Assembly: GCF_000303155.1 (NCBI RefSeq)
Contig: NC_018719.1
Span: 930,001 to 994,000, forward strand
Length of the DNA: 64,000 nt
Direction of reading: 5' to 3'
Source: Candidatus Nitrososphaera gargensis Ga9.2
GTDB taxonomy: Archaea > Thermoproteota > Nitrososphaeria > Nitrososphaerales > Nitrososphaeraceae
Part shown: positions 1 to 64,000 of the stretch, one piece after another
Layout: each line of letters opens with the position of its first letter
How positions within the stretch are numbered: position 1 is the first letter of the stretch
The notes under the pieces: generated by a model
The model's input: the letters and a program-made list of their open reading frames with translations, nothing else
The model's database searches: none
What the model was told of the DNA's origin: nothing
Program-made: the position numbers and the translations under genes

Positions 1-45
1 CGATATCCTGCTTTCCCATACCTGACTATTATATTATTATTGCTG

Positions 46-324
46 TTATTGTTCTGCTCTTCGCTCGGTCATCTTGTACCTGCTTTTTAGAAAAAGCAGC
101 GTTGTATTGAAAGCAATTCCGGTAATATTTGACCCTATAATCACTGGATCATCTTGCATGAACCCGTAGGCTACCCATAAAGAAAAGCCAACAATGAACA
201 GGGGCATAAGGTATACGGAAACATCTTCCATACTGCGCGTTTTAATCGCCTTGATTATCTGGGGGATAAAGCTAGACATCGTGAGTATTGCTGCCGATAT
301 TCCTACAATAGTGTCTATTTCCAT
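46..324 (-). CDS. SemiSWEET-like PQ-loop transporter
   Basis: A 92-residue protein with three hydrophobic helices (about residues 5-24, 36-55 and 62-80). The first helix ends in the PQ motif (Pro21-Gln22, in SFIPQIIK) that marks the MtN3/SWEET family. Single three-helix units of this size are SemiSWEETs, which dimerise in the membrane to carry small sugars or similar solutes down a gradient. The substrate cannot be read from sequence. It stands alone, divergent from the small basic protein gene at 422. Confidence 0.85.
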   Translation of the reverse strand: MEIDTIVGISAAILTMSSFIPQIIKAIKTRSMEDVSVYLMPLFIVGFSLWVAYGFMQDDPVIIGSNITGIAFNTTLLFLKSRYKMTERRAEQ

Positions 325-421
325 TTGTTTTCAGCTGTGGTTTACATAGGTGATATACAGTAATGCGAAATAACTTGAGGGAGAGTTTTTAATAATATAT
401 TGTGACTGATCTGTACTATCC

Positions 422-682
422 ATGGCCAAAACTAGGAAAGGGTTTGGTGCCAAGCCAAGGGGAACGGCAAAGCACAAGGGTGCCAAGGGCCAGAGCTACA
501 AAAGAAAGGACAAGAACAAGATTAAAACAAAAGCCAAGACTGCGAACAGGAACCTCGACACGCGCCAGCAAAGGATTGCGATGGCCAAGGCAACAAGGGC
601 AAACGAAAACATGGATAGGAACCGGAGTCTGAACGAGGCAGCGCCGGCGGCAACATCAGACACCGAGCCTGTGCCAGAATAA
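422..682 (+). CDS. Small lysine-rich basic protein, unknown
   Basis: An 86-residue hydrophilic protein. Residues 1-60 are dense in Lys, Arg, Gly and Ala with almost no hydrophobic residues, and the last 20 are acidic and Pro/Ala-rich. It is probably disordered and able to bind nucleic acid, but no known domain is recognised. An AT-rich stretch with a TATA-like element (TAATAATATATTG, near 391) lies about 25 bases before the ATG, as expected for a leaderless archaeal gene. An open frame starting at 402 in another phase is less likely because it overlaps the promoter region. Confidence 0.6.
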   Translation: MAKTRKGFGAKPRGTAKHKGAKGQSYKRKDKNKIKTKAKTANRNLDTRQQRIAMAKATRANENMDRNRSLNEAAPAATSDTEPVPE

Positions 683-699
683 TAATGAATGATGTCTAT

Positions 700-1449
700 C
701 TATTTCAATGCATACAGCTTGTAGCCAGAGCCGCTTTTCTCATCGACATACGTCCACCTTGCCGGGTCTATGTTGATCTCTACAAAATCATCCTTGTTAG
801 CCAACTTTTCATACAATGACTGTCCTATTACTAAATGCCACGCTTGGGCAAGAGGGTTCATTTTTGCCGCCATGCTAATGCTCAAGCCTACGATGTCTAT
901 GTGCGATCGCTCGATGCTCTTGCCGTAAAGCACGACCTGTACGTCGCCATTGTCAACAGACATTTTCGCCCTTATCTCCGGCAGGCCGTGCGATCTCAGT
1001 TCTGGGTTGATGCATTGCTTGATAATTTCCTGCATGCTCTTTGCACACTCGATCGCGTTCCTGGATGCCTGGCTGCTGTCGTATTCTGCAGGAAAGAGCG
1101 CGATTACCGCATCGCCCACGTACTTCAAGACATAACCACCATACTCGGCAATTACGAGACTCATCTCCTGCGAAAATATGTGCAGTATGGTCGCAAACTT
1201 GTCGGGAGCAAGCGACATGCTCATCTTGGTCGAGCCGTCGATGTCGACATACAGTATCACGACGCTTATCTTTTGGTTGACCCGCCTTCTGAGGAACCTC
1301 TTGCACGATTCTGTGGAAAGGTCTATCTGTACGCCCTTGTCAAGCGTCTGGCGCACCCTTGTCTGGATTGAGTTAAAGTCACGTATGGGCGAGAGCAACC
1401 TGCATTTTGCAGCAAGCCAATGTGCCCTATGTATATCTTGCATTTGCAT
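700..1449 (-). CDS. Class III adenylate/guanylate cyclase domain protein
   Basis: A 249-residue soluble protein. Residues about 60-220 form a class III nucleotidyl cyclase homology domain. The first metal aspartates are in YVDIDGST and the second in YVGDAVIA. The region that usually reads NxxxR is MAAKMN, so the transition-state arginine appears replaced by lysine, and activity or substrate may be altered. Residues 1-58 are a short helical N-terminus with no recognised sensor. It would make a cyclic nucleotide from NTP in the cytoplasm, or act as a degenerate regulator. Confidence 0.8.
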   Translation of the reverse strand: MQMQDIHRAHWLAAKCRLLSPIRDFNSIQTRVRQTLDKGVQIDLSTESCKRFLRRRVNQKISVVILYVDIDGSTKMSMSLAPDKFATILHIFSQEMSLVIAEYGGYVLKYVGDAVIALFPAEYDSSQASRNAIECAKSMQEIIKQCINPELRSHGLPEIRAKMSVDNGDVQVVLYGKSIERSHIDIVGLSISMAAKMNPLAQAWHLVIGQSLYEKLANKDDFVEINIDPARWTYVDEKSGSGYKLYALK

Positions 1450-1499
1450 AGCTGATTTATCATCAAGCTACATATACAATACAGATCAAGCAAAAGTAA

Positions 1500-2207
1500 A
1501 TGGCGCTTGAGGACAGGAAAAAGAGAAAGGGCCAGACTGCATCAACAATTGCAGAGGCAGAGCGCATGGTGTCCGATCAAGTTCCGCCAAACAGGCGCGA
1601 AGAAATGTTAGAGTATCTAAAACTGTTCGGCTACAAGCCCGAGCGGACAATACTTCAGGTGCACATCGTCGGCTTTTTCAACAAGCGCCGCGTGGGTGCA
1701 AGGGCTGTAGAAAAGAGGCAGGCAACGGCAAAGAGGTACGGCGGTACAACCTTTGTCGTAGTTGGCAGGACGCACGACCCTTCGATAATGGATCTTGTGA
1801 TCAAGCCAAGGAAAAAGCCAGAGCAAACGAGCCCCGGCTATGTCGGCTACCTGTGGAAGAACAAGGATCCACAGAACAGGCCGCCGCATGAAATTCTTCC
1901 GCTCGACTTTACGCCGACCCATGTCCCATACCCGCAGGACTGGAAGAACATGTTTGCCACCAAGGGTTTCATGATAGCGCTGCATGTGCCGGCGTCTTTT
2001 GCAAAGGACAAGAACCGGCTGTCAAGGGCGCTGTATCAGGCCGGGAAAAATGCAGACGTAAAGCAGCGGTGGGACTTTATCGACCAGATAAGGAGCGCAG
2101 GCTACGGGCAGGAGCAAGATCCGCTGAACATATTAAAGATCAGGCTTGCCAAGGGCGAGATCAGCCAGACAGAGTATGAAAAATTGCGCCAGACTCTGGC
2201 CGCGTAA
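1500..2207 (+). CDS. Unknown protein with C-terminal SHOCT-like motif
   Basis: A 235-residue soluble protein. The N-terminal 200 residues are not recognised: a basic start, then mixed alpha/beta sequence rich in Pro and Lys. The last 30 residues match the SHOCT pattern (DPLNILKIRLAKGEIS followed by EYEKLR), a short helical oligomerisation or localisation motif found at protein ends. The start lies about 50 bases downstream of the divergent cyclase gene start. No partner or reaction can be inferred. Confidence 0.75.
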   Translation: MALEDRKKRKGQTASTIAEAERMVSDQVPPNRREEMLEYLKLFGYKPERTILQVHIVGFFNKRRVGARAVEKRQATAKRYGGTTFVVVGRTHDPSIMDLVIKPRKKPEQTSPGYVGYLWKNKDPQNRPPHEILPLDFTPTHVPYPQDWKNMFATKGFMIALHVPASFAKDKNRLSRALYQAGKNADVKQRWDFIDQIRSAGYGQEQDPLNILKIRLAKGEISQTEYEKLRQTLAA

Positions 2208-2211
2208 TCTC

Positions 2212-2234
2212 TCTCCTCCCTCCCTCCCTCTCCC
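2212..2234 (+). terminator. Pyrimidine tract after stop codon, possible terminator
   Basis: Directly after the stop codon at 2207 the coding strand carries an unbroken C/T tract (CTCCCTCCCTCCCTCTCCC core) followed by TTTGGTGCC. The opposite strand reads as a four-run G-quadruplex motif. A similar tract followed by TTGGTGC lies after the PAC2 gene on the minus strand (4546-4565). Pyrimidine-rich 3' ends are known for archaeal termination, but this assignment is inference. Confidence 0.35.
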
Positions 2235-2282
2235 TTTGGTGCCACTCTCATTATATACCCATTTTGCGATTGCCCATCTGCA

Positions 2283-2570
2283 ATGAACTGGTTGAGAAAC
2301 AAGAGAAAGATCTCCAGCCAGGATTTGCTGGGGATGCTCAAGCGCATTGATCGCGCATACGGGATAGTGGAGCTGAACGAAAAAGAGCCTGTAATACTTG
2401 AAACTGATCAGAAAGAGAAATTGTACAAAGTCCGAAGCATGAAAGACAAGGACAGGTTCTACAATGTAGACACCGATATCAAGACGTGCACATGCCCGGA
2501 TTTCAACTTCCGCTTCTTAAAGTGCAAGCACATTATTGCAGCCGAGTTTGCATCCGGAGCCGCCACCTAG
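2283..2570 (+). CDS. SWIM zinc-finger protein
   Basis: A 95-residue protein with a SWIM-type zinc finger near its C-terminus: CTCPDF, then CKH, giving the CxC...CxH ligand set at about residues 70-86. SWIM fingers bind DNA or protein. The same arrangement (CTCPDF...CKH) forms the N-terminus of the transposase at 36596, including the preceding strand pattern, so this gene could be a freestanding relative of that domain. It is followed after 9 bases by a zinc-ribbon microprotein, and the two are probably co-transcribed. Confidence 0.85.
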   Translation: MNWLRNKRKISSQDLLGMLKRIDRAYGIVELNEKEPVILETDQKEKLYKVRSMKDKDRFYNVDTDIKTCTCPDFNFRFLKCKHIIAAEFASGAAT

Positions 2571-2579
2571 GATCGGGGA

Positions 2580-2699
2580 ATGGGACACGGATCGATATGC
2601 TCCAACAAGGGGTGTAGCCATCGGCTGGGCCTGCACCGCTATGACAGCAAAAAGAGGGCTCTTGTCTGCAGCAAGTGCAGGTGCGACAAGTACAAGTAA
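2580..2699 (+). CDS. Zinc-binding microprotein
   Basis: A 39-residue frame starting ATG GGA CAC, nine bases after the SWIM gene stop. It has five well spaced cysteines (C7, C12, then CSKCRC near the end) and His residues between them, a likely zinc ribbon or knuckle. The basic C-terminus ends DKYK. The close spacing suggests an operon with the SWIM-finger gene. No family name is recognised. Confidence 0.6.
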   Translation: MGHGSICSNKGCSHRLGLHRYDSKKRALVCSKCRCDKYK

Positions 2700-2732
2700 A
2701 AAATAAATCTCTTTCCTACTTTTCCAAATGCC

Positions 2733-3062
2733 ATGCAGTCAAAGCTAGAACCCTACAACGGGTCGGGGAAAAAGGTAGTGGTCTACAACACATACGCAGA
2801 CAAAGGAAGGCTCCACTTTGATGTCTTTATACCAACCGACAAGAGCCAAGCGTCGCAGGTATCAAAAGACGTTGACGCCAAGGCAGTCGAATACGCAAAA
2901 GAGTTCCTGCATCTGATAGGCAAGCCATCCGATGACATCGAAGTCAATATGTGTGAGCGCTGTCACATCGACAACACGGACCTTTATGCGAGCGAGCTGT
3001 GGAAACTGCCGGGAAAGGAGGTATTCATCTGGCCGATGGAAGGGTGCCCAAAACCCTCCTGA
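2733..3062 (+). CDS. DUF2024 family protein
   Basis: A 109-residue protein matching the DUF2024 pattern: an N-terminal strand VVVYNTYAD, then LHFDVFIP, an alpha helix around AVEYAKEFL, a pair of cysteines in CERCH and an ending WPMEGCPKP. Family members are small alpha/beta proteins of unknown function found in bacteria and some archaea. A TATA-like AAAAAATAAATC precedes the gene by about 30 bases. Confidence 0.8.
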   Translation: MQSKLEPYNGSGKKVVVYNTYADKGRLHFDVFIPTDKSQASQVSKDVDAKAVEYAKEFLHLIGKPSDDIEVNMCERCHIDNTDLYASELWKLPGKEVFIWPMEGCPKPS

Positions 3063-3097
3063 TTTTCTTTATTGCTTAAAATTCACAAGTATATCAT

Positions 3098-3160
3098 ATG
3101 GCAGACGCGATATTATGTGGCAATAATTGTAAATCCTGCCACACCCCGATACTGACTTGA
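3098..3160 (+). CDS. Possible cysteine-rich microprotein
   Basis: A 20-residue frame starting at the ATG in ATATCATATG, with cysteines arranged as CGNNCKSCH. An AT-rich element lies just upstream. Its size makes it uncertain. It is listed because the Cys/His spacing resembles a metal-binding knuckle and many real genes in this window are tiny metal-binding proteins. It could equally be chance. Confidence 0.2.
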   Translation: MADAILCGNNCKSCHTPILT

Positions 3161-3205
3161 TTGTTTTGTAAACTGGCACCAGAAGCTCTCCGATGGGTTC
3201 ATGGT

Positions 3206-3967
3206 TCACAATAATCTGCGAAAGCCATTTGAGCACATTATCATAATTGCCAATCCCATGACGCCTCCTAGCACCGCAATTATGAACGCGGGAAACTCTG
3301 GCACAATGGTGTACTCTGTGCTTTCAATATTCAATGACGCTGAGAAAATGTTTTTGGAGTTTGGATTTCCCATGACGACCAGCTGAAACGGGGCCGTCTG
3401 GCCTGGCTCCAGATTTTCTGGTGTTGTTGATGTAATAGCCGAGCCGATAACTCGTCATTTTGATCATAAAAGGAAGCTGAGACCTTGATAAGGGTTGCAG
3501 TCGTATTACCCATGTTTGTCGCCCTGCCTTCAACAAAATAAACGCCGCGAGGATCAGTTCTACTCTCGTCTACAATTAGTCTCAAATTGCGGACTTTGAC
3601 GTCTGCTTTTTCGCTGGAGATGGTCATATTCCGGCTGCGGATTTTTTGCTAATATCTGCTATCTGGTCGAGCAAAACGGTTTCAAATGACGATGTCTGAT
3701 CTGGATGTATGGTATCAACATGCGTATTGCTTGTTGCAAGCCCCACGACCTTTTTGTCCTGATCGTAGAGCATTATAGTTATCTCCAAGCTCTTCTGGGA
3801 ATATCAGAAATATTTTCGATCTCTCCACCGATAATTAATTATCCTGCCCGCATCGTCTTGGTATGTGTAAACTCCGTCTCAAGATATTCTGTCTATGCAT
3901 AGGCAGCTTGTAATTCAGAGAATACCAGTAAAGCTACTATAAGCAGAAACGAAATTTTCGATAGCAT
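3206..3967 (-). pseudogene. Decayed secreted FxLYD-type protein with PEF anchor
   Basis: Pieces of one secreted protein lie in different frames. A clean signal peptide (MLSKISFLLIVALLVFS, start 3967) hits a stop at its cleavage site. An FxLYD-like strand set follows (ITIMLYDQDKKVVG, about 3785-3740). A second such domain (VSASFYDQNDEL) is broken by a frameshift near 3455. The last frame ends with a PEF-type membrane anchor (VPEFPAFIIAVLGGVMGL, 3310-3250) and short basic tail. At least three frameshifts and stops separate the parts. The intact ancestor was probably a surface protein of about 250 residues anchored by its C-terminus. Confidence 0.75.
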
Positions 3968-4156
3968 CAATTATTTATATCAATTTTATAGTCATTTATG
4001 AGTCTTGATTTACTATTGAAGGTTCAGAACATACTGTGCGCTTGAATTGTAGCTATATTACGCTCGTTCGGTCGTTTCATAATATTTTGGAAAAATTCTA
4101 TCTTTCAAAAAGAAAAGAGGTTTTGGCAGCTATATAGCTTGGTTGCCTTGCTGCCC

Positions 4157-4507
4157 TTACTCGCGCTTTACGAGTACATAGTGCGGTACATTTGCGATCG
4201 TCGCGGGATACGAAGTTTTGTATTCCCAGCCCAGCGCGAGCAACTTTCTTGCCTCGCCGACATCCGACACTGTAGCAATATCCACGATGCGCTTGCGCCG
4301 GGAAGCAAATGCCGAAGTGCCCTTGTGCACGTGCTCGTTGCCATTTTCGTCCACCAGCTTCCACTTGATCTTGCCGGTGGCTGGATCTTCGCCTACCTTT
4401 TCAAAGGCTATCGGCTGGTTTGGAAAGCCAGCGGCCTTACAGCGATTGCATTCTTGCATCTTCTTTTGCGGTTTAGATGCTTCCGCTTGAACTGCTGTTG
4501 ATGACAT
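4157..4507 (-). CDS. Unknown conserved-looking protein with CxxC motif
   Basis: A 116-residue soluble protein. Residues 20-23 form CNRC, and the following region (GKIKWKLVDENGNEHVHKG) looks like a beta-rich zinc-associated domain. The C-terminal half is alpha/beta. The start follows an AT-poor leader, and the stop lies 160 bases from the decayed secreted gene. No family is recognised. Confidence 0.65.
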   Translation of the reverse strand: MSSTAVQAEASKPQKKMQECNRCKAAGFPNQPIAFEKVGEDPATGKIKWKLVDENGNEHVHKGTSAFASRRKRIVDIATVSDVGEARKLLALGWEYKTSYPATIANVPHYVLVKRE

Positions 4508-4583
4508 TGGAAAAGATCCGCAAAATCTGCTAATAACAGGTGGAGCACCAAGAGGGGAGGGAGGGTGTGTACGTATGTGTGCC

Positions 4584-5384
4584 TCAGCTGTAAATGCCCG
4601 GGCCTCCGCCTATCTGCTGGTTCTCTTGTTGTCTTTGCTGCCTCTGAACAGAATTTATCAGTTCCTGCATCTGACGCTTTAGCTCGGCCGCTTCAGTCCT
4701 CAGCTCACGCACATCTATCTTGAATGGGTTGTTGGCAAGCTCGTTTGCCTTCTCGATTAGGATGGCCGCGCCTTCTGGGTCGGGAATCCCTGCTATCGAT
4801 GATATCAACAGACCTGTGCATGGTATGCCATTTGAAAGGCAGGCCGCCAAAAGCCCACCAGATATCCCTGCAATGAATGCTGGTGGTGCGGCCTCTGCCT
4901 TGCCTTTGATATGGCTCAGGTAGCCGTGATCGTCTGATCGGCCGTCGCTTGTCATTACTAAGGGTTTCCTTGCCGCTTCTGGGAGGTTGAGAGTGGCTAT
5001 CCCTTCTAGAACCATGATCTCCCTGACATCGTTGTCTTTTGCCCACCTGACGACAGCGTTTAACAGGGGACGGATGCCAGACAAAATCACGGGCGCATCA
5101 CAAACAAGTATGCATGCAGTCCCCTCGTTGTTTGCATATATGCGGAAAGGGTGCCGCAGCCTGCCGCCTATGTACATGACACCGGGTGTTATGAAGTCCG
5201 AGTCAACATAAGCGATCTGGTGCATCTTTTGCTGCTCTATCATGTAGCTTGCGCTCATTGCCCCGACGATGCCCGGGCCGGGAAAGCCCGCAATCAGGAT
5301 TGCATCGTTCAGCCTTATCTTCTGATTCCTTTCTACCGGCCTGATGGCTGTCCTCTCATTGTCCCTGCCGGCCATCATCATCAT
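4584..5384 (-). CDS. PAC2 family protein (proteasome assembly chaperone-like)
   Basis: A 266-residue soluble protein of the PAC2/DUF75 family. It shows the family opening (LIAGFPGPGIVG, about residues 31-42), the VDSDFITPG segment, the RPLLNAVVRWAKDNDV helix and a conserved GISGGLLAACLSNGIP region. The C-terminal 40 residues are helical and Gln-rich. Archaeal PAC2 proteins resemble eukaryotic proteasome assembly chaperones, but their role is not settled. Its start overlaps the stop of the upstream gene (5381) by four bases, so the two are translationally coupled. Confidence 0.9.
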   Translation of the reverse strand: MMMMAGRDNERTAIRPVERNQKIRLNDAILIAGFPGPGIVGAMSASYMIEQQKMHQIAYVDSDFITPGVMYIGGRLRHPFRIYANNEGTACILVCDAPVILSGIRPLLNAVVRWAKDNDVREIMVLEGIATLNLPEAARKPLVMTSDGRSDDHGYLSHIKGKAEAAPPAFIAGISGGLLAACLSNGIPCTGLLISSIAGIPDPEGAAILIEKANELANNPFKIDVRELRTEAAELKRQMQELINSVQRQQRQQENQQIGGGPGIYS

Positions 5385-5719
5385 GTCTCTTCCTTTGGAT
5401 TCGACACGCTACCCAGCATGGTTTCTTCAGTCCTTTTCCCTTTCCTTATTTCACTTGCCACCGAAGAGCCAAGGGATTTCTTGTTCTGTTTTGTAATATT
5501 CTCTACACTTTGCTGCTCATTGGCAAATGATCCTCTGTTCTTGTTGCTCTCGCTCTCCCTTGCAATGTTCCACGTCGATTCGGCATCCTCGGATTGAATA
5601 TCTGATCTGGTGTTTTCCTGTCTCCTTTTGTAATCACCGGCCGAGAGGTGCCTTGACATCTTGGGCTCCTTGTAATCGTGATACTTGGTGTCAGTGTTTT
5701 TCTCCAACCTGTGCGACAT
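5381..5719 (-). CDS. Hydrophilic disordered protein, unknown
   Basis: A 112-residue protein rich in Ser, Glu, Lys, Asn and Arg with no hydrophobic core, probably disordered. Its TGA overlaps the PAC2 start (ATGA), which implies one operon and perhaps a shared role. No domain is recognised. Confidence 0.65.
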   Translation of the reverse strand: MSHRLEKNTDTKYHDYKEPKMSRHLSAGDYKRRQENTRSDIQSEDAESTWNIARESESNKNRGSFANEQQSVENITKQNKKSLGSSVASEIRKGKRTEETMLGSVSNPKEET

Positions 5720-5757
5720 GGTAGATACAGTGCTAAATCACTAAAATAGGTTACAGG

Positions 5758-5886
5758 TCAGGTCGCACGCCTCGAAGTCTCGGTCTGCGCCCCGTCAACA
5801 TGCTCATTTCGTAGGTGCTCCGCCACCTGCTCTACAGTTGGGAAAGAATGATCGCATTTTGGGCACGTAAATCCAGTATCGGACAT
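5758..5886 (-). CDS. Mini C2H2 zinc-finger protein
   Basis: A 42-residue protein consisting of one classical zinc finger: CPKC, twelve residues, then HLRNEH, i.e. C-x2-C-x12-H-x4-H, with the usual Phe between. Short flanks are hydrophilic. Such single-finger proteins bind DNA, RNA or protein; no target is known. The start ATG is the first in frame and lies just after an AT-rich stretch. It is one of seven intact copies with identical spacing in this window. Confidence 0.8.
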   Translation of the reverse strand: MSDTGFTCPKCDHSFPTVEQVAEHLRNEHVDGAQTETSRRAT

Positions 5887-5925
5887 GGCTTTTTGCTGCT
5901 CAATATGGGATAAGACTGTTTTATT

Positions 5926-6210
5926 TTACTGCGATGCCGGTTTTTTCTTTCTCTGCATGCTTACAACTCCAAATATCGTCAGCGCAAGGCCAGCAACCAT
6001 AACAAACAGAAACACGTACTCGCCGTAAAAGTATGATCTGGCCAAATCAGGGTTTCCAAATACTCCACGCGTTGACAGGATATCTGCCGCTTGAGAACCT
6101 ACGGCGATCATGCCGCCAATGCCTATCACTATCATTACGGCGCCAACAATCGTTATGACCTTCTTGTTCTTAGCACCAGACAGTAGACCGATCCCAATTC
6201 CGCTTCGCAT
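5926..6210 (-). CDS. Small membrane protein, two helices
   Basis: A 94-residue protein with two transmembrane helices (about residues 18-40 and 65-85), a loop of about 25 residues and a basic C-terminal tail (QRKKKPASQ). No family is recognised. It lies within a run of minus-strand small genes but is separated from its neighbours by 30-40 bases. Confidence 0.65.
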   Translation of the reverse strand: MRSGIGIGLLSGAKNKKVITIVGAVMIVIGIGGMIAVGSQAADILSTRGVFGNPDLARSYFYGEYVFLFVMVAGLALTIFGVVSMQRKKKPASQ

Positions 6211-6241
6211 GGTTTATGATGCACAAAAAGCAAGTTAAACG

Positions 6242-6481
6242 TTACACGGGCTGGCTGGAAATCTCTGATAGGTCGTCTACCAGCCTGCCAAGCGCCTTGG
6301 CAACCTTTCTCTGGTCGTCCAGAATTATATTGATTGCAGTCCTCTCACGGGGACTCTTTGCCCAGTGTAAAATAGACCTTATCTCCTCGATGTTCTTTGT
6401 TGACTCTTCAAGGTGGCGCGAGCTGGATTCTAGCACAGCGCTCAGCACTTCGTACTTTACTTTTGCAGGGTCTCTCAACAT
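6242..6481 (-). CDS. Small helical protein, unknown
   Basis: A 79-residue all-helical soluble protein with charged heptad-like spacing (for example SSSRHLEESTKNIEEIRS). The start is 33 bases downstream of a mini zinc-finger gene on the same strand, so the two may be co-transcribed. No known domain is seen. Confidence 0.6.
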   Translation of the reverse strand: MLRDPAKVKYEVLSAVLESSSRHLEESTKNIEEIRSILHWAKSPRERTAINIILDDQRKVAKALGRLVDDLSEISSQPV

Positions 6482-6514
6482 TTGATATTGAAGCCAGATC
6501 CGATATGAACTTTT

Positions 6515-6634
6515 TTACAGCGATTCTGGGTGATCCTGTCTGTAATGTTTCGTCAGGTCTTCCATCGCTTCAAATGACGCTCCACATTCATCACAGGTAT
6601 AGTTGTACCCTGCTGGAGTTGGTGATTCTGCCAT
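6515..6634 (-). CDS. Mini C2H2 zinc-finger protein
   Basis: A 39-residue protein with one finger: CDEC, twelve residues, HYRQDH (C-x2-C-x12-H-x4-H). It starts ATG GCA GAA TCA. The intergenic region upstream holds a TATA-like element (TTTACATATAATAAT on the plus strand at 6684, about 50 bases away). It probably forms a unit with the helical protein downstream. Confidence 0.8.
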   Translation of the reverse strand: MAESPTPAGYNYTCDECGASFEAMEDLTKHYRQDHPESL

Positions 6635-6721
6635 GCACTACTCTGCACATAATGAATGATAACCATTACCGTCATCATGTCTCTTTACATATAATAATAT
6701 CAAGTCCAAAGGTTTGCGTGA

Positions 6722-7243
6722 TCACCAGCGCTCATGATGCACGAGCCTTTCTTTCTGGATGCGTTCCATCTTAGCAGGCTTTTCGTCCGGGTATCCGAGT
6801 GCAATTATGCCTACCGGCCTGACGTACTCTGGAATGCCCAGTATTTCCGACACTTTGTCGTCTTCAAATGCGGCCACAAACCCTGCTCCTATCCCTTCGT
6901 TTACCGCTGTAAGCAGGATCAGCATTGATGCAAACGCACCATCTATTACGCTGTAGAATTCCCTTCCGCGCTGACCGTAGCGGCCAACAGAACGTGAAGT
7001 GTTAGAGCATACTACTATCAAGACAGGCGCGTCTTCTACGTGCGCCTGATTCAGGGACGCCTGTCTCAACTTTTTCTTTACCGCCGGATCCCTAATGACT
7101 ATAAACTCTTGGACCTGCGTGTGGCCTGCGCTTGGTGCCCTGCTGGCATTTTCAATCAGCTTGTTGATTATCTGATCTGAAACCTGCTTGGGCAGATACT
7201 TTCTTATCATCTTCCTTTTGCGGACAACGCTGTCAAACTTCAT
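6722..7243 (-). CDS. Nitroreductase family FMN oxidoreductase
   Basis: A 173-residue protein with the nitroreductase fold signature: an N-terminal RKRKMIRKYLPKQV segment (FMN phosphate contact region), ASRAPSAGHTQVQEFIVI, a central DGAFASMLILLTAVNEGIGAGFV helix-strand pair and the C-terminal GIIALGYPDEKP. Family members are flavin dimers that reduce nitro compounds, quinones or similar acceptors with NAD(P)H. The substrate is unknown. Length fits the short subfamily. Confidence 0.9.
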   Translation of the reverse strand: MKFDSVVRKRKMIRKYLPKQVSDQIINKLIENASRAPSAGHTQVQEFIVIRDPAVKKKLRQASLNQAHVEDAPVLIVVCSNTSRSVGRYGQRGREFYSVIDGAFASMLILLTAVNEGIGAGFVAAFEDDKVSEILGIPEYVRPVGIIALGYPDEKPAKMERIQKERLVHHERW

Positions 7244-7262
7244 AATAATACCTGAAAATCAG

Positions 7263-7403
7263 TCAGTCCTTTCTCTCTAATAGGCCCTCAAGCCTTTCAA
7301 TGGCATCCCTTACCATCTTGTTAGCTGTCTGATCCTCTGCAGAAAAAGAGTTGTTCAATAGCGCTATGCTTTGCTCAACTATTGATTTTTCAACTTGGTT
7401 CAT
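7263..7403 (-). CDS. Small acidic helical protein
   Basis: A 46-residue protein, nearly all helix-forming (starts MNQVEKSIVEQSI, ends RLEGLLERKD). It stops 20 bases before the nitroreductase start on the same strand, so it may be its co-transcribed leader gene. It looks coding because it is free of stops, has a good ATG and an AT-rich promoter region (ATATAGTTATTAAAT) just upstream. Function unknown. Confidence 0.5.
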   Translation of the reverse strand: MNQVEKSIVEQSIALLNNSFSAEDQTANKMVRDAIERLEGLLERKD

Positions 7404-7489
7404 TGATATGACATACAAAATATAGTTATTAAATCTACAAAATGGGAAGGAGTAACAAGCGCACCTCTATTGCCACACGCTTCCGCTGG

Positions 7490-7792
7490 TCAACACTGAA
7501 GTATACGCACTGAAAAGAAAATCAAAATATGGATTACAAAACAGGTCCTGCGCGTCGTAACAAAATTCATACCATTTTGCACTTCTATGCTTTCTCTGAT
7601 GTCTACCTGATGACTTTTGTTCTTCTCAAGAATGACATACACATTATGGTCATCTGGCGGCAGATTGGCAATTTCTAGCGACTGTTCGCCTGTGAGAATT
7701 TTCTTTGGTGCGCGGATCTTTTTTCCATCAATGAAAATAATCAACTCGTCCGACTTTATGTTGCTAAGCCACAGACACAATAGCTGTTGCAT
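7490..7792 (-). CDS. Ubiquitin-like beta-grasp protein (Multi_ubiq-like)
   Basis: A 100-residue frame whose residues 15-80 resemble the prokaryotic multiubiquitin (Multi_ubiq) domain. In order it has a strand ending IFIDGKK (18-25), an APKKILTG turn (28-35), a helix with IANLPPDDHN, a strand VYVILEK (51-57), an acidic turn and a final strand NGMNFVTTRR (73-82). Family members are ubiquitin-like modifiers. The C-terminus here runs on hydrophobic instead of ending in a diglycine. No E1, E2 or JAB gene lies nearby. The start overlaps the preceding zinc-finger gene by 29 bases, and a stop just upstream fixes the first ATG. Confidence 0.55.
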   Translation of the reverse strand: MQQLLCLWLSNIKSDELIIFIDGKKIRAPKKILTGEQSLEIANLPPDDHNVYVILEKNKSHQVDIRESIEVQNGMNFVTTRRTCFVIHILIFFSVRILQC

Positions 7793-7898
7793 GGTCTATC
7801 TTGATGTGCTCTTCTAGATCAAACACACTTGGAAAATTCTTACCACATCTTTTACAGTGGTATTTTGGTCTTTCAGGCATTTCCATTACTTTGACCAT
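7764..7898 (-). CDS. Mini C2H2 zinc-finger protein
   Basis: A 44-residue protein with one finger: CKRC, twelve residues, HIKIDH (C-x2-C-x12-H-x4-H). The C-terminus ATAIVSVA overlaps the start of the ubiquitin-like gene in another frame, so the two are probably translated from one message. A single protein split by a frameshift is the alternative. Confidence 0.75.
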   Translation of the reverse strand: MVKVMEMPERPKYHCKRCGKNFPSVFDLEEHIKIDHATAIVSVA

Positions 7899-8023
7899 TC
7901 ACTGGTATGCACTGCAAAATATAATACGGTTTCATATCTCTTAGAAACCGTTCACTCGACAAAAAAGGCCAAGGAATAGAATCTGTTTAACTAATAATTA
8001 TGATGTATGGCAAGCTATATGTC

Positions 8024-8161
8024 ATGCCATCATCCAAAGACATGAAAAAGAACCCCGAGACAAAGGGCGGAGCAGGCCCCGCAGCAAACGCATCTTTCAA
8101 CCCGGAGCGAGGTTACGGGACGAGCGAACAGAAAGAAAAGATCAGACAAGCAAGCAAATAG
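8024..8161 (+). CDS. Small hydrophilic protein, unknown
   Basis: A 45-residue, Lys/Gly/Ala-rich, probably disordered protein (starts MPSSKDMKKN, ends KIRQASK). The AT-rich upstream region has a TATA-like TTAACTAATAATTATG about 30 bases before the start. It resembles the small stress-type proteins at 16303 and 18545 in composition. Confidence 0.5.
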   Translation: MPSSKDMKKNPETKGGAGPAANASFNPERGYGTSEQKEKIRQASK

Positions 8162-8169
8162 CATGTTAA

Positions 8170-8345
8170 ACTAGAGATATTGGTCTGCAGCATGAGCTGG
8201 AAGAGCACCCGCAGATGAGTAAGAGAGATGGTATCTTTTACAAGAGCTGCAACCGCTTGGAGTTGAGGTAAATAAGATCGACAATCTCGACAAGCAGGAG
8301 CCTCGAAACTTGGTTGAAAATATCAAACAGACGTTATTTCAGTAG
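8170..8345 (+). pseudogene. Possible remnant of a small protein gene
   Basis: Two coding-like stretches in different frames: LQHELEEHPQMSKRDGIFY (about 8190-8243) and then, one frame over, LGVEVNKIDNLDKQEPRNL running to a stop at 8343-8345. No start codon is obvious. It may be a decayed gene or chance. Confidence 0.25.
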
Positions 8346-8409
8346 TACAAAACGCATTACAGTCAGCATTAGCATTCCGGTTTTTAATGACTGAAAATTG
8401 CTTGTTATT

Positions 8410-8417
8410 TTTAATAA
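8410..8417 (+). promoter_or_regulatory. TATA box for structured RNA
   Basis: TTTAATAA within ATTTTTAATAAACC. Its centre is about 26 bases upstream of the first base of the 8440-8504 hairpin, which is the expected archaeal TATA-to-start distance. Confidence 0.55.
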
Positions 8418-8439
8418 ACCATGATGAGCAAGATACATT

Positions 8440-8504
8440 GGCTGTGAACGAAATGGGCAAGGGTTGGGTTTCGGCCTAACACCTGCCCAGAGTAGTTCAC
8501 AGCC
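8440..8504 (+). ncRNA. Candidate 65-nt structured RNA with loop-E motif
   Basis: The two ends form a perfect 10-bp stem (GGCTGTGAAC with GTTCACAGCC). An internal loop follows, GAAA opposite GAGTA, matching the bulged-G (loop E/sarcin-ricin) pattern AGUA/GAA. Next comes a 6-bp stem (TGGGCA/TGCCCA), a short mismatched step, and a 7-bp helix GTTGGGT/GCCTAAC closed by a UUCG loop. A TATA box lies at the correct distance upstream. It may be an independent small RNA or the 5' leader of the hydrolase gene beginning 60 bases later. No known RNA family is recognised. Confidence 0.6.
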
Positions 8505-8564
8505 ATTTCTGAATTTGCAGTGATAGATCAAATTGTTAAATTCTTTTCTTTACATGATAAGAAC

Positions 8565-9356
8565 ATGGCTGCCAAGAGCACCACATCGCTTGACAGCGTA
8601 TGTACATGCCAAGTATGCAACCACGACTTTGCTCTGGATTGTTTGGATTGCACATGCTGCACAAAAGACACCCATTCAATGGTTCTGGACGACATGTCGA
8701 CACCCAGCAGGCAGGTTGACATTCCTGCAGGTTCTGTAACACTTGAAGGCGATCTGTACCTTGGCACCAAGCCGGGAATCGTAGTGTTTGCTCATGGAAG
8801 CGGGAGCAGCAGGCACAGCCCAAGGAACCAGCAGGTTGCTAGCGTGCTGCAAAAGGCCGGTCTTGGCACCCTGCTGTTTGACCTTCTTACCAAAGAAGAG
8901 GAGAGGATTGACGAGCGGACTGCCCACCTGCGCTTCGATATAGGGCTGCTTGCAGATAGACTGGCTGCGGCGACCGACTGGCTGGCCAAGCGCGCCAGTA
9001 ATTCTAAAATCGGATATTTTGGAGCCAGCACCGGCGCTGCTGCCGCATTGGTTGCAGCTGCAAAAAAACAAGACATGGTCAGCGCAGTCGTTTCACGCGG
9101 TGGCAGACCCGATCTAGCAGGACAACACTTGGGCAAAGTTCGCGCGCCCACGCTCTTGATAGTGGGAGGAAACGACCACCCTGTGCTTGACATGAACTGG
9201 GAAGCATTCAATAAACTGAAAATAAAAGACAAAAAGTTCGAGATAGTTCCGGGAGCCACCCACCTTTTTGAGGAGCCCGGCAAACTTGAAGAAGTGGCGC
9301 GCCTTGCACGCGGCTGGTTCGAATGCTACTTACATAGTGAGATGACTCATGCGTAA
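8565..9356 (+). CDS. Dienelactone-hydrolase-like alpha/beta hydrolase
   Basis: A 263-residue protein from the ATG at 8565; an in-frame GTG at 8520 is possible, but the extra segment looks non-coding. Residues about 13-35 hold a Cys-rich stretch (CTCQVC...CLDCTCC) that could bind metal. The remainder is an alpha/beta hydrolase: oxyanion region FAHGSGSSRHSPR, nucleophile in GASTGAA, acid in GGNDHPV and His in GATHLFEEPG. It overlaps the erythromycin-esterase-like gene by eight bases, so the two form an operon. Confidence 0.85.
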   Translation: MAAKSTTSLDSVCTCQVCNHDFALDCLDCTCCTKDTHSMVLDDMSTPSRQVDIPAGSVTLEGDLYLGTKPGIVVFAHGSGSSRHSPRNQQVASVLQKAGLGTLLFDLLTKEEERIDERTAHLRFDIGLLADRLAAATDWLAKRASNSKIGYFGASTGAAAALVAAAKKQDMVSAVVSRGGRPDLAGQHLGKVRAPTLLIVGGNDHPVLDMNWEAFNKLKIKDKKFEIVPGATHLFEEPGKLEEVARLARGWFECYLHSEMTHA

Positions 9357-10625
9357 CAAACTTGACCATCCTGCCGACCTTGATCCCTTGCTTGAACGAA
9401 TAGGCGATAAAAGACATGTCCTTTTAGGCGAAGCATCGCATGGGACCTCTGAATTTTACACATGGCGGGCAGAGATAACCAAGCGCCTGATAACTGAAAA
9501 AGGATTTTCTTTTGTAGCAGTTGAAGGAGACTGGCCGGACTGCTACAAGGTTAACCGCTACATAAAGGGGTTCCAGAACTCCGGCTCAAATGCCAGTGAT
9601 GTTTTGTATTCGTCATTCAAACGTTGGCCTACTTGGATGTGGGCCAACATGGAGATGGTTGGCCTTGTTGAATGGTTCAAATCCTACAACAATAACAGCT
9701 GCCAAAAAGGAGAAGAAGAAAAGGTTGGATTTTATGGCTTGGATGTCTACAGCCTTTGGGAATCAATGGAGGCAGTCGTACAATACCTCCAAAAAATTAT
9801 CCCGATGCCGTACAAGCGGCGCTTAGAGCCTACAGGTGCTTTGAGCCTTTTGGAAAAGACGTAGAGGAATATGCAAGAGCGACGGCATTCATACCAGAAT
9901 CATGTGAGGACGAGGTTATGGAAATGCTGGTAGACCTACAGAACAGGAAGGAAAAGTACGGATATGATAATAAAAGTGAATCTTACTTTAACGCAGAGCA
10001 AAATGCAATAGTTGCAAAAAATGCCGAGATGTATTACCGTGCCTTGATGCGTGGAGGTTCAATTTCCTGGAACATCAGGGATTACCATATGGCCGAAGCC
10101 TTGCAAAAGCTTGTAAAGTTTCACGGCAAAGGCGCAAAATCAATAATCTGGGCGCACAACATGCACATAGGGGACGCAAGGGCCACAAGCATGACTCGGG
10201 CCGGCATGATAAATATCGGCCAACTGGTACGCGAATGGGCCGGATCCAAGCAGACAGTTCTTGTTGGATTTGGAACGCATAGAGGAAGCGTCATCGCTGC
10301 AAGGGAATGGGGAGAACCAATGGAAAGGATGCTTGTCCCACCTGCTGCCGAAGGAAGCTGGGACGATCTCATCTGGCGTCTCGCGGGGAAAAACAGTTTG
10401 CTGATCTTTCCAGACGCCGGCATACCTGCGGTGACAATGGGACAGAGGGCGATAGGTGTAGTCTATGATCCGGAGTACGAAAAGTACGGAAATTATGTGG
10501 ACACTGTTCTGCCGTCGCGTTATGATGCTTTTATACATGTTGGCGAAACGCACGCATTGCATCCACTTCATATGCGAGTTTCTCCTGATGAAGAGTTGCC
10601 AGAAACGTTCCCAAGCGGGTTGTAA
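9349..10625 (+). pseudogene. Erythromycin-esterase-family protein, frameshifted
   Basis: The N-terminal part (9349 to about 9795) carries LGEASHGTSEFY and VAVEGDWPDC, hallmarks of the EreA/ChaN-like esterase family. The rest continues in another frame from about 9795 to 10625 (IIWAHNMHIGDAR, FGTHRGSV). The break is in a run of six A's where seven would restore YLQKNYPDAV. Everything else is open, so the protein of about 425 residues is intact but for one base. It is either recently inactivated or a homopolymer base-call error. It overlaps the upstream hydrolase stop. Confidence 0.8.
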
Positions 10626-10653
10626 CTTGGCCTAGCCTTTACTGCTACTACTA

Positions 10654-10788
10654 TTACCTGACACCGGAGGGGCCTTTGCTTTCTTCGTGCTCCAATTTCA
10701 TATGTTCCTCTTTGTCCTGAACAGTCGTAAATGTTATGCCACATTCCTCGCACTTGAGTTCGTTATTGCTTCTTGCACCGGAAGACAT
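10654..10788 (-). CDS. Mini C2H2 zinc-finger protein
   Basis: A 44-residue protein with one finger: CEEC, twelve residues, HMKLEH (C-x2-C-x12-H-x4-H), a Ser/Gly-rich N-terminus and a polar tail ending SGVR. It lies between the esterase-like gene and nuoB on the opposite strand to the former. Confidence 0.8.
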   Translation of the reverse strand: MSSGARSNNELKCEECGITFTTVQDKEEHMKLEHEESKGPSGVR

Positions 10789-10848
10789 TCTGCTACAAAA
10801 CTAACACTCATCAGATAAGTATGTTTTAGTAAATTTTGTTTGCTGCCT

Positions 10849-11400
10849 CTATTTGATTTTGCTCCTCTTTATCTTCTCTTGTAGGAGCATGATCCCTTGT
10901 ATAAGCGTCTCAGGTCTTGGAGGGCAGCCAGGCACGTATATGTCAACTGGGACAACACTGTCAACGCCTGGAAGCACATTGTAAGAATCAAAATACAATC
11001 CGCCTGTTATAGAGCATGCGCCCATTGCCACGACATATTTTGGTTCTGGCATTTGGTCGTAGACTAGTCTTAGCCTTGGCGCCATCTTTCTGTTCACTGT
11101 GCCTAGGACTATCAGCAGGTCGCACTGCCTCAGCGAGCCGAACGCTTCGAGTATGCCAAAGCGCTCTGCGTCGAATCTAGGACCAGAGGCAGCTCCAAGC
11201 TCTACGCTGCAGCATCCTGTCTCAAGGTGCACGGGCCAGAGTGACCAGACCCTGCTCCAGTTTATGGCGTAGCCTAGCGGCCTGTCAAGAGCCCTGACCA
11301 ATATGTCTCCTAGCTTGCCTGCAAAAGCGTTGAACTCGGCCTCCATGTTATCAAGTCTTAGCTTGTCATTATTTTTTATCCTGCCAAGTTTGCCATCCAT
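10849..11400 (-). CDS. nuoB: NADH-quinone oxidoreductase subunit B
   Basis: A 183-residue homologue of complex I subunit NuoB, which carries cluster N2 and passes electrons to quinone. The adjacent cysteines in TGCCSVELGA, plus ACSITGG and GCPPRPE, supply the ligand set. Length is normal. It follows nuoD on the same strand after 67 bases. No nuoA, C, H-N genes are present here, and the order D then B without C is unusual. In thaumarchaea complex I lacks the NADH module, so the donor is likely ferredoxin or F420H2 (inference). Confidence 0.95.
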   Translation of the reverse strand: MDGKLGRIKNNDKLRLDNMEAEFNAFAGKLGDILVRALDRPLGYAINWSRVWSLWPVHLETGCCSVELGAASGPRFDAERFGILEAFGSLRQCDLLIVLGTVNRKMAPRLRLVYDQMPEPKYVVAMGACSITGGLYFDSYNVLPGVDSVVPVDIYVPGCPPRPETLIQGIMLLQEKIKRSKIK

Positions 11401-11467
11401 ATACGCAGCAGTCTTGCATTTTATGAATTAAAAGGGTTGAAGATCAAGGTCATAAACTCTCCTTCTA

Positions 11468-12643
11468 TTACCTTTCAATTTCTATCGGCCATATGTTGAG
11501 GCTCCAGTATATCATCGGAAGGTCTGCCAGCTTGGCTCCCTCAAGCAAGTGGGGAAGGACCAGCAGGTTTCTTACAGACGGCACGCTTATCTTATGCCTG
11601 TACGCCTTGGCCGTCCCGTCGCTTACCATGTAATGCCCCAAAGCGCCCCTCCCGGATTCCACCCTTGCATAGGCCTCTCCCGGAGGGCCTCTTGGGTTTG
11701 GCTGTAGCTTTGCCCTGACAGGACCTTCCTTTGGCATATTTTTTAGGCACTGGCGAATGATGTTGATGCTCTGGCGGACGTCATATATCGGAAGGATGCT
11801 CCTTGCAAACGAATCGCCTGTATTTGATACTGAAACCTCAAAGTCGAGTTTGTTATAGACCTCATACGGCTCGTTCTTCCTGACATCAAATCTCACGCCC
11901 GATGCCCTTGCCACTGAACCGGTCGTCCCATAGACTATGGCATTTTGCCTCGTCAGGACTCCTACTCCCTCACTTCTCTGCCTGAAAAGCGGGTTATCAT
12001 AGAATATCTTGTCATATTCTACAAGCCTCTTTTCAAAGTAGCTTAGAAATTTCTCTGCTTTGTCGCTGAACCCTTCTGGAAGGTCGTTTCTGACGCCGCC
12101 CGGCACAAGCCATGCATGGGTAATCCTGTTGCCTGATGCCATGTCTGCCAATTCCACGAACAACTCTCTGTCGGCAGCGGGCCACATGAACATAGTCGAG
12201 TGGCCGAGGAAAATGCCGAGAATTGCAAGCCAGTAAAGCGTGTAATGTATCCTGTCGATTTCAGACATTATGGCGCGCAGGTATTGGCCCCTTTCTGGAA
12301 CCTGAACCCCGAGCAATTGCTCCACCGCCAAGCAGTAAGAATACAAGATGTTGCTCGAGTCGTGTATGACCGGCCTTTCGATGTGGGGGACATTCTGGAT
12401 AAACGTCCTGTATTCTGACATCTTTTCCTCGCCACGATGGACATAGCCTACGTCCGGATCTGCATGTACAATGATGTCGCCGTCAACAACCACTATTATC
12501 CTCATGTGGCCTGCGCCAGGGTGCTGGGGCCCGATGCTAAGCGTCATGTACCTGTCGGTCTCCTGCAGTCTTTCTATCTGCAATCCTGGCGGGATGCTGC
12601 TACTACTGTTTGCGTCCTGAAAATTACCTGCACTGGCGGCCAT
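11468..12643 (-). CDS. nuoD: NADH-quinone oxidoreductase subunit D
   Basis: A 391-residue NuoD (49-kDa subunit) homologue that with NuoB lines the quinone pocket. Motifs seen: GPQHPGAGHMRI, YVHRGEEK, LGHSTMFMWPAADRE and the C-terminal WSLNIWPIEIER. The CxxC pairs of NiFe hydrogenase large subunits are absent, so it is a complex I protein and not a hydrogenase. The N-terminal 30 residues are Ser/Asn-rich. It is the first gene of a two-gene unit with nuoB. Confidence 0.95.
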   Translation of the reverse strand: MAASAGNFQDANSSSSIPPGLQIERLQETDRYMTLSIGPQHPGAGHMRIIVVVDGDIIVHADPDVGYVHRGEEKMSEYRTFIQNVPHIERPVIHDSSNILYSYCLAVEQLLGVQVPERGQYLRAIMSEIDRIHYTLYWLAILGIFLGHSTMFMWPAADRELFVELADMASGNRITHAWLVPGGVRNDLPEGFSDKAEKFLSYFEKRLVEYDKIFYDNPLFRQRSEGVGVLTRQNAIVYGTTGSVARASGVRFDVRKNEPYEVYNKLDFEVSVSNTGDSFARSILPIYDVRQSINIIRQCLKNMPKEGPVRAKLQPNPRGPPGEAYARVESGRGALGHYMVSDGTAKAYRHKISVPSVRNLLVLPHLLEGAKLADLPMIYWSLNIWPIEIER

Positions 12644-12730
12644 AAAGAAGCATTCACAGTATCAAATAAATCAATTGCAAAGAAAATTTTCTACAACTCA
12701 TAATAGACATCTCTTCCCAGGCTGCTCATC

Positions 12731-13715
12731 GTAAGGTTTGGCATTCAGGCTGCACATGAGCAGGTCAACCCAACCGACCTTTTGAATGATGTTATTGCAA
12801 TGGACAGACACGGCATCAAAAGATGCTGGCCAAGCGATCACTATATGCCTTGGTGGCACACTGGCGCTGCAGGAGGTGCTGCGTGGCCGTGGCTTGGCGC
12901 GGCACTTGCCAAGACAAACAAGATTGCAATAGGCACCGGCGTTACGGCACCTATACTACGCTACAACCCTGCAATCGTTGCTCAGGTGTTTGCGACGCTT
13001 GGATACATGTTTCCCTGCAGGGTGTTCTTTGGGCTTGGGACAGGAGAGTCGCTAAACGAGGTGCCTGCTGGAAGCGCCTGGCTCTCAAATCATGAACGGC
13101 TAGAGCGGCTCGAAGAGGCGATCAAGCTGTTATGGGTAGAGGAATGGGTGACTTTTCAGGGCAAGTACTATCAGGTCAAGGATCAAACCTCTACACAAAA
13201 CTGGCGCAGCCAGTCCCGATATACATCGCTGGCCTTGGCGCGCAGGCCGCAAGGCTGGACGGTCAGGAAGCAGATGGCTTTGTAACAAACGAGGCTAACC
13301 ATGAGCTAATAAAGAACAGGCTCTTGCTGGCGTTCAGGGATGGGGCAAGAAAAGCTGGCAGGGACCCGGAAGCGCTCGTCAAGGCGATGTTTTTGCCTGC
13401 GTCGTACGATCCTGACAAGTAAAAGGCGCTTGAGTCGAGCGGCTACTGGCGCGGGGCAATGGTAAAAGCGTTATTTGAGGCAAACTTTCCTGACTCGCGC
13501 AAGATAGATGAGAGCGCGCAAGTAGTGGTATAGACACGATGGAAAAAATGACGCTTGTAGCATCAAGCGCCGATGAAGCGATAAAAAGCTGGACAAGTAC
13601 GTCCAGCTTGGGCTCACAGACATTGTGCTCATAAGTTCCAACCCTGACAAGGAGAGTTTCATCAAACTGCTGGCAAAGGAAATAGCTTCTGCCTTCAAAG
13701 CAACAACAGGCTGCA
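12731..13715 (+). pseudogene. Dead F420-dependent LLM-class oxidoreductase
   Basis: A luciferase-like F420 enzyme in fragments. FGIQAAHEQVNPTDLL begins without a start codon (GTA where ATG or GTG is expected, 12731). TLGYMFPCRVFFGLGTGES follows intact to a frameshift near 13185. AQPVPIYIAGLGAQAARLDG continues one frame over to a stop at 13420-13422. GYWRGAMVKALFEANFPD follows in the same frame, with two more shifts near 13533 and 13590 before LGLTDIVLISSNPDKESF. Several lesions make this a true pseudogene. The nearby cofGH genes show that the cofactor is still made. Confidence 0.85.
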
Positions 13716-13728
13716 CGGACTGCCAGCG

Positions 13729-14100
13729 TCAGCTAGACCTGTTTTTTCTAAAATACCATGCGGCAGCCACTATGCCTGCGGCGACAGCTGCGCCGATCCC
13801 GGCAAGCATCGGTATTCCAAGCGGGCTGGCAGGTTTGGCCACTTCAGCAGTTTCGGTGGGCTGATCTTGTTGCGGCTCAACTCCAGTTATTGGCGCATCA
13901 GGCGACGGGTCGGCCCCTTGTCTAGGCAGCCCCTCGTTCTGCTCTCCAGTCTCTTCAAGACCGCTGTACTCGCCTCCTTGCTTTTCTTCGGTGGGCTGTT
14001 GCCCTGTGTCGTTTGCACTTGGCGTTTGAGCAAAGGCTCCGGCCATTATCAGCAGGATTGTCAGCAGCAGTACGAGCATGTACCTTTTGTTGTTCAACAA
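13729..14100 (-). CDS. Secreted, membrane-anchored Pro/Glu-rich protein
   Basis: A 123-residue protein with a signal peptide (residues 1-25, ending AGAFAQ), an acidic linker rich in Pro, Gln, Glu and Thr (26-88) and a C-terminal transmembrane helix (GIPMLAGIGAAVAAGIVAAA) with a basic tail. It would be anchored in the membrane with a short extracytoplasmic stalk. No domain is recognised. It abuts the dead oxidoreductase tail to tail. Confidence 0.7.
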   Translation of the reverse strand: MLNNKRYMLVLLLTILLIMAGAFAQTPSANDTGQQPTEEKQGGEYSGLEETGEQNEGLPRQGADPSPDAPITGVEPQQDQPTETAEVAKPASPLGIPMLAGIGAAVAAGIVAAAWYFRKNRSS

Positions 14101-14123
14101 GAAATTTATGAGATGACTAGTGA

Positions 14124-14624
14124 CTAGCTGCGCTCGCCCTTTACGATCGTCCTGTAAAACAAGTCTGCAATGACAGGCAGTTCTAGATAGTCGATGAGTA
14201 TGGCTATCCAGGCGACATAGTACGGGATCTCCACGGCGCTGGCTGACCCAAAGAATGTTTCATAGACTACCTCATCAGTTATCCAGAATATGTGGAAGAC
14301 CTGCACGGACAGCATCGCCAACAGTAACGCGTTCTTGTCCGAGCCCTTCTGGTGCTTGTAAATGCTGAGGGCATAGTAGGTCACGCCAGCCGCCAGCGCT
14401 GGAATCTCGATGTAGTCTATGACTACGAAAAACAGTAAAAGCGGGCTACTTATCTGCAAGCCAAGGGCGCTGTTGCCCGTTATCATCTTGACAACAACGT
14501 CGGCCGTAAGCCAGTAGAGGTGTATCAGTTGGAGCAATATCAGCACGAACGCTACCTTCAGGTTGAGGTTCTCATACCTGCGCCAGAATCCTAGCAGCTT
14601 TTGCAGCGCGGCTGACACGAACAA
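14124..14624 (-). CDS. Four-helix membrane protein, unknown
   Basis: A 166-residue protein with four predicted membrane helices in two repeated pairs: LLQLIHLYWLTADVVVK and VQVFHIFWITDEVVYE open matching halves, and FFVVIDYIEIPALAAG and ILIDYLELPVIADL close them. It is therefore an internal duplication. Conserved His, Trp, Asp and Glu in the helices could bind an ion or cofactor. The downstream gene at 14100 is on the same strand 23 bases away. Confidence 0.75.
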   Translation of the reverse strand: MFVSAALQKLLGFWRRYENLNLKVAFVLILLQLIHLYWLTADVVVKMITGNSALGLQISSPLLLFFVVIDYIEIPALAAGVTYYALSIYKHQKGSDKNALLLAMLSVQVFHIFWITDEVVYETFFGSASAVEIPYYVAWIAILIDYLELPVIADLFYRTIVKGERS

Positions 14625-14687
14625 CTATCCTATTATCCTGTTAATTGTCCATTAATAGGACTGTAAAAAGATTAATATCTTTTCTTT

Positions 14688-15302
14688 ATGGAGCCGGCTG
14701 CCAGAATCAGCAGTGCTAACCATTATGTGGGATACCCGTTCCTCATTCTTATGGCATCACGAAAAGAAGAGCGAAAGGACGAAGCGGCGGCGCGCCAAGC
14801 CGAGGCCCAAGAAGTTGTGAGCAGGACGCTTGATGAGGCAAGAGATAGTACCAAGAGGGCCCTTGAAGAGGCAAGGAGGGACATATCTGCTCGCACGGCG
14901 TCCTTTAACGAATATCAGGAGCAGACCATCAATGCCGCAAGGGACATTGCAGACAACTATCTAGAGTCCCAGAAAGAGATCGTTAATTCAATGCAGTCGT
15001 CGTGGGTTCCCTTCATTGAAAACATGTACGGCATGTACTGGACAGGCTGGATGTCACCAAGGAGGATGACTGAAGTTTACGCAAGGATGGCAAGGAACTT
15101 TTCTGATAATGCCATATCCGCGACTAGGATGGCGAACAACATGGTGTTTGCGAATATGGAGGCGGCCAAGGCATCAATACAATACACGAGGGACAACATG
15201 AGGGAACTATCCCGTATGAGCATCAATGCCGTAAAGACTTTTGAAGACACATCGAAAAGCTATCAGGAATCAATGAGGACAGAAGAGAAGCGGCGGTCCT
15301 AG
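14688..15302 (+). CDS. Long-helix protein, phasin-like in style
   Basis: A 204-residue protein, or 183 if started at the in-frame ATG at 14751 (MASRKEERKDE). Almost all of it is amphipathic helix rich in Ala, Arg, Glu and Met, with a central hydrophobic patch (WVPFIENMYGMYWTGWMSP). This layout resembles phasins that coat PHA granules or other surface-coating helices, but no signature proves it. It sits tail to tail with the 127-residue protein gene, overlapping by four bases. Confidence 0.65.
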   Translation: MEPAARISSANHYVGYPFLILMASRKEERKDEAAARQAEAQEVVSRTLDEARDSTKRALEEARRDISARTASFNEYQEQTINAARDIADNYLESQKEIVNSMQSSWVPFIENMYGMYWTGWMSPRRMTEVYARMARNFSDNAISATRMANNMVFANMEAAKASIQYTRDNMRELSRMSINAVKTFEDTSKSYQESMRTEEKRRS

Positions 15303-15682
15303 GCAGAATACGCTTCCGTCGGGGCAAGTGTGGCCGAGCCGGTAATGAACTCTATGTTGGGGTCCTCGCTCAAGAGCCTGTCCAGATCCTCGATATGAAT
15401 GTGGATTGCCTTGAACCGGAGAGTCTTGTCCTCCTCGATAGAGGCCATGCGCTGGAATTTCTGAAATATCCATTCTTTTTTCTTGTCCATGTCGGTGCCT
15501 GCAGGGTATACTACCTTTAGCATAACGCTCCCTTCCCAGTCGCTATATGTGGTCTGAAGTTGCAGTATGTTCAGGAGCAACTTTTGATCAACTTTTGGAA
15601 AAAGAGTTGACGCCTTGCGCAAAAAATCTTGATAATCTTGCTTCAGCGCCGAAGCATTGGCAGTTGTTGGTCTGCTGGTCAT
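15299..15682 (-). CDS. Unknown soluble alpha/beta protein
   Basis: A 127-residue protein from the ATG at 15682 (MTSRPTTANA). It has alternating strands and helices (VMLKVVYPAGTDMD, FKAIHIHIEDLDRLL), perhaps a ferredoxin-like fold. The frame is open further upstream, but that part overlaps the peptidase gene. Family not recognised. Confidence 0.65.
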   Translation of the reverse strand: MTSRPTTANASALKQDYQDFLRKASTLFPKVDQKLLLNILQLQTTYSDWEGSVMLKVVYPAGTDMDKKKEWIFQKFQRMASIEEDKTLRFKAIHIHIEDLDRLLSEDPNIEFITGSATLAPTEAYSA

Positions 15683-15719
15683 GTTCAATGACTGGAAACT
15701 ATTTCTATTAACGGTTGCA

Positions 15720-16259
15720 CTACAAAAAATCATTCACGGACAAGGTCTCAAAATTGACCCAGATGTTGCTGCCCGTAAAGACAAAGACCTGAAAGTGCAA
15801 ATGGGGCACATACGTAAACCCTGTCATCCCCACGCGTGCTATGATATCGCCTGCCCCTACAAGCTGGCCGATCCATACCTTTGCACTCTTGTGAGCGAGA
15901 TGGTCGTACCGGGAATATTCGCCGTTTGCATGCTGTATGACTATAAAGTTGCTGTCCTGCCAATATTCGATGCTCGGGCCGCCAGTATACGAGTCATCCC
16001 TGACAAACGTGACAATACCGTCAGCTGCGGCAAGCACTGGCGTGCCGGTATCGACTATAAAGTCAATAGCATTTTTCAGCTTTCCGATGTGGGCAGGCGA
16101 TGTCGTTCTGTCTATCTTTCGCAACGCATCTTTTGGTACGGGCAGCAAGTAACGATTGATGGCTTGCACGCCATACTTTGCACATGCGTACTGATAAAGA
16201 GGCCGCCCTTGCCAAAGCGAGTTTTCAGTTTCTTGTAATAGTATCTGATTAGCCGTCAA
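15720..16259 (-). CDS. M23 (LytM-type) metallopeptidase domain protein
   Basis: About 179 residues if begun at the TTG at 16259. Longer starts (ATG 16316 or 16433) would run across the bidirectional promoter and the divergent gene at 16303. The M23 zinc-site pattern is present: IDFIVDTGTPVLAAADG with the metal Asp, RYDHLAH, and PHLHFQV near the C-terminus. The first ligand His is uncertain (HIGKLKNAID). Bacterial members cut peptidoglycan. In an archaeon the substrate must differ, and no signal peptide is clear. Confidence 0.75.
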   Translation of the reverse strand: MTANQILLQETENSLWQGRPLYQYACAKYGVQAINRYLLPVPKDALRKIDRTTSPAHIGKLKNAIDFIVDTGTPVLAAADGIVTFVRDDSYTGGPSIEYWQDSNFIVIQHANGEYSRYDHLAHKSAKVWIGQLVGAGDIIARVGMTGFTYVPHLHFQVFVFTGSNIWVNFETLSVNDFL

Positions 16260-16302
16260 ACTGCCCAATGTGCTATATATTATATTGCGTGGTCTACGTG
16301 CA

Positions 16303-16449
16303 ATGACATCTGACATTGAAAAAGGCGCGGAGAAGATAGGCGACAAGATGAAAGCAGGCGCCAAGACTGCAGAAAACAAGGCTAGGGATGCCGGAAGCGA
16401 TGTAAAGGCGGAATACAAAAAGGAAGAAGTCAAGGAAAGGATGGATTAA
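16303..16449 (+). CDS. Small LEA/CsbD-like stress protein
   Basis: A 48-residue Lys/Ala/Glu-rich protein with an amphipathic 11-mer-like pattern (EKGAEKIGDKMKAGAKTAEN), as in LEA or CsbD-like stress proteins. A strong TATA element (CTATATATTATATTG, 16273-16287) lies 20-25 bases before the ATG and is shared with the divergent peptidase gene. Confidence 0.7.
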   Translation: MTSDIEKGAEKIGDKMKAGAKTAENKARDAGSDVKAEYKKEEVKERMD

Positions 16450-16534
16450 TTCTCTATTTTTATTTTTCTTTGTAGAAATGGACAGGAATTAACTGTGTAT
16501 CCAGTTAAATGTAAAGCTGTCCCATTGAAGCCAA

Positions 16535-16816
16535 ATGAGTCAAAAAAACGCTACTAGTAGCCAACAAGATATCCAGCAATCAGCCTCACAATGGTCAGAA
16601 ATAATCGGCCAACTTTTTGACAGATTGACAGGCAAGGGTGCTTCCGTGACTTATACATTTGACAACCTTGTTATAGACATGCCGCGGGCACAGGGTCCAG
16701 GAGGACAGGATATAGGCAGCGCAAAGTGGACGGTCAACGGTAAGATAGTAATAACTGCTGAGGCGCACCGGATGGAAGAAGCCGGCCAAAGGGCGTCCGT
16801 TTCAACGGCTGCATGA
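16535..16816 (+). CDS. Unknown protein paired with 16820 gene
   Basis: A 93-residue soluble protein: a Gln/Ser-rich helical N-terminus, then a beta-rich segment (SVTYTFDNLVIDMPRA, AKWTVNGKIVITAEAHRM). The next gene starts three bases after its stop, so they form an operon. The second gene also has a central beta region with similar strand lengths, which hints at a complex. No family is recognised. Confidence 0.65.
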   Translation: MSQKNATSSQQDIQQSASQWSEIIGQLFDRLTGKGASVTYTFDNLVIDMPRAQGPGGQDIGSAKWTVNGKIVITAEAHRMEEAGQRASVSTAA

Positions 16817-16819
16817 GCC

Positions 16820-17239
16820 ATGCTGGGCGGCAGACGACACCTGCATATAGATCCCCAAGACCAGCCAAACGACTGGTTGAGTAAAGCGCTGAAATCTGCA
16901 TCAAGCGGTATGCTTGCAATTGATTTTGAAAATAGGCCGGTAGTAAGAGTAACCATAGACAATGGCACACTGGCAGTTGATCTTTTACAGCCCGATATCT
17001 TCAAGACGCCGCAGGATGAAATAGGATTATTTGACAAGCTGAAAACCGCAACAGAATTTGGCCGCAAGCTATCGGACAATGATGTGACCATATCTTTTCT
17101 CAGGAGGGGCAAGGAAGCCGTGCGGCTGGGAAAGGATGCCAAGCCGACATTGTCAAAGCTGATTACAAGAAGTGATGACGTACAAATGACCAGCGTGAAG
17201 GAATTCGCTGGGTTAAAGAGCGACCTAAAGACCGACTGA
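16820..17239 (+). CDS. Unknown soluble protein, second gene of pair
   Basis: A 139-residue protein with a beta-rich middle (GMLAIDFENRPVVRVTIDNG, then LAVDLLQ) followed by a helical charged C-terminus. It is coupled to the upstream 93-residue gene (three-base gap). Its ending (LITRSDDVQMTSVKEFAGL) resembles small regulators in style only. Function unknown. Confidence 0.65.
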   Translation: MLGGRRHLHIDPQDQPNDWLSKALKSASSGMLAIDFENRPVVRVTIDNGTLAVDLLQPDIFKTPQDEIGLFDKLKTATEFGRKLSDNDVTISFLRRGKEAVRLGKDAKPTLSKLITRSDDVQMTSVKEFAGLKSDLKTD

Positions 17240-17262
17240 TTTCCGCGGCAGCTACATCATTA

Positions 17263-17496
17263 TTATTCATACTTGTAATTCCGCTCTACGAAGCTGCCGT
17301 TTTCGCTAAGATATACCACGCCCTTTTCGATGCCTTTTACTGATGATTTTGGTATCAAGTATTTGTCAGGAGTTATCGGGCCATATGACACAACCAGCTT
17401 TTCGGGCTGAATTTGCGTAACAACTCCTACATCTTTGCCGTCGCTTGTAAAAACCGGCTTGTTGACCAGAGCCTGCCAGTCGTCTATTGATATCAT
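17263..17496 (-). CDS. PRC-barrel domain protein
   Basis: A 77-residue protein matching a single PRC-barrel: WQALVNKPVFTSDGKDVGVV, LVVSYGPITPDKYLIPKSSV and a final strand VVYLSENGSFVERN. PRC-barrels are small beta domains used in RNA processing and in photosystem or stress proteins. Stand-alone copies are common in thaumarchaea. An AT-rich promoter lies upstream (AAGTATTTGATTTAAG). Confidence 0.8.
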   Translation of the reverse strand: MISIDDWQALVNKPVFTSDGKDVGVVTQIQPEKLVVSYGPITPDKYLIPKSSVKGIEKGVVYLSENGSFVERNYKYE

Positions 17497-17623
17497 ATAT
17501 GATCTTTTGGGTCAAGTATTTGATTTAAGAATTTACAAAAAAGATCGCCAGCTTTGAGTATTAGCTAGTAAAAAGAACCCCTGATAATTTCTAGCTGACA
17601 TTAATTACGATGTCTGCCTACTG

Positions 17624-18034
17624 ATGACATATATGGTATCGACAGCGCTGTCAAACAGATTCTATATGGGCAGAATAAAAAAGCGCGGATATCTCTGGGT
17701 CACACTCGGATTCTTTGTGATCAGCATCTCTGCCCACTGGACTTTTGCCTGGTTTGCCTATATTGATGAGCAAAATGCACACAATCAGCCAGTGCAAGCA
17801 GGCGACTACTTTAACAAGACATTTCGGGATACAATGGAGAACTGGCAGTCCGAATTCCTGCAGCTGATATGGCAGGTCGCTGGCCTTTCGTTTCTGTTGT
17901 ACGCAGGATCGCCACAGTCTAAGGAGGAACAGGATAGGACGGAGGAAAAGATCGACTTTATCATCAAAAAGCTCGAACCAGAGAATGCAAAAAGGCTGCT
18001 GGAAGAGTGGGACAGAAAATATCCAAAGAAATGA
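17624..18034 (+). CDS. DUF6766-type membrane protein
   Basis: A 136-residue protein with two membrane helices (about residues 22-45 and 82-98) separated by a loop holding the characteristic ENWQSEFLQL motif, and followed by AGSPQSKEEQ. This matches the DUF6766 family of small two-helix proteins of unknown role seen in bacteria and archaea. The C-terminal 40 residues are a charged helix. An in-frame ATG at 17636 is an alternative start. Confidence 0.75.
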   Translation: MTYMVSTALSNRFYMGRIKKRGYLWVTLGFFVISISAHWTFAWFAYIDEQNAHNQPVQAGDYFNKTFRDTMENWQSEFLQLIWQVAGLSFLLYAGSPQSKEEQDRTEEKIDFIIKKLEPENAKRLLEEWDRKYPKK

Positions 18035-18042
18035 TGATCATA

Positions 18043-18534
18043 TCACACGTCTTCCCCTCTGGGCGTGTTTGGAGACACGTCCCTAGAATTAGCTGGCGTA
18101 ATACTTTCGCGTCCAGAATAGGGATCCGGCCTGTTGCTCTCGCCAATGCGCCTGCGGTTGGCCTTGTTTAACGCCCTGTCACGTACATAGGACTTTTCGC
18201 TGCCGGTTCTTCTTTCTACAACAAGACCAGCTGCCACTTCAACATCATAAGCACTGTCATATTCCGTGCCGTCATCAAGGTTGTTCCTTGCTGCTTCAAG
18301 CACATCGTTGATCCTGTTGCCCATGGCCGGCGACCTCTGGTTAAGGTGACTCAATATCTTTTCCTTTGTGGCAGGAAACGCTAGGCCCTCCAAAAGATTT
18401 GCAAGCTTTGACGCTTTGTCCCTGTCAACTGCTTCGTTGGTAGGCGGCTCGCCAGTAGTGTCACCGACACGCTCTGTTCTAGCATTAACACCTGATTGTT
18501 CTACGTTAGTATAGTTGCGATCTGTTGTTGACAT
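18043..18534 (-). CDS. DUF2795 domain protein with disordered ends
   Basis: A 163-residue hydrophilic protein. Residues about 41-110 fit the DUF2795 helical fold (LANLLEGLAFPATKEKIL and a later Asp/Tyr-rich segment ending VEVAAGLV). The flanks are rich in Asn, Arg, Ser and Thr and probably disordered. A second DUF2795-like domain occurs at 18887 fused to a zinc finger. DUF2795 proteins are small helical proteins of unknown function, often near stress genes. Confidence 0.65.
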   Translation of the reverse strand: MSTTDRNYTNVEQSGVNARTERVGDTTGEPPTNEAVDRDKASKLANLLEGLAFPATKEKILSHLNQRSPAMGNRINDVLEAARNNLDDGTEYDSAYDVEVAAGLVVERRTGSEKSYVRDRALNKANRRRIGESNRPDPYSGRESITPANSRDVSPNTPRGEDV

Positions 18535-18544
18535 ATATATACAG

Positions 18545-18670
18545 TCACGCCCCTGTGCCCGGCCTTTTCGTGCTGCGCTCCCTTTCAGACTCTGCCCCCT
18601 TGCTCAAGTCTTCATCGTCTTGCTGTCCTTTGCTCTCCAGCTTTTCGCGTTTTTTCAAGTAGTCGCTCAT
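18545..18670 (-). CDS. Small charged protein, unknown
   Basis: A 41-residue, highly charged protein (starts MSDYLKKREKLE, ends RPGTGA), likely disordered or helical. It ends ten bases before the DUF2795 gene start on the same strand, suggesting an operon with it. Confidence 0.5.
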   Translation of the reverse strand: MSDYLKKREKLESKGQQDDEDLSKGAESERERSTKRPGTGA

Positions 18671-18718
18671 GCAAATACCGTGGGCACATCATTAATGATA
18701 AAGCGTGTAGAATAATCT

Positions 18719-18844
18719 TCAGATTGATTGTTGGTCTCTATGAACGCTGTTCTGGTGATGCTCAAATTCCTGTCTGTTTGGAAACACATGATCGCACAGG
18801 CTGCACTTGTACGGCGACTCTTCCTTCAGGTCTCTCATAGCCAT
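18719..18844 (-). CDS. Mini C2H2 zinc-finger protein
   Basis: A 41-residue protein with one finger: CSLC, twelve residues, HQNSVH (C-x2-C-x12-H-x4-H). It starts at ATG GCT ATG; the second Met is an alternative. It lies directly downstream of the zinc-finger/DUF2795 fusion gene and upstream of two hydrophilic protein genes, all on the minus strand. Confidence 0.75.
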   Translation of the reverse strand: MAMRDLKEESPYKCSLCDHVFPNRQEFEHHQNSVHRDQQSI

Positions 18845-18886
18845 GAATAATGGGTATAGGCGCGCCATTTGATATAAACGACACAC

Positions 18887-19231
18887 CTAGCGGATGCCCT
18901 GTTCTATGCCATACGCTAAGTCCGCTTCATCAAAGTACTGCTTATCGGGCATGTTTTTGACGACTTGTATCACTTCAGGCGTGACAGCGGGCTTGTCCTT
19001 GTTTTCTTCGACGTATTGTACTATCTCGGCTTTAGTCTTGGGTAGATTGATCTTGCCTTCAAACACGCCGTTAACGATGTCATTTACCGTGACCGTCCTT
19101 TTCTGGTGATGTGCCTCTGCAATGTGCTCATTAAGCACGTCGCGGCGATCAAAAGTATTGCCGCAGACCTTGCAGACAAACCTACTGCTTGAGCTTGGGC
19201 CGGATATGGGTGTCTCTTCTGACATGCACAA
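18887..19231 (-). CDS. C2H2 zinc finger fused to DUF2795 domain
   Basis: A 114-residue protein. Residues 20-41 are a classical finger: CKVC, twelve residues, HIAEAH. Residues about 45-112 fit DUF2795 (FEGKINLPKTKAEIVQYV, then NMPDKQYFDEADLAYGI). The fusion links the two small-protein types that recur in this region and suggests they act together. A TATA-like TTTTTATTTTATG lies about 20 bases upstream of the start. Confidence 0.8.
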   Translation of the reverse strand: MCMSEETPISGPSSSSRFVCKVCGNTFDRRDVLNEHIAEAHHQKRTVTVNDIVNGVFEGKINLPKTKAEIVQYVEENKDKPAVTPEVIQVVKNMPDKQYFDEADLAYGIEQGIR

Positions 19232-19264
19232 ATTCTGCTCAACATAAAATAAAAACAGTAAAAT

Positions 19265-19411
19265 TCATTTATTCCCTGTAGGTTTGGGGGATCCCCGCGC
19301 CCGCGAGAGCAGGCACGGTTCCTCCCGCCTACCCTACGAGGGGTTCCCGCGCACTACTAGCAGCACTTCACAGGTCTTACCCTGCTTACTGCCCTTTTCG
19401 CACGCGATTGT
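19265..19411 (-). ncRNA. Candidate GC-rich structured RNA
   Basis: A GC-rich stretch without a credible gene. On the minus strand a good TATA box (CTATAAAATA, 19432-19441) predicts a start near 19411, and a T-rich run (TTTTTATTTTA, 19240-19251) follows. The transcript could form several hairpins: CAGG(GTAAGA)CCTG, ACCC(CTCGTA)GGGT, GCCTGC(TCTC)GCGGGC and GGGG(AT)CCCC. CCTGT and ACAGG near 19376 and 19274 could close them. SRP RNA and RNase P core sequences were looked for and not found. It could instead be a long leader of the zinc-finger gene at 19231. Confidence 0.4.
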
Positions 19412-19463
19412 CCTCACAATGGATTTCATGGTATTTTATAGCTGGCGAAAATACTTCCGGCAT

Positions 19464-20060
19464 TCAGGCTCTCTTTGGCTTTTGATCTCTCGGCCTGTTG
19501 TTCCTGTCAATCCTTTCTTCCCTGAGGGCCTTCTTGAGCGGACTCTCTCTCTTTCTCCTCTCTCCCTTAGGCCTGCTGTATTTTTCAATCTTGGCTTCGC
19601 GCTCGCGCATCGCCCTCTTCCTTATCTTTTCGCCTTCCGGCACCCTCTTTTGGCTTGGCGTTATTACAGCCGACTCGATTTGGTTTGGCGCAAGGCCAAG
19701 CGAGACCGCATCAAGCCTCAGCAGGCTCCCGTGGGAAGCAAGCCATTCTATCTTGCCGCTGACGGACCTTGCCATCTCCTCGTTTTCTGCGACCAAGTAG
19801 ACCTTGTCAAGGCCGCTTCTCAAGCCGCGCACCGCAGCCTCCTCTATCTTGCGGAGCGACAGCTGGTTGTCTTCTGTGTCCTGACTCCCGCCCTCTTCGG
19901 CTTCCAGCCGGACAAAGCCGCATTTTATGTTCGGCAACGCGGGGTGGACGTTGATGTTCCAGACAACGTCAATCGGGCCTGCTCCATAGTCAACGTCATG
20001 CTCTACTTCAAAGCCCTTCCCTTCGCCGGCGTCAATAAGCCTTTCCAAGTTTTGCGCCAT
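19464..20060 (-). CDS. Unknown protein, paralogue of upstream gene
   Basis: About 198 residues from the ATG at 20060 (MAQNLERLID), preceded by GGAGG. The N-terminal 120 residues repeat the layout of the upstream 157-residue protein: YGAGPIDVVWN, a Pro and a strand CGFVRLE. The D...E spacing recalls PD-(D/E)xK nuclease-like folds, but no lysine motif proves this. The last 75 residues are a highly basic Arg/Lys/Glu-rich tail. The gap to the upstream gene is four bases, so they are one operon. Confidence 0.65.
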   Translation of the reverse strand: MAQNLERLIDAGEGKGFEVEHDVDYGAGPIDVVWNINVHPALPNIKCGFVRLEAEEGGSQDTEDNQLSLRKIEEAAVRGLRSGLDKVYLVAENEEMARSVSGKIEWLASHGSLLRLDAVSLGLAPNQIESAVITPSQKRVPEGEKIRKRAMREREAKIEKYSRPKGERRKRESPLKKALREERIDRNNRPRDQKPKRA

Positions 20061-20064
20061 TTCT

Positions 20065-20538
20065 TTACACTGCCTCCCCTGTCTGCACACTGTCGCGCTC
20101 GCGCGCCCCCTGCACACCTGTCTTTGACACCAGAGTCGAAGGCGTGAGGACGGTGACGTACTTGCGCAGCTGCAGTATGCTCTTGTCAGGCATTGACTCT
20201 ATTGCTTCCTTGACTTGGCTAGTCATAGTCTCGGTAGGCACCACAAAGACGAGCTTATCAATCAGATTCAGCATCGCCCTTGCAATCCCCTCGTTTATTG
20301 AAGAATGAGAGAACTCTGTAAGGCATATGAAGCCTAGGCGCATATCTGGCAGAGACTCGGAGCCCGGCTTGAAGACCCAAGCCACGTGTACCGGCCCGGC
20401 ACCAAGGTCGTGGTTTTCTATCACTTCGTACCCAAGATCTCGTCCCATCTGGATGATCGGCGCTTTCAGGGTGTCGATCATTTGCAGCCTTTCTTGCGCG
20501 CGCTGCTCTGAATAAGCAGAATAATCTTGCTGACCCAT
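20065..20538 (-). CDS. Unknown protein, paralogue of downstream gene
   Basis: A 157-residue soluble protein with GAGPVHVAWVFKPGSES, then MRLGFICLTE and a helix DKLVFVVPTETM. Its domain is shared with the downstream gene (GAGPIDVVW). It lacks the basic tail of its partner. The pair may form a heterodimer of a restriction-endonuclease-like fold (inference). The start ATG follows an AT-rich region (TTTTTTATCGTTACATG on the plus strand). Confidence 0.65.
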   Translation of the reverse strand: MGQQDYSAYSEQRAQERLQMIDTLKAPIIQMGRDLGYEVIENHDLGAGPVHVAWVFKPGSESLPDMRLGFICLTEFSHSSINEGIARAMLNLIDKLVFVVPTETMTSQVKEAIESMPDKSILQLRKYVTVLTPSTLVSKTGVQGARERDSVQTGEAV

Positions 20539-20646
20539 GCCGCATATGACACACTATGCTTTTTTATCGTTACATGATATGACATGCTGGTTGGCTGGCA
20601 TTGCCATTTCGTGAACGTTTTTAGTGCATACAAGGCTAGGATTTCC

Positions 20647-20820
20647 ATGAGCCACAAGAAAGAGATCGAAGAGCCGCTTGATGTCGAGCAGGCCAAGGAA
20701 CTTGAGCTTGACGAGATGCCCAAGCCGACACGGAAGGTGAGCAATCCCTCGGTACCTGTGCCAGACAACGCCGAGCCTAGCACACATGATCGGATAAAGG
20801 GAAGGCGCGTGATAAAGTAG
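20647..20820 (+). CDS. Small acidic protein, unknown
   Basis: A 57-residue hydrophilic protein from ATG at 20647 (MSHKKEIEEPLD), acidic in the first half and Pro/Arg-rich in the second (KPTRKVSNPSVPVPD). The frame is open further upstream, but that part has unlikely composition. Probably disordered. No family is recognised. Confidence 0.5.
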   Translation: MSHKKEIEEPLDVEQAKELELDEMPKPTRKVSNPSVPVPDNAEPSTHDRIKGRRVIK

Positions 20821-20831
20821 GAGGTAGTAGC

Positions 20832-20924
20832 TTAGCGCTTTGACGCAACGTAGACAGAAAGCTCATCGTCTGATCTGAACATCGCCTCACAGAGATAGCA
20901 CTTGAACACGACAGGATTGATCAT
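20832..20924 (-). CDS. CxxC microprotein, degenerate zinc finger
   Basis: A 30-residue frame with CYLC and a Phe in finger-like spacing, but no His pair before the stop: the expected zone reads VYVASKR. It may be a truncated relative of the mini zinc fingers. Its start overlaps the end of the UspA gene by four bases. Confidence 0.4.
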   Translation of the reverse strand: MINPVVFKCYLCEAMFRSDDELSVYVASKR

Positions 20925-21379
20925 TTCACTACCATCACGGGACAGGTGGCGTAGGTCACCACGCCTGATGCGACGCTGCCTAGCAGCAGCTTGGTAAAGC
21001 CTGATCGACCCTTTGTCCCTGTCACAATAAGGTCTACCTTGTTCTTTTCTGCATAGTCCACTATCGCTGGCACCACAGAGGTGGGGCTTGCAACAATCTC
21101 TGTCTTTACTTTGACGCCTTGCTCTGCAGCCTTTCTTTCGATTTCGTCAAACCACTTTCTGGCCTCCTGCTTTGCTTTTGCCAAGAGGTCGTTTATTGTG
21201 CTTGGAGTGACAAGCCCGAACGCGCCGGAAGAGTATGCATAGCCTAGCTGCGACACGACGACATTGAGTGCGATCATCTGGGCGCCGTGGTTTTTTGCAA
21301 TCTCTATGGCATAATCAGCAGCTTTTGCCGAAGACTCGGAGCCATCCACGCACACAAGTATTTTTGTAAACTTCAACAA
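20921..21379 (-). CDS. Universal stress protein UspA family
   Basis: A 152-residue protein with the Usp fold: ILVCVDGSESSAKAADYAI at the N-terminus and the ATP-binding signature VTGTKGRSGFTKLLLGSVAS followed by CPVMVVK. The G-x2-G-x9-G-[ST] pattern suggests the ATP-binding subclass. Usps help cells survive stress. The start is preceded by an AT-rich promoter. Confidence 0.95.
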   Translation of the reverse strand: MLKFTKILVCVDGSESSAKAADYAIEIAKNHGAQMIALNVVVSQLGYAYSSGAFGLVTPSTINDLLAKAKQEARKWFDEIERKAAEQGVKVKTEIVASPTSVVPAIVDYAEKNKVDLIVTGTKGRSGFTKLLLGSVASGVVTYATCPVMVVK

Positions 21380-21460
21380 TTACTGTTATATACTACACAC
21401 GATATAAGGTTTGAAAAAAGTATGGTTAACTATTAAAGAAATGACGCGTATTGGTTATTG

Positions 21461-21616
21461 ATGTGGGGCTTTAGCATTTACCTGATAAGGATTGCCGACT
21501 ACTTTTACGGCCGGCGCAGCAGAAAAAAATGCGACGTGTGCGGCAAGAAATTCAACAACATTGACGAAATGGAGGTGCACAGAAGGGACCTTCACCCAGA
21601 CGCAGTCACAACCTAG
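21461..21616 (+). CDS. Mini C2H2 zinc-finger protein with hydrophobic start
   Basis: A 51-residue protein. Residues 1-18 (MWGFSIYLIRIADYFYG) are hydrophobic and aromatic, possibly a membrane-touching helix, followed by basic residues and one finger: CDVC, twelve residues, HRRDLH (C-x2-C-x12-H-x4-H). The hydrophobic N-terminus sets it apart from the other copies. Confidence 0.75.
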   Translation: MWGFSIYLIRIADYFYGRRSRKKCDVCGKKFNNIDEMEVHRRDLHPDAVTT

Positions 21617-21688
21617 TCAGCGCTAAAAAACCAAGTCAGTGCGGAATTACTACCTAGTTTATTTAACTGCCTTAGTATAGCTGTCCGC

Positions 21689-21882
21689 ATGGTAAGATTA
21701 GTTAGAAAGGAAGATAGAGGTCCAATACAGGTCAAGGTTGGAAGCGAGACAAAGTGGAATGCATGTGCGGATTGAGCAGCAACGAGCCGTTCTGTGACGG
21801 CTCGCACAACAAGACTCTGGACGAGCAGACCGGCAAGGTCTACATCTTCAACAAGGACGGCACGCGGACAGAAGTTCAGTGA
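21689..21882 (+). pseudogene. CDGSH iron-sulfur protein, frameshifted
   Basis: The first 20 codons (MVRLVRKEDRGPIQVKVGSE) and the rest lie in different frames. One frame over, the full CDGSH signature is present: CMCGLSSNEPFCDGSH, with three Cys and one His to hold a 2Fe-2S cluster, then a short tail to the stop at 21882. A single missing base near 21755 (TGGAATGC) explains the break. If this is a base-call error, the protein is a normal mitoNEET-like electron or Fe-S transfer protein of 64 residues. Confidence 0.8.
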
Positions 21883-22526
21883 TGATGGTGTTTCTCGTGA
21901 CTGAATATCGTCAATAGCGCCGCGTTCTTGGCCGCCAGCTCGGCCGTTTTTTCGCTGCTGTCTGCGCTGCCTATTATGACCACGTCGCCCTCCTTGGGCC
22001 TTAATTTTTCGACCAGCATCCTGCGCACCTGCGGCTCTTTTTTGAGCGAGTCATGTGTGCTTGCAGGCATCACGAACTTGCCCTCTTTGAAAATGAGGGT
22101 AGTGGCACCTGTCGCGCCCATCTTTATTGCCGCGTCGCGCTGCTCTATGCCAGACCTGACTGCAAATCCAAATTCTCTGACAAGCACCGCATAGTTAAAC
22201 CTGCCAAGGGCAACAGAACACTTGGGCAGGCTCAGCTCTGACGGCATAGCCGAGAGCAGGCCTTCACATATGCTCTCTCCTTTGGCAGTCATTTTCGTAC
22301 CGCCGTTTGAAGTCTGCACAAGCGCATGCATCTTTAGGTGCTTTACAAGCGTCTTGACAGTTCCTTCGCCAAGCGCTAGGTTGTTGGAGAGCGTGTCCCT
22401 GCTTGTCCTGCCATTTGTTTTGATCAGCTGGAGCGCTGCCAGCACGTGCACCACGTCAAAAGAAAGCGCCCTGCTTGGAGCGTACCTGCTGGCAACTTTT
22501 TCAAGCGCCCTTATGTACATGTGCAT
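21876..22526 (-). CDS. DUF4443-type winged-helix regulator with His tail
   Basis: A 216-residue protein. Residues about 20-85 form a winged helix-turn-helix (TSRDTLSNNLALGEGTVKTLVKHL is the recognition region). The rest matches the archaeal DUF4443 layout (YAVLVREFGFAVRSGIEQRDAAIKMGA). The last residues are HEKHHHH, a likely metal-binding tail. It is divergent from cbtBA with 96 bases between the starts, so it may sense cobalt or nickel and control that operon (inference). Confidence 0.7.
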   Translation of the reverse strand: MHMYIRALEKVASRYAPSRALSFDVVHVLAALQLIKTNGRTSRDTLSNNLALGEGTVKTLVKHLKMHALVQTSNGGTKMTAKGESICEGLLSAMPSELSLPKCSVALGRFNYAVLVREFGFAVRSGIEQRDAAIKMGATGATTLIFKEGKFVMPASTHDSLKKEPQVRRMLVEKLRPKEGDVVIIGSADSSEKTAELAAKNAALLTIFSHEKHHHH

Positions 22527-22622
22527 TGCGCAGTACGAGTTGGCCGGCGCATTTATTTATTCTGCGCAGGTTGGATAAACCATCCGATTCTTTATATAAC
22601 ACCCACCAGTATCCGAGATGGA

Positions 22623-22853
22623 ATGTCCCAAAGAAGCAATCAGATCACAAAAACATCTGCAGGCGTACCCAAGATGGCAGTTGGCATTCTGCTTGGAGTG
22701 CTTGCATTTGGAGTCTTTATGGTAGGATTTGACCAAGGCGAAGTTTTTGGCTTTACCGTGCCGGCAGACGGGAGCGGAGGCCAACCGGGAACAAACTGGG
22801 CCCATGAATTCTACCACGATATGAGGCATGCAGCAGGAATTCCGTGCCACTAA
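22623..22853 (+). CDS. cbtB: Cobalt transporter subunit CbtB
   Basis: A 76-residue protein with one membrane helix (about residues 18-36) and the CbtB-type metal-binding C-terminus: WAHEFYHDMRHAAGIPCH. Family proteins work with CbtA in cobalt uptake for B12. The start is the ATG at 22623. A TATA box (TTTATATAAC, 22592-22601) lies about 25 bases before it, and the message is probably nearly leaderless. cbtA follows after 15 bases. Confidence 0.9.
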   Translation: MSQRSNQITKTSAGVPKMAVGILLGVLAFGVFMVGFDQGEVFGFTVPADGSGGQPGTNWAHEFYHDMRHAAGIPCH

Positions 22854-22868
22854 CTTTTTCGATCTTTT

Positions 22869-23597
22869 ATGAAAACTATTACTTTTATCGCCATCACCCT
22901 CATTTCAGGAGCGATCGCCGGGACGATCCTCGGAGCCGTCAATCAGGTTGTTGTCGAGCCGTACATCGAGCGCGCAATCGAGCTTGAAATGCAGAACGCT
23001 GCTCAGAATGGCGAAATAATCAACCCGATTGAGTTTGCGGCTTACCGGTTCTGGCAAAGGGGAGGTGAAGTTGCCGCCGGGACGATCCTCGGGCTGTCTT
23101 TGGGCTCGCTCTTTGGAATAGTGTTTGCCTACGGACGTGGCTCGGTTCCCGGCTCTAGCAACAAAAAGAAGGCGCTTGTTATCGCCGGCATCATGTGGTT
23201 TACCCTGTTCCTGATACCTGCTCTAAAGTACCCTGCAAACCCGCCTGCGGTAGGAGACCCAGACACAATCCTCTACAGACAGGGCCTTTACCTTGCGTTC
23301 CTTGCAATATCTGGATTTAGTGCACTAGGGCTTGCGTTTCTCTACCGAAGATTGGGCGCTACTATGAAGGCAAAGAAGGCGCTCATCCCTGCAATCTATG
23401 CTGTCATAATGGCCGGAACGTATTTTGCAATGCCGCCAAACCCAGACCCAATAAGCGCGCCAATGGATCTTGTCATCAGTTTTAGGATCGCTAGTGCATT
23501 CACCATAAGCATGTTCTGGGGATTGCTTGGCATAACGCTTGGCGCATTCTGGGACAAGCTCAGGCCGCACGAGACTGCTAGAATAAGCATGCGTTAA
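22869..23597 (+). CDS. cbtA: Cobalt transporter subunit CbtA
   Basis: A 242-residue membrane protein with about six helices, matching CbtA (AFAITLISGAIAG-like start, AAYRFWQRGGEVAAG, PALKYPANPPAVGDPDT). CbtA is the integral membrane part of the CbtAB cobalt transporter. It shares an operon with cbtB. Thaumarchaea make cobalamin and need cobalt, which fits. Confidence 0.9.
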   Translation: MKTITFIAITLISGAIAGTILGAVNQVVVEPYIERAIELEMQNAAQNGEIINPIEFAAYRFWQRGGEVAAGTILGLSLGSLFGIVFAYGRGSVPGSSNKKKALVIAGIMWFTLFLIPALKYPANPPAVGDPDTILYRQGLYLAFLAISGFSALGLAFLYRRLGATMKAKKALIPAIYAVIMAGTYFAMPPNPDPISAPMDLVISFRIASAFTISMFWGLLGITLGAFWDKLRPHETARISMR

Positions 23598-23647
23598 GAA
23601 AAAGGACTATGAATTTCTTTTTTATATAATAATAGCCAATACAGTAC

Positions 23648-24088
23648 ATGCCAAGAAGTCGGCCTGTAAAGGCCAATGAAATGCTCACTGCCGAGAAAGC
23701 TGCCGAAGCTGTCAAAGAAACGGCAAGGAGCGTCCGCGAAGCAGCCTCTGCCGCAAGAGATATCGTGAAAGTGTTTAGGGAGAGCGGTGCCGTTGAGGAG
23801 ATAGCCAACGCGGCACGCGAAGCAGCCATTGCTGCGCGTGACACCACAGTAGAAATCAGAGATGCAGCAAGAGACGTGAACAAGACTGTTGCTGATACTA
23901 CTGACATAGTAAGGGAGACTGCCGAGGTCGCACAGGACACGGCACAGGTTGTGGCAAAGGAACTGCCAAAACCAAGAATTTCTAGAAGAAAAGGCAGAAC
24001 AGGGGCGGTGAAAAGACGTACTACAAAAGCGCGCAGACAGGTAAAACTAAAGGCTGCTAAAAAAGAAAGAAAAGGTAGAAGGAGTTAG
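23648..24088 (+). CDS. Ala/Glu-rich helical protein with basic tail
   Basis: A 146-residue protein. Residues 10-105 are long amphipathic helix in approximate 11-residue repeats (ETARSVREAAS, REAAIAARDTT, RETAEVAQDTA), LEA-like. Residues 110-146 are a very basic Lys/Arg tail (RRKGRTGAVKRRTTKARRQ) that resembles a histone H1 tail and probably binds nucleic acid. TATA at 23627 (TTTATATAATAA). It overlaps the next gene tail to tail by four bases. Confidence 0.65.
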   Translation: MPRSRPVKANEMLTAEKAAEAVKETARSVREAASAARDIVKVFRESGAVEEIANAAREAAIAARDTTVEIRDAARDVNKTVADTTDIVRETAEVAQDTAQVVAKELPKPRISRRKGRTGAVKRRTTKARRQVKLKAAKKERKGRRS

Positions 24089-25689
24089 AAGGAAGGGAGG
24101 ACTCGCGTCCTTCTAGTGTAGAGCGTTCCGGCTAGGATAGTTACAGCAACCGATGCAAGAACTATAACTGCAAGCGGGAACTCGGGTGTGACTACTGCCC
24201 TTGCCACTTCGAGGTCTGTCTTGATCTCCTCTACATGTGCCTCGATTTCAGCTGCCGGCCTTCTGTCATCTATCATCTTTACAAGCTCTTCGCGTATGGC
24301 AAGCTCGATCTTTACCATCAGCTCCGGGTTGTCCTCTGCAATGTCTGGTTCAATGAACTCATAATTGTTCAGATATGCTTCATTTCTTGCTAGAGTCCTT
24401 GCCTGCTCATAATTTCCTGCCTTGTATTCTACCACTACCTCGTCAAGCAATAACTTGACAGTATCGATGTATTCCCATCCTCCCTTTTCCTCTACTGTCC
24501 CTCCTGTGGCACCCAAGATTTCTTCAAGCTCATGCTGCGCATGCGCAACAGTGTCTGCAACCTCTGTTGGGTCTTCCAAGCCTTCTACCATAGTCTTCAG
24601 GTTTGCGAGATCGGCTTCGACTTCTTGAGTCTCGTGCTCGGCTATCTCCATCAGCTCTGCCTTGTTCTGGTTGAAGGTTTCAGTGGCCTGTGAGAGGAAC
24701 AGGACTGTTTCGTCATACTCTTCCTGATCGATAATCTGGCCGTTGCTGACTGCTGCAGAGTATTCTATCGTTACCAGCTGTAGCAGATCAATCATTCTGG
24801 ATATGGCAGCGCCGATTCCCGTCGTCTCTTTTCCTTCATAGGCAAGGAGCAGCGTATTGATCTCTTCAGCTTCTTCCTGCATCTTGATCAAGTTGCCGTC
24901 TTGTGCGTATTCAGAGAACTCTTCAAGCTCGTGGAAGAGCGTAGCTTCCTGCTCTGCACCAAGCTTCTTCCTGACATCTGGTTGTATTGTGTAATAGTAG
25001 GCAATTCCCTCTATTGCAAACTTTTGGGCATTCGCATTGTCGGGTGGCTGCTTGCTCTGAGCCTCTATTGCTTCGGTTATCTCCTCCTTTACCTTGAGAA
25101 GGAACGTGGCGCGCAGGTCGTCAAGAATTACCGGCGAAAGTTTGGCAATCTTGGAAGGATCTGCTTCCAGCTCGGCCATGGCCTCTGACGCTTCAGACGG
25201 TGTCTGATCGTACTTGAACTTCTTGGTCATGACTGTGAACCATTCTGCAGCCTCTTCCACTTTCTCTTCAAGAAGCTCTTCTTCTATCTTTATGAAAGCG
25301 ATCTTGTAGATGAGCTTGTCTGCATATTGCTTGTTTAGGGTGACCTCAAGAACGGTGCTGGATTCGACAGCCGCTTGCATATTTGCATAGGCAGTTTCTA
25401 TAAGCTGTGCTGTTTCTGGAGCATGCTCTTCGGCTTCGTGTGCAAAGACCTGTTCATACTTGGCCTTTGCCTGCTCCAACTTTTCCAATGCGGTTTGTGT
25501 GGCTGTTGCATTCTTGCCTGTCAGCTTTTCAACTTCTCCAAGCAAGGTGTTGATTGTGTTCCATGAATCGCCCTTTGACTCGGCTTGCTGTTCTTGGGCG
25601 AATGCAGGTACTACTGCTACTGCAGCCGCCGCGATGGACGTTACTAAAATTGCAGCCATGATTATTGATGCTAGGCTGTGTATTCTCAT
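24085..25689 (-). CDS. Extracytoplasmic PEF-anchored helical protein, possible iron-binding
   Basis: A 534-residue protein: signal peptide (1-31, ending AFAQEQ), a long acidic helical ectodomain and a C-terminal PEF-type anchor (VVTPEFPLAVIVLASVAVTI plus basic tail). The segment around NYEQARTLARNEAYLNNYEF and DNPELMVKIELAIREEL resembles the periplasmic helical domain fused to FTR1-type iron permeases, where Glu and His bind iron (inference). Many HE, EE and HA pairs fit metal binding. A 28-bp palindrome of DtxR/IdeR-box type overlaps its promoter. Confidence 0.7.
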   Translation of the reverse strand: MRIHSLASIIMAAILVTSIAAAAVAVVPAFAQEQQAESKGDSWNTINTLLGEVEKLTGKNATATQTALEKLEQAKAKYEQVFAHEAEEHAPETAQLIETAYANMQAAVESSTVLEVTLNKQYADKLIYKIAFIKIEEELLEEKVEEAAEWFTVMTKKFKYDQTPSEASEAMAELEADPSKIAKLSPVILDDLRATFLLKVKEEITEAIEAQSKQPPDNANAQKFAIEGIAYYYTIQPDVRKKLGAEQEATLFHELEEFSEYAQDGNLIKMQEEAEEINTLLLAYEGKETTGIGAAISRMIDLLQLVTIEYSAAVSNGQIIDQEEYDETVLFLSQATETFNQNKAELMEIAEHETQEVEADLANLKTMVEGLEDPTEVADTVAHAQHELEEILGATGGTVEEKGGWEYIDTVKLLLDEVVVEYKAGNYEQARTLARNEAYLNNYEFIEPDIAEDNPELMVKIELAIREELVKMIDDRRPAAEIEAHVEEIKTDLEVARAVVTPEFPLAVIVLASVAVTILAGTLYTRRTRVLPSF

Positions 25690-25691
25690 AG

Positions 25692-25719
25692 TTAGGACAG
25701 CCTAATTAGGCTGTCCTAA
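25692..25719. promoter_or_regulatory. 28-bp perfect palindrome, DtxR/IdeR-box-like operator
   Basis: The 14-base arm TTAGGACAGCCTAA is followed directly by its exact reverse complement. Each arm contains TTAGG...CCTAA, as in DtxR/IdeR metal-repressor boxes. It ends three bases before the ATG of the anchored protein gene (25689) and overlaps that gene's TATA element (TTTATATTA on the minus strand), so a bound repressor would block transcription. Confidence 0.7.
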
Positions 25720-25777
25720 TATAAACTAACAGATTGCGAGATTGGCAAATATACCGCATACAGGTAAAAGCAAGGCG

Positions 25778-26194
25778 ATGGTAACCATCAACGCAAGCCG
25801 GGAGGTGTCTGCGCCGCTGGACAAGGTGTGGAATATTGTCGCAGATGTCGACAATGAACCCCAGTACTGGCACGGCACCAAGACCGTGAAAAACATTAGC
25901 AAGAGCGGGAACACTATAGAACGCGAAGTCACGATTGCTTTCAAGGACTCTAAATGCCGCCAGACCGTGGTGCTTGACCCGAAAAAGTCGGTAGGGATAA
26001 CGATAACAGAAGGCCCGCTCAAGGGCACCAAGGTGGTTACGCTTTCTCCAACAAGCGGAAACGGCACAAGGATCGACGTTGTCTGGGACATCAAGCTTGC
26101 AGGTTTCCTTGGAATGTTCACCGGCATGGTGAAAAAGCACATCGCGGAAGGGACTGAGGAAGCCTTGGAAAGGATTGCAAAAGCAGTCGAATAA
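25778..26194 (+). CDS. SRPBCC/START-like ligand-binding protein
   Basis: A 138-residue protein from ATG 25778 (a TTG at 25742 is possible). It has the polyketide-cyclase/SRPBCC layout: REVSAPLDKVWNIVADVDN at the N-terminus, central antiparallel strands and the long C-terminal helix KKHIAEGTEEALERIAKAV. Such proteins bind lipids or other hydrophobic ligands. The next gene is a membrane glycosyltransferase 31 bases downstream on the same strand. Confidence 0.85.
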   Translation: MVTINASREVSAPLDKVWNIVADVDNEPQYWHGTKTVKNISKSGNTIEREVTIAFKDSKCRQTVVLDPKKSVGITITEGPLKGTKVVTLSPTSGNGTRIDVVWDIKLAGFLGMFTGMVKKHIAEGTEEALERIAKAVE

Positions 26195-26225
26195 ATAGCC
26201 TATCTCTTGGTAGGTATATAACGCA

Positions 26226-27449
26226 ATGGAGCTTGCCTTCACAGTCGCCAACCTTGTGATTACCGCGATTATGGCCGGCATCTTTGGCATGTGGGTATAC
26301 TTTCTTGCATACATGACCAAGTCGTTCAAGAAGGCTCCGACCTTGGAGTCATTCGACCGCTCGGGCACAACCCACTCGCCCAAGGTCAGCGTTATCCTGC
26401 CTGCCAGAAACGAGGAGCGCTATATTGCACGCTGCCTTGACAGCCTGCTTGCGCAGGATTATCCTAATTTTGAGATAATCGCGATCAACGATTCGTCCAC
26501 CGACAGGACAGGCGAAATAATGCAAGAGTATGCTGCCAAGGACTCTAGGGTGGTACATGTCAACGCGCCACCCAAGCCGGATGGGTGGGCCGGCAAGAAT
26601 TGGGCCTGCTACGAGGGATACCTGCGGGCAAAAGGCGAAGTACTGCTGTTCACCGATGCTGACACCGAGCACTCGCCCTCTACAATGTCGCTTGCAATCG
26701 GGCAGCTGGTATCGCAGAACCTTGATGCTCTGACGGCCATACCACTGCTTATCTGCAACGATTTCTGGACAAAGATAACACTCCCTGCCCTTGAGACCTT
26801 TCTGCATACGCGCTTTTCACCCCTGCGCGTAAACGACCCGAACACCAAGACAGGCTATTTCTTCGGCAGCTTTTTTGTGATTACGCGGAGCACCTACGAG
26901 GCTGTCGGCACGCACAAGGGAGTTAGGCAAGAGCTAGTAGAAGACGGCGCCCTCGGCGGCAAGGTCAAGGAGCACAAGTTCAGGATGAAAATGGTCAGAG
27001 GCGAGAGTCAGATAAAGGCTGTGTGGGCGCGCGACCTGCAGACGCTGTGGGATGGCCTGCGCCGTCTCATGATGCCGATCTACTACCAGAACAGGTCAGG
27101 CGCTTACTTAATGGTCATAGCTGTTTTCTTTATCCTGTTTGCGCCATTCGCGCTTTTGCCATACTTGCCTGCTGCAGCTGCCGCCTCTGCCAACAATATC
27201 AATAACATTTCTTTCCAGCTCCTGCTTGGCATCCAGCTAGCAGCAATTGCATTGATATTTGTAGCAACAGCTGTCCAGTGCAAGCTTGGAGTGTTTGAAA
27301 GCCCACTGTACGCCCTTGCCTCGCCGCTGGGCGGCGCTCTGGTATCATTTGGCTTTCTGTCAGCAATAGTCGACGCCGGAAATGGAGGCACAGTGAGCTG
27401 GCGCGACAGGCAATATACTGTAAGCGAAAATCAGCATCCGATACACTAA
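26226..27449 (+). CDS. Membrane glycosyltransferase family 2
   Basis: A 407-residue protein: an N-terminal membrane helix (8-30), a GT2 catalytic domain (VSVILPARNEERYIARCLDS, NDSSTDRTGE, the DAD metal motif in FTDADTEHSP) and three C-terminal helices. The segment DGWAGKNWAC and overall size recall carotenoid-type or lipid glycosyltransferases such as CrtQ. It would transfer a sugar from a nucleotide donor to a lipid acceptor at the membrane. The acceptor is unknown. Confidence 0.85.
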   Translation: MELAFTVANLVITAIMAGIFGMWVYFLAYMTKSFKKAPTLESFDRSGTTHSPKVSVILPARNEERYIARCLDSLLAQDYPNFEIIAINDSSTDRTGEIMQEYAAKDSRVVHVNAPPKPDGWAGKNWACYEGYLRAKGEVLLFTDADTEHSPSTMSLAIGQLVSQNLDALTAIPLLICNDFWTKITLPALETFLHTRFSPLRVNDPNTKTGYFFGSFFVITRSTYEAVGTHKGVRQELVEDGALGGKVKEHKFRMKMVRGESQIKAVWARDLQTLWDGLRRLMMPIYYQNRSGAYLMVIAVFFILFAPFALLPYLPAAAAASANNINNISFQLLLGIQLAAIALIFVATAVQCKLGVFESPLYALASPLGGALVSFGFLSAIVDAGNGGTVSWRDRQYTVSENQHPIH

Positions 27450-27469
27450 GATTCTGTAGTACAAATCGG

Positions 27470-27485
27470 TGGAACGGCCGTTCCA
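27470..27485. promoter_or_regulatory. 16-bp palindrome between GT2 and winged-helix gene
   Basis: TGGAACGGCCGTTCCA is a perfect palindrome 20 bases after the GT2 stop and 60 before the winged-helix gene. It could be a terminator stem or the operator of that regulator. There is no T-run after it, which favours an operator. Confidence 0.45.
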
Positions 27486-27544
27486 AGCGCCTGAAACGCC
27501 ACGCACCTAATCTATCATGGTGCCTGTTATAGGTGCAGAGAAAT

Positions 27545-27847
27545 ATGATGTCAGAACGCAAAAACAACAGGGGAAAAATCCAGATCATGGGCGACGTGCT
27601 GGAGCTCGCTACGTCGGGAATAAAAAAGACACACATCATGTACAAGGCAAACCTCAGCTACGAGCAGGTTCATCTTTATCTGAGCGAGCTGATTGAGAAA
27701 AACCTGATCGCGCAGGACACTTCGCAAAACGGAGTGGTGTACAGGACGACCGATAAGGGAAGAGAATTCTTGCTGTACTATACACGCATAGTAGAGTTCC
27801 TCGAAGAGCCGCGGGTTGAGCTGAGCACGCCCTACGTCAGGATGTAG
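27545..27847 (+). CDS. Winged-helix transcriptional regulator
   Basis: A 100-residue protein from ATG 27545 (MMSERKNNRG). It has an archaeal single-domain winged helix of the HTH_45 type: MGDVLELATSGIKKTHIMYKANLS, recognition helix SYEQVHLYLSELIEKNL, then the wing GVVYRTTDKGREFL. Such proteins act as dimeric DNA-binding repressors. A palindrome 60 bases upstream may be its own operator. Confidence 0.85.
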   Translation: MMSERKNNRGKIQIMGDVLELATSGIKKTHIMYKANLSYEQVHLYLSELIEKNLIAQDTSQNGVVYRTTDKGREFLLYYTRIVEFLEEPRVELSTPYVRM

Positions 27848-27925
27848 CAAGAAGAAGCGTGCAACGCTCGTGATTTTTCATTCAGGCAAAACGTTATTAG
27901 ATGTTGGAGTGATATTTCTATAGGA

Positions 27926-29128
27926 TTGAACAAGGCGATTCTGGCTGCATCAATCGTTGTTGCTGCTGTCGCAATATTTTTTGTTTATTCGCAGTTTATA
28001 GATCTTGATTTTGGAGATGGTGGCGTGCCGATTATCAAAGATTTTGTACAGGTAAGCGAGAATGGAAAAGGAAGGGCCGACCTAGATGATAGCGCATTTC
28101 AGATCGGACAGGTAAGCACAGTGCAGGCTTCAAGCTCAGAGCTGAGCCTGCCAGACCTGTTTGCCAAGGTGGAAAAGTCTGTCGTGCAGATAACGGACAG
28201 CGACGAGACCAACCCTCTTGACTCGCGACTGGGCTCGGGATTTGTCTATGACACCAACGGGCACATCATTACCAACTACCATGTCGTAAACGGTGGAGGC
28301 AGGCTGGACGTGACATTCCTTGACGGCACGGTATACAGGGCCACACTGATAGGCTCAGACCCATTCACCGACCTTGCAGTCCTCTATGTGGAAGACGTGC
28401 CGAGGGAAAAACTGGTACCGCTGCCACTTGGCAACTCGTCCAACATAAGGGTCGGCGAGCAGGTGGCTGCAATTGGCAACCCCTTTGGGCTTTCAGGGTC
28501 CATGAGTGCCGGCATCGTCAGTGGAGTCGGCCGGCTGATACCGACGCAGGAAGCTGGCGGTTTCTCTATACCTGACGTTATCCAGACAGATGCTCCTATC
28601 AACCCAGGCAACTCGGGCGGCCCGTTGCTCAACATGAGGGGTGAAGTGATAGGCATCAACTCTGCCATATTTTCGACCACCGGCCAGTTCGCCGGCGTAG
28701 GCTTTGCAATCCCATCTGATACAATGACCAAGGTCGTGCCATCGCTTATCACCACCGGATCGTTCAAGCACCCGTGGCTTGGAGTGTCTGGCAGGGACAT
28801 GACGCCGGGCATAGCCGACCGCCTGAACCTTGAAGAGCCACGCGGCTTTCTGGTGATGGAAGTTGTCGCCGGCAGCCCTGCGGAACAAGCCGGCATAAGG
28901 GGAGGCAATCAGGAAGTGGTAATAGACGGCGTGCCAGTCATGCTGGGAGGTGATGTAATTATCAGCATTGACGACAGGACTGTAAGGAAGATAGACGATA
29001 TCTTGGTCTACTTGCAGAGGGACAAGGAAGTCGGTGACGAGCTAAAGCTGACCATCCTTCGCGATGGCCGAGAGATGAACGTCACTGCGGTACTGGCTGC
29101 AAGACCTAGCCAGCAAGAATCACCCTAG
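27926..29128 (+). CDS. HtrA/DegP-like S1C serine protease with PDZ domain
   Basis: A 400-residue protein starting at TTG 27926. Residues 1-25 are a signal anchor. The trypsin-like domain has His119 (NYHVV), Asp149 (FTDLAVL) and Ser230 (NPGNSGGPL). A PDZ domain follows from about residue 290 (GFLVMEVVAGSPAEQAGI). HtrA proteins degrade or refold damaged proteins outside the membrane. Length and order match the one-PDZ class. Confidence 0.95.
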   Translation: MNKAILAASIVVAAVAIFFVYSQFIDLDFGDGGVPIIKDFVQVSENGKGRADLDDSAFQIGQVSTVQASSSELSLPDLFAKVEKSVVQITDSDETNPLDSRLGSGFVYDTNGHIITNYHVVNGGGRLDVTFLDGTVYRATLIGSDPFTDLAVLYVEDVPREKLVPLPLGNSSNIRVGEQVAAIGNPFGLSGSMSAGIVSGVGRLIPTQEAGGFSIPDVIQTDAPINPGNSGGPLLNMRGEVIGINSAIFSTTGQFAGVGFAIPSDTMTKVVPSLITTGSFKHPWLGVSGRDMTPGIADRLNLEEPRGFLVMEVVAGSPAEQAGIRGGNQEVVIDGVPVMLGGDVIISIDDRTVRKIDDILVYLQRDKEVGDELKLTILRDGREMNVTAVLAARPSQQESP

Positions 29129-29180
29129 TCCTAGTAAAATCGTTTATTAGTAATGGGTCGCCTTCCATACATTATCATAC

Positions 29181-30359
29181 TTGCTCACAAATCCTGCTAT
29201 AGCCGAGATGCTCAACCGGGCCGTAGAATCCGGGGTAACAAAGCCGCAAGCGCACCAGCTGATGACCGAGTGCGACACGGACATGCTGGTCGCGATGGCT
29301 GGCAGGATACGGGATAGGACAAAACCAGGCGCAGTCACGTATTCAAGAAAAGTGTTCATCAATCTGGTTAACCTTTGCAGGGACACGTGCACCTATTGCA
29401 CGTACAAGAAAGCGCCGAGTGATCCTCTGCTCTCCATGATGGGCCCACAACAGGTTCTTGCGGTGGCAGAGGCCGGCAAAAAGTTCAGGTGCACAGAAGC
29501 GCTCTTTGTCACAGGCGAGCGGCCAGAACAAAAGTACAGGCAGGCGAGTGCGTGGCTCCGCTCCCTTGGGCATTCATCGACCATTGAATATATTCGGGAA
29601 ATGAGCGAGCTTGTGCTTGAAAAGACCGGCCTGCTTCCACACACAAACGCCGGCAGCATGACAAAAAAAGAAATGTCGATGCTAAAGGACACTAACGTGA
29701 GCCTCGGGGTCATGCTCGAGACATCAAGCGAGAGGCTGATGGGAAAGGGCATGCCGCACGAGAACGCGCCAAGCAAGAACCCCAAGGTGAGGATAAAGAC
29801 GCTTGAAAGCGCAGGTGAGCTCAGAATACCAATGACGACCGGCCTTCTTGTGGGAATTGGAGAAACACAGGAAGAGCTGGTCGACTCGCTGTTTGTGATA
29901 CGGCAGCTGCACGAAAAATACGGCCACATACAGGAAGTGATAATGCAGAACTTTGCCCCGAAGCCAGAGACTGGCATGGCACAATTCCCGCCGGCACCGT
30001 CAGAATACTTTATTCGCGCAGTTGCAATAGCGCGCATAGTCATGCCTGGCATGAATGTGCAGGTGCCACCAAATCTCAACCCTGATATCTTTGGCCGCTA
30101 TATCGACGCCGGCATCAATGACTGGGGCGGCATATCGCCGGTCACAATTGACCACGTTAACCCCGAGTTCCCGTGGCCGTCGATCGAGTCAGTGCAGAAA
30201 GTGACTGAGGGCAAGGGGCACAGACTGAGGGCGCGACTTCCAGTGTACCCCGAGTTCCTTAAAGGTGGATTTATTACATCGGGGCGGCTTTTGCAGCAGA
30301 TAAGCTTGATAGCCGACAGCTCGGGACTTGTAAGGGAGGATTATTATGTCAATGCTTGA
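29181..30359 (+). CDS. cofG: FO synthase subunit 1
   Basis: A 392-residue radical SAM enzyme, CofG, with the CxxxCxxC cluster motif in CRDTCTYCTY (about residues 65-75). With CofH it makes the F420 chromophore FO from tyrosine and 5-amino-6-ribitylaminouracil. The start is probably TTG 29181; an in-frame ATG lies at 29208. It overlaps cofH by 14 bases, an operon with coupled translation. Confidence 0.95.
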   Translation: MLTNPAIAEMLNRAVESGVTKPQAHQLMTECDTDMLVAMAGRIRDRTKPGAVTYSRKVFINLVNLCRDTCTYCTYKKAPSDPLLSMMGPQQVLAVAEAGKKFRCTEALFVTGERPEQKYRQASAWLRSLGHSSTIEYIREMSELVLEKTGLLPHTNAGSMTKKEMSMLKDTNVSLGVMLETSSERLMGKGMPHENAPSKNPKVRIKTLESAGELRIPMTTGLLVGIGETQEELVDSLFVIRQLHEKYGHIQEVIMQNFAPKPETGMAQFPPAPSEYFIRAVAIARIVMPGMNVQVPPNLNPDIFGRYIDAGINDWGGISPVTIDHVNPEFPWPSIESVQKVTEGKGHRLRARLPVYPEFLKGGFITSGRLLQQISLIADSSGLVREDYYVNA

Positions 30360-31611
30360 CTCTCTTTTGAAAAGGGCCGACCCTGTGGTCGCAGCTGCGC
30401 TTGAGCGGGCGCTGAGCGGCAAGGACATTTCAGTCGACGAGGCAGTCGCGCTCTTTGACTCGACAGGCCTTGAAATGAACCTTGCAGTGATGGTAGCAGA
30501 CGAGCTCCGCAGGAGGACTGTGGGCGACGATGTCACCTACGTGATCAACAGGAACATCAACTTTACAAACGTCTGTATCAAGCAATGCGGCTTTTGCGCT
30601 TTCAGCAGGGACTTTAGGGAAGAGGAGGGTTACTTTTTGCCCACAGAGGAGATAGTGAGGAGGGCAAAGGAAGCAGCGGGCCTTGGCGCAACTGAAGTGT
30701 GCATTCAGGCCGGCCTTCCGCCAAAGATGGACGGCAACCTCTATGCCGACATTTGCAGGGCGGTCAAGAAAGAACTGCCGGACATGCACATCCACGCTTT
30801 TTCACCGGAAGAAGTGATGTACGGCGCGATAAGGTCTGAGACGCCGGTGCCAGAGTACCTGAAAGCATTGAAGGAAGCCGGCGTTGGAAGCCTACCAGGG
30901 ACGGCAGCTGAAATCCTAGACCAGAGCCTGCGCGATATCATTTCGCCGGGCAGGATATCTGTGCAGGACTGGGTGGCGGTCATCAAACAGGCCCATACGC
31001 TTGGGATACCGACGACTTCGACCATAATGTATGGCCACGTGGAAACATCGCGCCACAAGGCAGAGCACATTGCGCTCTTGCGTGAGATCCAGAAAGAGAC
31101 CCATGGCTTTACCGAATTTGTGCCGCTCAGCTTTGTCCATACTGAAGCGCCGATGTATAGCCACGGCACAGTGCCGAACATCCGAGCAGGTGCAGACGGC
31201 AACGAAGTGATCAAGATGCACGCTGTGGCAAGGATAATGCTGAACAACCACATACCAAACATACAGGTGTCTTGGGTCAAGGAAGGCGCAAGGATGTCGC
31301 AGCTGCTGCTTGCGGCCGGCGCGAACGATTTTGGGGGCACGCTGATAAACGAGAGTATCTCTACTGCGGCAGGCGCGCAACACGGCCAGCTGATGAAGCC
31401 AAAAGAGATAAGGCAGCTGATAAGGTCTGCCGGCAGGACACCGGTCCAACGCTCTACCACGTACAGGGTACTGAAGGTATTTTCAGACGAAAAGGAAGAT
31501 GATCAGGAATCGGCGCTTGATAGCGCAGACGCATCGCAATTTGGATCGTATCACCAATTGATCAAGCTTGACAAATTCAGGTACAACAACAATAAGGATG
31601 CCAAAAAGTAA
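30346..31611 (+). CDS. cofH: FO synthase subunit 2
   Basis: A 421-residue radical SAM enzyme, CofH, with CIKQCGFCAFSR as the CxxxCxxC motif (about residues 76-87). It joins the tyrosine radical product to the ribityl substrate before CofG closes FO. The last 40 residues are a Ser/Asp-rich extension. It begins inside the end of cofG. After its stop, 134 AT-rich bases separate it from tfb. Confidence 0.95.
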   Translation: MSMLDSLLKRADPVVAAALERALSGKDISVDEAVALFDSTGLEMNLAVMVADELRRRTVGDDVTYVINRNINFTNVCIKQCGFCAFSRDFREEEGYFLPTEEIVRRAKEAAGLGATEVCIQAGLPPKMDGNLYADICRAVKKELPDMHIHAFSPEEVMYGAIRSETPVPEYLKALKEAGVGSLPGTAAEILDQSLRDIISPGRISVQDWVAVIKQAHTLGIPTTSTIMYGHVETSRHKAEHIALLREIQKETHGFTEFVPLSFVHTEAPMYSHGTVPNIRAGADGNEVIKMHAVARIMLNNHIPNIQVSWVKEGARMSQLLLAAGANDFGGTLINESISTAAGAQHGQLMKPKEIRQLIRSAGRTPVQRSTTYRVLKVFSDEKEDDQESALDSADASQFGSYHQLIKLDKFRYNNNKDAKK

Positions 31612-31745
31612 AAAGGATGTATTTAAGCCTGAACTAAGAGCTGCACTGTACAAAATTCTAAAACAACAAATCATTTACATGTAACTATATTTTGATATTT
31701 TTGATATTTCTAAAATCCTTTTGCACAGGCCTTTAAAGTCACCTA

Positions 31746-32861
31746 TTGTTGTCTGTCCCTATGTTAGCTAGGCAAGAGCCAGACAGCCTCGACCTCTGCG
31801 TAGTTTGCAGCGGCCAGCTCATCTCCGATCCGGACACTGGGGAAGAAGTGTGCAGCAGTTGCGGCGTAGTAGCGCGCGAGAACTTGGAGCTGGCTGCAGA
31901 GCGGCGTGCATTCACACTGGAAGAGATGGATAAGCGGTACCGGACAGGTGAGCCGGCGTCGCTCATGATGTATGATATGGGGCTTTCAAGCTTTATCGAT
32001 AACAAGAATATCGACGCAAACGGCAAGCAGATCCAAGGATACACTGAGATCGACAGGCTCCGGAGGCTCAATAAAATTACCGTGTCAAACAACTCAAAGA
32101 CAAAGAACCTCAACAAGGCTATGAGGGAGATCCGTAGGATAACCGAGATCCTCGGCATCGGCACACCGGTTGCAGAGCGCGCCGCTTACATTTACCGCAA
32201 GGCCCTTGAAAAGGAGCTTATCAAAGGGCGATCAATAACAGGCATCGTCGCAGCGACGATATATATTGCCTGCAAGGATACCGGTACTCCTCGCTCGATA
32301 CATGAAATACAGGAAGTGATCGGCAACGCCGACAGGAAGAACATCTCCTACTATTACAAGTTCCTGCTGCGCGAGATGAAGATCCATGTACCATTGCCTA
32401 TGCCTTCAAACAGCATATCGAGAATTGCAGACAAGGCGCGCCTGTCTGAAAAGACAGTGAGAAAGGCGCTTGAAATACTAGCACTTGTTGGCGACAACGC
32501 AATGCTTTCGGGCAAGAACCCTGTCTCCCTTGCTGCCGCCTCGCTTTACCTTGCAACGATAGAGACAAGTGAGTACACGACGCAGCTCAGGATAGCGATA
32601 GCGGCAGACGTGAGTACCGTGACTGTCCGGAAAAGGTGTCTTGAGATGATACAGCTTGTAAAGGCGGCCAACTCGCAGCTTCTTCCAAAGTCAATAGAGA
32701 AAAGTCAAGAACTACTGGCAGAAGAACCCAAGACCGCAGCAGCTCAGCAGCTTCCAGTTGCAAGCTCTGCAACAGCTCATCAGCCGCCGGCCAAAAACGT
32801 CAAGGGGCTCTTTCTGGCAAGCAGGCAGGTTCCGCATCTACCTGATCTGCCAGTGCATTGA
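31746..32861 (+). CDS. tfb: Transcription initiation factor IIB
   Basis: About 366-371 residues (TTG 31746 or ATG 31761). An N-terminal zinc ribbon (CVVCSGQLI, then CSSCGVVA) is followed by the B-finger region and two cyclin repeats (GTPVAERAAYIYRKALEK and AASLYLATIETSEYT). The last 60 residues are a Gln/Ala/Pro-rich extension not typical of TFB cores. It recruits RNA polymerase to TBP-bound promoters. Thaumarchaea carry several TFBs, of which this is one. It overlaps the next gene tail to tail by 24 bases. Confidence 0.95.
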   Translation: MLSVPMLARQEPDSLDLCVVCSGQLISDPDTGEEVCSSCGVVARENLELAAERRAFTLEEMDKRYRTGEPASLMMYDMGLSSFIDNKNIDANGKQIQGYTEIDRLRRLNKITVSNNSKTKNLNKAMREIRRITEILGIGTPVAERAAYIYRKALEKELIKGRSITGIVAATIYIACKDTGTPRSIHEIQEVIGNADRKNISYYYKFLLREMKIHVPLPMPSNSISRIADKARLSEKTVRKALEILALVGDNAMLSGKNPVSLAAASLYLATIETSEYTTQLRIAIAADVSTVTVRKRCLEMIQLVKAANSQLLPKSIEKSQELLAEEPKTAAAQQLPVASSATAHQPPAKNVKGLFLASRQVPHLPDLPVH

Positions 32862-33590
32862 GTATGACGATCGCAGTGCATCCATTGAATTGTCAAAAGA
32901 CTGGGCCGGCGCAGCTCCTGTGAACTGGGGGCTAGAAAACATCGCCAGCACGCTTGCAAACACGATCCCTAGGGCCAGCGCAGAGACTACCGTACCCCTA
33001 TATCCAATGATCGGGTATGCGCGCCTGCCAAGCATCACAAATGACACCAAAAGCGCAACAGCAATTATCACGGATGCAGCGACGCCTGTGTTTACACCAG
33101 CAAAGACTGCTAGAACCTGCCAGCCACCAAGCACGCCAGCAGCCGCTGCAAATGCAAATATTGATGCCATTATGATGCCCGCAACGACATAATACTGGCG
33201 CATTCCATGACGCGTCTGTCTAACCATTTCTTCAGATCTACTTGAATCTTCTGGCTGCTGTACCTGCTCTTCTTTTTTGGGCGGGGCCAAGCCAGAATAC
33301 TTTGGATCTGCTTCGCGCAAAAACTGCAAGCCTTCCTCGGTTATCATGTAGTGCTTCGAGTCTTTTGTGACATAGTTTCCCATGCGCTCAAGGTGGTAGT
33401 AGATCGAGCCGGTAGAAAGGCCGGTAGAAACCTTGATGTCAGAAAAGCCGGCTACGCCGTTCCGATCGGCTATTGCCCTGAGAATCTTTATCCTCGTCCT
33501 TCTGGCACGCAGTTGAGTCTCTCCTGTCACTGACTCTGATAGTCTGCAAAATTTTTTATCAATTTCGAAATGTGGTCGTAGAACAGTCAT
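32838..33590 (-). CDS. Membrane-anchored winged-helix regulator
   Basis: A 250-residue protein. Residues 28-90 are an ArsR-like winged helix (ILRAIADRNGVAGFSDIKVS, SIYYHLERMGNYV). A charged linker leads to three or four membrane helices (about 132-152, 158-182 and 195-215). DNA-binding proteins tied to the membrane are a known archaeal type and may sense membrane or extracellular state. Its start is 22 bases from the divergent secreted-protein gene, so both may be controlled from that space. Confidence 0.85.
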   Translation of the reverse strand: MTVLRPHFEIDKKFCRLSESVTGETQLRARRTRIKILRAIADRNGVAGFSDIKVSTGLSTGSIYYHLERMGNYVTKDSKHYMITEEGLQFLREADPKYSGLAPPKKEEQVQQPEDSSRSEEMVRQTRHGMRQYYVVAGIIMASIFAFAAAAGVLGGWQVLAVFAGVNTGVAASVIIAVALLVSFVMLGRRAYPIIGYRGTVVSALALGIVFASVLAMFSSPQFTGAAPAQSFDNSMDALRSSYSMHWQIR

Positions 33591-33612
33591 CCAGAAGATT
33601 GATCAAAGTTAA

Positions 33613-34995
33613 TTGTTAAATGCAATTGCTGTGCAAGCTATATCGCTGACTGTTTTGATCCGTTACAGCTGGCTAGCTTGTGTGCTCTTCCTCTTGCTGC
33701 TGTACAGCCCCGTCTACGCGCAAGAACCAGAACCAGAGCCAGCATTTGCTAGCGCCCAGATAGGCAAGCGGACGGTGATATATCTGCCGGCCAACTGGAC
33801 GACCTCTGCCACTGACGCAGAGCTGACCCTTACATCGTCGGTGCCGATGAAAAAGGTGACTTCCTCTGATTGGTGGAATGCAACAGTCGTCGAGGAGAAC
33901 AAGGTTACCTTTAGGCTGCTAGAGAACGTGAACAGGTCGTCAATATTCTTGGTCCAGACAAACTCGACTGAAGCGAACTATGGCTACGAATTGACTCTCA
34001 ACGGCACAAAATATACGGGTAAGATAGAAGCGCAAGCCCCAAAGGACAGCCAGTTTGCAAGATGGGTGGACCAGAAAGAAAATGCCGCAACGGCGTTTAT
34101 CCCGGAGGCCTGGAGCGCAGACCTGCAGATAATCAGACCATACAAGTCAATGACAGGCTTTGTCTTTTTTGCAAGGGACAGCGAAAACACACTCGTCTAC
34201 GTTTTCCAGCCTTTCATGCCGCTGCATCTGCTTCCAAACGATTCGCTCTGCGACTCTGAGCAGCAGCTTTGTTCTGGCTCAATATCTGCGGAGAAGGTAA
34301 GGGAAATGTCGCTTGGAAATGCCCCTCTGATTATTTCAGACATGAAAACTCCGGATCAGTATTTCGCAAGCGAGGTCCTGCCTGTACTTAGGAAGAACCT
34401 GCACTTGTACCGCGTAGAATCCGAGCAGATGGTTTATGCGCTATCGTATGAAAATAACAACTCTACTGAAATGATGCCTGCCCATAGTGTGCAGTACAGT
34501 TTCGACGTTGAGGGCAAAAGAATTGAGGGTAGGGCAATGATACTTACGCGCAACCACACTGCCGGCGACGTCGGCATCTGGAACGGCTTTATAGTAGGCG
34601 TCGAGTCTTCGCAGGAGAACTTTGGCGCGGCGATGCAGCAGGCGGCCGTTATGCTGTTAACGCTCCGCTTTGACGAAAAGTGGCTGGATAGCGAACAGAA
34701 GGTGTTACTCGACAATGCAAACGCAAGCGATGCGCTTGGTGCCATACCTGAGCTTATGGCAAACAGCACACTTGCCGACTTTAACGTCATTGTCCCTACC
34801 GCCGCGCACAAGATGGTGAGGACGTACAACAATACCGTAGTAGCAGGCTACATTGACAAGGACACCAAGCAGGAATTGCACCTGCCGCTGTTCCCAGATC
34901 TACAGCACTGGTACCTTGACGGCGACCAGCTGGTTGGCAGAAAGGTCGCACGGAACCCTATGAATCCGGCTTCTTCGCTTGAGCGAGTATCGTGA
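33613..34995 (+). CDS. Secreted protein with many N-glycosylation sites
   Basis: A protein of up to 460 residues (TTG 33613; GTG 33631 and TTG 33652 are alternatives). The signal peptide ends at VYAQEP. The ectodomain is beta-rich with about ten Asn-X-Ser/Thr sequons (for example NWT, NAT, NRS, NST, NHT), and a Cys pair (LCDSEQQLC) could form a disulfide. There is no C-terminal anchor. No family is recognised. The promoter is shared with the divergent membrane regulator, which may control it. Confidence 0.75.
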   Translation: MLNAIAVQAISLTVLIRYSWLACVLFLLLLYSPVYAQEPEPEPAFASAQIGKRTVIYLPANWTTSATDAELTLTSSVPMKKVTSSDWWNATVVEENKVTFRLLENVNRSSIFLVQTNSTEANYGYELTLNGTKYTGKIEAQAPKDSQFARWVDQKENAATAFIPEAWSADLQIIRPYKSMTGFVFFARDSENTLVYVFQPFMPLHLLPNDSLCDSEQQLCSGSISAEKVREMSLGNAPLIISDMKTPDQYFASEVLPVLRKNLHLYRVESEQMVYALSYENNNSTEMMPAHSVQYSFDVEGKRIEGRAMILTRNHTAGDVGIWNGFIVGVESSQENFGAAMQQAAVMLLTLRFDEKWLDSEQKVLLDNANASDALGAIPELMANSTLADFNVIVPTAAHKMVRTYNNTVVAGYIDKDTKQELHLPLFPDLQHWYLDGDQLVGRKVARNPMNPASSLERVS

Positions 34996-35066
34996 TGATA
35001 AAATAACCTAGCAAGACTTATACAGACATTTCTATTCTATTCATAGCACGATGCCAACAACTTGGT

Positions 35067-35203
35067 GGGGTCGTAGCGAAGCCAGGCATCGCAACGGGCT
35101 CCAGATCTAACATACGAGGGCTAGGTTAGAAAAGAAACCCGTGGGTCAAGGGTTCAATTGATAGCGGTTAGCCACCGCGTCAGAACAGATCCCTTCGGCC
35201 CCA
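35067..35203 (+). tRNA. tRNA-Trp (CCA) with two introns
   Basis: The acceptor stem is GGGGTCG with CGGCCCC (discriminator A at 35203). The D-arm is GCGA...TCGC with GG in the loop, and the anticodon stem is ACGGG...CCCGT around CTCCAGA with anticodon CCA at 35101-35103. Intron 1 (35105-35136, 32 nt, after position 37) has CTAAC/GTTAG pairing. Intron 2 (35158-35188, 31 nt) splits the T-loop after position 58: joined exons read GGTTCAAATCC, the consensus. Intron 2 contains a GCGGT/ACCGC hairpin and TGAT/GTCA helix. The spliced length is 74. No CCA end is encoded. Confidence 0.88.
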
Positions 35204-35205
35204 CT
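35190..35205 (+). repeat. attL: 3' end of tRNA-Trp
   Basis: TCCCTTCGGCCCCACT, covering the tRNA 3' end from T-loop position 60 plus two bases beyond the discriminator. An identical 16-mer lies at 45527-45542. It begins two bases after the T-loop intron ends. Confidence 0.75.
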
Positions 35206-35216
35206 CATCTTCATCA

Positions 35217-35224
35217 AAAATTTA
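35217..35224 (+). repeat. 8-bp target duplication, left copy
   Basis: AAAATTTA directly outside the left inverted repeat, repeated in the same orientation directly outside the right one (38584-38591). The AT-rich sequence is almost self-complementary, so part of it could also be read as an extension of the inverted repeats. Confidence 0.55.
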
Positions 35225-35263
35225 GATTTTGTTTAACCTGAGGGTGTCGCGAACGGTTGTTGA
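35225..35263 (+). repeat. Left terminal inverted repeat
   Basis: It begins GATTTTGTTTAA and ends AACGGTTGTTGA. The two ends are identical to the reverse complement of the right copy; the seven mismatches lie in the middle (positions 13, 16, 17 and 24-27). Confidence 0.7.
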
Positions 35264-35301
35264 TTTTCGGTTGTTAGCATCTTCGCGCTGTTAAGTCTAT
35301 A

Positions 35302-36315
35302 ATGGAACAAGTCAGATTTCCGATGATACCAAGATTTCCTGAAAACGTACCATACTACAACAAGGATGAGTTTATTAGGCACCTACACAAGCTACAGCCA
35401 ACCATGACTATTTGCATTGCTGCAATTTGTGAGGATTGGGACGGTGCCTTTCCGCGTATAGTATTTTGTGCAGATAGATTAGTTACTGCACTCATACAGT
35501 ACGAATCTGGTCAAACGAAGATTACAAGATTAACACCATACTGCTTTGCGCTTTCATCGACAAATAACTCACAAGTATCAGATATGATTTTGGAAAATGT
35601 CAGAGAGAAACTAGAAAACGAAACTAAACATTTGAAAATAAAGGAAATCACAGAGATGGTAAAAGCCGAGCTGATCAATGTCAAGAATACTAGTATTGAA
35701 GAAGATGTTCTTGCAAAATATAATTTAACTGCAAAAAAAGTCAACATTGATCCGGCAGAGTTTGCAGACAGAGCAATGAACGAAGTAAGCAGGTATCGTT
35801 ATCCGTTAGTATTTGAATGTGTGATATTGGGATTCGACTCGCCAACTGAGGCGCATCTTTATACGATTGAACAAGATGGAAAGTACTATCTTTGGGACTC
35901 TCCCGGTTTTGCCTACGCTGGTAGTGGTGGATTCCTTGCATTTTTGCAGATAGCAAAATCACGTCATACGAAGCAAGACCCTGTATCTAGAACTATATCA
36001 TTGGTTTATTTTGCCAAAAAGGTATCTGAGATGGCTGAGGGTGTAGGAAAAAAGACAACCGACTTGTTCGTGTTATATCCGCATTGGGACGATCCAAATA
36101 AGATGGGTGATCCAGATACCGCTTTGTATCTCCTGTACAATCCAAATAGACAAGCACTTTTGTCAACGCTTGATAAGGCATTTGAAGATATTCAAAAATT
36201 TGAAGAACAGAAAATCGAGGAAATATCGCACTTGATTGATGAAGCATTAACGCCCAAAGAAGAAGCCAAATCTGATGATGAACAGGCCGAAAAGAAAGAC
36301 GATGAAGAAAAATAA
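35302..36315 (+). CDS. Proteasome-beta-like Ntn hydrolase, transposon cargo
   Basis: 337 residues from ATG 35302, or 303 from ATG 35404. The latter start would place the candidate nucleophile Thr directly after Met (MTICIAAIC). The core MTICIAAICEDWDG followed by VFCADRLVTAL parallels the Thr1 strand and the Asp17 loop (ADKRAT) of proteasome beta subunits. A later GFDSPTEAHLYTIEQDG and SGGFLAFLQIA also fit the fold. The last 30 residues are Glu/Lys/Asp-rich. Cellular proteasome genes are elsewhere, so this is a mobile relative of unknown role. Confidence 0.65.
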   Translation: MEQVRFPMIPRFPENVPYYNKDEFIRHLHKLQPTMTICIAAICEDWDGAFPRIVFCADRLVTALIQYESGQTKITRLTPYCFALSSTNNSQVSDMILENVREKLENETKHLKIKEITEMVKAELINVKNTSIEEDVLAKYNLTAKKVNIDPAEFADRAMNEVSRYRYPLVFECVILGFDSPTEAHLYTIEQDGKYYLWDSPGFAYAGSGGFLAFLQIAKSRHTKQDPVSRTISLVYFAKKVSEMAEGVGKKTTDLFVLYPHWDDPNKMGDPDTALYLLYNPNRQALLSTLDKAFEDIQKFEEQKIEEISHLIDEALTPKEEAKSDDEQAEKKDDEEK

Positions 36316-36328
36316 TTGATTGATCGGC

Positions 36329-36508
36329 TTACTCTGTCTGTTCTTGACTTTTGGGTTTTAGGATAAGTTTGCCATCTTTTACTATCACTTCTAAATCAGT
36401 GCCTTCTTCCCATCCTACGCGCTCGACATCTTGCGGGGGTAAATTAACTATCCACTTAGAATATTCTCTATGGCCCACCTTGCGGTTGAACCGCCTCTGG
36501 AGCTTCAT
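36329..36508 (-). CDS. SpoVT/AbrB-like DNA-binding protein
   Basis: A 59-residue protein with a swapped-hairpin AbrB pattern: a basic N-terminus MKLQRRFNRKVG, SKWIVNLPPQDVERVGWEEG and a final strand LEVIVKDGKLILKPK. Such proteins are dimeric repressors, often antitoxins or regulators of mobile elements. It lies convergent with the Ntn-hydrolase gene and divergent from the transposase, whose promoter holds three TTAGG-CCTAA repeats that could be its operators (inference). Confidence 0.75.
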   Translation of the reverse strand: MKLQRRFNRKVGHREYSKWIVNLPPQDVERVGWEEGTDLEVIVKDGKLILKPKSQEQTE

Positions 36509-36541
36509 AATACATGACTTAGGGATACTTGTTAATAAATG

Positions 36542-36594
36542 TAGGCACCTAAAGGTTTATATAATTAGGCACCTAATTAGTGTTAGGTGCCTAA
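36542..36594. promoter_or_regulatory. Three TTAGGyrCCTAA repeats at transposase promoter
   Basis: TAGGCACCTAA at 36542, TTAGGCACCTAA at 36565 and the inverted form TTAGGTGCCTAA at 36583. A TATA element (TTTATATAATTA, 36556-36567) overlaps the middle copy. The arrangement suits a repressor binding site for either divergent gene. It resembles the arms of the palindrome at 25692. Confidence 0.6.
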
Positions 36595-36595
36595 A

Positions 36596-37774
36596 ATGCA
36601 AACAAGCACAAATAACGGGTCAGAAGCTCGCATGACTAGAGGATTGCAGATACTTGAAAGTGGAAAGAACATAGTTGAGAACGAGGACGGAAGCTTTACT
36701 GTTCCTTCTCAAACAAGCAAAACGACCTATGAAGTGCGCTTAATTCAGACAACATGGGTATGTACCTGTCCTGATTTTGAATACCGCAAGGTCGAAGCCT
36801 GCAAGCACATTTTTGCCGTAAGGCTATTCATAGCTGCTAACACGTACATCAAGAATGAGCCAAAGCCCAAAGTATTTGCAGAGGATGCTATCCCATGCGA
36901 CAAGTGCGGCTCTATCAGGGTTATCAAGTTCGGCATTGCCAACAAGAAACAAACCTACTATTGCAAAGACTGCAAGCATAAATTCAGACAGGCATCAATG
37001 CTCAAGAAAGCAAAGTTCAATCCTGAATTGATATCTCTGACGCTAGACCTCTATTTCTCTGGCCTGTCATTAAGGAAGATTGCTCGCAGCGTAAGTGATC
37101 ACTTCAATGTCGATATTGGCTACGCAACCATCTACACATGGATTCAAAAGTACATCCCTCTCATATCCGAGTATGTTAACTCACTGGTACCAAAGGGGCT
37201 TTCTGATACATGGCACGCTGACGAGCTATTTATAAGAATGAAAGATGGTGTACAAGTCAGGAATAACAAGTCGGTAGGCATTGTCTGGAACATAATGGAC
37301 AGAGACACTAGGTTCCTGATAGCATCCAAGCTGACAGAGGATAGGGGAGAAGAAAGCGCGATTGCAGCGTTCAGAGAAGCCATAAGGAACGCTCATGCCT
37401 ACAGAGCAGAAGCAAAACCAAAGCAGATTTACACTGATGGGCACAAGGCGTACGAATCTGCAATATCCACACTGTTCAGGAAAAAGTCTATTCGACCAGA
37501 GCATAAGGCTAACTGCGGCGTTGCAAAGCCTCATGCTAACAACAACCGAATTGAAAGACTCAATGGAACGCTGAGGGAAAGGACAAAAGTGCAGCGCGGC
37601 TGGAAATCAAAACAGACACCGTTAGCAGAGGGTGCAAGAATACAATACAACTTTGTAAAGCCGCATATGGCACTAGAGGGAAAGACACCGGCAGGCGCAG
37701 CGGGTATGGAAGTTAAGGGGTGGAACGAATTGCTTGCAAAAGCGATGGATTCTAAGAGGCAACAAGCTAGCTAA
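36596..37774 (+). CDS. IS6/IS240-like DDE transposase with SWIM and zinc ribbon
   Basis: 392 residues from ATG 36596. Residues about 40-75 carry a SWIM finger (CTCPDFEYRKVEACKH), and about 100-130 a zinc ribbon (CDKCGSIRV...YYCKDCKHKFR). An HTH-like segment (LSLRKIARSVSDHF) precedes the DDE domain: TWHADELFI, IYTDGHKAYESA and NNRIERLNGTLRER give the D, D and E. The reading frame is intact, so the enzyme may be active. Confidence 0.9.
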   Translation: MQTSTNNGSEARMTRGLQILESGKNIVENEDGSFTVPSQTSKTTYEVRLIQTTWVCTCPDFEYRKVEACKHIFAVRLFIAANTYIKNEPKPKVFAEDAIPCDKCGSIRVIKFGIANKKQTYYCKDCKHKFRQASMLKKAKFNPELISLTLDLYFSGLSLRKIARSVSDHFNVDIGYATIYTWIQKYIPLISEYVNSLVPKGLSDTWHADELFIRMKDGVQVRNNKSVGIVWNIMDRDTRFLIASKLTEDRGEESAIAAFREAIRNAHAYRAEAKPKQIYTDGHKAYESAISTLFRKKSIRPEHKANCGVAKPHANNNRIERLNGTLRERTKVQRGWKSKQTPLAEGARIQYNFVKPHMALEGKTPAGAAGMEVKGWNELLAKAMDSKRQQAS

Positions 37775-37832
37775 TATATTGCATCTGTCAATTGCATATC
37801 GCTTGTCTGCTGGCAATGTTGAAAGGACTCAC

Positions 37833-38531
37833 ATGGAAATCCCTTCAATAGAATTATCAGAACGTACTTTGACTGACATTTGTACCATTATTGATGAACA
37901 AAGACAGCAAATTGATGGTGAAGAACCACGCGTTACTTACACGGTTAAAGAAAAAACCAGAGATTTTGTGACGCATAATTCTGAGGATTTTATCAAGCAC
38001 GCCATAACTCGGGAACTTGGAAGAATTGAGATTTGGTATTATCATAGTAAGAGAAAAATCAGAATTGATCTAGTGGTCAAGTCTTATGGTCATTCAGATT
38101 TTACAGTAGAGGCCGACAATCGAATATGGGTAGACGGAATAACCAGAAGATTAGAAGGTGTATTTAGAAGCTACAAAACAAATAACGACCTTTTTCACTC
38201 TCGTTGGAAAAGTGCTATTCCGATCTACATCGGGCTGGGTGTTTTATTAGGCGTCACAATCTTGCTCGTCGGGTCATCCTTTATACCCATTATATCAGAG
38301 GATGGAGAAGATAACACTCTCGCAGCATGGACTTTTATTGGTGGCTTTGTTGGAGCGTGGTCAATATTGGGATGGAACGGACTATTCGAGTGGTTATTCC
38401 CAGAAGTTGAGACAGAGTACACTCCACAGAAAAAATATAGAAAAAGATTATTGACAGTGATAAGCACAGTGCTTGGCACTATTAGTTTAGGCTTATTCGT
38501 AAACTATCTCTTTGCTATACTTCAGAACTAA
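37833..38531 (+). CDS. Membrane protein, transposon cargo
   Basis: A 232-residue protein from ATG 37833. The soluble N-terminal 130 residues are charged alpha/beta. Three membrane helices follow (about residues 130-150, 165-185 and 210-230). It stops 13 bases before the right inverted repeat. No family is recognised. Composition is AT-rich, as elsewhere in the island. Confidence 0.65.
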   Translation: MEIPSIELSERTLTDICTIIDEQRQQIDGEEPRVTYTVKEKTRDFVTHNSEDFIKHAITRELGRIEIWYYHSKRKIRIDLVVKSYGHSDFTVEADNRIWVDGITRRLEGVFRSYKTNNDLFHSRWKSAIPIYIGLGVLLGVTILLVGSSFIPIISEDGEDNTLAAWTFIGGFVGAWSILGWNGLFEWLFPEVETEYTPQKKYRKRLLTVISTVLGTISLGLFVNYLFAILQN

Positions 38532-38544
38532 TCCCAACTTTTTT

Positions 38545-38583
38545 TCAACAACCGTTTCTAACACCCGAAGATTAAACAAAATC
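38545..38583 (-). repeat. Right terminal inverted repeat
   Basis: Read on the minus strand it begins GATTTTGTTTAA and ends AACGGTTGTTGA, matching the left copy at 32 of 39 bases. The 8 bases outside (38584-38591) are AAAATTTA, as on the left. Confidence 0.7.
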
Positions 38584-38687
38584 AAAATTTACAACATTTG
38601 TGATTTTATGTTGCAATTAACATCGATATCATGCTCATGACACGCATAAATCATATCCGTTCTTGCAAGTCCTACATGGGTATATAT

Positions 38688-39005
38688 TCACGCATAAATC
38701 CGGATCTGCACGGTCCGCGGCATTCGGGAAAACGCGAAAAAATGGGACGACTGCATCAGGATTCGGGCATCGACCTTTTTACAAGTTCCATCGCGTAGTG
38801 TCCACCCCCAGGCCATGCCAGAAAAATAAAACTGTTCCAGCAGCGATTCTATCTCCGCGGAATATTTTGCAACATCAGGGTCCATGTACAGTCCGCGTAA
38901 CGTTTCATTGCCCCTGATGAGCTTTCGGATGTGCCGGTCGTGCCGCCGCTTGATGTCGCGGTCCTTCAAGGATAGCGGTTGCGTCCTTTTTGATTTTCTT
39001 GTCAT
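38688..39005 (-). CDS. Unknown basic protein of the island
   Basis: About 105 residues from ATG 39005 (MTRKSKRTQP). It is a strongly basic helical N-terminus (LKDRDIKRRHDRHIRKL) followed by an amphipathic segment (EIESLLEQFYFSGMAWGW). The frame is open back to 39029. The C-terminal end looks less typical of protein. Uncertain. Confidence 0.45.
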   Translation of the reverse strand: MTRKSKRTQPLSLKDRDIKRRHDRHIRKLIRGNETLRGLYMDPDVAKYSAEIESLLEQFYFSGMAWGWTLRDGTCKKVDARILMQSSHFFAFSRMPRTVQIRIYA

Positions 39006-39096
39006 CGGCAGAGACGTTTTCTGTCGCAATATTTAGAATCGCGTTTATCCTTCGTTGTCCTGAAAGGATAAATCAAGCCTAATCACACTAGATCGG

Positions 39097-39960
39097 TTGT
39101 CGACGGACCTTGCAGAGGAGCTAAAAATCCAATCGGTCAGGGATTTAGAGCAAGCGAAGTCAATACTGAAACAGGGAGAAAACTTGGAACATGTTGCTTG
39201 GTTCTGCGAGCAGAGCTATGAGAAGCTGATAAAGCATGTCTATGCGCATTTCAAAATCAAGATACAGAACAGAAGCGTCAGCGGCGTATATGACAAGATA
39301 TTCCGCGCAGGACATTACGACTCACCTGACCTTGTCCTGAACATGCTAGGAGAATTGGCAAGGGAATTCTGGGATATGTATAACAGAGGCCTAAGTGTAC
39401 TACCTAAGTTGTCTGATTCTGATAGAACCATATTGAAACGATTCATAGATAATGTCCCACAAGATGCACTTAGGCGGAATGAACGCCACATAGAATCCAT
39501 AAGAAGGAAGATCGATATGGTAGTAAACAAAGACAAAGAGTTTGAATCATTTCTCAGAAATTCAACTTATGAGAAGCTTCATGAATCCATGATGAAATAC
39601 GACTACAATCAAATTATAGATCAAACTGTTGCGAAGAATACGGCTGGGCTTGAGGGTCTTGTGGGCGTTGACCCGAATGTATTGATGAAGGGAATAAACT
39701 CCCAGCTGTACAAAGACTACTATCTTTTTGTCGCTAAACTTCTGGGCTTGGCAGAATGGCTGTTGCCAAATATTTCAGGATCTAGATACCCTTTAAGGGA
39801 GTCTGGATTTGGTAACCTGAAGCTGTACAGAGAGTTGAATGACCAGCTAATCTTGTTCTTTGGATATATGGTATCTATTCTAGACGGATTGCAGACTGGG
39901 AAAGACCGTTTCATTTCAAGTATAATTTCTATATTGAAGACGGGAAGCGATCAGCATTAG
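39097..39960 (+). CDS. HEPN-like domain protein
   Basis: A 287-residue helical protein starting at TTG 39097. The first 110 residues resemble a HEPN domain (DLEQAKSILKQGENLEHVAW, CEQSYEKLIKHVYAHFK). The canonical R-x4-6-H catalytic motif is not clear; RNERH is the nearest. HEPN proteins are often RNases in toxin-antitoxin or defence systems, here without a visible MNT partner. The island context supports a defence-type role, as inference only. Confidence 0.6.
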   Translation: MSTDLAEELKIQSVRDLEQAKSILKQGENLEHVAWFCEQSYEKLIKHVYAHFKIKIQNRSVSGVYDKIFRAGHYDSPDLVLNMLGELAREFWDMYNRGLSVLPKLSDSDRTILKRFIDNVPQDALRRNERHIESIRRKIDMVVNKDKEFESFLRNSTYEKLHESMMKYDYNQIIDQTVAKNTAGLEGLVGVDPNVLMKGINSQLYKDYYLFVAKLLGLAEWLLPNISGSRYPLRESGFGNLKLYRELNDQLILFFGYMVSILDGLQTGKDRFISSIISILKTGSDQH

Positions 39961-39967
39961 TTATTGA

Positions 39968-40847
39968 TCAAAGATGCGGGATGGCGAGTACGCCTTTGAC
40001 ATATTGTGCCAGCTTAAAAGCTAGCAGGGGAGGAACTGCGTTTCCAATCAGTGTTTCAATTTCTCTCTGTGCAGTAGGAGTGAGTTTGTAATAGAATGGA
40101 AATGATTGTATCGTCAGAGCTTCTATATGATTTAGAACCCGCAGGCCGTCATGGTCTTGAATATGAGCAGAAGTTTTAGCAAATGAATTGTATCTGCATG
40201 TTACAGTTTGATAGGGTCGATGAATCGCCTCCGGTCTGAATGCTTTCAGCTTGGCAGGGCTTTGTGTAAAAAGTAATAACTAATAAAAACAAAGTCATGC
40301 AATCAAACAGCTATCCAAGCATGGATTGTTGACTTTTTAAACAAAGCTGCTTGGCAGATTGCTCCGTGTCAAGATACTTCTGCCCGATTTTATCGGGCTT
40401 AAGCTTGATATTTGAAAAGAATGCTCGCTCACGGCCTTGCAGGACTCCGAAATCTCCTGCATAGAATACCTCTTTGAAAGGAGCCTGAACATAATCAATG
40501 CATTCTGGAACATTTTCCATTATCCAAACTTTGGGTTTGACTTCGTTGACTATTCTCATGAACTCGTCGCACAGTTCAGTATTGCATTCTCTAGTCTTTG
40601 TGTTTGCAGAACTGAACGTCTGGCATGGTGGGCTTCCGATGACAACATCTATCTTTCCCACAAATGGTTTGCCATCAAAAATTCTCAGGTCTTGGCAGAC
40701 TGCATTGCCAATATTTGCTTGGTATGTCTCACAAACAGTATTCCAATTGTCCACTCCTAACACGTGTTTGAATCCTGCCTTTACAAAACCTAGGGAAAAT
40801 CCGCCCGCTCCGCAGAATAAATCAATGAAAGTCGGACCATCGTTCAC
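39968..40847 (-). pseudogene. Cytosine-5 DNA methyltransferase remnant
   Basis: The N-terminal part (from GTG 40847) has motif I FIDLFCGAGGFSLGF, the catalytic motif IV GSPPCQTFSS and motif VI ENV. It stops at 40311. Some 25 bases on, in another frame, the C-terminal part continues with AFRPEAIHRPYQTVTCRY and motif X IGNAVPPLLAFKLAQ, ending at 39968. The target recognition region between motifs VIII and IX is short or lost. No restriction enzyme gene is next to it. It is a decayed orphan methyltransferase or restriction-modification remnant. Confidence 0.8.
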
Positions 40848-40851
40848 TCAT

Positions 40852-40929
40852 TCACCTTTTCTTCTGGACGTGCTTGGCCTTGCACAATGGGCAGATGCAA
40901 GTGTGGCGCTTGATGGTTATGCGGTCCAC
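40852..40929 (-). CDS. Possible Cys-rich microprotein before methyltransferase
   Basis: A 25-codon frame (GTG start) reading ...HTCICPLCKAKHVQKKR, with Cys/His spacing like a zinc knuckle, ending four bases before the methyltransferase GTG. It could be a small co-transcribed gene or the eroded N-terminus of its neighbour. Weak evidence. Confidence 0.25.
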   Translation of the reverse strand: MDRITIKRHTCICPLCKAKHVQKKR

Positions 40930-40995
40930 ATCAATATCGATGTCGATGTGGATTTAAGCCGATTTCGATACTGCATTATATACTTTAGCCTGATA

Positions 40996-42153
40996 CTATT
41001 GAACCCGATAATGCCTTACCACAAATCTATTAGGTACAAATTCAATAATCACTTCATACAGGCCACTGCCATTGGGGTAGCTGTATTCGATGTGATACAT
41101 TATGAAAAGTCTGTTAGGAGGTTCCTGCTGCAACGTTCTGAGACGGGCGATAACAGGTATATCAAATCGTAACGGTACGGTTTCTCCTGGCATAACTACT
41201 GCGGGTGGTCCAAATTGTGCATTGTTAAAGACTTCTGCTGTTGGTTCATCAGCGCGCAATTGTATTACGCTTTGGAATCTGACGTTCTCTGCAGGGAGCT
41301 GACCATAATTCTTGATAAAAAGAATTCCCGTATTGATGATGCCATCCAATGGCTGCCCTAATCTTATCATTTCATTAACGCGCTCTGCAGTAATTTGTTC
41401 TCTGTTAGGAAGGAATATCCCTTCTTCCACCAAATCTTCCCTCCCAAGCCAAGGCCTAAGTTGTGCATTCATTTGTGTTTTGGTTAGAGATACCTGTTCT
41501 TCGAGGTTCTTGTTCTGGCGCCTAAGCTCGATGACTTGATCTTTGGAGAATGACATATTGGTGACAAGAGCAACGACGGTAACTAACCCAACACCTATAG
41601 ACATGATCAAACCAATAAGGGTATAGCCATTTAGCTCTGTCTGCAACTGATCACTAAGTGAAATTACAGGGATATTCCATGTAGATTCCTCTCTTGTAAC
41701 AAAATCTCCTGAAGTTGCATTTGAAATAATTGAAATCAATCTTATTTGGTTCAGGCCTTCCCGATCTGAAAAGAATATTCTATAATGTTCCTTCGAAGAA
41801 AAAGGTTCTACTATTAGAGGATTTGCAAAGCTAAATTGTTTGAAAACGTCCCCACCAACAATCACCTCGAGCTGAGAATCTATTGACAGAGGAAAGTCAG
41901 CCTTATTCTTGTAAAGAACTTTGTATTCCAATTCATCATTTGGAGCGGCAGGTCTGCTTCTAAAGTGATTGTTTATTGTGATATCTCCACTTATGAATTC
42001 ATTCTCAAAACTATAGTTTACAAGCTGACCAGTAAGAGCTTTCGGAAGATTAATGTAAAAGGCAGTCAAGACAGGCAGAACACCGAAAAATAGTACTCCG
42101 ATAATCGCATAGAAAACGATAGATTTGCGCTTTTTCTCTCGGCTACTGGCCAA
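40996..42153 (-). CDS. Two-helix membrane protein with coiled coil
   Basis: A 385-residue protein. Helix 1 (residues 12-33) is followed by a beta-rich extracytoplasmic domain (34-175), helix 2 (176-202), a coiled coil (LRRQNKNLEEQVSLTKTQM, 210-232) and a C-terminal beta domain. The topology would put the last domain in the cytoplasm. It lies back to back with the TIR gene (147 bases between starts). No known family is seen. Confidence 0.7.
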   Translation of the reverse strand: MASSREKKRKSIVFYAIIGVLFFGVLPVLTAFYINLPKALTGQLVNYSFENEFISGDITINNHFRSRPAAPNDELEYKVLYKNKADFPLSIDSQLEVIVGGDVFKQFSFANPLIVEPFSSKEHYRIFFSDREGLNQIRLISIISNATSGDFVTREESTWNIPVISLSDQLQTELNGYTLIGLIMSIGVGLVTVVALVTNMSFSKDQVIELRRQNKNLEEQVSLTKTQMNAQLRPWLGREDLVEEGIFLPNREQITAERVNEMIRLGQPLDGIINTGILFIKNYGQLPAENVRFQSVIQLRADEPTAEVFNNAQFGPPAVVMPGETVPLRFDIPVIARLRTLQQEPPNRLFIMYHIEYSYPNGSGLYEVIIEFVPNRFVVRHYRVQ

Positions 42154-42300
42154 TGACTGTCTAAAGCTTATTATCGTAGAATTCTATATTAATATCTAAT
42201 AGAACTTTCGGCTAACGATTTTGACGGTGAAGAATACAGCGTTGCTAGGCATACTGTTTACACGATAATCTTATTTTCTGGTCAGCGCTAGCAGGCTTGG

Positions 42301-42912
42301 ATGTCCGACACGGAAAATCCTGTGGCCATATTCATCAGTTACAATTCCGCAGATAAACAAATAGCTTCCAACATTGCCATTTTTCTTGCCGCTGAAAATA
42401 TTCCGACGTGGTTTGACGAATGGAAAGTATCTGCTGGCGACTCGATAGTGGGAGAAGTGCAAGAAGGACTGAAGGGATGCACTCACTTCTTGATTTTGTG
42501 GTCGAAAAACTCGAACAAATCGAATTGGGTCAGAAAGGAACTGGAATCGACAATCGCTAGGGCCATACAGACGAAGGTACCAAGGATTATTCCGATACGC
42601 CTTGACGACACGCCATTACCTGCCCTCTTGGCCGATATCAAGTACCTTAGATATAGAGGGGGAACGGAACGCGACCGTTACGATCTGGTCGAATCAATCA
42701 GTGGTAAGAAGCCGAGCGCAGACTTTATCCGCGCGATAGTTAAGAAATACAAGGAAGTCGTCCGTGATCCTGATGCTGAGGGACCTTTTGAATACAAGGT
42801 CTGCCCTGAGTGCGGCTCGGATAACTTGGAAGGTTCGTCATTTGTTTCCAGTGACGAGGAGTTTTACGTCCTAGGATGCAAAGAGTGTGGATGGTCTACG
42901 GTGAGTCAGTAA
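42301..42912 (+). CDS. TIR domain protein with C-terminal zinc ribbon
   Basis: A 203-residue protein. Residues 8-135 form a TIR domain: AIFISYNSADKQIASNI at the start, WFDEWKVSAGDSI, and Glu80 in WVRKELE at the position of the TIR NADase catalytic glutamate. The C-terminus is a zinc ribbon (CPECGSDN...GCKECGW). TIR effectors in prokaryotic defence usually destroy NAD+. A TATA element (ATCTTATTTTC, near 42270) precedes the start. A cyclase-like gene follows after 97 bases, which suggests a signalling pair. Confidence 0.88.
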   Translation: MSDTENPVAIFISYNSADKQIASNIAIFLAAENIPTWFDEWKVSAGDSIVGEVQEGLKGCTHFLILWSKNSNKSNWVRKELESTIARAIQTKVPRIIPIRLDDTPLPALLADIKYLRYRGGTERDRYDLVESISGKKPSADFIRAIVKKYKEVVRDPDAEGPFEYKVCPECGSDNLEGSSFVSSDEEFYVLGCKECGWSTVSQ

Positions 42913-43009
42913 TGGACTGTTCAACGTAGTTGATTATAACATTACAGCCTACAAAATAAACGATGAATGATAGCGAAAAATTTATTGTAAGAAGATACAA
43001 CGATAGTAT

Positions 43010-44039
43010 ATGAATCCCTGGAATTAAGCTTCCAATTCAGCCGAAAGAGCTATTCACCGAGGGTACCCGCGAGCTTTCATTGAAAGATCTTACCACTGAA
43101 AATCTTACCACTGAAAAATTGAGCAGTTAAAGGCAGACGGGGAATTGAAATTAGCCACAAAAGAGACGCCCGTATTTCAGGAGGGAATAGTCGCGTACTT
43201 GGACATACTGGGATTTTCAAGGAAGAAGGACGAAGATGAGGTTGACAGGTGCTTTACAGATTTCCCAAATCCCTTGATATATGCCGCAAAAATATTCGAC
43301 AAAGTTCGATTCAGCATGTTTAGCGACTGCGCCGTGTTGGCGGCAGACCAAAAGGACGCGGCTGATCTCATTGCGACTATCCGTTCAGCATTTCGAAACT
43401 GGTCCTTTGACGGAATCTTGGTACGCGGTAGTATCTGCCTAGGAACTTACGTCGAAAGGAAATCTATATTCTATGAGACTGCGCCACCTAACTTCAGGGG
43501 GGTTTATCATTTCGGGTACTGGCCTTGTAAAAGCTGCGAAGCTGGAAGAAAAGAAGCCAGCCGCGTTGCTTTTCACAGACGATGAATGCGCTAAATTTCT
43601 GAAAGAGCGATATCAAGAACCTGTGTTCTGCTACGGTCCATACAAGGTAATCGGATGGTCCGATGACCCTGCTGTTCTCAAGTGGTTTATGGGAGTATCC
43701 TTGGTGAGAGCCCTAAAACTTCTAGCAACGAAGAATAAGAAATTTCGAGACCCTGTAAAGAAAATGCTCATTAGTGTTAATCATGCTCTTGAATTTGACA
43801 AGGACTACTTCCTCCATGGTTTGATGTTGATGACATTGTCCGCTCCCTTCGTCCATCCTTGGGCAAAAAAGATAGTTTGCGATATACTCGGTATAAAGGA
43901 AGCCCACTTCCAAAAAATTAAGCCTGCAATAGACGGAGCTTTGAAAGGCAGAAATGGACTTCAATTTTTAGAAGGGCTAGCCGATTCCGATTCTAGTATG
44001 CCTTCTTATGTGCATGTCAAGGACCCTTTGAAAGATTGA
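43010..44039 (+). pseudogene. Nucleotide-cyclase-like gene, frameshifted (PycC-like?)
   Basis: Start ATG 43010, about 25 bases after a TATA element (AAAAATTTATTG). Three single-base shifts, in CCC (43017-43019), AAAAA (about 43115) and GGGGGG (43495-43500), split one protein of about 340 residues. The middle part reads EGIVAYLDILGFSRKK, with the class III cyclase metal Asp, then MFSDCAVLAA with the second Asp, and RGSICLGTYVERK. The next frame gives GGFIISGTGLVKAAKLEEKK, the usual continuation in Pycsar-type cyclases. All breaks are in homopolymers, so they could be sequence errors. Confidence 0.65.
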
Positions 44040-44096
44040 CTTCAACGCTACGGATTACAAGTTAAATACTGAGGTTATTTTCTATTCGTAGTCTCT

Positions 44097-45371
44097 ATGG
44101 ACTGGTCAGAAGTTCAGAAGCTTATAGGAGACCTAGAACGAGTGCGAGTAGATTACAAAGAAACACCCTACTTAGAAGCAGATCCCAAGGATATTGCAGC
44201 CGATTTGGTGGCATTTGCGAATAGACAAGGTAGACATATCCTTGTTGGAATAAAGGATGATAAATCAAAGGAAGGCAAGAAAATCAATGCAGACGAATCC
44301 CAACTGCGGATCTTGAACATTGCAAACAATAATTGCAGTCCTCCAGTCAGTTTATCCTTTGACTTCCATTCTGCATCGGATGGGGATGTTTTGATAGTAT
44401 ATGTTCATCGCAAAAAAGACATGCCGCATGCGGTTGTGGAAAGAAGAGGCGCAGAGATTTACCGAAGAACCTATTATGTCAGAAGCGGCGGTGGTAAGCG
44501 TCTGGTCGATGATAGTGTTCTCCGGTTTCTCTTTCGTGAGCAATTTGAATTAGAGATAGATACTGCTGCTAGCCTATGTTTTTGGTACGATCGTTCCTCT
44601 CCTACCCAAAATATCATGGAAGGGGTCGCGGATTATTCTAATTACATGTATGCATTTTTGAAGAGACTTAATTCATCAGATTTGCAACAGTTATTATCAG
44701 ACGAGAAAAAGATGATGGCAGGGTTAATACTGGAAATATTTCCTTATGCCTTTCTTCTGGATTTGTCATGGCGGTTTACATTTTCCTGGGCTTCTAGAAT
44801 CAATCGTGGCTCAGACGTTATGTCTTCATTCACCCCTTCAAGAGCTGCGGACCTACCGTCAAGTAATATTACTTACAAAGAAATTCCCCTTCCTTCTGGG
44901 CCTACCCTATCAAAACTTTCACTTGACGTAGCCCAAGTATTTCGAGAATCCCCGTTTCAATTAAAACTCCCGAAAGGTACAACAATAGAAATAGAAAATA
45001 GATCAGAGGATACATTTCTCACCCTCAAGAATCCTAAGTTTACAGTAAGCATTGGTATGTCAATTAGTAATTGGAATGAAGGACTGCCCTATCCTGTTGC
45101 CTTGCCCGAAGGAGAGGATAACGATGAAAAATATGCATTTGTCAAATTCAATATGATGTTTGACGCAGACTTCAATCTGCCAGATGTAAGTGACGATCTC
45201 TTTGAAGAACACAGCAAATTTGTTCATACGATTGAAGATACTATTCTGAATGAATGGCATTGGGATGTAGTTGTTGCCAAATTGAAGGACAGACGCATCG
45301 ATAACATACAAAATAACGTAAGGAATATTCTTGCTTACATGGAAAATCCCGATCCTGAATATGAAAGTTGA
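44097..45371 (+). CDS. AlbA_2 (Schlafen-type) domain protein
   Basis: A 424-residue protein. Residues 1-150 match the AlbA_2/Schlafen module: RVDYKETPYLEADPKDIA, then FANRQGRHILVGIKDD, and PHAVVERRGAEIYRR. This module occurs in transcriptional regulators and in defence proteins. The rest (150-424) is unrecognised, soluble, mixed alpha/beta. The start is 57 bases after the cyclase-like gene stop on the same strand, so it may belong to the same unit. Confidence 0.8.
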   Translation: MDWSEVQKLIGDLERVRVDYKETPYLEADPKDIAADLVAFANRQGRHILVGIKDDKSKEGKKINADESQLRILNIANNNCSPPVSLSFDFHSASDGDVLIVYVHRKKDMPHAVVERRGAEIYRRTYYVRSGGGKRLVDDSVLRFLFREQFELEIDTAASLCFWYDRSSPTQNIMEGVADYSNYMYAFLKRLNSSDLQQLLSDEKKMMAGLILEIFPYAFLLDLSWRFTFSWASRINRGSDVMSSFTPSRAADLPSSNITYKEIPLPSGPTLSKLSLDVAQVFRESPFQLKLPKGTTIEIENRSEDTFLTLKNPKFTVSIGMSISNWNEGLPYPVALPEGEDNDEKYAFVKFNMMFDADFNLPDVSDDLFEEHSKFVHTIEDTILNEWHWDVVVAKLKDRRIDNIQNNVRNILAYMENPDPEYES

Positions 45372-45526
45372 CTAAAGTCGCTATATCGCTAGTGAATTCT
45401 AAATCCTTTCGTTGTTTCATACGTCCAGCAGAACCGAAATCCCGTTTTTCATCAGAACACAACCATGGTTCGCTTAACTGAAATCGCTAAAAATTCAAAA
45501 AAGCCCCACCTCAAATTTCCAATAGG

Positions 45527-45542
45527 TCCCTTCGGCCCCACT
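45527..45542 (+). repeat. attR: second copy of tRNA-Trp 3' end
   Basis: TCCCTTCGGCCCCACT, identical to 35190-35205, with no tRNA body before it. It marks the far end of the island. The surrounding stretch 45372-45688 (317 bases) holds no other feature I can support. A 67-codon open frame runs through the repeat (45465-45668) but has unlikely composition. Confidence 0.75.
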
Positions 45543-45688
45543 TTTGCACCTATTAAGGTCATTACCATCAGAATCTTTCCTCAAAATAGGCTTTTCAAAC
45601 TGCTTGCTCAGCCTGTCACAAAAATGATACTACAAACCTTATGCCCAGCCGATTTTCTCTCGAGGTAGCAAATGCTTGGCAGAACTAA

Positions 45689-47107
45689 GTGAAATTAGTG
45701 ATTAAACTGTTTTCCGTGTTTCTTACAATAGCCGTACTAATAATCATAGCTGGGTATCTGGGCTATAATCAAGTAACCAATTCATCGGCCTTTTCCAAGG
45801 TAGAAAGCGACGACATGCCTGCATTATGGGCTCTTGGTGATATCGAAGCTGCCATCCTCCGCATAGAGCTTGAGCCAAGTGAATACATAGTCAAGTCCGA
45901 TAAAGAGCATTCTGAAGAGTTGCAGGAAGCAAAAGAAGAGATACTGGCCGCGCTCGAAGTATATGGAAATGGGGGCGTGAAGAAAAGGCAAGCGAGATGG
46001 CACAGGAAGTGGAAGAGCTCATCTCGATGGGCAAAGAAATATTCCTGCTAAAAGACAGCGGGGTTTCTGAGCAAGTTCTTGAGCAAAAATTCGGGCAGCT
46101 TGATGATCCCTTGGACGCATTCACAGAAGAGCTGAACAATGAAGAGCTGCTGATCTCTCAATATGCAGAGAGCTCGCTTATGGTAGTCAAGGACGACATA
46201 CAGCTTACTCTCAATGTGACTGCCGCCCTTGCCTCGGTTGTTGCAGAGATAGCGACAGGCACAGGCATCTATAACACATACTCGATCTCAAAGCCAATCT
46301 CAAAACTTCGAAATGCCGCCCGCGAAATAGGCAGTGGCAACTTTGACGTTGAAATCCCTGCAACAAAAAGTGCAGATGAGATAGGTGAGCTGTCTGCGCA
46401 ATTTAGAAAAATGAAAGAAGATCTGATGCACAAGGAAGAGATGCAAACGAGTTTATCAGCGTGACATCTCACAAGCTTCGCACGCCGATCTAGCCAATCT
46501 TGGGATTTGCCGACCTTGCTCTGAAAGGGCAGGTGCCGGCAGACGAAGCACTAAAAGTGATAGTAAAGGAAGCCAGGAGGCTCCAGCGGCTTACAAATGA
46601 CATCTTGGATGTGAGCAGAATAGATGGAGGCAGGATAAGCTATATGATGGAGGAGATCAAGCTTAACGACCTCGTCCTGAATGTGATAAATTCGGCACGA
46701 GTCAATGTCGGCGACAGGGTGTCGCTCAAGACTGCCATAAATACTGAAAAGGATCTGGTCATCAGGGGTGACAGGGAGCGGCTCATGCAGATGCTGACCA
46801 ACATACTTGGCAACGCCGCCAAGTTTACAAAAGAAGGCGCAATAACTGTGGAGACTGGCTACAGCGACCGCGGCAAAGGTGACGTAGTGATCAAGGTCAG
46901 CGATACCGGCGGAGGCATACCTGGGGAAGTCCTACCAAACCTCTTTGGCAAGTTCGTGACCAAGAATGTCGGCAACGAAAACAAGCAGGGCACCGGTCTT
47001 GGGTTATTCATAAGCAAGGCAATCGTCGCGGCTCACAAGGGAAGCATCTCTGCGCACAACAAAGACGGCGCCAGTTCACAATATCGCTGCCTGTCAATGC
47101 AAGCTAG
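45689..47107 (+). pseudogene. Dead sensor histidine kinase
   Basis: The parts of one HAMP histidine kinase lie in different frames. A GTG start with a membrane helix (LFSVFLTIAVLIIIAGYLG) leads to a frameshift in GGGGG near 45972. A second helix and HAMP region (ISKPISKLRNAAREIGSGN) follows. A shift near 46449 precedes the H-box (ISVTSHKLRTPI), which is followed by an in-frame TAG at 46490-46492. The ATPase (NILGNAAKFTKEG, DTGGGIPGE, GTGLGLFISKAI) comes next, with a last shift near 47073. Nonsense plus frameshifts mean true loss. Its likely partner, the response regulator tail to tail, is also broken. Confidence 0.88.
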
Positions 47108-47607
47108 CGAACATACTTCAATCTCTTTGCAAAATCCGTTATCTTTTCTTTCGTAAGGTCCGAGTCTTTCATCTGGCCGATCTCTTCGTTCAGCTTTTCT
47201 AGCATGCCGTATGCCTTTTTGCTTTCTATCACGCTGACAAGCTCGTCAAGGTCGAATGGCTTTTGGATTATTTCATTGACCTTCTTTAGCTTCTTGATGG
47301 AATCAAAAAGAATATCCTTCAAGTACGTGGTAGCAAATATTATCCTCAGTCCTGGGTCTGCGGCAAGAATCTATTTTGCCACTTCTATTCCATCGCGTAT
47401 GGGCATCCTGTGGTCTAGCAAAACAACATCAAATGGCCTGTCGTTTTTTGCCTGCTGTCTGTTCGCCTTATACATTCCGACGCAGGCGTCACCATCGTTG
47501 ACAACCGTGATTTCGTGCTTCATACCTTCAAGCGCTAGTTTGTACATGCGGGCTATTGATTGCTCGTCTTCTGCCACGAGGATTTTCAATACGCGCCATG
47601 CATGCAT
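47104..47607 (-). pseudogene. Response regulator receiver with in-frame amber stop
   Basis: A CheY-like receiver domain: ILVAEDEQS acid pair, VVLLDHRMPIRDG with the phosphorylated Asp, FATTYLKD, and QKPFDLDEL with the conserved Lys. One TAG (47371-47373) after GIEVAK interrupts an otherwise open frame of 168 codons. A helical tail follows the domain; there is no output domain. It lies tail to tail with the dead histidine kinase and overlaps it by four bases, so the two were probably partners and decayed together. Confidence 0.85.
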
Positions 47608-47676
47608 GCTGCAAAGATGCAGTTAAGTATTTTCTAGAAAATTCCTTAGAAGGCGCTGCTCGGAGTGGCGGCTATA

Positions 47677-47802
47677 TTATACCATGCTGTACTTTACTTT
47701 GCCACTTGTCCTTTCTTTTTCCATCTTTTGTCTCTTGTAACAGTCAAAGCAGAGGTCGTTGTAGGCGGTCTCGATTTTCATCCTGCAAATCAGGCACAGC
47801 AT
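47677..47802 (-). CDS. Zinc-ribbon microprotein
   Basis: A 41-residue protein with two cysteine pairs, CLIC near the N-terminus and CFDC about 15 residues later, then a basic tail (KRQKMEKERTSGKVK). This is a compact zinc ribbon. It starts at ATG 47802, 20 bases after an AT-rich element (ATATAATAACTAACC on the plus strand). Confidence 0.6.
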   Translation of the reverse strand: MLCLICRMKIETAYNDLCFDCYKRQKMEKERTSGKVKYSMV

Positions 47803-47884
47803 ATAATAACTAACCAAAACAGAACTGATATGTAACGCTTATATCGACATTGGAATCTTTTTCTACAACAAGACACTATTAATG

Positions 47885-49075
47885 CTACTGCTTCAGATTA
47901 TGCGCCTTGATTATGGCTTCATCGAGGACCTTGCCGCCCTTGATGCTGATAGCCCTTACAAGCTCGGGCCGCGGAACATTGTTTACAATGTCCTTGATGT
48001 ATTCTGCTATTATCGCAGACAAGGTCGTTGACGCGTATCTTGGGACGATCGATGGGATGTTCGGGACGCGGATAAAGATGTTGCCAAAATAATCAGTTTG
48101 CGCCGGGTTCAATATCGTGCCGGTACTCGAAGGCGAATACTCGCCAGACGGATTGATATATGGAAAGTTGCCACCTTGGTCGACTGCGACGTCAATGATT
48201 ATCTTTTTCCTCATTTCAGATACTTCCTTTAGTAGCTTTTCATCAATGACCCTGTCAGCCTTTTCCTTATCATACGTCGAGCCAATGATGACGTACGCTC
48301 CACGCAGAATGTCCCTGTCAGCGACCGCAGCAACTGAGCACTTTGGCAGCTTGAGCTCCTGCAGGTATTTCCTACGCGCCTCGCGTTTTTCGACTATTGT
48401 TACCTTGGCTCCAAGCGCCGAGCACACCCTGGCTGCCATCTCGCCCACGTTTCCTCCGCCAAATATCACCGCCATCTTATCATGCAGCGACAGCATGCGC
48501 TTGAGCTCATTGTCGATGCTGACATTGACGATGTGCTCAAACCCTTCAACAAACTTGGACTTGACCTGGTCTGCGCCTGTCTTTAGCCTTATTGACTTAT
48601 CGTGCTTGAAGGCATAGTTGTGGAAAAAACCTGCCCAGATGCCTGACACTGTGCCGGCAATCCTGCTCATCGGCATCAGGAGCGGCGTCTGTCCTCTTTC
48701 ATCAACCACCTTCTCAAACGATATGAAGGTGGCCCGCGACCTTACTGCCGCGTCGGTCAGCTCCCTGCTTGATTCAAAGTGGTTGAATCCAAAGATCGTG
48801 TGCTCTGGCCTGATCCGCTCGTGCTCACTCTTGCTCACCTGTATCTCCTTGACCTTGACAATTAGGTCTGCCTTGCCGTATAGCTCTGCCTGGGAGCCGA
48901 CGACTGTCGCGCCGGCAGAGCTATATTCATCATCAGAAAAGCCGCTCTTGGCTCCTGCTTGGGTCTCGACAAGGACCTTGCTGCCAGAACCTACGAGCGA
49001 CGAGACAGATCGAGGGGTAAGGGCCACCCTGTTCTCATAGTCCTTTACCTCCCTTGGAATCCCAATTATCATCAA
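47885..49075 (-). CDS. ald: Alanine dehydrogenase
   Basis: A 396-residue protein of the alanine dehydrogenase / transhydrogenase alpha family: IGIPREVKDYENRVALTP at the N-terminus, KVKE (substrate-side Lys), FNHFESS, the Rossmann motif VIFGGGNVGEMAA and DVAVDQGGNFP. It interconverts alanine with pyruvate plus ammonia using NAD. Full length and intact. It may help balance ammonia and carbon in an ammonia oxidiser (inference). A lysine-biosynthesis or ornithine-type dehydrogenase relative is less likely given the motif set. Confidence 0.88.
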   Translation of the reverse strand: MMIIGIPREVKDYENRVALTPRSVSSLVGSGSKVLVETQAGAKSGFSDDEYSSAGATVVGSQAELYGKADLIVKVKEIQVSKSEHERIRPEHTIFGFNHFESSRELTDAAVRSRATFISFEKVVDERGQTPLLMPMSRIAGTVSGIWAGFFHNYAFKHDKSIRLKTGADQVKSKFVEGFEHIVNVSIDNELKRMLSLHDKMAVIFGGGNVGEMAARVCSALGAKVTIVEKREARRKYLQELKLPKCSVAAVADRDILRGAYVIIGSTYDKEKADRVIDEKLLKEVSEMRKKIIIDVAVDQGGNFPYINPSGEYSPSSTGTILNPAQTDYFGNIFIRVPNIPSIVPRYASTTLSAIIAEYIKDIVNNVPRPELVRAISIKGGKVLDEAIIKAHNLKQ

Positions 49076-49119
49076 ACGTATTCCCTAGAAGTGAATCATT
49101 TATTACTATTTTGCGCAGG

Positions 49120-49419
49120 TCACTTGATGCAATTTGCGATCTCGCTGTAAGACCCAAATGTATCCTTTGCTTCAGGTAGGTGTCTCTCGATGGCCTTTGT
49201 GGCTGACTCTGCAAAGATCTGCGCTGGGTCGTACCTTTTTAGTAATTTGGAAATCTTGCTTCCAGACGAATACAGCTTTTCAAAGTAGAGCACCGAGCTC
49301 TCTTCAATAATTAGATCGGCGTCATGGCAGGAAATGCCGTTTTTCCTCAGATGCTGTTCGAGCTTGCCGGCATAATGGGCAAAATGAATGGAATAGCCAT
49401 TCTCGTGGGCCTCTGCCAT
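49120..49419 (-). CDS. Unknown small helical protein
   Basis: A 99-residue helical soluble protein (HFAHYAGKLEQHLRKNGISC, YFEKLYSSGSKISKLLKRY). It lies upstream of ald on the same strand with a 44-base gap, so they may be co-transcribed. No family is recognised. Confidence 0.6.
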   Translation of the reverse strand: MAEAHENGYSIHFAHYAGKLEQHLRKNGISCHDADLIIEESSVLYFEKLYSSGSKISKLLKRYDPAQIFAESATKAIERHLPEAKDTFGSYSEIANCIK

Positions 49420-49544
49420 TATATCGGATATAATGCAGTCACATACTTTTCAATTTTGCGGGATTAGAACAAAGTTCTAAAATTGCTTTTACTGAGCAAG
49501 TCTATGTTAACATAATCTCCTGCAAAACGGCGGCCCGGGTTTCT

Positions 49545-49622
49545 GTTCCGTTCACCGAAGGTCGCTATTGTGGCGGAGAGGAAAGGCCAAACACGGAACT
49601 GGCTCATAATAGCCTCCCCGCC
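49545..49622 (+). ncRNA. Candidate pseudoknotted leader RNA
   Basis: GGCGGAGAGG (49572-49581) can pair with CCTCCCCGCC (49613-49622) at nine of ten positions. Inside, GGCCA/TGGCT forms a stem whose loop holds ACGGAAC (49593-49599), which is exactly complementary to GTTCCGT (49545-49551) upstream. Together they would make a pseudoknot that ends 20 bases before the Rieske gene start and close to its AGGAGG site. The region codes for nothing else visible. No known family. Confidence 0.35.
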
Positions 49623-49642
49623 AGCAGGAGGAGTGATTGGAA

Positions 49643-50118
49643 ATGCCCGAGAATAATAATAATTTTCAGTACGTCTCCAGCGTCGATGAAGTATCTTCAG
49701 GACACTCAAAGGCGTTTTCAATAACAGGCGAGCGCGGCAAGATTGAAATCGCGCTTTTCAATTTGGGGCAATTTTATGCGATATCAAACATCTGCGTCCA
49801 CAAGGGCGGGCCGCTGAGCAAGGGCGCACTTGAAGGCGACATCGTGACATGCCCTTGGCATGGTTGGAAGTACTTCATTAAAAACGGCAAGTCACCCCAC
49901 AAAGGCGGCGACAGTATCAGCTCATACCCCTGCGGGTTTCTGGAGGACGGACATGTGTGAGTCCCGTTCCTGAAAATGTTGGGAAAAAGACATCCAAACC
50001 GCATAAGCGTTACCAAGAACTTCAGGCAGCATATTGCCAATATGGCCGGCTCGCGGGTTCTTCCGGCGGACGCAAGGGTGCGAGTGCTCGGCATATCTGC
50101 GGCCAACATGAACGATGA
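49643..50118 (+). pseudogene. Rieske 2Fe-2S ferredoxin, frameshifted near C-terminus
   Basis: From ATG 49643, preceded by AGGAGG. A small Rieske ferredoxin with both cluster motifs, CVHKGGPL (C-x-H) and CPWHGWKY (C-x2-H). The frame stops at 49958 after EDGHV. One frame over, the expected end continues with VSPVPENVGKKTSKPHKRYQ, so one base is lost or gained near 49955. The cluster domain itself is whole, and a truncated protein could still fold. It overlaps the flavodoxin-like gene that follows. Confidence 0.7.
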
Positions 50119-50600
50119 TGTCGCGCCATGGACAAGCACCTCTGAAGCGGCTCTCGAATTTGCGCTGGACTATGCAAAGAACAAGCACAACACCGACACT
50201 ATCATGCTCGACTTACGTCAGCTGAACTTTCGCCACTGCGAAGGCTATTACTCTAAAAATGCAAAGGCGTGCATATTCCTGTGCTCGATATCCGAGATGG
50301 ACGAAAAAGATCAGATGATCGAAATCTATGACAGGGCCATAGTGTGGACAGACGTGGTCATTGTTGCAACTCTGATCAGGTGGGAAAGCACAAGCTCCCT
50401 CTACTACCAGATGGCGCAGCGCATGAATTGCGTACAGAACCAAATAGTAACACATAACACAACTATCTGATACGCGATAAAGTGGGAGCCTTTATCATAA
50501 CCTGCGGGCAGGACAACATCCAGCACGTGGCAGGCGAGCTTCCGTCGTTCTGGTCACAACTTGGATTCGTGTTTGGCAAGTTCCCTTTTGTCGGCTCGCA
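50042..50600 (+). pseudogene. NAD(P)H-dependent FMN reductase-like, broken
   Basis: A flavodoxin-fold reductase starting MAGSRVLPADARVRVLGISA (50042). The middle has DTIMLDLRQLNF and VVIVATLIRWESTSSLYY, where family members usually have PIRWGNxSS, so the FMN-contact residues have also changed. A frameshift near 50460 separates NQIVTHNT from YLIRDKVGAFIIT. After VFGKFPFVGS near 50598 the usual GWSRGW ending is missing, and the sequence to 50838 no longer resembles the family. A frameshift, a lost C-terminus and altered residues suggest a true pseudogene. It was probably the partner of the Rieske protein. Confidence 0.65.
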
Positions 50601-50837
50601 TTTAAGGGAGTTAATAAAATTGCTCCACGCTAGACTTTCCTCTAACGCCTTCTTTGGCTTCGAAATTACGGCTACTGTTGCAGTTGCAGCGGCAGTCACG
50701 TCTAAATCTAAAGCCTTTGATTCTTCTATAAAAATTCTCGATTTTTCTAGATATGCCGGTTTGTTGGTTTGCTTCGATTCTAGAGACTTTATTTTCCCCG
50801 AATCAAAGTTTAAGACCATGCAGGACAATATTACCTC

Positions 50838-51062
50838 ATGAGCGAAAAGAACACCACCTCCTTCAACCCTGCAGGCATTCTGACAGCCCCCTTTGTCATC
50901 GGGACAGCCGCGCTTGAAATGACCCTGATGACCACGCTTTCGCTTGCAAGAGTCGCACAGATAGCCGTCCAGTCTGCAGACACTGCGCTTGCAAAGTATA
51001 TTGAGCTGACCGAGCAGGAGATAAAGAAAGGCAGCCGGCGCGAAAGCGTAAAGGTAGAGTAG
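50838..51062 (+). CDS. Small helical protein, unknown
   Basis: A 74-residue protein with a hydrophobic stretch (TAPFVIGTAALEMTLMTTLS) that could touch a membrane, then a charged helix. It ends six bases before the uvrC stop on the other strand. The ATG overlaps a preceding stop (TCATGAGC). The family is not recognised, though it looks like a genuine gene by composition. Confidence 0.55.
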   Translation: MSEKNTTSFNPAGILTAPFVIGTAALEMTLMTTLSLARVAQIAVQSADTALAKYIELTEQEIKKGSRRESVKVE

Positions 51063-51068
51063 TAGAAT

Positions 51069-52697
51069 CTAGTGCCGCAACTTGCGTAGATTTACGTTGT
51101 ATGCAAGACCGAACCTGTGGGCCTCGTCTCTTGCGTGTTGGAGCATCTTGAGACCTGCGTTGCTCTTTGGCAGCACGATAGGCTCCTGCAAGCCGGGCAT
51201 ATAGATCTCTTCATTCTCCTTTGCAAGACCTATACATGGGACATCATGTATCCCAAGGCTTCGAAGCGAAGCGACAGCTGCGCCGAGCTGGCCGTGGCCG
51301 CCGTCTATGACTATCAGGTCTGGCAGCTTTTCATCATCACCAGCAGAGTGGTATCTCCTCCGCACAAGCTCGCCTATCATGGCAAAGTCGTTCTGGCCTG
51401 CAACCGTCCTGATCCTGAATTTCTTGTATGATGACTTGGCCGGCTTGTTGTTGGCAAACCTGACGCATGACCCGACCGCAATCGAAGTCCCAAGATTTGA
51501 AACGTCAAAGCAGTCAATGACCTCTGGCATGGAAAGAAGCCTGATGGCGTTTTTCAGCTCCACCACAGCCGGGTCATAGCCTCTCTCGATGTACATCGAT
51601 AGGTTCCGGGAGATTAGATCCATGAGCTGGCGCTTTTCCTTTGCCAAGACATGCCTGATGTTAAAGATGCTCACCCTGTGCCCTGCAATCTTTTCAAGCG
51701 ACCTCTCTAGCACCTGCCTGTCATCTAGGTCTTCGTTGACGTATAAGAACCTTGGAATCACCGGCACAGAGGAATAGTACTGGACAAGGAATGATGAAAG
51801 CGAGTTATCCCCGACGAGATCGAACTCGAACTTTTTCCTATCGCTGATGACGCCGCGGGTCCGTCGGAGCGCCATCACATGGGCTATCCCCTTCTTGTTA
51901 TCCCTCATTATGCTGATGTATTCTTCGTCGGGGTTCCTATTCACAGCCTTTTCCATCTTTTGCTTGACGCGGAGGTTGTTCAACCTGTACAGCGTATCGC
52001 GGATCTCCTTGGCTCTTTCATAGTCCCCTAGGTCTGACGCGCGCTTCATTTCATCCTCCATATTGTTTGCAAACTTGTCGATGCTGCTCTTGCCCTCCAA
52101 GATATCTTGCAATGCCATGACATTCATCATGTAGTGCCCGCGCGTCACATTGGCTATGCATGGCGCTTCGCAATTCTTGATAAAGTACTGGAGGCAGGGC
52201 GTCTTGGGCAGCCTGTTGCATATCCTTATCTTGAATAATTTCCGCAAAAGCCCGACGGTCAGGAACTTGGAGCTCCCGCGCACAAACGGGCCGTAGACCT
52301 TGCCCTTTGGACCGAGGAACTCGCCGTTTCTATTGCGCCGCGCGACCAGCAGGCGCGGGAATGGTTCGTCGGTTATCTTTAGGTAGGTATAGCGCTGCTG
52401 GTCCTTGAGCTCGATGTTGAATACGGGGCGGTAGCGCTTGATCAGGTTCGACTCTAGCAAGAACGCCTCTATCTCGTTGTCTGTGACGATAAATTCAATG
52501 TCTGCTATCTTGTTCACAAGCCTGCTGGTCTTCCATCCGACGTCCGGGTCGTGCTTTGTGAAGTACGAAGTGACACGCTTTCTCAGGTTCTTTGCCTTGC
52601 CGATGTAGATTATCTTGCCATCGCTGTCCTTCATCAGGTACACGCCCGGCTCGTCGGGCATGCGCTTTTCTTTCAGGATTGTTGTTGCGGCCACCAT
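51069..52697 (-). CDS. uvrC: Excinuclease ABC subunit C
   Basis: A 542-residue UvrC, the dual incision nuclease of nucleotide excision repair. It has the GIY-YIG domain (GVYLMKDSDGKIIYIGKAKN, residues 19-38), a UVR motif (SDLGDYERAKEIRDTLYRL) and the RNase H-like endonuclease domain (CFDVSNLGTSIAVGSCVRF, LPDLIVIDGGHGQLGAA). It ends right after ARDEAHRFGLAYNVNLRK, so the C-terminal helix-hairpin-helix domain of bacterial UvrC is absent. Third gene of the uvrB-uvrA-uvrC operon, one base after uvrA. Confidence 0.96.
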   Translation of the reverse strand: MVAATTILKEKRMPDEPGVYLMKDSDGKIIYIGKAKNLRKRVTSYFTKHDPDVGWKTSRLVNKIADIEFIVTDNEIEAFLLESNLIKRYRPVFNIELKDQQRYTYLKITDEPFPRLLVARRNRNGEFLGPKGKVYGPFVRGSSKFLTVGLLRKLFKIRICNRLPKTPCLQYFIKNCEAPCIANVTRGHYMMNVMALQDILEGKSSIDKFANNMEDEMKRASDLGDYERAKEIRDTLYRLNNLRVKQKMEKAVNRNPDEEYISIMRDNKKGIAHVMALRRTRGVISDRKKFEFDLVGDNSLSSFLVQYYSSVPVIPRFLYVNEDLDDRQVLERSLEKIAGHRVSIFNIRHVLAKEKRQLMDLISRNLSMYIERGYDPAVVELKNAIRLLSMPEVIDCFDVSNLGTSIAVGSCVRFANNKPAKSSYKKFRIRTVAGQNDFAMIGELVRRRYHSAGDDEKLPDLIVIDGGHGQLGAAVASLRSLGIHDVPCIGLAKENEEIYMPGLQEPIVLPKSNAGLKMLQHARDEAHRFGLAYNVNLRKLRH

Positions 52698-52698
52698 T

Positions 52699-55563
52699 TC
52701 ACTGCTTTGTCCTCTGCAAAATCTTCTGGTCCACTGCCAGCTTTGGCTTTAGGTACTTGCCGGTATAGCTGTCTTGGTTTTCGCTTATCTGCTCAGGCGT
52801 CCCTTCGGCAACAATGCGCCCGCCAGCCTCACCGCCTTCGGGCCCTAAGTCGACTATCCAGTCAGCCGAGGCAATGACATCAAGGTTGTGCTCGATGATG
52901 ATTATCGTATTACCAAGATCCACTAGCCTCTTGAGCACGTTCAGAAGCTTGCTCACGTCCGCAAAGTGGAGACCTGTGGTCGGCTCATCTAGGATGTAGA
53001 CGGTCTTGCCGGTGTCCCGGCGCGACAGTTCTGCCGCAAGCTTGATCCTCTGTGCTTCGCCGCCAGACAGCGTAGTCGCAGGCTGGCCGAGCCTCAGATA
53101 CCCAAGTCCCACGTCGTTTAGCGTCTGCAGCTTTTTCGTAATCGCAGGGATGTTGGAGAAGAACTCTGACGCTTCCTCGACTGTCATGTCAAGCACGTCT
53201 GAGATAGTCTTGCCCTTGTACTTGATCAAAAGCGTTTCCGAGTTGTAGCGCCTACCCTTGCATTCGTCACATGTCACGTAGACGTCCGGCAGGAACTGCA
53301 TTTCTATCTTTTTGACCCCTCCGCCCTCGCAGGCTTCGCACCTCCCCTCAGAGACGTTGAACGAGAACCTGCCGGCCTTATATCCCATCTCTCTTGCCTG
53401 CGAGGTCTTGGCAAAGAGCTCCCGTACGGGAGTAAAGGCGTTGACATAGGTGGCGGCGTTTGACCTCGGCGTCCTGCCTATAGGCGACTGGTCTATCCCT
53501 ATCACCTTGTCAACATGCTCTAGACCAGATATCTTGTCGTGCTTGCCCGGCCTGTACTTTGCATCGTAAAAGTGCTCTGCGAGCGCCCGGAATAGTATGT
53601 CATTTACAAGCGTAGACTTGCCCGAGCCAGAAACGCCTGTAACGACTGTCATGCAGCCAAGCGGAAAGCGGACATCAATTGATTTTAGGTTATTTTCCCT
53701 GGCGCCATGCACAGTCAGCCACTTGCTTGATTTGCGCCGCTCGTGCTGGTGTGCAACCAGCCTGTCGCCTCTAAGAAAAGCACCAGTGATCGAATCAGGG
53801 TTCTTCATGATGTCCTGCAGCTGGCCACTTGCAACGATCGCGCCTCCGTGGATTCCGGCACCCGGGCCGATATCTATTATCCAGTCAGAACTGCGTATCA
53901 CCTCTTCGTCGTGCTCGACGACTACAAGTGTGTTATCAAGGTCGCGCAACTTTTTCAAAGTGTCTATCAATCGCGCGTTGTCCCGCTGATGCAGGCCAAT
54001 CGTGGGCTCGTCAAGAACATAGAGCACTCCTGTCAGGTTCGAACCGATCTGGGTGGCAAGCCTGATCCTCTGCGACTCGCCGCCAGAAAGCGTGGCGGTC
54101 ATTCTATTGAGCGTAAGGTAGTTAAGCCCGACGTTTCGCAGGAACTCAAGCCTTGAAATGATCTCTTTGAGTATTGTCCTTGCGATGTAGCGCTCTGTCT
54201 CTGACAGTGCCAGATTCTGGAAGAACTTGTAACACTCGTCAATAGATAGGTCGCACACCTCCATTATCGACTTGCCCTGTATCTTTACAGCCAGAGCCTC
54301 GTCACGCAGGCGCCTGCCGTTACACCGTTCACATGGGCGCTCCCGCATGAATTGCATCAGGTCTTCGCGCTTTGACTCTGATTCTGTCTCGCGGTAGATG
54401 CGCTCCAAGTTTGGAATCACGCCCTCAAAAGTCCCTCTGTATTCCCAGCGGCTCTCCGAGTAGCGCGACTCGTACTTGTAGTGGATGCTCTGGTCGGTGC
54501 CGTACAGTATCACCTTCAATTGATCAGGTTTCATCTTGGATATCGGGGTTGCAAGGTCAAAGCCGAATTTTCTGCCGACATCGCGCAGCATGGCGGATCT
54601 GAACGTTGCAAAGTGGCCTGTCCATGGCTTTATCGCGCCATCGAGTATGCTCTTTGTTTTATCCGGGATTATCAGGTCAGGGTCAAACTCGATCTTGATC
54701 CCAAGGCCATTGCAATCTTTGCAGGCTCCAAAGGGCGAGTTGAATGAGAAGGTGCGGGGTTCAAGGTCGCCAAGCGATATGCCACAGTGGGGGCAGGCGT
54801 TTCGCTGCGAATACATCGCATCCTTGCTGTCTATCGAAACGACAACCACCCCGTTGCCTACCTTTAGCGCAGACTGGATCGAGTCGAAAAGCCGACTCTT
54901 TTCCTCTACTGACGGCTTGAGCCTATCGACAATGACCTCGATGGTATGTTTTTTCTGTTTGTCAAGCCTTGGATATTGCGGCTTTTCTTCGTCATCCTCG
55001 TCAAGGTTTGTTATTTCGCCATCAAGTCTGATTCTGGAAAAGCCGTCCTGCTTTAGCTGGTCGAACAGCTTCTCATATGTCCCCTTTTTTGCCTGAACGA
55101 CTGGGCCCAGAATCATAACGCTCTTGCCGTCGCCAATTTTCATCACAGATTCCGTGATCGAGTCGGCCGACTGGCTTGCAATCTTTCTGCCGCATTTGGG
55201 GCAGTGTGGGATGCCTATCCTTGCAAACAACAGGCGCAGGTAGTCGTAAATTTCGGTGACAGTACCGACGGTCGACCGGGGGTTCTTGCTGGTAGTCTTT
55301 TGCTGTATCGATATTGCTGGAGACAGACCGTCTATCGAGTCGACGTCGGGCTTGTCCATCAGCTCCAGGAATTGCCTTGCATAAGCAGACAGCGATTCAA
55401 CGTAGCGTCGCTGGCCTTCCGCGTAAATAGTGTCAAACGCAAGGGTTGATTTGCCCGAGCCCGACAGCCCTGTGATCACGACGAGCTTATTCTTTGGTAT
55501 CTCGACATTGATGTTCTTCAGGTTGTGCTGTCGTGCCCCTCTGATGATTATCTTGTCGTGCAT
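52699..55563 (-). CDS. uvrA: Excinuclease ABC subunit A
   Basis: A 954-residue UvrA, the damage-recognising ATPase. Two ABC units are seen: Walker [15 protein letters not shown] and [13 protein letters not shown], signatures [12 protein letters not shown] and [12 protein letters not shown]. Zinc modules include CPHCGISLG...CKDCNG and CEACEGGG...CDECKG. Intact and full length. Its ATG shares one base with the uvrB stop (TGATG). Uvr genes in archaea are thought to come from bacteria by transfer. Confidence 0.97.
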
Positions 55564-57542
55564 CAGGACACCTCCGCCAAAGCCGGCTCTCCAAGCGCCT
55601 TTCTTATCTTGCTCAACTTCTCCCGGAACATTATCGCCTTTTCAAAGTCTAGCTCTTCGGCAAACCTCTTCATCGTGGCTTCGGTTTCAACAGCAAGCTT
55701 GACCAAATCCTGCCTTGTCATGGACTTTGTCTCTACACTCATATCGCCAATCTCTTTTGTGCTTTCAGGTATCGGCTTGACGATCGTCCTTGGTTTTATC
55801 TTGTGCTTTTTATTGTATTCTAGCTGCTTTTTGCGCCTGCGCTCTGTTTCCTCTATTGCCTGCTTCATCGATTCTGTAGAATGATCGGAATACATTATCA
55901 CCGCGCCGTCTAGGTTGCGGGCAGCCCTGCCAAATGTCTGGATGAGGCTCGTGGTGTTGCGTAAGAAACCCTCCTTGTCTGCGTCCAGAATTGCAACAAG
56001 CGAAACCTCCGGAATGTCGAGACCTTCCCTAAGAAGGTTGATGCCGACAAGCGCGTCAAACTCGCCCAGTCGCAGCTGTCTGATAAGCTGGGTACGCTCA
56101 AGACCTTCAATCTCAGAATGCAGGTAGCGCACCCGCACTTCATTCTTGGCCAGAAACTCTGCCAAGTCCTCTGCCATCCTTTTTGTCAGCGTCGTTACAA
56201 GCGTGCGCTGGTTTTTCTTGGCTCTGTTCTTTATCTCCTTTATCAGGTCTTCCATCTGGTTCTTTGTGGGCCGGATCTCTACTTTAGGGTCGACAAGGCC
56301 TGTGGGCCTGACTAGCTGCTCGGCGACCTGCCAGCTTGACTTTAACTCATATGGCCCAGGCGTAGCCGATACGAAAATCACGTTTCTGAGATATTTCTCA
56401 AACTCCTCGAACTTGAGCGGCCGATTGTCATAGGAGCTTGGCAGACGGAACCCATAGTCAATAAGCATCTTTTTGCGGGTGTGGTCGCCATTATACATGC
56501 CATGCAATTGCGGCAGCGTGACGTGCGACTCATCAATGACAAGCAGGAAATCGTCACCGAAAAAGTCAAGGAGGCAAAAAGGCGGCTGGCCCGGCGCTCT
56601 GCCGTCAAGGTGGCGGGAATAGTTTTCAATGCCAGAGCAATAACCAAGCTCTTCTATCATTTCCAGATCGTATTTTGTGCGCTGCGCAAGCCTCTGCCGC
56701 TCCAGCTCGGAAGGCAGGTTTGGTAGCCAGTTTTCAAGCTCGCGCTTTATCGATTCAAGTGCGCTGTTGCGCGAGTCGTCGTCAGTGATATAGTGCTTTG
56801 CCGGAAATATCTTGACTGCGTTTACATCACGCAGCTTTTTCATGCTTACATGGTCATGTATGCTTATCCGCTCGATCTCGTCGCCAAATACGGATACGCG
56901 GATAATGTCGTCAGAATAGCCAGGGATGATGTCAATTGTGTCTCCCTTTGCCCGAAAGTTGCCCGGCATAAGCGACATGTCATTTCGCTCATAGCGCGCC
57001 TCGATCAGATTGTGTATGAGTATCTTGCGGTCGATTTCCATACCCTTTGTCAGCGTGATGGCGCTCTTCTCCCACTCTTTGGGCGAACCAAGAGAATAGA
57101 TGCAAGAAACGGTTGACACGATTATTGTGGGCTCGCCGGACATGAGCATCGCGGTGGCTTCAAGCCTCATCTTTTCTATCTTTTCATTCACTTCGGTGTC
57201 CTTTTCGATATACGTATCTGTCTGGGGGATATAGCTTTCAGGCTGGTAATAATCATAGAAGCTTACAAAGTAGCCGACGTTGTTTTCTGGAAAGAACTCT
57301 TTGAACTCAGCATACAGCTGAGCTGCAAGGGTCTTGTTGTGCGAGATCACCAGCGTGTTCTTGTTTGTCCTTGCAATGACGTTTGCAATTGTGTATGTCT
57401 TGCCGCTCCCAGTCACGCCAAGGAGCGTCTGGCGCCCGCCCTTTTGCACGCCCCTGACCAGCTGCTCTATTGCTTCAGGCTGGTCACCGCTTGGCGGGAA
57501 GGCATCCTTTGCCAGAGCAAAGCTTCTAGAACTTGTTAGCAA
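55563..57542 (-). CDS. uvrB: Excinuclease ABC subunit B
   Basis: A 659-residue UvrB, the helicase-like loader. Walker [15 protein letters not shown], the damage-wedging beta hairpin [24 protein letters not shown]-box region [11 protein letters not shown], helicase motif [11 protein letters not shown] and the C-terminal UVR motif [19 protein letters not shown] for UvrC binding. It starts at TTG 57542. The bases just upstream (TTAGGACAGCTAATT, 57546) look like a damaged half of the palindrome at 25692. First gene of uvrBAC. Confidence 0.97.
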
Positions 57543-57598
57543 CTGTTAGGACAGCTAATTTTCAAAACGCGCATATATGGTTAATGCCCCAATCGTGC

Positions 57599-57711
57599 CT
57601 ACTTTCCTTCTTCATATGGACATCGTAATGGCTGTCTGCTTGCCTGCTCCTTTGTGGTAAACTTCATCCCACAATGCCTGCACCTAAACGCATGCCTCTA
57701 TAATCTGACAT
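57599..57711 (-). pseudogene. Mini C2H2 zinc finger, frameshifted
   Basis: ATG 57711 reads MSDYRG, then the frame slips: one base over is HAFRCRHCGMKFTTKEQASR, and a further slip gives HYDVHMKKES. Joined, they make a C-x2-C-x12-H-x3-H finger like the other mini fingers here. Two single-base shifts within 110 bases point to decay. Confidence 0.6.
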
Positions 57712-57771
57712 GAGATCTAGACATGGCAGACATCGTGGATAGATGCTACTGTTAAAAATTCTGTTGCACAT

Positions 57772-58077
57772 ATGCTAATTGTGGATGTGCGCGACCTGGA
57801 TAAAATGGAACGGACGATACGCTGGATCGAGATTGCACTGATCATAGGCAAGAACCTCGTGTTTATAATTGCAGCATTTGTCGGGATCAGCTTTATGATT
57901 GCAATATACAATTCTCTAGTAGGCAACATCGTGGGAAGCATTATCAGTTTGGCGTTTGGCGCTGCCGGGCTTGTCTTTTTTGCACAGGTACGCCAGACAC
58001 GCAGACGACACTATCGCAGGCGAGTAAAATACCAAGAAACGAGGCAGCAAAAATATCGCGAAGTCGCTTCTGCCTAG
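57772..58077 (+). CDS. Small membrane protein with basic tail
   Basis: A 101-residue protein with two membrane helices (about residues 20-42 and 50-72) and a strongly basic C-terminus (QTRRRHYRRRVKYQETRQQ). The basic tail should lie in the cytoplasm. No family is recognised. The start at ATG 57772 is the first in frame after an AT-rich region. Confidence 0.65.
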   Translation: MLIVDVRDLDKMERTIRWIEIALIIGKNLVFIIAAFVGISFMIAIYNSLVGNIVGSIISLAFGAAGLVFFAQVRQTRRRHYRRRVKYQETRQQKYREVASA

Positions 58078-58122
58078 TCGCAACAGCAAATCTTTTGTTC
58101 AACCACTTCTCTCTATAATGGC

Positions 58123-58818
58123 ATGGACGAGCTCGATATCCCCCGGGTAAGCAAGCACGAATTTCTGGCTTTTCTCCAGAATGAAGCCAAGGTGCGAGTA
58201 GACAATTACATCGAGGGCGCAATCGAAGTCGCAGAAGAAGTCCACTCTGATCTGATGCGCGAAGACGGCACTTCGCCATTCCTTGAAACCCATACCTGGC
58301 CTGTTACAATGGACGTGGTCAGGCATTACCGCTCTGTCAACCGCAATATTACAAGCGTCGAAATCGTGGCCGCAATACTGCATGATGTTATGGAAGATGA
58401 TGACAGGATACTGAACCTACATGAATCCAAGTCGTACGGCTTTGAAGCGTACCTTGCATACAGGTTTGGCAACAGGATCCGCGACATTGCAACCGAGCTA
58501 AAGATCAAGCCACTTGAAAACTACCCTGGCTCAAATGACATCGAGCGCCAGATGGCTCGTTTTTACGAATACTGTGACATACTGCGCGACGCAGAATACG
58601 ACATCAAGGCGATCAAGCTTGCAGACAGGCTCAACAACATGCTGTTTATCCGGCGCGTTCCCGGGCACGACAAGGTGAGGCGCTATACTCGTGAAGCCGA
58701 GGACTTTTACCTTGCGTATCCAATGCTGCCGCCCAAGATGCCCGAATTCTACAAAAGGATGAGAGAAGCATACGAGGCACTGAAAGTAGCTCCTGCAAAA
58801 AAGCTGGTTGCTGCATAA
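58123..58818 (+). CDS. HD-domain phosphohydrolase (SpoT/MESH1-like)
   Basis: A 231-residue protein with the HD metal set: HTWPVTMDVVRHY (first His), AAILHDVMEDDD (HD...ED) and IKLADRLNNM (last Asp). This order matches the hydrolase half of RelA/SpoT and the small MESH1-type enzymes that remove pyrophosphate from (p)ppGpp or act on similar nucleotides. There is no synthetase domain. Substrate unproven. Near-leaderless start after CTCTATAATGG. Confidence 0.85.
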   Translation: MDELDIPRVSKHEFLAFLQNEAKVRVDNYIEGAIEVAEEVHSDLMREDGTSPFLETHTWPVTMDVVRHYRSVNRNITSVEIVAAILHDVMEDDDRILNLHESKSYGFEAYLAYRFGNRIRDIATELKIKPLENYPGSNDIERQMARFYEYCDILRDAEYDIKAIKLADRLNNMLFIRRVPGHDKVRRYTREAEDFYLAYPMLPPKMPEFYKRMREAYEALKVAPAKKLVAA

Positions 58819-58874
58819 CTTTTCTTCATAAACCATTTAAAGGTAATAAATGGAGGTAAAGGGGAGACAAGCCA

Positions 58875-59753
58875 TTGGCAAACCTCAACGTTGCGGTTAT
58901 TGTAAAATTAGAGCCGGATTTTTCTGAGGGAAATGTCAGCTACAACGCTGATGGCACGCTTAATCGGGCCGAGACAAAGAGCATACTCGGGCCGCATAGC
59001 GCCGTGGCGTCAAGCGCCGCGTTCTATGCCAAGGTCAGGTACGGCGCCAGCGTAGCAGTGGCCACAATGGGCCCGCCTATAGCCGACAGCGCGCTCCAGC
59101 AGGCGCAGTTGCTGTGCGATGCTGACGAGCTTTATTTGTACAGCGATAGGATGTTCGCTGGCGCTGACACGCTTGCCACCGCAGAGGTGCTCAAGACCGG
59201 CATCTCAAAATTGGAAGGCAAGATGGACATCGTGTTTTCTGGCCACAGGGCGTCTGACGGCGAGACAGGTCAGACAGGACCCCAGACTGCTTGGAAGCTA
59301 GGCTTTACCTTCCTTGGCAACGTAATCGACTACGATGTCGACATGCAGAACAGGATCGTGAGGGCAAGACGCATGATTTCGCTGCAAGGCTTTTACGATG
59401 TCGTCGAAGAGGTGGAGGCGCCGCTTCCTGTGTTCATTGCAATAGATCCATCATACAAGGCGTCGTTTAACACCGTATCACAGAGGCTTGCTTTTGAAAA
59501 GTACCAAAAGGAGGCAAAAGAGCGCGCTCAAAACTACAAGCAATATCTGAAGGTGTTCAATGCGCAGCAGCTTGGGGTGGATCCAAAACTGGTTGGGCTG
59601 CCCGGCTCGCCAACAATCGTTTACAAGGTGGAAAGGATTCCAAAGGCAAAGGCAAGCAGGAGAGCCGAAGTCGTCGACGGCACAAACCGCGAGCAGCTTG
59701 CCAAGGTGGCGACCAGAATGTACGAAGTGGTGGGAGGCATGGTAATCAAATGA
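58875..59753 (+). CDS. etfB: Electron transfer flavoprotein beta subunit
   Basis: A 292-residue EtfB/FixA, starting at TTG 58875 after a GGAGGTAAAGGGGAG purine tract. It shows the nucleotide-binding segment DIVFSGHRASDGETGQTGPQ and the N-terminal VIVKLEPDFSEG. With EtfA it carries FAD and AMP and passes electrons to the membrane dehydrogenase encoded downstream. It overlaps etfA by four bases. Confidence 0.93.
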   Translation: MANLNVAVIVKLEPDFSEGNVSYNADGTLNRAETKSILGPHSAVASSAAFYAKVRYGASVAVATMGPPIADSALQQAQLLCDADELYLYSDRMFAGADTLATAEVLKTGISKLEGKMDIVFSGHRASDGETGQTGPQTAWKLGFTFLGNVIDYDVDMQNRIVRARRMISLQGFYDVVEEVEAPLPVFIAIDPSYKASFNTVSQRLAFEKYQKEAKERAQNYKQYLKVFNAQQLGVDPKLVGLPGSPTIVYKVERIPKAKASRRAEVVDGTNREQLAKVATRMYEVVGGMVIK

Positions 59754-60928
59754 AGAAGTACCAGCACCTCTATGTCATAATAGAGCACGAAGACGGCAAA
59801 CCCGTACCTGTCAGCCTCGAGATGCTGGGCGAGGCAAGGCGGCTTATGGACGGCTATAACAAGAAGTATTCTGCAGACGAAAAGGTCGTCGCAGTTGTGC
59901 TTGGGCATGACGTGCGCAGACTGTGCGAGGAACTGATATTCTACGGTGCCGATGCGGTGATTTATGCAGACAGCCCAGAACTGCGCTATGCCCGAAACCT
60001 GATTGACACCAAGGTGATAAGCCGGATAGCCACTAGCAAAGAGCTTGCGGCCAAATTCTCTGACGCTTCGGAATTTGTAAGGCCGCGCTATATGTTCTTT
60101 GCAGCAGACAGCATTGGCAGGCACCTGTCGTCAACAGTGCTAGCGGAGCTTGAATCGGGCCTTGCATCGGATATCAACAAGCTTGTCATCGAGGACTTGG
60201 AGATAAAGCACGAGCACAAGACAAAGGGCCAGCCTATGAAATATGAAAGGACACTTGAAATGTACAGGCCGGACTTTTCCGGATTCCTCTGGACTACCAT
60301 CCTGTGCCTTGACAATCGCAACCCTGCGATAGAGCGCGACTACCACCCACAGGCTTGTAGCATAATCCCTGGAGTGTTTGCGCCAATAGAACGCGATAGC
60401 ACAAGACGCGGCCCAATAGTCGACTATGTTCCAAAGTTTGACGAGTGTGACCTCAGAGTAAAAATAATTAACAGAAAAATAGTAAAGAGCACAGTCGACT
60501 TTGACAGCAAAAAGGCAATCGTGAGCTTTGGCAGGGGGATCAAGGACTCGCCAGAAGAGAACATAAAGCTGGTGGCTGAGCTTGCCAGAGAGCTTGAAGC
60601 TGAGGTGGGCATCTCGCTGCCGATATCGAAAAAGCCGTTTGCAGTCAGTGAGGGGACAAGCTCGACCTACATGATCCCAGACAGAGTAATCGGCACAAGC
60701 GGCCGCAAAGTGGCTCCTCTGCTCTATGTCGCGGCAGGCATCAGCGGGGCAATGCAGCATATTGCCGGCATGAAGGAAGCCGGCTTTGTAGTGGCAATAA
60801 ACCCTGACGAGGACTCGCCTATAAAGGACGAATGCGACATTTTCATCAAGGGAAGGATGGAAGATGTTATACCGCTTTTGCTAGAGGAACTAAGAAAACA
60901 AAAGCCTGCAATAGAGGTGAAGAAATGA
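59750..60928 (+). CDS. etfA: Electron transfer flavoprotein alpha subunit
   Basis: A 392-residue EtfA/FixB. The C-terminal FAD domain is clear: VIGTSGRKVAPLLYVAAGIS, GAMQHIAGMKEAGFVVAINP and DECDIFIKG. The N-terminal domain binds EtfB. It is about 60 residues longer than the shortest family members. It overlaps both neighbours by four bases, so translation of the three genes is coupled. Confidence 0.93.
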   Translation: MKKYQHLYVIIEHEDGKPVPVSLEMLGEARRLMDGYNKKYSADEKVVAVVLGHDVRRLCEELIFYGADAVIYADSPELRYARNLIDTKVISRIATSKELAAKFSDASEFVRPRYMFFAADSIGRHLSSTVLAELESGLASDINKLVIEDLEIKHEHKTKGQPMKYERTLEMYRPDFSGFLWTTILCLDNRNPAIERDYHPQACSIIPGVFAPIERDSTRRGPIVDYVPKFDECDLRVKIINRKIVKSTVDFDSKKAIVSFGRGIKDSPEENIKLVAELARELEAEVGISLPISKKPFAVSEGTSSTYMIPDRVIGTSGRKVAPLLYVAAGISGAMQHIAGMKEAGFVVAINPDEDSPIKDECDIFIKGRMEDVIPLLLEELRKQKPAIEVKK

Positions 60929-62799
60929 TGGAAAGCTATGATGTTGCAATAATCGGCGGCGGATCTGCTGGCCTTGCCGCGCTAAAACAGCTGTCAAACT
61001 TAGGCAAACAGGCGATCCTGCTTGAAGCCGGCAAGCAGGTTGGGACCAAGAACATTTCCGGCGGTATACTGTACTCAAAGAAGCCAAAGACTGGCCGGGT
61101 ATACAACGTCGAGGATGTCTACGGTCCAGAGTTCCTAAAGGATGCGCCAGTCGAGCGCAAGATAACGCAGTACATGCTGCATTCTACTTCAAGGAACAAG
61201 GTCTTTACGATGAACCTGACTGCCGCCCACGAGTATCAGGCTAATTTCGGCTACTCTGTGCTGCTCAACCGGCTCAACGCATGGTTTGCCCGCCACGCAG
61301 GCGAAAGTGCCGAGCGGCAGGGTGGAGGCATCGTATCGGGCGTGCACGTCCGGTCGCTGAGCTGGCAGGGCGACAAGACGGTAGTTGAGACTGACGAGCT
61401 GGAGCCCTTTGAGGCGAAGGCAGTGATCGCTGCTGATGGCGTCAACTCGGAAGTAGCTGAAATAACCGGATCCAGACCAAAATTTACGCCCGAGCAGTTG
61501 TACCAAGGGGTCAAGGTCGTAGTCAAGCTGCCAGAAGAAATAATCGAGCAGCGGTTCGGCATCGGGCCGGACGAAGGTGCAGCTCATTTGTTCGCCGGCG
61601 ATGTCACGCTCAACCACATTGGAGGCGGCTTTCTCTACACAAACCGCGATACGCTGTCAGTTGGCGCCGTGTACCATTATGACTCGCTGATGGATAGACC
61701 TGCAGAGCCCTACACGCTTGTCAACGCACTGCTGAAGAACCCGATGGTCGCCGAATTCGTAAAGGACGAAGTGGCCATCAAGGAGGAGATCGACAAGAAC
61801 CTTCCAAAGGAAGAGCAGCTAAGGGTGCGGTTTGCGGTAAGCAAGCTGATAAAAACATGGAATGAGCTTCGCGACGTATGGTATTCGCCAGCTGCGAGGA
61901 AAAAACTTGTTGAAGCAGGCAAATACAAAACAGAAGAAGAGATCAAGGCAAGGCTCGACTCCGTGCAAAACGAGCTTGCAAACAAGTACCACACCAAGTT
62001 CGTAACCGACTATGTCGAGCTGGAATACAGCGCCAAGCTGGTGCCAGACGGCAAGCGCTGCGCCATGAAAAAGCCGTACTTCAAGAACGTGCTGTTTGTT
62101 GGCGACGCAGCCGGAAGGGGCGTCTTTATCGGCCCGAGAATAGAGGGTCTCAACGTAGGGATTGATGATGCAGTAAGAGCGGCAAACGCGGTAGCAAGGG
62201 CGATCGATAGGAACAACTTTGGCCCACAATATATGGGCGAATACTACTCCCAGTTGATAGAGGAGAGCCCCTATACTCGCGACATGAAAGAGATCGACAA
62301 GGATTATGTGAAAATATTCCTCGATGCGGCAAGGGACGTGCCAAAGGACATCATTGGCCAGCGTTATGGCATGGTGTTTCGGCTGATGTCAAGCGGCACG
62401 CTGAGGGGGCTGGCTGTTGGCTTTGCCAACATACTGGGCTACGACAAACTGCTGCCGTTAGTTGAGTCTGAAGACACATACGTGCAGGTGCCGGTAGAGC
62501 TTGCAGAAAAGATGGGCCGTCCCATTCAGGCGACGTACGAGCCGACCCTGCCGACTGTGGCTCAGCGCGTTGCAAGGCTGAAATACGACGACGACAGGAT
62601 TTCGCACATCAAGGTGCTAGACTCAAAATCGCAGTTCATGAAAAAGATGGTGACGCTCTGCCCCACTAGCTGCTACAGCATGGAGGGAGGCGACGTGACG
62701 CTCCAGCATGAGGCGTGCATCGAATGCGGCACGTGCGCCAAGGAAACAGAGTGGCGCCACCCAAGAGGGGAAAAGGGAGTAATCTACCAATACGGCTAA
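60925..62799 (+). CDS. fixC: FixC-FixX fusion, ETF:quinone oxidoreductase-like
   Basis: 624 residues from ATG 60925 (the next codon is also ATG). The N-terminus has the FAD Rossmann motif VAIIGGGSAGLAALKQL, then ISGGILYSKKP, FVGDAAGRGVFIGPRIEGLN and the rest of the FixC/ETF-QO body. The last 50 residues form a FixX-type ferredoxin: LCPTSCYSMEG and CIECGTCAKE. FixC and FixX are separate genes in many bacteria; here they are one chain. It takes electrons from EtfAB to quinone, possibly by bifurcation. It overlaps the next gene tail to tail. Confidence 0.93.
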   Translation: MMESYDVAIIGGGSAGLAALKQLSNLGKQAILLEAGKQVGTKNISGGILYSKKPKTGRVYNVEDVYGPEFLKDAPVERKITQYMLHSTSRNKVFTMNLTAAHEYQANFGYSVLLNRLNAWFARHAGESAERQGGGIVSGVHVRSLSWQGDKTVVETDELEPFEAKAVIAADGVNSEVAEITGSRPKFTPEQLYQGVKVVVKLPEEIIEQRFGIGPDEGAAHLFAGDVTLNHIGGGFLYTNRDTLSVGAVYHYDSLMDRPAEPYTLVNALLKNPMVAEFVKDEVAIKEEIDKNLPKEEQLRVRFAVSKLIKTWNELRDVWYSPAARKKLVEAGKYKTEEEIKARLDSVQNELANKYHTKFVTDYVELEYSAKLVPDGKRCAMKKPYFKNVLFVGDAAGRGVFIGPRIEGLNVGIDDAVRAANAVARAIDRNNFGPQYMGEYYSQLIEESPYTRDMKEIDKDYVKIFLDAARDVPKDIIGQRYGMVFRLMSSGTLRGLAVGFANILGYDKLLPLVESEDTYVQVPVELAEKMGRPIQATYEPTLPTVAQRVARLKYDDDRISHIKVLDSKSQFMKKMVTLCPTSCYSMEGGDVTLQHEACIECGTCAKETEWRHPRGEKGVIYQYG

Positions 62800-63344
62800 C
62801 TCTTCCACTTTATCGAACATCCGATCGAAGGATCAAAGTCCTTCTCGAGCCTTTCTCCCTTTAGCAGCTTGCGCACGTTGTTCTCCATGACAGGGACTGT
62901 CGGCTTTGCTTCAGGGTCAAGCGCATCGTTTATTCTGCCGTGGAACGCTAGCTTGCCGTCAAAGAACAGGAACGGGTCAGGCGTGCACACTGCTCCGTAC
63001 GCCCGCGCAATGTCTTGGCTGTCGTCTATCAGGTATGGAAAGTTCAGCCTATGATCCTTTGCAAACGTCACCATGTTGTCAAAGCCTTCGTCCTTGTAGT
63101 TTGGATCGTTGCTGTTGATGCCAATGACCTGCAGTTCTGACGGCTTGAACTTGCTCTGCAGCGCAACAATATCGCCAATTCTGGCCTTGACGTAAGGGCA
63201 GTGGTTGCAGATAAACACTACAAGCGTGGCCCTGCTCTTGTAGTCGTGCAATGAATGCATTTTACCGTCTACACCTTTTAAGGTGAAATCAGGAGCCCTG
63301 CTGCCGGTTCTGAGAACTTGAGGTGACGATTCAGTCTTGACCAT
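62796..63344 (-). CDS. Thioredoxin-like AhpC/TSA family protein
   Basis: A 182-residue soluble redoxin: GSRAPDFTLKGVDGKMHSL, VVFICNHCPYVKARIGD (Cys-x2-Cys as CNHC) and RAYGAVCTPDPFLFF with the cis-Pro loop. This is the thiol-disulfide type related to peroxiredoxins, and the third Cys before the cis-Pro is common in the subgroup. It likely reduces peroxides or protein disulfides in the cytoplasm. No signal peptide is visible. Confidence 0.88.
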   Translation of the reverse strand: MVKTESSPQVLRTGSRAPDFTLKGVDGKMHSLHDYKSRATLVVFICNHCPYVKARIGDIVALQSKFKPSELQVIGINSNDPNYKDEGFDNMVTFAKDHRLNFPYLIDDSQDIARAYGAVCTPDPFLFFDGKLAFHGRINDALDPEAKPTVPVMENNVRKLLKGERLEKDFDPSIGCSIKWKS

Positions 63345-63419
63345 GCCCTATCATGTAATGCATAGATATTATATCTATTACGAATGGTTATAAAATAATT
63401 CAACGATAATACAGCAGCC

Positions 63420-63629
63420 ATGCAACGCAGGAACGACAGCAGTCGGCTCTTGCCCCTAATCGTGATAGCAGTTTCTGCTGCATCCATAGTCGCTACGGTG
63501 GTTCTAGCATTCTATGGCATCTACTTTTTCTTTTTCTTTATACCGATTGTCTTTGGGCTGCCATGGTCAATAAAAAAGCTGTGGCGTAACAAGGCAAGAA
63601 AGCAGTGGAACGTCGAAGACTTGCGCTAG
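63420..63629 (+). CDS. Small two-helix membrane protein
   Basis: A 69-residue protein with two membrane helices (about 11-30 and 32-50, the second with a run of Phe: YFFFFFIPIVF) and a basic C-terminus (KKLWRNKARKQWN). It has a leaderless-type promoter (TATCTATTACG, TATAAAATAA upstream). Function unknown. Tail to tail with the next gene with a four-base overlap. Confidence 0.6.
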   Translation: MQRRNDSSRLLPLIVIAVSAASIVATVVLAFYGIYFFFFFIPIVFGLPWSIKKLWRNKARKQWNVEDLR

Positions 63630-63813
63630 GCGATGTCAAGGGCCTGCATAAGCTCGACCGTCAATTCTTCCTTTTTTCTGCGTCTGTATTCTGCCTTCAT
63701 TTTATATTCATGTTGTTGGTCTTTGGAATGTTCCTTCCAAACTCACTGTACCCGACCAGCTCGCAAAAATCGGCTATTCTTTCCATCGCAGGGGTCAAGT
63801 TATCAGATGTCAT
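63626..63813 (-). pseudogene. Small soluble protein gene with one frameshift
   Basis: Starting at ATG 63813, MTSDNLTPAMERIADFCELV runs to a stop at about 63698. Shifting one base near 63715 continues as HEYKMKAEYRRRKKEELTVE to a stop at 63626. Joined length is about 62 residues. The opening frame also extends upstream to 63930, but that part reads poorly. Function unknown. Confidence 0.5.
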
Positions 63814-63928
63814 ATCCGGTCCTCGTATCGCAGCTCGTAATACCTGCTGGGCCCAAACACACACATCATAAATGTCGACTATTACGAGGAGAATTCGGCC
63901 AGACAGATCGTCTTGCATAACTTTATGC

Positions 63929-64000
63929 ATGCATCAGTATAAAGCGATATATGAGCGTCTGCCTTCTGTCGAAAGCATCAGGCGCATCCCGGTCGTCAAG
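63929..64000 (+). CDS. Start of a gene cut by the window edge
   Basis: ATG 63929 opens a frame of 24 codons to the window end (MHQYKAIYERLPSVESIRRI...). Composition is protein-like. Too short to identify. Confidence 0.4.
   Translation, partial: MHQYKAIYERLPSVESIRRIPVVK

Follow-up and report, generated by a model that had tools for sequence, protein, structure and literature searches.

The tRNA-Trp gene of Candidatus Nitrososphaera gargensis carries an inherited T-loop intron next to the attachment core of an integrated island

The tRNA-Trp(CCA) gene of Candidatus Nitrososphaera gargensis Ga9.2, a soil-type ammonia-oxidizing archaeon, is interrupted by two introns, the rarer of which splits the T loop, and its 3' end forms the border of an integrated island. 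Given the structure of the gene, the conservation and covariation of its introns, the islands that adjoin it and the stretch at which these recombined, we consider it very likely that this is a functional single-copy gene, the introns of which are most likely spliced, that the T-loop intron is present by descent, and that the integration took place later, on the 3' side of that intron. In mechanistic terms, the archaeal (alpha-beta)2 splicing endonuclease would most likely cut both introns out of the primary RNA, after which the exons would be ligated. The T-loop intron would already have been present in the common ancestor of the sampled Nitrososphaeraceae and would have been passed on by descent. 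At a later time, an integrative element would have recombined with the 15-16 bp of tRNA-Trp that lie 3' of the intron, i.e. the 3' strand of the T stem plus the 3' strand of the acceptor, and its integration would have regenerated exon 3 and placed a second copy of this stretch at the distal border of the island. Since then, the integrase of that island has probably disappeared and an insertion sequence (IS) has probably entered; the order of events and the identity of the lost integrase are what we infer.

The DNA analysed (henceforth the window) is a stretch of 64 kb, positions 930001-994000 of a genome that consists of a single contig of 2,833,868 bp and is 99.85% complete. The gene (35067..35203, forward strand) was read directly from the sequence and comprises exon 1 (positions 1-37; 35067..35104, with the anticodon CCA at 35101-35103), a 32-nt intron at the canonical position 37/38 (35105..35136), exon 2 (positions 38-58; 35137..35157), a 31-nt intron in the T loop at 58/59 (35158..35188) and exon 3 (positions 59-73; 35189..35203). 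As an earlier note on this DNA had proposed, the cloverleaf is complete after removal of both introns: the joined exons (GGGGTCGTAGCGAAGCCAGGCATCGCAACGGGCTCCAGACCCGTGGGTCAAGGGTTCAAATCCCTTCGGCCCCA) make a normal tRNA-Trp(CCA) of 74 nt with stems of 7, 4, 5 and 5 bp and a T loop that reads GG-TTCAAAT-CC, a standard tRNA being restored once the T-loop intron is taken out. The fold of the unspliced RNA (-49.1 kcal/mol; z = -2.68 relative to shuffled sequences) contains all four tRNA stems, with each intron as a hairpin, one in the anticodon loop and one in the T loop.

Neither ARAGORN nor Rfam (at the gathering threshold) reported a tRNA in the window, and a search of the whole genome with the Rfam tRNA model at a loose threshold still missed the gene. 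That standard tRNA finders overlook it might suggest a decayed tRNA-Trp pseudogene with insertions that are left unspliced. Yet a pattern search of the genome recovered no other tRNA-Trp, neither a second copy in general nor the intron-poor one that the earlier note had named as a reason to abandon its proposal; moreover, the exons are nearly invariant across the Nitrososphaeraceae and the introns vary under a pairing constraint. A pseudogene is thus extremely improbable.

A standard bulge-helix-bulge motif has a core helix of 4 bp and bulges of 3 nt, and is cut after the second base of the bulge. The T-loop intron has what looks like a canonical version, in which GTTC (35152-35155) pairs with GAAC (35183-35186), AA|T and AG|A form the 3-nt bulges, and TGAT/GTCA opens the inner helix. 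The outer helix of this motif overlaps the mature T stem by one base, G53, and because G53 is used in the core, the outer helix would have to shift or shorten before splicing. In the case of the 37/38 intron the core is weak, with two of the four pairs (35099-35134 and 35100-35133), and the motif is a relaxed one with the inner helix TCTAAC/GTTAGA. The bulge-helix-bulge structures on which the earlier note had made its proposal depend are thereby predicted at the T-loop intron in canonical-looking form and at the 37/38 intron in relaxed form.

The note had also called for a splicing endonuclease of broad specificity. The genome encodes two proteins of the family PF01974. The alpha protein (181 aa) matches the closest solved enzyme, endonuclease 3p1z, along its whole length and has GIDHAP in the region of the catalytic His; the beta protein reads EKKPAKY at the corresponding place, with a Lys instead of the catalytic His. 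An endonuclease composed of alpha and beta subunits has been reported for the Thaumarchaeota and associated with introns of the noncanonical type (PMC4090602). Judged by these sequences, both subunits of the two-subunit enzyme are present, the type that is expected to cut noncanonical introns.

A pattern search based on the 5' half of tRNA-Trp recovered the gene in 58 out of 70 Nitrososphaeraceae genomes, and an intron at 58/59 is present in all 57 in which the readable part of the gene extends into the T loop (one of these genes ends inside the intron, at the end of a contig). The 50 distinct introns are 23-33 nt long and all contain one of the core tetramers GAAC, GAAT, GGAC or GGAT, each of which pairs with GTTC, by way of G-U where needed at the two variable bases. 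A full inner helix of 4 bp is found in 44 of the 50, as compared to a mean of 17 and a maximum of 25 when the partners are shuffled and to none in slid registers, a control that serves as a guide and not as a probability, related intron sequences being non-independent. The occurrence of several distinct helix sequences (TAAT/ATTA, TGAT/GTCA, TGTT/AACA, TGGA/TCCA, TACT/GGTA and others) is the stronger argument for covariation.

Outside the Nitrososphaeraceae, the T loop is uninterrupted in 36 of 36 tRNA-Trp genes, from the Nitrosopumilaceae (a name that the size and the relationships of our family f11 suggest for it) and two other families. No tRNA-Trp intron at all is present in 19 genomes of the Nitrosopumilaceae type (genera g40 and g41 of f11); in seven f11 genomes from other genera, tRNA-Trp has an anticodon-stem intron together with a long 37/38 intron, and the ten genes from families f3 and f14 have the long 37/38 intron alone. 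With several intermediate families not recovered by the pattern, the gain of the T-loop intron is bracketed here and not assigned to one branch. By this comparison the intron is an old trait of the Nitrososphaeraceae and not a product of the island. The suggestion in the earlier note that such an intron might arise after integration is contradicted here, because all readable members of the family have the intron although most have an empty site.

Several further features of these genes were observed. Of 45 distinct 37/38 introns, 41 carry GGGC (1.5 expected upon shuffling), mostly in an apical position; in the window it lies at 35118-35121. In the f11 genes that have an anticodon-stem intron (L177, L179-L181, L183, L184 and L186), the long 37/38 intron contains C/D-box-like TGATGA motifs and a TTGGAGC that is complementary to the anticodon loop. 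Three genomes (loci L059, L062 and L071) have near-copies of the intron/exon junction (AGAATAAATCCCTT) 12-20 nt downstream of tRNA-Trp. A search of the present genome for other T-loop introns of like design gave fewer matches than the reversed control.

Noncanonical tRNA introns are well known from the Crenarchaeota and Thaumarchaeota, the survey made with tRNAscan-SE 2.0 listing 107 of them for the latter (PMC8450103). The present case is similar in that it concerns a short intron outside the anticodon loop, with a bulge-helix-bulge motif, in a two-intron gene and in a genome that has the genes for an (alpha-beta)2 endonuclease; it differs from the survey in that one and the same T-loop intron is fixed in an entire family and shows compensatory changes.

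Downstream of the gene lies an integrated island of 10.3 kb (35206..45526) with a GC content of about 0.41-0.44, versus about 0.50 outside. It is bounded by two forward copies of TCCCTTCGGCCCCACT, namely the attL core (35190..35205), which extends from T60 through 2 nt beyond the tRNA, and the attR core (45527..45542), the right flank of which (CACTTTTG) resembles that of the empty site in the related genome G030. The attL core thus starts two bases after the last base of the T-loop intron (35188), in agreement with the earlier note. The repeat is exact over 16 bp and reaches 20 of 22 when extended leftwards, where it takes in, imperfectly matched, the end of the intron (AACAGA; the counterpart at attR is AATAGG). 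The element-side arm of attR (45503..45526, forward strand) holds CACCTCAAATTT. Encoded within the island are a protein with a proteasome-like region (PF00227; 35302..36315, forward), an IS240-type DDE transposase (36587..37774, forward) that represents a secondary insertion, a truncated C5 cytosine DNA methyltransferase (40311..40847, reverse), a TIR-domain protein (42301..42912, forward) and a protein with a Schlafen AlbA_2 domain (44097..45371, forward). Two overlapping frames at 43145-44039 resemble one frameshifted gene.

Sequence that matches the window from 47708 onward begins 37 nt after the tRNA end in G030, and sequence that matches from 47892 onward begins about 150 nt after it in G035. 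What is missing from these empty sites is the island plus a further 2.2 kb (45543-47700). The latter stretch has histidine-kinase-like fragments, as assigned by eye; it may have been inserted at an earlier time, or G030 and G035 may have lost it. Neither an integrase nor a remnant of one was found between the repeats, and because no tyrosine integrase gene was found in the entire window, we call the island a remnant, i.e. one without an encoded integrase. Relatives of its genes were not found in the tRNA-Trp neighbourhoods of other genomes, an IS excepted. Two sets of further matches were rejected: a third att copy at 1006945 was judged a chance match, with one mismatch and flanks that do not match, and three viral contigs that contain the 16-mer have unrelated flanks and no 5' half of a tRNA-Trp. 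The ORFs on these contigs look bacteriophage-like by eye.

Most relatives have a single copy of the tRNA 3' end (TCCCTTCGGCCCCA). The genome G041, from a second species, has two on the same contig, where the second copy is located 11.9 kb downstream and bounds a different island, beyond the attR of which the conserved chromosomal order resumes. An intact gene for a protein of 444 aa begins about 50 nt past attL of this island. The protein is tyrosine-recombinase-like by eye, with the order R...YxxR...GH...Y; it has no direct Pfam match, and it shares 39% identity over 433 aa with the product of 1508388-1509683 in the present genome, a protein that matches PF00589. The island also encodes a HerA-like ATPase, named by eye, with weak AAA matches only. 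No homology was detectable between the genes of this island and those of the window island; the attR arms of both share CACCTCAAATTT, with 89% identity over 36 nt that include the core, and this shared arm suggests that the two islands probably used related integrases. A second 3'-end copy in G059 was discarded as an island border, as it belongs to another tRNA-Trp gene at the end of a contig. In G032 (locus L098), a near-copy of the tRNA 3' end (ATCCCTTCGGCCCC) is present 881 nt after the tRNA start and is possibly the relic of a small island.

The lack of an integrase between the repeats would fit with a 16-bp repeat that arose by chance, in which case no island would exist. We consider this highly improbable: an exact 16-mer at a distance of 10 kb is very unlikely and none of the shuffled sequences had three matches at 3 mismatches, a linked second copy occurs in just one relative and bounds an island there too, the GC content is lower between the repeats and relatives have empty sites, and the attR arm matches that of the island in G041, which bears a candidate integrase. 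Integrated elements of Thaumarchaeota are known to target the 3' ends of tRNA genes, with a median att length of 17 bp (PMC6563490). The islands at tRNA-Trp resemble these in their short att (16 bp here) at a tRNA 3' end and, in the case of G041, in the candidate integrase beside attL; they differ in that the att core abuts a T-loop intron and in that the window island has no integrase.

The earlier note had assumed that the intron breaks the sequence which an integrase would normally use. The shared core, which starts at position 60, includes only the 3' strands of the T stem and the acceptor, and the same stretch is used in a tRNA gene that has no T-loop intron. In G002, an integrase that is 47% identical to the G041 type lies beside a tRNA-Lys with an uninterrupted T loop, and a 15-nt repeat (CCACCGAACCCGCAT) extends from about position 62 to past the 3' end of that gene. 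As far as can be read from this comparison, which is made with one other tRNA for which an attR was detected, the footprint of the integrase is the T-stem 3' strand plus the acceptor 3' strand in tRNA-Trp and tRNA-Lys alike. The core would then adjoin the intron because this integrase family recombines at that footprint in tRNA genes anyway and, since the 58/59 intron falls just outside the footprint, the adjacency needs no causal link. Relatives of the G041 candidate integrase also adjoin tRNA-Ala, tRNA-Glu, tRNA-Arg and other tRNA genes (L211, L213, L215, L218 and others); no attR was found for these in the stretch examined. In the two attR arms that are known, the core is preceded by A-Y-A-R-G, which is close to the conserved 3' end of the intron, A-Y-A-N-N. 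The elements might have adapted to an intron-bearing gene, with an integrase that reads intron DNA as part of attB, but this seems rather unlikely.

The adjacency of intron and islands bears on a hypothesis put forward by Randau and Soll and taken up in PMC3293823 and PMC4090602, according to which such an intron is kept as a guard, because T-loop-crossing integrases require the T-arm inverted repeat whose halves it separates. At the DNA level the intron does split this inverted repeat. Of the 52 genomes that have an exact 3'-end copy, only 2 show a second copy linked to it, a rate that refers to tRNA-Trp alone. Nevertheless, two different islands sit at tRNA-Trp despite the T-loop intron, and 10 of 39 documented thaumarchaeal integrations are into intron-containing tRNA genes (PMC6563490). 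The guarding role that the earlier note had envisaged fails for these elements, integration not being stopped because their integrases would use only the part of the gene that is 3' of the intron, and retention of the intron as a guard is in our view improbable, although a weaker protection of a general kind may exist.

Conversely, the intron could have been brought or created by the integrating element, by way of an attP that carries it, as Sugahara et al. (2012) proposed for Caldiarchaeum (PMC3293823, PMC8371274), and the attR flank AATAGG indeed resembles the intron end AACAGA. This is very unlikely, given that every readable member of the Nitrososphaeraceae has the intron, also with empty sites, and that the attR of both islands is without an intron body. 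For the present island an attP-borne intron is thereby contradicted; one could have been acquired in this way long ago, at the base of the family. The disrupted tRNA-Thr of Caldiarchaeum (PMC3293823) likewise combines mobile DNA with an adjacent archaeal tRNA gene that has more than one intron. There, the gain of an intron was tied to integration, whereas descent of the T-loop intron within the Nitrososphaeraceae implies that it long predates the integration.

Two implications follow for the family. An essential tRNA-Trp in the Nitrososphaeraceae can escape the common tRNA finders. In addition, the family serves as a natural experiment on whether tRNA introns shield their genes from mobile elements, and the outcome, valid for one integrase family, is negative for the guard hypothesis: a T-loop intron that is fixed in the whole family did not keep these elements from integrating.

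Follow-up and report, generated by a model that had tools for sequence, protein, structure and literature searches.

The stretch at positions 35225-38583 of this DNA holds a transposase gene and three other genes between two inverted repeats. Does it form one transposon that moves genes besides its transposase, or does a compact insertion sequence lie there among unrelated host genes? The window, that is the whole stretch of DNA that we analysed, is a 64-kb part (930001-994000) of the single 2,833,868-bp contig NC_018719.1 of Ca. Nitrososphaera gargensis Ga9.2. An earlier note on it had proposed a transposon on the basis of inverted ends, an 8-bp direct repeat outside them and a DDE transposase enclosed together with three further genes. 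We found each of these in place, in the following layout.

35217-35224: left copy of the 8-bp target duplication, AAAATTTA
35225-35263, + strand: left terminal inverted repeat, GATTTTGTTTAACCTGAGGGTGTCGCGAACGGTTGTTGA
35375-35386: operator-like site TTAGGCACCTAC, directly upstream of the likely hydrolase start
35404-36315, + strand: cargo, Ntn hydrolase of proteasome-like type (the ORF extends upstream to 35302, but ATG 35404 is the likely start)
36329-36508, - strand: AbrB/MazE-type regulator, divergent with respect to the transposase
36541-36552: predicted operator 1, GTAGGCACCTAA
36565-36576: predicted operator 2, TTAGGCACCTAA, adjoining the TATA-like TTTATATAA
36583-36594: predicted operator 3, TTAGGTGCCTAA, adjoining the transposase start codon
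36596-37774, + strand: transposase with SWIM-type zinc finger, zinc ribbon and DDE_Tnp_IS240 domain
37833-38531, + strand: cargo, membrane-type protein of 232 aa, function unknown
38545-38583, - strand: right terminal inverted repeat
38584-38591: right copy of the 8-bp target duplication, AAAATTTA

The inverted copies at 35225-35263 and 38545-38583 share 32 of 39 bases. When the 5-kb region was shuffled 40 times with dinucleotides preserved, the best inverted 39-mer pair reached 28 identities (mean 25.0, s.d. 0.9). The duplication stands flush outside both ends, and a random flush 8/8 match has a probability of about 2e-5, or 2e-4 for an AT-rich flank. Three of the four ORFs between the ends matched Pfam families, and no family match was found for the membrane-type protein. 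With passenger genes enclosed by a single pair of ends and a duplication flush against them, the element qualifies as a tIS, an insertion sequence that carries passengers, and the sequence supports reading the 3.4 kb as one transposon. The two ends are just 82% alike, with a tip that reads GA, not GG, and the closest copy in the same genome is only 63% identical, so that recent movement of the element is not shown.

The transposase matched DDE_Tnp_IS240 (PF13610) with 52 bits (cut-off 27). Its score against the NCBIfam IS6 model (NF033587) was 91.5 bits, under the cut-off of 125, although IS6 was still the top-scoring transposase family. Membership of Mutator/IS256 was not met, both family scores being below threshold (Transposase_mut, 19.8 bits with a cut-off of 21; NCBIfam IS256, 31.4 of 150 bits). 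The term 'IS6-like' in the earlier note is borne out by the catalytic domain, the duplication length and, in most relatives, the tips, but not by the NCBIfam cut-off. Most relatives have a GG tip and a cTGTt motif (GGTTCTGTT), the window tips being GATTTTGTT, and an exact 8-bp target duplication, as in IS6, was found in the window element and 15 relatives. The compactness of IS6 (a single gene in about 0.7-1.8 kb) is not met by these elements of 2.5-4.7 kb with cargo. Comparison establishes the duplications; replicative IS6-type transposition is inferred for the family, on the strength of its catalytic domain, its tips and the length of the duplication, with cointegrates untested.

IS6 elements typically mobilize genes by trapping them between two insertion sequences (PMC7986276), and such a composite or pseudo-compound transposon could be imagined here, with host genes as its contents. 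Two flanking copies are required for that, and the window element has one intact transposase and no insertion sequence at either outer end. Its duplications flank the entire 3.4 kb, and the same layout occurs in 16 elements. We therefore rejected the composite reading and give it virtually no credence.

Related elements and their cargo

Transposases 56-65% identical to that of the window were found in about ten genomes of the same taxonomic family, with further relatives in other genomes of the class; a search of viral contigs found none. We located their ends with a position matrix made from 25 ends. The ends mostly flank the transposase at a distance of about 1 kb and are similar to the outer repeats of the window element, with the consensus tip followed by GGGTGTT repeated about three times within 50 bp. 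At offset zero, the matrix gave exact 8-bp duplications for the window element, L012, L013 (AGCGTAGT), L014 (CGCAGGGG), L015 (GTAACATT) and L018 (TAGAAATT). A second copy in the window's own genome, L005, has the duplication AATTTTTT once its insertion of one base is taken into account, and exact duplications also flank the more distant members L097, L098, L103, L113, L115, L025, L026, L116C and L117. In total, 16 elements across the class, of 2,476-4,715 bp, have exact 8-bp duplications, and all of them have room for additional genes beside the transposase.

These relatives bear on the idea that a compact insertion sequence (about 36540-37800) sits among unrelated host genes, and that the likeness of the outer repeats is due to chance. 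Usual IS6 members would fit it, with their 700-890 bp and one gene (PMC7986276), and relatives with ends tightly around those positions would have refuted the earlier note. We found no relative with ends close on both sides of the transposase, and there are no inverted ends near the window transposase itself. Relatives with exact duplications have ends that match the outer repeats, and shuffled sequence never rose above 28/39. The compact reading was rejected on these grounds and retains scarcely any credence.

The L018 element, in genome G005, offers a view of the site before insertion. Its joined flanks match an orthologous intergenic region in G006, G010, G011 and G019, where one octamer-like site stands without an insert. 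For the window copy, the flanks were searched in 70 genomes without an empty site being found: the flank on the side of tRNA-Trp matches nearly everywhere, and the right side matches nowhere and has no orthologue. No contiguous match was obtained for the L013 copy in G042. Sixteen elements have flush duplications and ends that match, and together with the empty sites of the L018 element this upholds the proposal of a single transposon that moves non-transposase genes.

Cargo was compared between elements with similar cores. Within genome G016, L017 and L038 are 90% identical over the 1,342 bp of the core (regulator plus transposase), and the two ends of L017 are 98-100% identical to the right end of L038; outside core and ends they have nothing in common, and the cargo differs. 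The cores of L018 and L019 are 85.5% identical, again with different cargo. DUF3800, NYN, a retropepsin-like aspartyl protease and a weak HTH were recognized among the cargo genes, most of which had no match. L050 is a 1,385-bp pair of ends that encloses a DUF3800-like gene, called by its resemblance to the gene of L019, and has no transposase. Defence-system models gave no match to the window proteins and a weak NYN/HEC-09 match to L017 cargo. As for the window's gene set at other sites, the trio of transposase, AbrB and hydrolase recurs in L116, but the exact set of four genes was not found. How cargo is exchanged is inference only. It could proceed by recombination within the common ends and core or employ an outside end, and tandem copies with 8-bp spacers, as in L116 and L015, would provide the geometry for both routes.

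We conclude that Nitrososphaeria harbour a class-wide, apparently undescribed family of transposons with interchangeable cargo. The literature yielded no published description of it (subscription papers and ISfinder lay outside the search). Two further observations concern single members. In L099 and L100 one end may adjoin the transposase, with cargo on one side only. Inverted octamers surround the second element (B) of L116; they are compatible with an intramolecular event and prove nothing.

The divergent regulator and its predicted operators

The AbrB ORF at 36329-36508 matched PF04014 with 30 bits (cut-off 24.7). Beside about 34 of 37 transposases lies an ORF of about 46-90 aa, transcribed divergently, whose product was classed as an AbrB protein (of several subtypes), a ribbon-helix-helix protein or a zinc ribbon; the classes were assigned largely by eye, with Pfam backing for several. 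The exceptions are L099, L108 and L026 (AbrB, same strand as the transposase). Judged by this recurrence, the AbrB gene is part of the transposition core and not cargo. The earlier note had counted it among the moved genes, and its claim holds for the hydrolase and the membrane protein.

The common core promoter often carries repeated, palindromic, element-specific motifs, here GTAGGCACCTAA, TTAGGCACCTAA and TTAGGTGCCTAA. L022 and L116A have the window's motif, and their AbrB proteins are 54-58% identical, and their transposases about 32% identical, to those of the window. In L109 and L113 the motif was expected from the regulator subtype before looking, and was found in both. Repeated TTAGGNNCCTAA (at least two copies) stood at the promoter in 5 of 5 elements with this AbrB subtype and in 0 of 32 others (Fisher p 2.3e-6; 1.2e-5 counting L026, which has a related AbrB but the motif TTATGGYRCCATAA and a same-strand layout, as a miss). 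These p values are optimistic because the elements are related to each other. Most transposases among the five are only distantly related, and independent pairs on the transposase tree (n=4) gave three to four agreements between regulator and operator and no disagreement (p 0.125). L116A, L116B and L116C have transposases 69-73% identical, three regulator types and differing promoter motifs, and L018, with a ribbon-helix-helix regulator, has its own motif of ACTACTAGTGGTAT type. On the transposase tree, regulator type requires 20 changes (minimum 9, shuffled mean 23.8).

Five TTAGGNNCCTAA-like sites (at most one mismatch) occur in the 64-kb window, four of them inside the transposon. The site TTAGGCACCTAC ends 17 bp upstream of ATG 35404, behind the TATA-like TTTATTA. 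In L116, the equivalent position before the hydrolase is occupied by a perfect TTAGGTACCTAA, in which the central dinucleotide is the TA of L116 itself. These sites favour joint control of transposase and hydrolase by one switch without proving it, binding and repression being inferred. AbrB would bind three TTAGGNNCCTAA sites over the common core promoter and a fourth at the promoter of the hydrolase, and would hold transposase and passenger down together, with derepression on entry into a new cell. That an element-encoded repressor governs both genes is inferred from sequence covariation alone. In L120, an AbrB gene and a hydrolase gene lie head-to-tail.

The transposon could be real and TTAGGNNCCTAA nevertheless be a binding site for the transposase or for some host factor, the AbrB gene being an antitoxin or a passenger. 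AbrB/MazE and ribbon-helix-helix folds are common among antitoxins, the regulators of many relatives overlap a partner gene of about 120-218 aa in toxin-antitoxin fashion, and Tn3 transposons have toxin-antitoxin pairs within their transposition module (PMC7157771). However, operator type tracks the regulator and not the transposase, and neither the window element nor L116A has a partner gene after AbrB. We regard this possibility as unlikely and keep the repressor reading.

The proteasome-like cargo gene

The hydrolase ORF matched PF00227 with 26.3 bits (cut-off 22.4). Its start is most likely the internal ATG 35404 (MTICIAAIC...), which would make Thr residue 2, since the Met/Val-Thr at this point is also where homologues start, and the codons before it coincide in part with an operator-like site. 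An N-terminal extension serving as propeptide was set aside, as that stretch holds the operator-like site and other homologues start with Met-Thr. A profile of seven members matched solved alpha and beta subunits of the proteasome (E 6e-7). In seven homologues T36 and D58 do not vary, and K73 is kept in most; by eye only, the three would correspond to T1, D17 and K33 of proteasome beta subunits. A Thr nucleophile is predicted, and activity, role, ring assembly and proteolysis have not been shown. A structure model from the single sequence (pLDDT 36) was not used.

Relatives of the hydrolase were found in just 8 other genomes among 300 of the class, and peptide patterns found none in the GTDB contig collection. 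The closest (34-36% identity) is in L116, whose source is inferred to be probably Nitrosopumilaceae, another family of the same order. L116 consists of three elements in a row with exactly 8 bp between neighbours. The first, L116A, is truncated by the contig start and contains the transposase, a divergent AbrB and a hydrolase gene that converges on AbrB and adjoins the element end, matching the window's layout. The element L117 (4131-8110) is complete, is flanked by the duplication CCCAAGCG and has a hydrolase in its left slot. The hydrolase was thus found in two other such transposons, both from another family; its remaining relatives lie outside recognizable elements.

The hydrolase might itself be part of the mobility cycle, for example by degrading the repressor or the transposase, and not a passenger of benefit to the host. 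The same AbrB subtype stands alongside it in the window and L116A, with an operator in common, and the L120 pair would also suit such a role. Against this, most related elements lack the hydrolase, that of L117 is paired with a ribbon-helix-helix regulator, and homologues occur outside recognizable transposons. A role in mobility is doubtful, with a small chance remaining, and we treat the hydrolase as a passenger.

We consider it very probable that 35225-38583 is a unit transposon of an IS6-like, passenger-carrying family of Nitrososphaeria, with a core regulator and with exchange of cargo and of regulator/operator cassettes. A SWIM/zinc-ribbon DDE transposase would act on long inverted ends with iterated GGGTGTT to produce the 8-bp target duplications. 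Transposase and divergent small DNA-binding protein would form the core, and the flanks would serve as cargo slots, filled here on the left by the Ntn hydrolase with its predicted Thr nucleophile and on the right by the membrane-type protein; cargo and regulator/operator cassettes would be swapped among elements. With less assurance, we lean towards a wider reading in which archaeal unit transposons across the class carry a repressor/operator cassette (AbrB, ribbon-helix-helix or zinc ribbon) that can be exchanged and that governs transposase and swappable passenger as a small regulon, proteasome-like peptidases being recurrent mobile cargo.

Comparison with known systems

The family bears on two published statements. 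A survey of thaumarchaeal mobile elements, which counted 83 insertion sequences in N. gargensis, placed composite DNA transposons with passenger genes among the classes undetected in archaea (PMC6563490), and ISDsp3 has been the sole IS6 member with a passenger gene (PMC7986276). The elements are small, countable units for following gene exchange, and they offer a testable rule, that operator sequence is predictable from regulator type. They also make visible short genes (proteasome-like, NYN, retropepsin-like and DUF3800) that move among ammonia-oxidizing archaea.

The hydrolase resembles 20S proteasome beta subunits and proteasome-like Ntn hydrolases in its profile match. Unlike the 20S proteasome, it belongs to a separate, mobile lineage with about 22-35% identity among members, and no partner or ATPase for it is known within the element. 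Those Tn3 transposons that carry toxin-antitoxin pairs (PMC7157771) likewise have antitoxin-like DNA-binding proteins beside transposition genes, exchanged among elements. In our family, by contrast, no toxin has been recognized, and regulator and transposase are transcribed divergently. The Tn3 transposase is unrelated to that of our family. The long zinc-finger IS6 clades h and i (PMC7986276; PMC6807381) have in common with our family DDE_Tnp_IS240, N-terminal zinc motifs, 8-bp duplications and the CTGT tips of most of its members. Their known members are clostridial, single-gene elements of up to about 1.8 kb with 15-20-bp ends, whereas the window family has a SWIM finger, iterated-motif ends of about 50 bp, a length of 2.5-4.7 kb, a divergent regulator and cargo. 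Like a tIS, it holds its passenger genes inside one pair of ends, as a unit transposon. ISDsp3 occurs in one copy, and its only passenger is hypothetical (PMC7986276), whereas the family described here is class-wide, with swappable cargo on two sides and an exchanged regulator/operator cassette.

tRNA genes beside elements

A tRNA gene lies about 20-125 bp from each of three elements, with the 3' end of the tRNA toward the element; two are tRNA-Trp and one is tRNA-Leu.

tRNA genes and neighbouring element edges
Window: tRNA-Trp 35067-35203; element from 35225
Locus L123: tRNA 1663-1790; element edge 1914
Locus L125: tRNA 2711-2818; element edge 2881

The tRNA-Trp of the window, which apparently has two introns, was detected by neither ARAGORN nor Rfam. 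Across 114 kb of element loci, Rfam detected only two tRNAs, both adjoining elements in this manner. Insertion next to tRNA genes is possibly a target bias. To the right of the window element, at 39097-39960 and 40311-40847, are an ORF that matches HEPN weakly and a short fragment of a C5 DNA methylase, possibly another mobile region.

Tandem elements and elements without transposase

At two loci (L116, 2295-10069; L015, 817-834) family elements are arranged in tandem with exactly 8 bp between them. The middle element of the three at L116 is flanked by the octamer CGATTAAA and its reverse complement, TTTAATCG, a pattern as after inversion or intramolecular transposition. Locus L050 (1233-2617) holds a single DUF3800-like gene between two ends and no transposase, and genome G014 has about 20 end-like sites yet lacks a close transposase. 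The L050 pair of ends and the G014 sites suggest non-autonomous elements or relics.

Cargo and regulator partner genes

An aspartyl protease of the retropepsin-like type (DTGA) and an NYN-domain nuclease are among the cargo (L016, 2398-2829; L017, 3010-3546). At four loci cargo ORFs run across the terminal repeat, translated there as ...KHPFSTPDEETEP, and reach their stop codon in flanking DNA.

Cargo ORFs crossing the terminal repeat
L018: 3280-3594
L019: 494-757
L012: 3359-3604
L014: 396-719

The regulator gene and a partner gene of about 120-218 aa, whose function is unknown, overlap by a few bases at L005, L012, L013, L014, L016, L018, L019, L020 and in the middle L116 element (L116B), an arrangement that resembles the layout of toxin-antitoxin systems.
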